Position numbers and translations under genes: made by a program
Part shown: positions 1 to 14,863 of the stretch, in pieces
How the letters are laid out: each line of letters begins with the position of its first letter
How positions within the stretch are numbered: position 1 is the stretch's first letter
DNA from: Candidatus Poribacteria bacterium
Lineage (GTDB): Bacteria; Poribacteria; DTPJ01; WJIO01
DNA length: 14,863 bases
Assembly (NCBI GenBank): GCA_014730235.1
Contig: WJIO01000398.1
Location: forward strand, 1 to 14,863
Reading direction: 5' to 3'
Notes under the pieces: generated by a model
What the model saw: the letters and a program-made list of their open reading frames with translations, nothing else
What the model was told of the DNA's origin: nothing
Databases searched by the model: none

Positions 1-120
1 CTCAACCGCTGTATATTCAGTTTCAGCATTTGACCTGACTGTATTGTGTATATATAAGCCCAAGAATAACACAAGGATCAGGACTACAGCAGAACCTGGT
101 TTTCTGATTAAATTTTTCAT
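1..120 (-). CDS. N-terminus of a membrane-anchored protein, PilX/GspK-like (partial)
   Basis: Only the first 40 codons are in the window; the frame is open to the left edge. Read from the ATG at 120 the protein begins MKNLIRKPGSAVVLILVLF, has one hydrophobic segment (about residues 9-26) and then a polar stretch containing NAETEYTAVE. A short basic start, a G-S pair, one membrane helix and a following S/E-rich stretch is the layout of the N-terminal segment of type IV pilus PilX and type II secretion GspK minor pilins, but too little is visible to be sure. Any secreted or membrane-anchored protein with an uncleaved signal would look similar. In-frame ATGs also exist at 135 and 180. None has a well-spaced Shine-Dalgarno sequence; 120 is chosen because it gives the usual short pre-helix length. 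Confidence 0.5.
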   Translation of the reverse strand, partial: MKNLIRKPGSAVVLILVLFLGLYIHNTVRSNAETEYTAVE

Positions 121-192
121 CTTCTTTATATTCATTACGCGCTTTTCAGTTAAGCGTAAAGAACATATTATGGAATTCATTTTTGTAATGGA

Positions 193-214
193 TTATCCGA
201 AATTGTTCGGATAA
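193..214. repeat. Perfect 9-bp inverted repeat in the leader of the left-edge gene
   Basis: TTATCCGAA at 193-201 and its exact complement TTCGGATAA at 206-214 are separated by 4 bases. On the minus strand the hairpin lies 13 nt before the ATG at 180 and just after a strong AGGAGG (221-228). There is no T-run after it in either direction, so it is not an intrinsic terminator. It may be an operator or a translational control hairpin. Confidence 0.5.
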
Positions 215-512
215 ATAGCCATCCTCCTCTCGATTTTTTAAATCGCTTTATTTTCATATAATTAACCAGTCTGAGTATATTTTGCAATATATGTGCCATA
301 CTGGATTGCAAATTCCTTTTTGATTCTCCTGATACCAGAGACAAATAACCTATGCAACTTTATACAAAAACAATCATATTTACTTATCTATTCCTAGCAT
401 GAGTTTTGCAACGTAAATATTGTATGAACTTTATGTCCCTGGTTAGATTTAATATGGTGTGGGTTTTAATCTTATATAATGCTTTTTCTGTTTATCTGCG
501 GAAGTTCAAAAT

Positions 513-549
513 GTGTCGGATTTTTGTCTTTAGTGTCAGGTTTTTGTCT
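513..549. repeat. Two 17-bp direct repeats, 20-bp period, upstream of a promoter
   Basis: GTGTCGGATTTTTGTCT (513-529) and GTGTCAGGTTTTTGTCT (533-549) match at 15 of 17 positions and start exactly 20 bp apart, about two helical turns. The second ends 11 bp before the -35 hexamer at 561. This spacing puts both on one DNA face just upstream of RNA polymerase, as expected for an activator or repressor that binds as a tandem dimer. The regulator is unknown. Confidence 0.6.
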
Positions 550-560
550 CTTATCTTTTC

Positions 561-589
561 TTGACAAAGAGGTATTAGCATGTTAGAAT
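561..589 (+). promoter_or_regulatory. Sigma-70 promoter with extended -10
   Basis: TTGACA (561-566, perfect -35), a 17-bp spacer, and TAGAAT (584-589, 5 of 6 matches to TATAAT), preceded by TG at 581-582 to give the extended -10 pattern TGnTAnAAT. The predicted start is near 596. It points at the sigma-like gene at 922 or at a small RNA/small ORF in between. Confidence 0.7.
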
Positions 590-720
590 CATCAAGCCTT
601 TTAACTAACAAACCGACCTTTGAATGTCCTTCCAGCCGGGGGGACAGACTTATTCATCATCTATCCAGCATCAATCTAACTTGTGCAATGTGCTGGTGTG
701 TCTTTTTAAGCAGCTTTTGA
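580..720 (+). CDS. Possible 46-aa cysteine-containing small ORF (doubtful)
   Basis: ATG at 580 is preceded by AGAGG (568-572) with a 7-nt spacer, and the frame runs 46 codons to TGA at 718-720. The predicted product starts MLESSSLLTNKP and ends with a cysteine cluster (TCAMCWC) before a hydrophobic tail. The ribosome-binding site and start lie inside the 561-589 promoter, so if that promoter is used the transcript would begin downstream of this start codon. The two readings are exclusive unless a transcript from further upstream exists. An overlapping frame (624-749, 41 aa) is also open, which weakens the case. No family is recognised. Confidence 0.15.
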   Translation: MLESSSLLTNKPTFECPSSRGDRLIHHLSSINLTCAMCWCVFLSSF

Positions 721-921
721 AAAAGTTGTTTGAGTCCTCAAATATCTGAAAGCCTTAAGCAAAATCCCTTATATCCCCATCAAAATTATTCTGGAATAGA
801 TCATAAGCCACCAAATGGTCAAAGGAAATAATTATCCCATCTGCCTGTGGGTATATGTCATTTTGGTTGCGCTGATAATTGATTTTCCGGGGTAAATAGA
901 AAACCACGGGGGGTGGTCAAC

Positions 922-1308
922 ATGTCCAGTTTTAACCCTGATTTCTGGGAAATACCTGTTGAATTTCATAAACTTGAGGAGTTTGATACCAGATGTGCTT
1001 TGTATTATGAGACTAATGACGAGAGAGAATCCCGGTGGCTGCGTGAAGAAAAACAAAAACAGATAATGCCAAGACTAATGGATATTATAGAAAATGAGCT
1101 TACCGCAAAGCAGCGTCAGGCGGTAATTCTCTATTTCTTTGGTTGTAAAACCCAGGAGGAAATAGGTGAGATCATGGGTATACCCCATCAGGTCGTTAGT
1201 CAGCATATATACGGCATCAAGCGCAACGGAAAAAAAATCGGCGGGGCCATGTCAAAAATCCGTAAAGCCTGTAAAGAACAGGGTATATACCTTCAGGAGG
1301 CATCTTGA
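922..1308 (+). CDS. Small sigma-70 region-4-like HTH regulator
   Basis: A 128-residue soluble protein. The C-terminal half (about residues 59-115) reads as sigma-70 region 4: LTAKQRQAVILYFFGCKTQEE, then the helix-turn-helix EEIGEIMGIPHQVVSQHIYG, matching the LT..QR.V..L...G.T..EIA..LG.....V...... pattern. The N-terminal half (NPDFWEIP, an acidic/aromatic stretch and a charged helix) shows no region 2, so the protein should not recognise a -10 element like a complete sigma factor. It is more likely a stand-alone DNA-binding regulator, as in the proteins annotated as sigma-factor-like HTH proteins. The frame is open from a GTG at 913; ATG at 922 is preferred because the G-rich stretch 908-916 then sits at Shine-Dalgarno distance. 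ACCAC/GTGGT (903-907, 913-917) could fold over that stretch. No partner gene is adjacent in the same direction. Confidence 0.75.
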   Translation: MSSFNPDFWEIPVEFHKLEEFDTRCALYYETNDERESRWLREEKQKQIMPRLMDIIENELTAKQRQAVILYFFGCKTQEEIGEIMGIPHQVVSQHIYGIKRNGKKIGGAMSKIRKACKEQGIYLQEAS

Positions 1309-1379
1309 AATGATGATTGCTTATATTTCTAAAATTAACTAAAACCAGATGTTGCAGTGCTTAAAGAGACACTAGCAAA

Positions 1380-1482
1380 TGAAAATGCTATCAGGCTGTC
1401 ATTCCTGCGAAACTCTTATTCCTTTTTGCTCAAGCTTTTTCAAAAAGTTTGAAGCAGGAATGACAGCCTGATAGCATTTTCA
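1380..1482. repeat. 103-bp element with 29-bp perfect inverted repeats (MITE/REP-like)
   Basis: Arm 1380-1408 (starts TGAAAATGCTATCAGGC) is the exact reverse complement of 1454-1482. The 45-bp centre holds a second near-palindrome (CAAGCTTTTT 1431-1440 with AAAAAGTTTG 1442-1451), so the whole folds into a nested hairpin. The tips of the arms contain TCATTCCTGC, which resembles widely scattered intergenic repeats of the TCATTCCYGCGAAAG type. AAT directly flanks both sides (1378-1380 overlaps the arm by one base; 1482-1484), possibly a short target duplication. It sits between two convergent genes and may also end transcription from either side. Confidence 0.75.
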
Positions 1483-1523
1483 ATTATAGCCACACTAAAG
1501 CCGGAAGAACCTTTAGCTATAAT
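1483..1523 (-). terminator. Hairpin just after the porin gene, possible terminator
   Basis: ATTATAG (1483-1489) pairs with CTATAAT (1517-1523) and CTAAAG (1495-1500) pairs with CTTTAG (1511-1516), giving an interrupted stem starting 3 bp after the porin stop codon. There is no clear U-run on the minus strand, so termination here is uncertain. The large 1380-1482 hairpin follows immediately. Confidence 0.3.
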
Positions 1524-1526
1524 GTC

Positions 1527-2681
1527 TTACTGTAATATAGCGACATCAAAATTATACTGAAAATTCAAATATAATATATTATCCCCCAGATCAGGAAAGC
1601 CAGCCTCCTCAGTTTCTTTTATCATATAATTTAGCTGTAACCGCATGTTTTTCATAGGGATAACATTAATGCCAAAGGTGGTGTTGCGCTGGTGGGTGGA
1701 TATGCCGTTTTCGTGGAGTCTGAATGTGTAGGTGTCGTATCTTGCGCCTGCCTGTAGCAGTTCTTTTACCAGCCAGCAGAGGATTCTGACTTCGTATCCC
1801 TGATAATAGAGGGATGTTTCGGTGCTGTAAAAGTAATCGTCTTTTACCTTGCCTTCTCCGTACATAAACCCCGCCTGAAAACGTGATATGTTGGTATGGA
1901 AATCAGCCGACCATGACTGGCGTTCCAAATCGAAAACGGTTTTGCCGTCGTTGAATAGCACGTTGTTGTGGGTGTTCCGGGAATAATGTCCGCCTATACC
2001 CATCCAACTTATGGGTGTAATGTTAATCCTTCCGCCGTAAAAGTAATCGCCAAAGCTGTTGCTGTATAGAAATTCCTTGCTTTCAGGCCCGCCTATAAAT
2101 AGGTTTGCACCAAGTCCATTTCCCACCATGAGAAAATATGAGAACATCTGTTTGTTTTTGTCAGGGCCTGCCTTTCCCTTTAACCCGATTCCCAGATCCC
2201 GGCTGTAGGATCGGTTGCCGTAAAATGCGCTGTAATATGGCGTTCTGGACAAAGACCAGTCAGTTATATAGCCTGATAAGGTGGATCGGGAGATAAAATC
2301 CAGTTCTGAATCGCTGATGAGAGCTTCATATAACGAGGGTATTTTCATCTGTCCTGCGTATATATTTATTAGTTCATGGGGATGCCATTTAGCATAAGCG
2401 TCCAGAACTGCAACCCTTTCTTCCAGCCGAATCTGTATTCTCCCGTCTAATTTTGTGTCCGGATTTTTGTAGTTAAACGCTACGCGTCCTTGTTTGAGGT
2501 TAAATCCGCTGGTTGTATCGGCTGCCAGTATTCCTGTGGTGGCCTGCCTGACCTGGTTTTCGTTTTCCTCGTATATATCATACCAGAGGCTTAAATTTCC
2601 CTCTATGTCCAGTTGCTGCGAATATGAAAGTGAAGCTGAAAAGATTATAATGATTGCTGCAAAGATAATCGTTCGCTGCAT
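1527..2681 (-). CDS. Outer-membrane beta-barrel porin, phosphate-selective O/P type
   Basis: A 384-residue protein with a signal peptide (about residues 1-21, hydrophobic IIFAAIIIIF then SASLSYS|QQ). The mature part alternates short amphipathic strands rich in Y, F and W with turns. Features resembling the phosphate-selective porin O/P family are an early GNLSLWYD strand, a KQGRVAFNY segment, a LDAYAKWHP strand followed by IYAGQMKIP, and RDLGIGLKG. These porins form trimeric channels in the outer membrane, often anion-selective; the substrate cannot be read here. The C-terminus is a strand (YLNFQYNFDVAILQ) that ends in Q rather than the usual aromatic residue. It is the last gene after tupABC and the diheme gene, separated from the latter by a 34-bp palindrome. 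Its ribosome-binding site is weak (AAAGGG well upstream of the ATG). Its place in the unit suggests tungstate/molybdate or another oxyanion as substrate, which is inference. Confidence 0.75.
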   Translation of the reverse strand: MQRTIIFAAIIIIFSASLSYSQQLDIEGNLSLWYDIYEENENQVRQATTGILAADTTSGFNLKQGRVAFNYKNPDTKLDGRIQIRLEERVAVLDAYAKWHPHELINIYAGQMKIPSLYEALISDSELDFISRSTLSGYITDWSLSRTPYYSAFYGNRSYSRDLGIGLKGKAGPDKNKQMFSYFLMVGNGLGANLFIGGPESKEFLYSNSFGDYFYGGRINITPISWMGIGGHYSRNTHNNVLFNDGKTVFDLERQSWSADFHTNISRFQAGFMYGEGKVKDDYFYSTETSLYYQGYEVRILCWLVKELLQAGARYDTYTFRLHENGISTHQRNTTFGINVIPMKNMRLQLNYMIKETEEAGFPDLGDNILYLNFQYNFDVAILQ

Positions 2682-2703
2682 AGGTTATACTACCCTTTAA
2701 AAT

Positions 2704-2737
2704 GATAACTGGTCGGGTGATCACCCGACCAGTTATC
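2704..2737 (-). terminator. Perfect 34-bp palindrome between diheme and porin genes (attenuator/terminator)
   Basis: 2704-2737 equals its own reverse complement. As RNA on the minus strand it makes a 14-bp GC-containing stem (GATAACTGGTCGGG) with a UGAUCA loop, starting 16 nt after the diheme stop codon and followed by AUUUUAAA. The U-run is short, so partial termination or an mRNA-processing/stability hairpin is likelier than a full stop. The porin ATG lies only 22 nt further on, leaving no room for a separate promoter. Confidence 0.6.
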
Positions 2738-2752
2738 GCTATTGGTCTATAT

Positions 2753-3934
2753 TTATTGTACGTTATGTCCGTATATTATAAGCTGACCCGCGTCTATATA
2801 GGCCCAGCCGCCGTTCATGTAGTCAAATTCCTCGACGCCCGCGGGCATAGGGTCAATTCTTATGGCGATTACGCCTCGAACCATCGCACCGGCGTTATGG
2901 TCAGCGTCTTCATTGAAGTCGTAACCGTCGTCACAACCGGAAGGTGAATATTTCAAACCTCTGTCCGGCTGTCCGGGATCTGTTTGGGGAACTACTATAC
3001 GGAGAGGGCCTTCTCCATTGATCCTTCCGCTGGATGCTTCCAGGTATGATGTATCAAGGGGGATACCGTCTTTCTCATAGGCCATTATAAGGTAATGTTC
3101 TCCGGATATGGGTTCACCATCCACCAGTCCGGCTGGCATATCTTCCGGGTAAATAACAAAACCGCAGTCAGGGCCCTGGGTATCTACATCGAGACCTGAG
3201 TAGAATAAAGGCTGTGGAAACTTCTTATCTACATACTCTATAGGCAGGGATTTCATATATCCATCCGGGGCTATTATTGTTATTCCTGTTGCACCACTAA
3301 GGTCTATTCCCTGGCTGTCAAGCAGATCTTTGATCTTTACGCCTTTGTAGGTAACATAATCATCAAATTGCTGTTTTGTGGTGTTTGACAGCATGAACTG
3401 GCTGTGGGAAGGCATAGCCTTTAACTCATCCAGTGTGACTATTTTCAGTGTTGCCACCTGCTGTCCCGGTTGACTCATTTCACTGCCCGGATATCTTTCG
3501 GCCATAAGTTCTTCGTCGTTGGGATAGCCATCTCTGTCTGAGTCTTTGTCCTTGATTTCCTTTAGTGCGTTCATGTCACGACCCGCATCGTAATAATCAA
3601 TACCAAAGGCGTTCAGGGTTTCTATAGGTGTATGGCCTGTTTCATCCAACAGCAGCTTGTGGCAATAATCACATGCACTGCTAACCAGTTGACCATCTTC
3701 TATTTCTCCTGTATGGCATGTCTGGCAGTCGTCCAGACGGGTACCTACCAGGGATGGATAGACGCTGACCAGGTTATTGCTGTCTATGTCGTTTTCGTGA
3801 CCTTTATAAGCCCTGGAAGAAACCATTGCTTCCATTTCTTCTTCATCATCCGATTCATCGCAACCCGGAAATGCGCACAAAAACAGCACAAGTACAGATA
3901 CAAGCAAGCTAAACCCAAAAAGTCTTTTCTTCAT
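2753..3934 (-). CDS. GEGP-motif diheme c-type cytochrome with molybdopterin-oxidoreductase-like domain
   Basis: A 393-residue exported protein. A signal sequence (1-24) ends in AFPGC with Cys25, probably the lipidated residue, although Phe at -3 is unusual; Asp follows at +2. Two heme c motifs follow: CQTCH (70-74) and CDYCH (88-92). DKDSDRDGYPND (129-140) resembles an EF-hand/thrombospondin-3-type calcium loop. From about residue 195 the chain resembles the sulfite-oxidase/molybdopterin oxidoreductase fold (YKGVKIKDLL, APDGYMKSLP, YLIMAYEKDGIPL, GEGPLRIVVPQ). GEGP (307-310) recalls the proteins annotated as GEGP motif-containing diheme proteins. No cysteine lies between residues 92 and 256, so the usual metal-ligand Cys ahead of the W/Y-x-G-V segment is absent and cofactor binding is doubtful. 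A good AGGAG (3941-3945) precedes the ATG. It starts 20 bp after tupC. A periplasmic electron-transfer role is inferred. Confidence 0.8.
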   Translation of the reverse strand: MKKRLFGFSLLVSVLVLFLCAFPGCDESDDEEEMEAMVSSRAYKGHENDIDSNNLVSVYPSLVGTRLDDCQTCHTGEIEDGQLVSSACDYCHKLLLDETGHTPIETLNAFGIDYYDAGRDMNALKEIKDKDSDRDGYPNDEELMAERYPGSEMSQPGQQVATLKIVTLDELKAMPSHSQFMLSNTTKQQFDDYVTYKGVKIKDLLDSQGIDLSGATGITIIAPDGYMKSLPIEYVDKKFPQPLFYSGLDVDTQGPDCGFVIYPEDMPAGLVDGEPISGEHYLIMAYEKDGIPLDTSYLEASSGRINGEGPLRIVVPQTDPGQPDRGLKYSPSGCDDGYDFNEDADHNAGAMVRGVIAIRIDPMPAGVEEFDYMNGGWAYIDAGQLIIYGHNVQ

Positions 3935-3954
3935 TTGATTCTCCTGTTAAATTA

Positions 3955-4968
3955 CTAAAACAAATGGACATCTGAATCCTTGAAAGATACATAAATATTT
4001 TTCTCAAAGATGTCCGAATCCCTGAACTGGAATTCTTCACGCTTTATCAAAGCTACCAGTTCAATACCAATGTCTACTACTGCTCTTACTTTTTCATTTT
4101 CTAAAGCCACTGAGGTGATCTTCCCATCAAAGCAGTTTTGGTCTTCCGGTGATTTTTTAGAAGATATGCTTATATTTTGGGGGTTGATGTAGATTCCTGA
4201 TTCACCTTTTTTATTTTCAGCCGTTTTTAGCTGAATCCCCTCCTTAATCTCTATAATACAGCCGCTTTTACCTGGCTTGCAGCAGCCAAAGAAGATGTTT
4301 TCAGGACTGCTGCCAATAATTTTTCCATCCAGAAGTGATACAATTTTATCTGTAATCCTGTGAGCTTGAGACAGATCGTGGGTTGTAAAAACTACGGTAG
4401 TTCCTTTTTGCGTGTTTATTTCATGGATCAGGGATTCAATAGCTTTTACGTTTCGCCTGTCCACGTTAGCTGTGGGTTCGTCCATAAACAACAGCCTGGG
4501 TTCCAGCGCCAATGCCCGGGCCAGAGCCACCCGTTGGGTCTCACCCGCCGACAAGTTCCTGGCCTTGCGTTCCTCAAATCCATAAAGACCAACCTGTTCC
4601 AGAGAATTTTTTATCAAATCTCTGATCTGTTCTTTTCCGTAATCCCTGACCCGAAGGCCGTAAGCCACGTTTTTATATACGCTGGTATTAAAAAGCACAG
4701 GTGACTGCATAACCAGGGTCATCTGCCGTCGTATGTCCAGAGCTTTCCTGGAATTCGGATTAATTTCTGATCCGTCGAAATATATATGACCTGAAGTAGA
4801 GGCTTCAAGCAGATTGAGTATCTTAAGTAAAGTTGTTTTCCCGGAACCGTTGGGACCTACCAGCGCATAAATAGAACCTGTTTTAAACTCCAGTTCCGGT
4901 ATATCCAGCACCCTTTTACCATCATAATCTTTCTTTAATTTTTCAACCCGGATGATAGCCGAATCCAT
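3955..4968 (-). CDS. tupC: Tungstate ABC transporter ATP-binding protein
   Basis: A 337-residue ATPase that powers oxyanion import from the cytoplasmic side of the TupB permease. Visible motifs are Walker A GPNGSGKTT (38-46), Q-loop Q88, ABC signature LSAGE (139-143), Walker B LLFMDEP (159-165) and H-loop TTHD (195-198). Residues from about 255 form an extra C-terminal domain with beta-rich segments (IYINPQNISISS, KITSVALENEKVRAVVDIG) like the TOBE/Mop-type regulatory domains of molybdate and tungstate importers, which may sense the oxyanion. A cysteine group (FFGCCKPGKSGC, 227-237) sits in the linker and is unusual. The gene starts 4 bp after tupB with GGAG about 9 nt before the ATG. The molybdate ATPase ModC is the alternative, but the TupA and TupB neighbours favour tungstate. 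Confidence 0.9.
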   Translation of the reverse strand: MDSAIIRVEKLKKDYDGKRVLDIPELEFKTGSIYALVGPNGSGKTTLLKILNLLEASTSGHIYFDGSEINPNSRKALDIRRQMTLVMQSPVLFNTSVYKNVAYGLRVRDYGKEQIRDLIKNSLEQVGLYGFEERKARNLSAGETQRVALARALALEPRLLFMDEPTANVDRRNVKAIESLIHEINTQKGTTVVFTTHDLSQAHRITDKIVSLLDGKIIGSSPENIFFGCCKPGKSGCIIEIKEGIQLKTAENKKGESGIYINPQNISISSKKSPEDQNCFDGKITSVALENEKVRAVVDIGIELVALIKREEFQFRDSDIFEKNIYVSFKDSDVHLF

Positions 4969-4972
4969 ACTT

Positions 4973-5674
4973 TTATCTCCGTTGAAAGTGGGGAAAAATC
5001 GTGTTAAGCAGTAATGCTACGATTACCAGGTGTATCAGCATAAGGATAATACCCAGAGCGATGCCTACAGCAAATTCTCCCATACTTGTCTGTAGGGCTA
5101 TAGCTGTGCTTATGGTTCTGGTAACGCCCCGAATATTCCCACCCAGCATCATGGCTGCCCCTACTTCGCCAATGATCCTGCCAAATCCTGTTATTACTGC
5201 CACCAGTAATCCCAGCTTTGCCTCGAAGATTACCGCCGATGCTGCCTGTCGACTGCTTGCGCCCAGGGTTAAAGCTGTTTCCTTTACCTTTGCATCAACG
5301 CTTTGTACTGCTGATATGGTCAAAGCCGTTATTATGGGAACAGCCAGGATAAACTGGCCTATTATCATGGCCGTAGGAGTATATAGAATATCCATAAAAC
5401 CAAAGGGCCCGCGACGGGATATAAACGAATATACCATCAAACCCACCACCACAGTAGGCAGGGCCATCAGCGTATTTAATATGGTAACCAGAAACCTTTT
5501 ACCCCTGAAATTCTTTACAGCTATTAAAAATCCCAGAGGCAAACCCACAATTGAGGCAAATATTATAGCCGTGAATGAAACCCGCAGGGATATAAAAACT
5601 GCGTTAAAGACTTCTCCATCAAAGGTAAATATCAGGTATAAGGCCTGCCTGAAGCCATCGAGAATATAGTCCAT
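4973..5674 (-). CDS. tupB: Tungstate ABC transporter permease
   Basis: A 233-residue integral inner-membrane protein with about five to six hydrophobic helices (for example FTAIIFASIVGLPLGFLIAV, MIIGQFILAVPIITALTIS, LGIILMLIHLVIVALLL). The cytoplasmic EAA-type loop that docks on the ATPase is visible as KETALTLGASSRQAA and following residues (about 131-145). The length and ALPTVVVGLMVY and RIIGEVGAAMMLGGN segments match TupB and the related permeases of molybdate/tungstate type. The ATG lies 2 bp after the tupA stop codon, with AGG of the last tupA codon acting as a weak ribosome-binding site, so translation is probably coupled to tupA. Confidence 0.9.
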   Translation of the reverse strand: MDYILDGFRQALYLIFTFDGEVFNAVFISLRVSFTAIIFASIVGLPLGFLIAVKNFRGKRFLVTILNTLMALPTVVVGLMVYSFISRRGPFGFMDILYTPTAMIIGQFILAVPIITALTISAVQSVDAKVKETALTLGASSRQAASAVIFEAKLGLLVAVITGFGRIIGEVGAAMMLGGNIRGVTRTISTAIALQTSMGEFAVGIALGIILMLIHLVIVALLLNTIFPHFQRR

Positions 5675-5676
5675 TA

Positions 5677-6483
5677 TTACCTAACAGCCATAGGGTGAAA
5701 AAGTCTCTCACCGTCTTTCTTAAAATCCGCTATGATCTTCTGGCCATCCACAGATGTTACCCATCCTATCAATGCCATTGCATGAACATATTTCACGTGC
5801 TGATGTTTGGCGGGGTTTACAGCTATTATACCGTAGGGATTAGCCAGCCTTTCTGTATCTCCCTCCAACTGGATTACCAGATCAATTTTATCTTTGTAGG
5901 CCAGATATGTTCCCCGGTCGGAGATGGTATAAGCCTGCTTTTCATCGGCTATCTGTAGGGTTGCTCCCATTCCCTGGCCTGTTTCCATGTACCAGCTTCC
6001 CGATGGCTCGATGCCTGATTTTTCCCACAATAGTTTTTCCCGCTTATGCGTGCCGGAGTCGTCACCTCTGGATACAAAGGATATTTTCTTTTCGCTGATC
6101 ATCTTCATAGCCTTAAGAGCGTCTTCAGCTTCTTTTAATCCCGCAGGATCATCAGCCGGGCCCAGGATTACAAAGTCGTTATACATTACATCTCTGCGAT
6201 TGGCACCGTATCCTTCTGAAACAAATTTATCCTCCGCGCTCCGGGCATGCACCAGAACCACGTCCACATCACCATTTTCACCCAATGCCAGAGCCTTGCC
6301 TGTTCCCACAGCGATAACGTCCACCCGTATATCAAACTGCTTTTCAAAGGGTGGCAGTAGTTCCATCAAAAGGCCCGAATTGTCTGTGCTTGTAGTCGTT
6401 GCCATCTTCAAACGCGTTTCTGCAAAAGCGAAAGAGGAAGTGGTTAAAGTAAGTACTAAGATCAAAAATACCAGTTTCTTCAT
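5677..6483 (-). CDS. tupA: Tungstate-binding periplasmic protein
   Basis: A 268-residue solute-binding protein with signal peptide 1-21 (cleavage after AFA, before ETRLKMATT). TTTSTDNSG (29-37) near the mature N-terminus, VGTGKALALGENGDVDVVLVH (59-79) and SRGDDSGTH (138-146) are the conserved oxyanion-binding segments of TupA; the T/S-rich loop and SRGD.SGTH distinguish it from ModA. It captures tungstate in the periplasm and hands it to TupB. A good ribosome-binding site (GGGAG) precedes the ATG by about 8 nt. It is the first gene after the riboswitch and intrinsic terminator, so expression of the unit should depend on cofactor status. Confidence 0.93.
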   Translation of the reverse strand: MKKLVFLILVLTLTTSSFAFAETRLKMATTTSTDNSGLLMELLPPFEKQFDIRVDVIAVGTGKALALGENGDVDVVLVHARSAEDKFVSEGYGANRRDVMYNDFVILGPADDPAGLKEAEDALKAMKMISEKKISFVSRGDDSGTHKREKLLWEKSGIEPSGSWYMETGQGMGATLQIADEKQAYTISDRGTYLAYKDKIDLVIQLEGDTERLANPYGIIAVNPAKHQHVKYVHAMALIGWVTSVDGQKIIADFKKDGERLFHPMAVR

Positions 6484-6555
6484 GCTCTTCTCCCGTGAAT
6501 ATTTAATTAATTACCGATTCGCTGATCACAGATTACGGATCACGATAAAAAACCA

Positions 6556-6598
6556 ATAAAAAAAGACCAGTTTCCGTGCAGATCAGGACACTGGTCTT
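6556..6598 (-). terminator. Intrinsic terminator downstream of the riboswitch
   Basis: On the minus strand AAGACCAGT (6590-6598 complement) pairs perfectly with ACTGGTCTT (6563-6571 complement), an 18-base loop between, running straight into a U-tract of seven (6558-6564). It lies between the riboswitch aptamer and tupA, so it is the likely expression platform: premature termination versus readthrough into tupABC. Confidence 0.85.
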
Positions 6599-6610
6599 AA
6601 TATTCCTTAA

Positions 6611-6710
6611 TCTCCTTTCCAAACACGGGAGGCAAAGCCGTTTCCAGCCATACCCTATCGTCCATCCGTCATGAGCTTTAAGAAGCTTTTAGAGCGGGAT
6701 GGATCGGAGA
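6611..6710 (-). promoter_or_regulatory. Moco/Tuco (molybdenum/tungsten cofactor) riboswitch aptamer
   Basis: Read on the minus strand the element closes with TCTCC (6706-6710) pairing with GGAGA (6611-6615). Inside are a TCCATCC/GGATGGA stem (6697-6703 with 6661-6667), a GCTG-GAAA-CGGC hairpin with GNRA loop (6637-6648), and the 3' core GCCTCCCGTGTTTGGAAAGG (6614-6633). This core resembles the conserved GCCUCCCGUAUCUGGAAAGG of the E. coli moaA Moco RNA. The family is known to precede moa, mod and tup genes, and its position directly before a terminator and tupA fits. It is not certain whether this is the Moco or the shorter tungsten-associated (Tuco) variant. Confidence 0.88.
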
Positions 6711-6735
6711 AATATATCTTTGTTTATGTCAGAAT

Positions 6736-6764
6736 ATAATAGGATAACTTACCTTTTATGTCAA
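6736..6764 (-). promoter_or_regulatory. Sigma-70 promoter of the tup unit
   Basis: On the minus strand TTGACA (complement of 6759-6764, perfect -35), a 17-bp spacer, and TATTAT (complement of 6736-6741, 5 of 6). The start should be near 6729, about 20 nt before the riboswitch closing stem. Confidence 0.8.
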
Positions 6765-6789
6765 GTTTTTTCTCTTTTTCTAATCAAAA

Positions 6790-6803
6790 ACAAATGCATT
6801 TGT
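6790..6803 (-). terminator. Possible weak terminator after guaB
   Basis: ACAAATGCATTTGT is a perfect 14-bp palindrome 8 bp after the guaB stop and is followed by TTTTG on the minus strand. The stem is short and AT-rich, so it may be leaky and let guaB transcripts run into the tup promoter region. Confidence 0.35.
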
Positions 6804-6811
6804 ATCAAGAT

Positions 6812-8356
<1,545 letters not shown>

Positions 8357-10462
8357 CTATTGAGCGTTTCCTACTGGTACAAAGAATGTTTCACTTCCTA
8401 AGTCTAATAACTCATTATCAAGCTTTCCTGTCATTCCTGTTAATATGGTTATCACGTTGCCTGCAAAATCATCGTCTATATCTATGACTATGGTCTCTGT
8501 ATTAGTATTGCCGTCCCTTATTCTACCATAATCTATAGTTGTATCTTCAATATCAATGTTATCATTTAATGGAATAAAATTAACTTCTACATCGTCAACA
8601 TCCTCATCAGATATATTTATGAGGGTTACGTTTACGGATATAGTCTCACCGGGTTCAGGCATACCGTTGGCGTTGTTATCTGAATCCAGTGTTTTTGAAT
8701 CGCTGATTCTACTCATTAAAGCGTTATATCCCTGGGGTGGTAAGTATCTGATCATACCTCCCACAGTAATAGATAACTCCTCTATTCCCATTGATTTATT
8801 GTCTTCTTCCACTTGTAATAGCATTTCTATTGGATATCCTGTAGATACAATTATATTAAATGGATCGTCATCTGAGGCCACATCAGTCATGGGATCTTTG
8901 CCTGTAGTATCAACAATAATATTGGTTTCATCATTACCAATTATGTAATAAACAACAGATTGGTCGGTGTTGGGATTGAGGTATTGTCCTATAAGGGCAT
9001 CAGGTGTCCAGTCGGCGTCAGGTACTGTTAAACTTACATCAGTAATAAGACTTCCGCTGGGGGAGTTATAAGACAGGTCACCTACATCATCAATACTGAG
9101 TTCATATTCATTATTGGCTATTTCAACATCATTGGCTGATATATCGTTATATCTGCCTCGTTTTTCTTCCAGGCTTATAAATTCGGGAGCCATAAATTCA
9201 TAAACATCAGCCTCAACATCCGGCACCGTTTCATCTGTGACATTCCATCGGGCTACTGAAAGCTTTACGTCTTCGCCTAATTCGGGAATGCCGTTGTCGT
9301 CATCTTCCAGCCAGTAGGCCACAATGTGGGTTCTCTTGCCGAAGTATTTCCTGAAGGTTAATGTATCAACTGTATCACCATCTACTTCGATCTCCAGGAA
9401 GAAGTTAATATATCCTGTAAAGAATCCATCATCTATGGAAACCTCAAATTCTATATTTTCGGTTTCCCCTGCTTCTATTTCGTCTATTTCGATTCTATCC
9501 TCTGTAGCTGTGACCACATTTGGAGACCAGTCCAGGTTTATCTCAATATCCGTAAGGTCAACGGATGATATGTTTTCCAGATCAATATCAATATCCCCTA
9601 AACCCCCGCCAGGTTCAAGATCATCGTCTACGACTATACTCTTGACTATTAAGTCAGACCCGATTTCTATGGAGAATTCGTCTGAGCCAATGAATACATC
9701 GTTCTGGTAAATTTCGAGGCTAAAGTTTACTAGATCTCCCACAGGTGCAAAGTCATCGTCTATCTCCACAAACTGGAAGGAAGACATCCTGTTGCTGTTT
9801 GCCGATATAGTACCGTAATTAATGGATATACCGGTGGTTGCCATATTGACTGTATCCCAATCTGTTATTTGAGTTCCAGTGTATGTAGGCACTTTACCCT
9901 GTATCCGGGTGTCATTGGATTTGAGTTTAGCCACGATATTTTGGATGGCATTATCCGAATTATTTGCCAGGTATATATCCAGTTTCATAAGTTCACCCGG
10001 TTCCGGTGCTGAGTCTTCGTCGTTTTCTTCCAGATCATCGTCCATTACCACAGCTATCCTCTTGTTGCCGCTGTTATCCAGGGCTATAGTTATAGGAGTT
10101 CCGCCCATAAGGATGCTGAATGTTTCTATGGCGGTGCTGTTATCCTCCGAGTTAGTTATGGTAAGTTCGAATATAACCGGGTTCCCCAGGTCTGAAGCAG
10201 CATCCAGCTCCACATAAAATCCGAATATTCCCGCTGCTGTTGCACCTGGCTGGATATTACCCAGGTTTGATGTATCCTGACCTATTCCCTGTTGTCCGTT
10301 AATTGATTTCCGTATATATTGATTTTCTGTGCCAAGTTTCGCTAATACATTTTCCACTGTTACTGAGCCAGTATTCTTTACCAGAATCCTGAAGTTTGAA
10401 ATTTCCTGTCCCGGGCTTAGTTCACCTTCGTATTTTTCGTAAACTATGTTATCCGATCTACC
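8357..10462 (-). other. Aspartate-rich C-terminal beta-sandwich tandem
   Basis: About four domains open with an acidic turn (MDDDLEENDEDSAPEPGE 1579-1596; VDDDLEPGGGLGD 1717-1729; LEDDDNGIPELGE 1824-1836; DSDNNANGMPEPGE 2032-2045), each followed by a strand of alternating hydrophobics and N-x-S/T residues as in CARDB-type folds. Three close with IDDDF or IDDGF (1673-1677, 1782-1786, 2101-2105). The third is interrupted at about 1910-1978 by a DADWTPDALIGQYLNPN and YYIIGNDETNIIVD segment typical of beta-helix/surface proteins. Calcium binding is inferred from the Asp pattern. Confidence 0.6.
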
Positions 10463-13400
10463 CTTCAGGTAAACTTCCAATTTTGTCCGGGTGATTTCAG
10501 AATTAAGCATGGTAAAATGTCTAGTTCCTGATGCAAATTCCAGTCCACTTGTGTTGGTTATCGTTACTGGAATCTGTTCAAAGACTTCAGTTTCGGGTGT
10601 TTCCAGATATGGAAATGCGCTGTTACTGCTGAAGTCTGCGCTGGTGGTTGTCACCAGATCATCATCACTTGCATTGACTGAAAGCCCATAATAATGTGTG
10701 TCAACATTTTGATTGGGCTGATTGTTTAAAGCCATAATTGTGGTAGAATTTTCCAATACTTCCTGCCATGCGCTGTTATAGTATGTCATGGCGGCGGAGC
10801 TTTGGGTCTTGTTCAGGAATTTTTCAAATTCCCTCTTAAGCAGTTCGTCGTTTACCCCTCCGTGAGGAGTTCCCAGCATTGTCAGGCTTCCGATGTAAAT
10901 ATCAGCGCCGTCGTTTAAAGCATCTCTTACTATCAGACCACCTGTGCCGTGAGCAATTACATCAATCTTGCCGTCGTAATTACCCTGAAGCAGAGCATCC
11001 AGATTATCCAGCAGTATACTGCTGTTATATCCTATAGTTCGCTCTACGTCATAGTTAAATACAAGTACGTGATCGTAATACGTCTCGTTATTATGGTCTT
11101 CAAGCTCTCTAAGCGAATCCAGTATATTATCTAAATCGTCAGAAGTGCTTGTTATTCCATGAACTGCCAGAGCTATTCTCCGGTCATTTTCGTCAATCAC
11201 CGGAGTGCTGTTTGATAAGGGATCCCTGATACCGTTGGCAAGTCCCGAAGCAAAACTGTCAAACCTTGTAATCAGCACATAAAATACTGTATCAGTAGGA
11301 TCCAGAACCTGATCGAACTGGTGATTGCTGTCGCTGAAATTTTGTATATCATCCGGTGATATATTTATCGTTATATTTTGTTTATTTAATGATATGGTTC
11401 TGTCTACAAAAGCGTAGTCAGTTCCGTCATACAGGAATGTCATTATGGATTCATTTGATACGTTTCTGGATATTTCGTCGGGCCAGTCCATAGAAAGCTC
11501 TATGTCGTTTATAATTCTACCTTTAAAGCCCATTCCTATAGCTTTACCAAGGGTTACTCTTGGGTTATTCAATCTTGTTGGTTCGCCGCCGCTGGAACCT
11601 AATGCCACAGTGCTGTTCTGGGTAAAGGTATTCCTGGGTATACTGAGTCTATATTCTTTGGAATTGGCATCTATATATTCTATAGTATTATCCTGGTTAG
11701 CAAGAACTTGCTCAACCTGATAGGGATAAAGAGTTACATCATTATTGGCGGAAGTTTCACCTGATGTTACTGTTATGTCTTTTAGTGATTCATCCCTTCC
11801 ATAACCAGGGGCTGTTATAACCAGATCATAGCTCCCGGGATTAAGTTTTGTGATTATGTAATTTCCGTTATTCGAGTTAGCCATTTCGGTTTTTACATCA
11901 ACCCCGTTTTGTTGAGCTTTTACTATTATACCATTCACCGCAGGGCTAACCGTTCCGGCGATAGTTCCAGTTGTTGTGTCTATGAGTTCCGAGTATTCAT
12001 CGCTTTCCGCTGTGTTTCCGGCTGTGTCCGTTGCTTTTACTCTGTAAATTAGACTTCTGCCGGCGTAGGTACTCCAGTTTGGTGATGGTGGAATATCATA
12101 GAACCATGTATCAGCTTTTGCTGTGTCTTTAATCATAGTTCTGTAACCCATATACCCGCTTGGTTCGATTTTATAATCCAGTTCCACTTTTGAACTGCTT
12201 ACGCCGCTGCCCTGATCCGTAATCTGCACTTCAACTCTGAATAGTCCTGTTGTATCTTCTTTTAAATCTGTCGCTTCCCATTCCACGAACTGCGGGGGAA
12301 TATTGTCTATTCCTATACCCCGGTCTGTGGCGGCATATGCTTTCGCTTCATCGTCATCAGTAATAGCTGCTCTGAGCCATACTGCTGCGTCTGCGTCAAT
12401 AACAGTTGTATCCCATGAAGCTATATATGGTGTGTTGGCCAGCGGTGATCCAATATTAATCCAGTTTACATTATCAAGGCTGTATTGGAACTGCACGCTT
12501 TCCACGTCACCGTCATCATCTGTTGCATCTGCCATTATGTTAATTGTGCCTTTTTCCCAAAGCTTATATGATGAGCTTATCATTCCTCTGGGTGGATCGT
12601 TGATGTCGTCTATAAGTTCCTGTTGTTCCTGGGTTTCCGGGGTTTCATTTCCTACCATATCAAAGGCCCTGGCTTTATAGTAGATTATCTGACCCCTGTA
12701 TGCGTTCCATGTTCCGTTTGGTTCGGGTATATCGTAATACCAGTTATTGCCCGATCCCTCTACCATTGAGTTGAAGCCCATATTTATTGAGCCTACTTTA
12801 TAGGACAATTCAACCCGGTCAACACCGCTTCCGATCAGGTCATCAACCTCAACCTGTATGCGGAAGTTTCCTCTGGTTTTTTCATCAAGATCCTGTGGGT
12901 TTTGTGTCCATTCACCGAATTCTGAAGGTTGGTTATCTACGCCAAAGGGCTGGGGGATTATATATTCCGTTGTTATGCCGCTTTCATCAAAATCAATGGC
13001 TACGGCCTTTATCCATACGTTTTGTTCTACTTCCGTTATTGATGCTGTCGTATCCCATTCCACTGTATAAGGCGGTTCGTTTATGGCTATTGGCGTTATA
13101 GGTATCCATTCCACTGCGTCAGTGCTGTAATCAAAGCGAACACCTGGTGTTGATTCATCCATATCCGAGGCCTGGGCTTCTATAGTTATTTCCCCGCCTT
13201 TCCATTCTTCAAATGTGGAGGTAATATTTACCACTGGCGCATCGTTTATACTGTCAATAGGTTCTTGCTGTTCAGGGCTTTCAGCGGTGTTTCCCGCTAC
13301 GTCGCCGATCCTGACTTTGTAATAGACATTTTCACCTCGACGGGAGTTCCAGCTATCCAATGGCTCTGGTATGTCAAAATGCCAGGTCAGACCATCTCCT

Positions 13401-14863
13401 GTTTCCATGTTTTCATATCCATCGTATTGACTGGCTGAACCTATATGATAATCTATCAGGGGTGTTTTATCCTGTAATCCACTTCCGCCTGAATCAACTA
13501 TATTTAGAGATATACGGAATCTTCCTTCTGTATCTTCCGTCAGATCCTCAGGATCTTGTAGCCAGTTGGCGAATTCAGGAGGTGTCTTGTCCAGCTTTAT
13601 ATTGGACAGGGTTATGTGGGCGCTTTCGTTGCCGAGAATGTCAACGCCCCAGTATTCCAGTATATTGGCCGGCCCTTCGGTTGTTATTTCTACATTTACA
13701 CTTGTTCGACCGTCCATAGGAACATCGGTTTTTTCACCGTTGAGCACATATGATATACTTGACATACCAATGCCGCTCATATCGTTGGCCGTTAGTTTGA
13801 TAATGAAATCCTCTCTATGCCACTGCTTATCATAGTTATCAGTTACAACAGGAGGTAGATTGTCAACCCTGAAGCTGTTCAATATGGTGTATTCTGCTAT
13901 ATGTCCGTCATCATCTGTTGCCCTTGCTCTTATCCAGACAGCTTCCCTTACTTCCGGTATGGCTTTCTGGGTATTCCATTGTATGGAATAGGGTGGTTCT
14001 GTCAGTGGTGCGTCAATAGATATCCAGGTTACTTTATTAAAGCTGTAGTCAAACTGGACGCTGACGATTGTGCCGTCAACATCCGAACTTTCAGCTTCGA
14101 TGTTGACAAATCCGTTTTCCCATGTGTTAAACGTGCTTGTTATAGCCACGCTGGGTGCATCGTTTATGTCGTTTATAAGCTCTTCCTGTTCCTGGCTTAT
14201 TGATGTGTTTCCCGCTACATCTGTTACGCTTATTTTATATTGTATATATTTCCCCCGATGTCCGTTCCATGTCTCTGCCGGTTCAGGTATTTCATAATAC
14301 CATATGCCATCGGTTTCTCCGTTAATCATGCTCAAAAATTCGCTGTATTGAGAACTTCTGCCGATACGATAGCTGAATGTAGGTATCATACCTACCAGAC
14401 CGCTTCCTGTATCTGCAACTCTTACTGTTATTCTGAAAGAACCTGTGCTGTCCTCTGTTAGATCCAATGGATCCGTTGTCCAGTCTGCAAATATTGGTGG
14501 GGTTTTGTCCAGCTTTATATCCGTAGTTTTTCGGTGACTTTCCACGTTGCCCAGTTTATCTGTTCCCCAATATTCGATCTGGCTGGTTCCCTCTGCTGTT
14601 ATCAGGGGTTGTCCGTCGGTAAATATGTTCTGTTCTTCTCCGGAGTTTATGATATACTTTATATCCTGTATTTCTATACCTATCCCGTTACCGTCAGTAC
14701 CTGAAAGATTTACATAAAAATCTTCATTATGCCACAGACCATCATAATCATCGCTGGTTACCGGGGGTTCATTATCCACGCCTATGGCGTTGGGATATAT
14801 GTCAGTAGCTGTTGCGCCGCCGTCGTCAGTGGCTATAACCTGAAGCCATATTGTCTGAGCTTC
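8357..14863 (-). CDS. Giant modular secreted protein with Ig-like repeats and lipase-like domain (5' end missing)
   Basis: The open frame runs from the right edge to a TAG at 8357, giving 2,168 codons with the N-terminus outside. Numbering from the GTG at 14779: alternating Ig/OmpL47-like modules (to 934); a carboxypeptidase-regulatory-like beta-sandwich (about 935-1018: GTIAGTVSPAVNGIIVKAQQ, PGSYDLVITAPGY); a beta-rich linker (1019-1195); a lipase-like alpha/beta hydrolase domain (1200-1430) with Gly at the nucleophile position; and an aspartate-rich tandem of CARDB-like sandwiches (about 1440-2140). The C-terminus (FFVPVGNAQ) has no LPXTG, PEP-CTERM or membrane anchor. It is probably an exported surface or matrix protein; the Asp-rich turns suggest calcium. 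The GTG at 14779 is not a start: the 28 codons before it encode the end of another repeat. No transporter or sorting partner lies beside it in the window. Confidence 0.9.
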   Translation of the reverse strand, partial: EAQTIWLQVIATDDGGATATDIYPNAIGVDNEPPVTSDDYDGLWHNEDFYVNLSGTDGNGIGIEIQDIKYIINSGEEQNIFTDGQPLITAEGTSQIEYWGTDKLGNVESHRKTTDIKLDKTPPIFADWTTDPLDLTEDSTGSFRITVRVADTGSGLVGMIPTFSYRIGRSSQYSEFLSMINGETDGIWYYEIPEPAETWNGHRGKYIQYKISVTDVAGNTSISQEQEELINDINDAPSVAITSTFNTWENGFVNIEAESSDVDGTIVSVQFDYSFNKVTWISIDAPLTEPPYSIQWNTQKAIPEVREAVWIRARATDDDGHIAEYTILNSFRVDNLPPVVTDNYDKQWHREDFIIKLTANDMSGIGMSSISYVLNGEKTDVPMDGRTSVNVEITTEGPANILEYWGVDILGNESAHITLSNIKLDKTPPEFANWLQDPEDLTEDTEGRFRISLNIVDSGGSGLQDKTPLIDYHIGSASQYDGYENMETGDGLTWHFDIPEPLDSWNSRRGENVYYKVRIGDVAGNTAESPEQQEPIDSINDAPVVNITSTFEEWKGGEITIEAQASDMDESTPGVRFDYSTDAVEWIPITPIAINEPPYTVEWDTTASITEVEQNVWIKAVAIDFDESGITTEYIIPQPFGVDNQPSEFGEWTQNPQDLDEKTRGNFRIQVEVDDLIGSGVDRVELSYKVGSINMGFNSMVEGSGNNWYYDIPEPNGTWNAYRGQIIYYKARAFDMVGNETPETQEQQELIDDINDPPRGMISSSYKLWEKGTINIMADATDDDGDVESVQFQYSLDNVNWINIGSPLANTPYIASWDTTVIDADAAVWLRAAITDDDEAKAYAATDRGIGIDNIPPQFVEWEATDLKEDTTGLFRVEVQITDQGSGVSSSKVELDYKIEPSGYMGYRTMIKDTAKADTWFYDIPPSPNWSTYAGRSLIYRVKATDTAGNTAESDEYSELIDTTTGTIAGTVSPAVNGIIVKAQQNGVDVKTEMANSNNGNYIITKLNPGSYDLVITAPGYGRDESLKDITVTSGETSANNDVTLYPYQVEQVLANQDNTIEYIDANSKEYRLSIPRNTFTQNSTVALGSSGGEPTRLNNPRVTLGKAIGMGFKGRIINDIELSMDWPDEISRNVSNESIMTFLYDGTDYAFVDRTISLNKQNITINISPDDIQNFSDSNHQFDQVLDPTDTVFYVLITRFDSFASGLANGIRDPLSNSTPVIDENDRRIALAVHGITSTSDDLDNILDSLRELEDHNNETYYDHVLVFNYDVERTIGYNSSILLDNLDALLQGNYDGKIDVIAHGTGGLIVRDALNDGADIYIGSLTMLGTPHGGVNDELLKREFEKFLNKTQSSAAMTYYNSAWQEVLENSTTIMALNNQPNQNVDTHYYGLSVNASDDDLVTTTSADFSSNSAFPYLETPETEVFEQIPVTITNTSGLEFASGTRHFTMLNSEITRTKLEVYLKGRSDNIVYEKYEGELSPGQEISNFRILVKNTGSVTVENVLAKLGTENQYIRKSINGQQGIGQDTSNLGNIQPGATAAGIFGFYVELDAASDLGNPVIFELTITNSEDNSTAIETFSILMGGTPITIALDNSGNKRIAVVMDDDLEENDEDSAPEPGELMKLDIYLANNSDNAIQNIVAKLKSNDTRIQGKVPTYTGTQITDWDTVNMATTGISINYGTISANSNRMSSFQFVEIDDDFAPVGDLVNFSLEIYQNDVFIGSDEFSIEIGSDLIVKSIVVDDDLEPGGGLGDIDIDLENISSVDLTDIEINLDWSPNVVTATEDRIEIDEIEAGETENIEFEVSIDDGFFTGYINFFLEIEVDGDTVDTLTFRKYFGKRTHIVAYWLEDDDNGIPELGEDVKLSVARWNVTDETVPDVEADVYEFMAPEFISLEEKRGRYNDISANDVEIANNEYELSIDDVGDLSYNSPSGSLITDVSLTVPDADWTPDALIGQYLNPNTDQSVVYYIIGNDETNIIVDTTGKDPMTDVASDDDPFNIIVSTGYPIEMLLQVEEDNKSMGIEELSITVGGMIRYLPPQGYNALMSRISDSKTLDSDNNANGMPEPGETISVNVTLINISDEDVDDVEVNFIPLNDNIDIEDTTIDYGRIRDGNTNTETIVIDIDDDFAGNVITILTGMTGKLDNELLDLGSETFFVPVGNAQ
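10490..11182 (-). other. Lipase/PGAP1-like alpha/beta hydrolase domain lacking the nucleophile serine
   Basis: Inside the giant protein: strand plus oxyanion segment RIALAVHGITST (1201-1212), nucleophile elbow IDVIAHGTGGLIVRDAL (1272-1288), GTPHGG (1303-1308), a likely acid residue in SDDDLVTTTSA (1371-1381) and a likely His in RHFTMLN (1420-1426). The elbow is normally (G/A)HSxGG; here the Ser position is Gly1278, codon GGC at 10946-10948. The fold therefore looks intact while the canonical catalytic Ser is missing. Confidence 0.75.
11978..14863 (-). repeat. Protein-level repeat array A-B-C in the giant gene
   Basis: Three module types recur. A (about 94 aa, OmpL47-like: W-x-x-E-D-F start, IEYWG-D-LGN end, closing IKLDKTPP) at 14779-14498 and 13867-13586. 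B (about 110 aa: D-x-x-E-x-T-x-G-x-F-R-I start, YY-x-IPEP-x-x-x-WN middle, D-x-x-GNT end) at 14497-14159, 13585-13241, about 12925-12596 and 12301-11978. C (about 98 aa: DINDAP start, FDYS-x-x-x-V-x-WI, VWI-A-A-D-DG end) at 14158-13868, 13240-12944, 12595-12302, and a fragment at the right edge (14863-14777). The order from the N-terminal side is C-A-B-C-A-B-C-B-C-B. Confidence 0.85.

Follow-up and report, generated by a model that had tools for sequence, protein, structure and literature searches.

We found that the minus strand of a 14,863-nt stretch of Candidatus Poribacteria DNA (contig WJIO01000398.1, hereafter the window) carries, from 5' to 3', a promoter, a Moco/Tuco riboswitch, a terminator and the genes tupA-tupB-tupC-diheme (GEGP type)-porin, which probably constitute one riboswitch-controlled operon acquiring tungsten across the whole envelope. 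The gene order, the riboswitch class, the protein families, their recurrence and the riboswitches ahead of porin-diheme pairs elsewhere are read directly from sequence. No description of a module combining this riboswitch, tupABC, a GEGP diheme gene and a porin gene was found in the literature searched, nor did the tungsten-uptake literature yield an account of how tungstate passes the outer membrane.

The top promoter match of the region in a consensus scan was a predicted sigma-70-type promoter, TTGACA-17-TATTAT (6764 to 6736, minus strand, like all features below unless stated), which agrees with the consensus at 11 of 12 positions and has an expected start near 6729. Downstream, cmscan placed a Moco/Tuco riboswitch aptamer (RF01055, 6596 to 6721) with 76.9 bits against a gathering cut-off of 36, and the match covers the full length of the model (positions 1 to 135). 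Its P3 stem is deleted in the alignment, as in the Tuco-type variant, and is likewise absent from the displayed riboswitches of relatives. The P3-less class correlates with the use of tungsten cofactor (PMC2408646). The same genome holds a second P3-less copy ahead of an aldehyde dehydrogenase gene, as well as four strong genes of the AOR family (tungsten aldehyde oxidoreductase). An intrinsic terminator follows (6557 to 6598; inverted repeat I4, −16.6 kcal/mol), with 13-nt arms between 6598 and 6563 and then a U run. When the transcript before the terminator 3' arm was folded with ViennaRNA, an antiterminator hairpin was predicted (6578 to 6615), which shares the 3' strand of aptamer helix P1 (GGAGAUUAAGGA, 6615 to 6604). 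The riboswitch and terminator that an earlier note on this DNA had placed ahead of tupA were thus both recovered. The full-length P3-less aptamer with its intrinsic terminator resembles the published RF01055 riboswitches (PMC2408646), but in the window and its relatives a porin and a diheme gene lie behind it; the main text of that 2008 paper never uses the term "porin".

The minus-strand ORF list agreed with the coordinates and the gaps of 2, 4, 20 and 71 bp given in the earlier note. tupA (5677 to 6483) encodes a tungstate-binding periplasmic protein whose best solved relative is 3lr1 (E 7e-91), tupB (4973 to 5674) a permease (NF041773 TupB, E 7e-65, below the equivalog cut-off; NF038017, above its cut-off), and tupC (3955 to 4968) an ATP-binding subunit (ABC_tran, PF00005; best families include WtpC and TupC). 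The diheme gene (2753 to 3934) starts 20 bp after tupC (3934 to 3955) with its own ribosome-binding site, so that no intergenic promoter fits there, and the porin gene (1527 to 2681) follows after 71 bp (2681 to 2753).

In an alignment to 3lr1 and 5my5, TupA keeps the tungstate-pocket residues (TTTS, His59, Arg118, Thr124 and Asp170) given in PMC5517513. The three proteins did not reach the NCBIfam equivalog cut-offs (score/cut-off: TupA 252/400, TupB 219/320, TupC 167/400), and therefore a preference for tungstate over molybdate is likely but not certain. The TupA cut-off appears narrow, since none of 395 Desulfobacterota genomes exceeds it, although 209 of them match TupA at E ≤ 1e-45. The window thus shares with the TupABC systems of Desulfovibrio alaskensis and Geobacter sulfurreducens the same three genes and the same TupA pocket residues (PMC5517513); it differs in that its family scores lie below the equivalog cut-offs, and in that the published descriptions consulted end at the inner membrane while the window adds a porin and a diheme protein. 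The view in the earlier note that known tup loci provide only an inner-membrane importer proved wrong, as a porin gene adjoins tupA in 4 of 39 sampled diheme-free tup loci.

The product of the last gene is an outer-membrane porin of the O/P type, as had been proposed (Porin_O_P, PF07396, 31.7 bits against a cut-off of 20.9). Its AF2 model has 16 long strands, a predicted 16-strand barrel, and VIA-align matched the model to the Pseudomonas phosphate/polyphosphate porins OprO (Z 26.2) and OprP (Z 25.9) over about 311 to 315 residues. These porins share the Porin_O_P family and the fold (Z 26) with the window porin; sequence identity is only about 13%, and the porin here stands under a tungsten-cofactor riboswitch or, in relatives, a TaoR-type regulator. 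Among nine relatives, 38 alignment columns are invariant, including seven Arg and one Lys, which are candidates for an arginine ladder.

The diheme protein belongs to the family of GEGP motif-containing diheme proteins (NF041762, 450 bits against a cut-off of 300), in agreement with the earlier note. The family alignment shows two haem sites, C70xxC73H74 and C88xxC91H92, and the GEGP motif at 307 to 310. The protein is a predicted lipoprotein (lipobox ...AFPGC) with an acidic D-x-D-x-D motif, and a lipoprotein signal is predicted in most window-type members. The N-terminal half of its AF2 model has low confidence. Structure and domain comparison also upheld the proposed molybdopterin-oxidoreductase-like fold for residues of about 160 to 364: this C-terminal domain is SUOX/PruR-like, with Z 12.1 to PruR (7kom; 124 residues, rmsd 2.6) and about 10 to 11 to sulfite oxidases in VIA-align, and although the window protein falls below the PF00174 cut-off, 5 of 11 family members matched. 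The only family-wide cysteines among 45 sequences are the four haem cysteines. We therefore rejected a catalytic Moco enzyme, as no molybdenum-ligand cysteine is common to the family; PruR has no such cysteine either (PMC13259868). Unlike PruR and the SUOX family, the diheme protein carries a fused two-haem N-terminal part and, in the majority of window-type members, a predicted lipoprotein signal. The cysteines C257 and C334 are present jointly in 22 of 45 sequences, with neither ever alone, and this pair behaves like a putative disulfide. A sequence profile search of PDB chains with the diheme protein gave nothing credible, a plasmid collection held no match, and no recorded function of the family was found in the literature and databases searched.

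The earlier note had named beforehand the lack of this gene order in any other genome as a result that would speak against it. The 45 loci with a GEGP-diheme gene that we examined represent at least five phyla, and 41 of these loci could be evaluated for a porin neighbour. A Porin_O_P-type porin adjoins the diheme gene in 35 of the 41 and is missing beside it in six; in most window-type relatives the two genes abut or overlap. tup or wtp genes lie within the cluster in 16 of the 45 loci, in several gene orders, where chance would give about one or fewer. They were not visible nearby in the other 29, some of which are at contig ends, and the core unit therefore appears to be porin-diheme with an optional tup link, whose state switches at least eight times on the diheme tree. 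The signal lies in gene linkage and not in co-presence, which says little: a TupA match (E ≤ 1e-45) occurs in 15 of 23 diheme genomes versus 209 of 395 overall. Further, in five Desulfobacterota genomes (L131, L134, L136, L138 and L139) a P3-less riboswitch and a terminator stand directly ahead of porin-diheme, in tandem duplicate for the riboswitch of L136, and in one of the five tupABC is beyond the reach of the riboswitch. No Moco riboswitch was found at the diheme loci of Myxococcota and Krumholzibacteriota. A regulator with HTH_17 (PF12728) and PBP_like (PF12727) domains is near 13 of the 45 diheme loci, of which nine show no tup gene, and also near 17 of the 39 diheme-free tup loci. This is the architecture of TaoR, the regulator of tungsten aldehyde oxidoreductase (PMC11980592); having both domains, the regulators of relatives fit the TaoR type, and the window itself has none.

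The combination thus recurs in several phyla, in five genomes with the same riboswitch class and a terminator, which supports the reading as an envelope-spanning tungsten module. Chance adjacency was rejected because the arrangement recurs across at least five phyla and in several gene orders, and because riboswitches precede porin-diheme elsewhere. From porin adjacency, tup/wtp linkage, TaoR-type regulators and the five Desulfobacterota cases, we conclude at the level of sequence that porin and diheme, as a recurring combination, are members of the tungsten-cofactor regulon. Its presence in many unrelated bacteria makes it probable that an outer-membrane and redox part of tungsten uptake has gone undescribed.

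Porin-cytochrome conduits combine a multihaem cytochrome with a large barrel and a cytochrome on the outer surface. Two c-type haem sites beside a porin recall them, and together with the SUOX-like fold, which hints at a tie to Moco enzymes, and the majority of diheme loci without tup genes, they would suggest that the pair is a respiratory unit or a small conduit for electrons, which shares the tungsten-cofactor switch in the service of a W or Mo enzyme and not for moving tungstate. We consider this improbable. The 16-strand barrel matches a solute porin (OprO/OprP), the haem sites number only two, and no outer-surface cytochrome gene recurs, findings that do not support a large porin-cytochrome conduit; the conserved neighbours of checked identity include no recurrent Moco/Tuco enzyme family, and a lack of cofactor would, through an ordinary feedback OFF-switch, induce a unit that itself requires the cofactor. 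In the Geobacter ext clusters, the gene for porin-like ExtI is reported to lie with those of c-type cytochromes, and ExtI to be linked to selenite and tellurite (PMC5877670). The likeness lies in a porin-like protein with a c-type cytochrome and a tie to oxyanions; the ext cluster has multiple cytochromes, whereas the window has one diheme protein, a 16-strand solute-porin fold and tungsten-cofactor control.

A role of porin and diheme in the uptake or release of another ligand, such as a pterin, a metal chelator or a tungsten-chelate, which the PruR-like domain would bind, is likewise improbable. The closest fold is indeed that of pterin-binding PruR, and control by cofactor level would suit uptake of a cofactor precursor. 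However, the tight tup/wtp linkage favours an oxyanion, small anions are the cargo of OprO/OprP-type porins, and the likeness to PruR is one of fold.

In the preferred reading of a tungsten-acquiring operon, scarce Tuco would leave the P3-less aptamer empty, the antiterminator would form and RNA polymerase would read into tupABC-diheme-porin; with plentiful Tuco, helix P1 would keep the GGAG strand, the terminator would form and the operon would be off. Tungstate, or a related W/Mo oxyanion, would cross the outer membrane by way of the OprO/OprP-like porin, be captured in the periplasm by TupA and be pumped inward by TupB/TupC. The diheme lipoprotein would sit on a periplasm-facing membrane, beside or under the porin, and may contribute a step of this process that involves redox chemistry or a pterin, for example by accepting, converting or gating the oxyanion. 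We infer the ON/OFF direction, the porin substrate and the diheme location; its actual reaction, including a role as periplasmic electron-transfer partner, is a guess. More speculatively, and on balance rather doubtfully, the GEGP diheme protein could be a redox protein devoted to oxyanion-metal acquisition, the first of its kind to be known. As a lipoprotein beside a tungstate-selective porin, it would hold a pterin or a tungsten species in its cysteine-less SUOX-type pocket, and its two haems would convert or release this species for TupA/WtpA. No redox protein is known to us to take part in oxyanion uptake. The cofactor-sensing riboswitch in several genomes predicts that tungsten starvation would switch porin and diheme on; such control would give the porin a candidate substrate and place the diheme protein in metal acquisition rather than respiration.

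Between diheme and porin lies a perfect 34-nt palindrome (2704 to 2737, −25.9 kcal/mol), followed by AUUUUAAA; it occurs once in the genome and is absent from the earlier note's description. It is possibly an attenuator, an mRNA stabiliser or an operator. As a predicted hairpin it may weaken readthrough into the porin gene of the window, and with it porin expression; we infer co-transcription through it. That in the window tupABC alone is the riboswitch operon, with diheme-porin as inconsequential, attenuated neighbours, accords with the 71-bp gap and its hairpin and with a diheme over cut-off in no other sampled genome of the phylum, but is very improbable given the 20-bp tupC-diheme gap with its ribosome-binding site, the mere four U after the hairpin and the porin-diheme pairs directly behind the same riboswitch class elsewhere. 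Because those other sampled genomes of the phylum have no diheme over the cut-off, the diheme-porin genes may be an import. Additionally, a 32-nt inverted repeat (1377 to 1485, no strand assigned; fold −62.4 kcal/mol) lies 3' of the porin gene, and is possibly a transcript end or a dispersed repeat.

The operon occupies the minus strand, where a consensus-matching promoter (TTGACA-17-TATTAT, 6764-6736) is followed by a full-length Moco/Tuco riboswitch (RF01055, 6721-6596, 76.9 bits) and by a terminator (6598-6557, from inverted repeat and folding), in which a U run follows the hairpin. Downstream of the terminator lie tupA, tupB, tupC, the gene of the GEGP motif-containing diheme protein (NF041762, 3934-2753) and a Porin_O_P gene (2681-1527), separated by 2, 4, 20 and 71 bp. 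When we recomputed the ORFs, the riboswitch and the families, every operon coordinate in the earlier note proved correct. Because the spacing between promoter and aptamer is tight, transcription should start a few bases ahead of the aptamer. A hairpin at 2704-2737 may make the porin less abundant than the products of the genes ahead of it.

In the alignment, the window aptamer lacks the P3 stem, and tungsten-cofactor use accompanies P3-less members of this riboswitch (Regulski et al., PMC2408646). Folding of the transcript up to the 3' arm of the terminator predicted a hairpin (6615-6578) that joins a segment of the terminator to the strand GGAGAUUAAGGA, whose GGAG also forms the 3' strand of helix P1 in the aptamer. 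Since both structures use the same GGAG strand, we predicted an OFF-switch layout, in which the empty aptamer would permit read-through and the bound aptamer would cause termination. The genome carries a second P3-less copy (G000:C332:652-774, locus L153), directly upstream of a gene for an NAD-type aldehyde dehydrogenase (PF00171) at a contig end, and AOR-family genes (four strong matches and two weaker ones). Therefore, this genome has a tungsten-enzyme metabolism to regulate. Together with the several AOR genes, L153 looks like a metal-sparing switch, by which a metal-free aldehyde dehydrogenase would be made when the tungsten cofactor is short.

The solved protein closest to the window TupA is the tungstate-binding 3lr1 (E 7e-91), and by alignment TupA retains the TTTS motif together with the pocket-lining His, Arg, Thr and Asp known from D. 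alaskensis TupA. The window transporter proteins score below the NCBIfam equivalog cut-offs, as does TupA in every sampled Desulfobacterota genome.

To analyze recurrence, we scanned named genomes, which yielded 11 relatives, and compared 45 diheme loci with fetched neighbourhoods. NF041762 exceeded its cut-off in 8/195 Myxococcota, 23/395 Desulfobacterota, 7/80 Krumholzibacteriota and 1/4 UASB270 genomes; among about 83 genomes searched in the window's own phylum, it did so only in the window's genome. A porin adjoins the diheme gene in 35 of the 41 loci evaluable for adjacency. The porin gene follows the diheme gene in the window-type clade, where the two often touch or overlap, and precedes it in a second clade. 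Of the 45 loci, 14 (the window among them) have tup genes in the diheme cluster, and another 2 have wtp genes there. The orders seen were tupABC-diheme-porin (window), diheme-porin-tupA(BC), porin-diheme-tupA(BC), tupABC-regulator-porin-diheme and diheme-tupABC without a porin, and the tup-linked state changes at least 8 times on the diheme tree. For a genome of roughly 4 Mb with one to two tup loci, we estimated the probability of chance placement within a few kilobases at about 0.4-2% per locus; the observed tup/wtp linkage (16/45, from partly non-independent loci) is far beyond this. About 12 of 209 sampled TupA-bearing Desulfobacterota genomes have the diheme gene inside a tup cluster, so it is missing from most tup loci.

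RF01055 with a terminator stands directly ahead of porin-diheme in five Desulfobacterota loci (L131, L134, L136 with two in tandem, L138 and L139). In L134, tupABC lies upstream of the riboswitch, beyond its reach, and thus porin-diheme has its own riboswitch. Among diheme-free tup loci, two Moco/Tuco riboswitches (5006-5126 and 5662-5778) precede porin-tupA in L161, and a porin flanks tupA in L160, L168 and L171. HTH_17+PBP_like proteins, which share the architecture of TaoR, the regulator of tungsten aldehyde oxidoreductase (PMC11980592), occur near 13 diheme loci, of which 9 show no tup gene, and also near 17/39 tup loci of diheme-free Desulfobacterota genomes. Taken together, the porin and the diheme protein belong to a tungsten-cofactor regulon in several lineages. 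In L160 and L168, several tupA copies come first, followed by the gene of a Porin_O_P-type porin and then by tupB. L131, L136, L138, L139 and L143 encode, immediately downstream of the diheme gene, a small conserved protein of about 110-130 aa whose start resembles a signal peptide; it precedes tupA where tupA is seen and matched no Pfam family.

The window porin, a PF07396 member, was modeled with 16 long strands, and its best solved matches were OprO (Z 26.2) and OprP (Z 25.9). An alignment of nine relatives shows seven invariant arginines and one invariant lysine. The open-licence papers examined on TupA, tungsten enzymes and Mo/W genomics mention no porin for tungstate, which may be described elsewhere. 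Regulation and gene content support an uptake route spanning the whole envelope as the simplest account of porin-diheme-tup; we infer the substrate of the porin within it, and the diheme protein would share in this route by a putative reaction.

The diheme protein is a predicted lipoprotein (lipobox cysteine C25, a column with Cys in 23/45 relatives) with two CxxCH sites, a D131-x-D133-x-D135 motif and a C-terminal domain. In its AF2 model (mean pLDDT 69.9), residues 160-364 adopt a SUOX/PruR fold, with Z 12.1 to PruR (7kom) and about 10-11 to sulfite oxidases; the best Foldseek E was about 5e-4, and PF00174 matched 5 of 11 members weakly (best E 8.5e-4). In the 45-member alignment, only the four haem cysteines are common to the whole family, while C257 and C334 co-occur in 22 sequences and neither is ever alone, as a disulfide would require. 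These patterns therefore indicate that the molybdenum-ligating cysteine of SUOX enzymes is absent, as it is in PruR (PMC13259868). The conserved His46, His177 (44/45) and His346 are candidate haem axial ligands. A search of open-licence papers for the family name returned no match, and a description may exist elsewhere.

Elsewhere in the window, a 131-aa protein with a sigma-70 region 4-like helix-turn-helix (913-1308, plus strand) is oriented towards the operon end. Upstream of guaB, a repetitive 2140-aa protein (8357-14779, minus strand) matches Ig-like and carboxypeptidase-regulatory domains and, weakly, DUF7379 (residues ~1204-1309). A 32-nt inverted repeat at 1377-1485 (97% complementary, 45-nt spacer), which includes GTCATTCCTGC, may be a dispersed repeat instead of a terminator.
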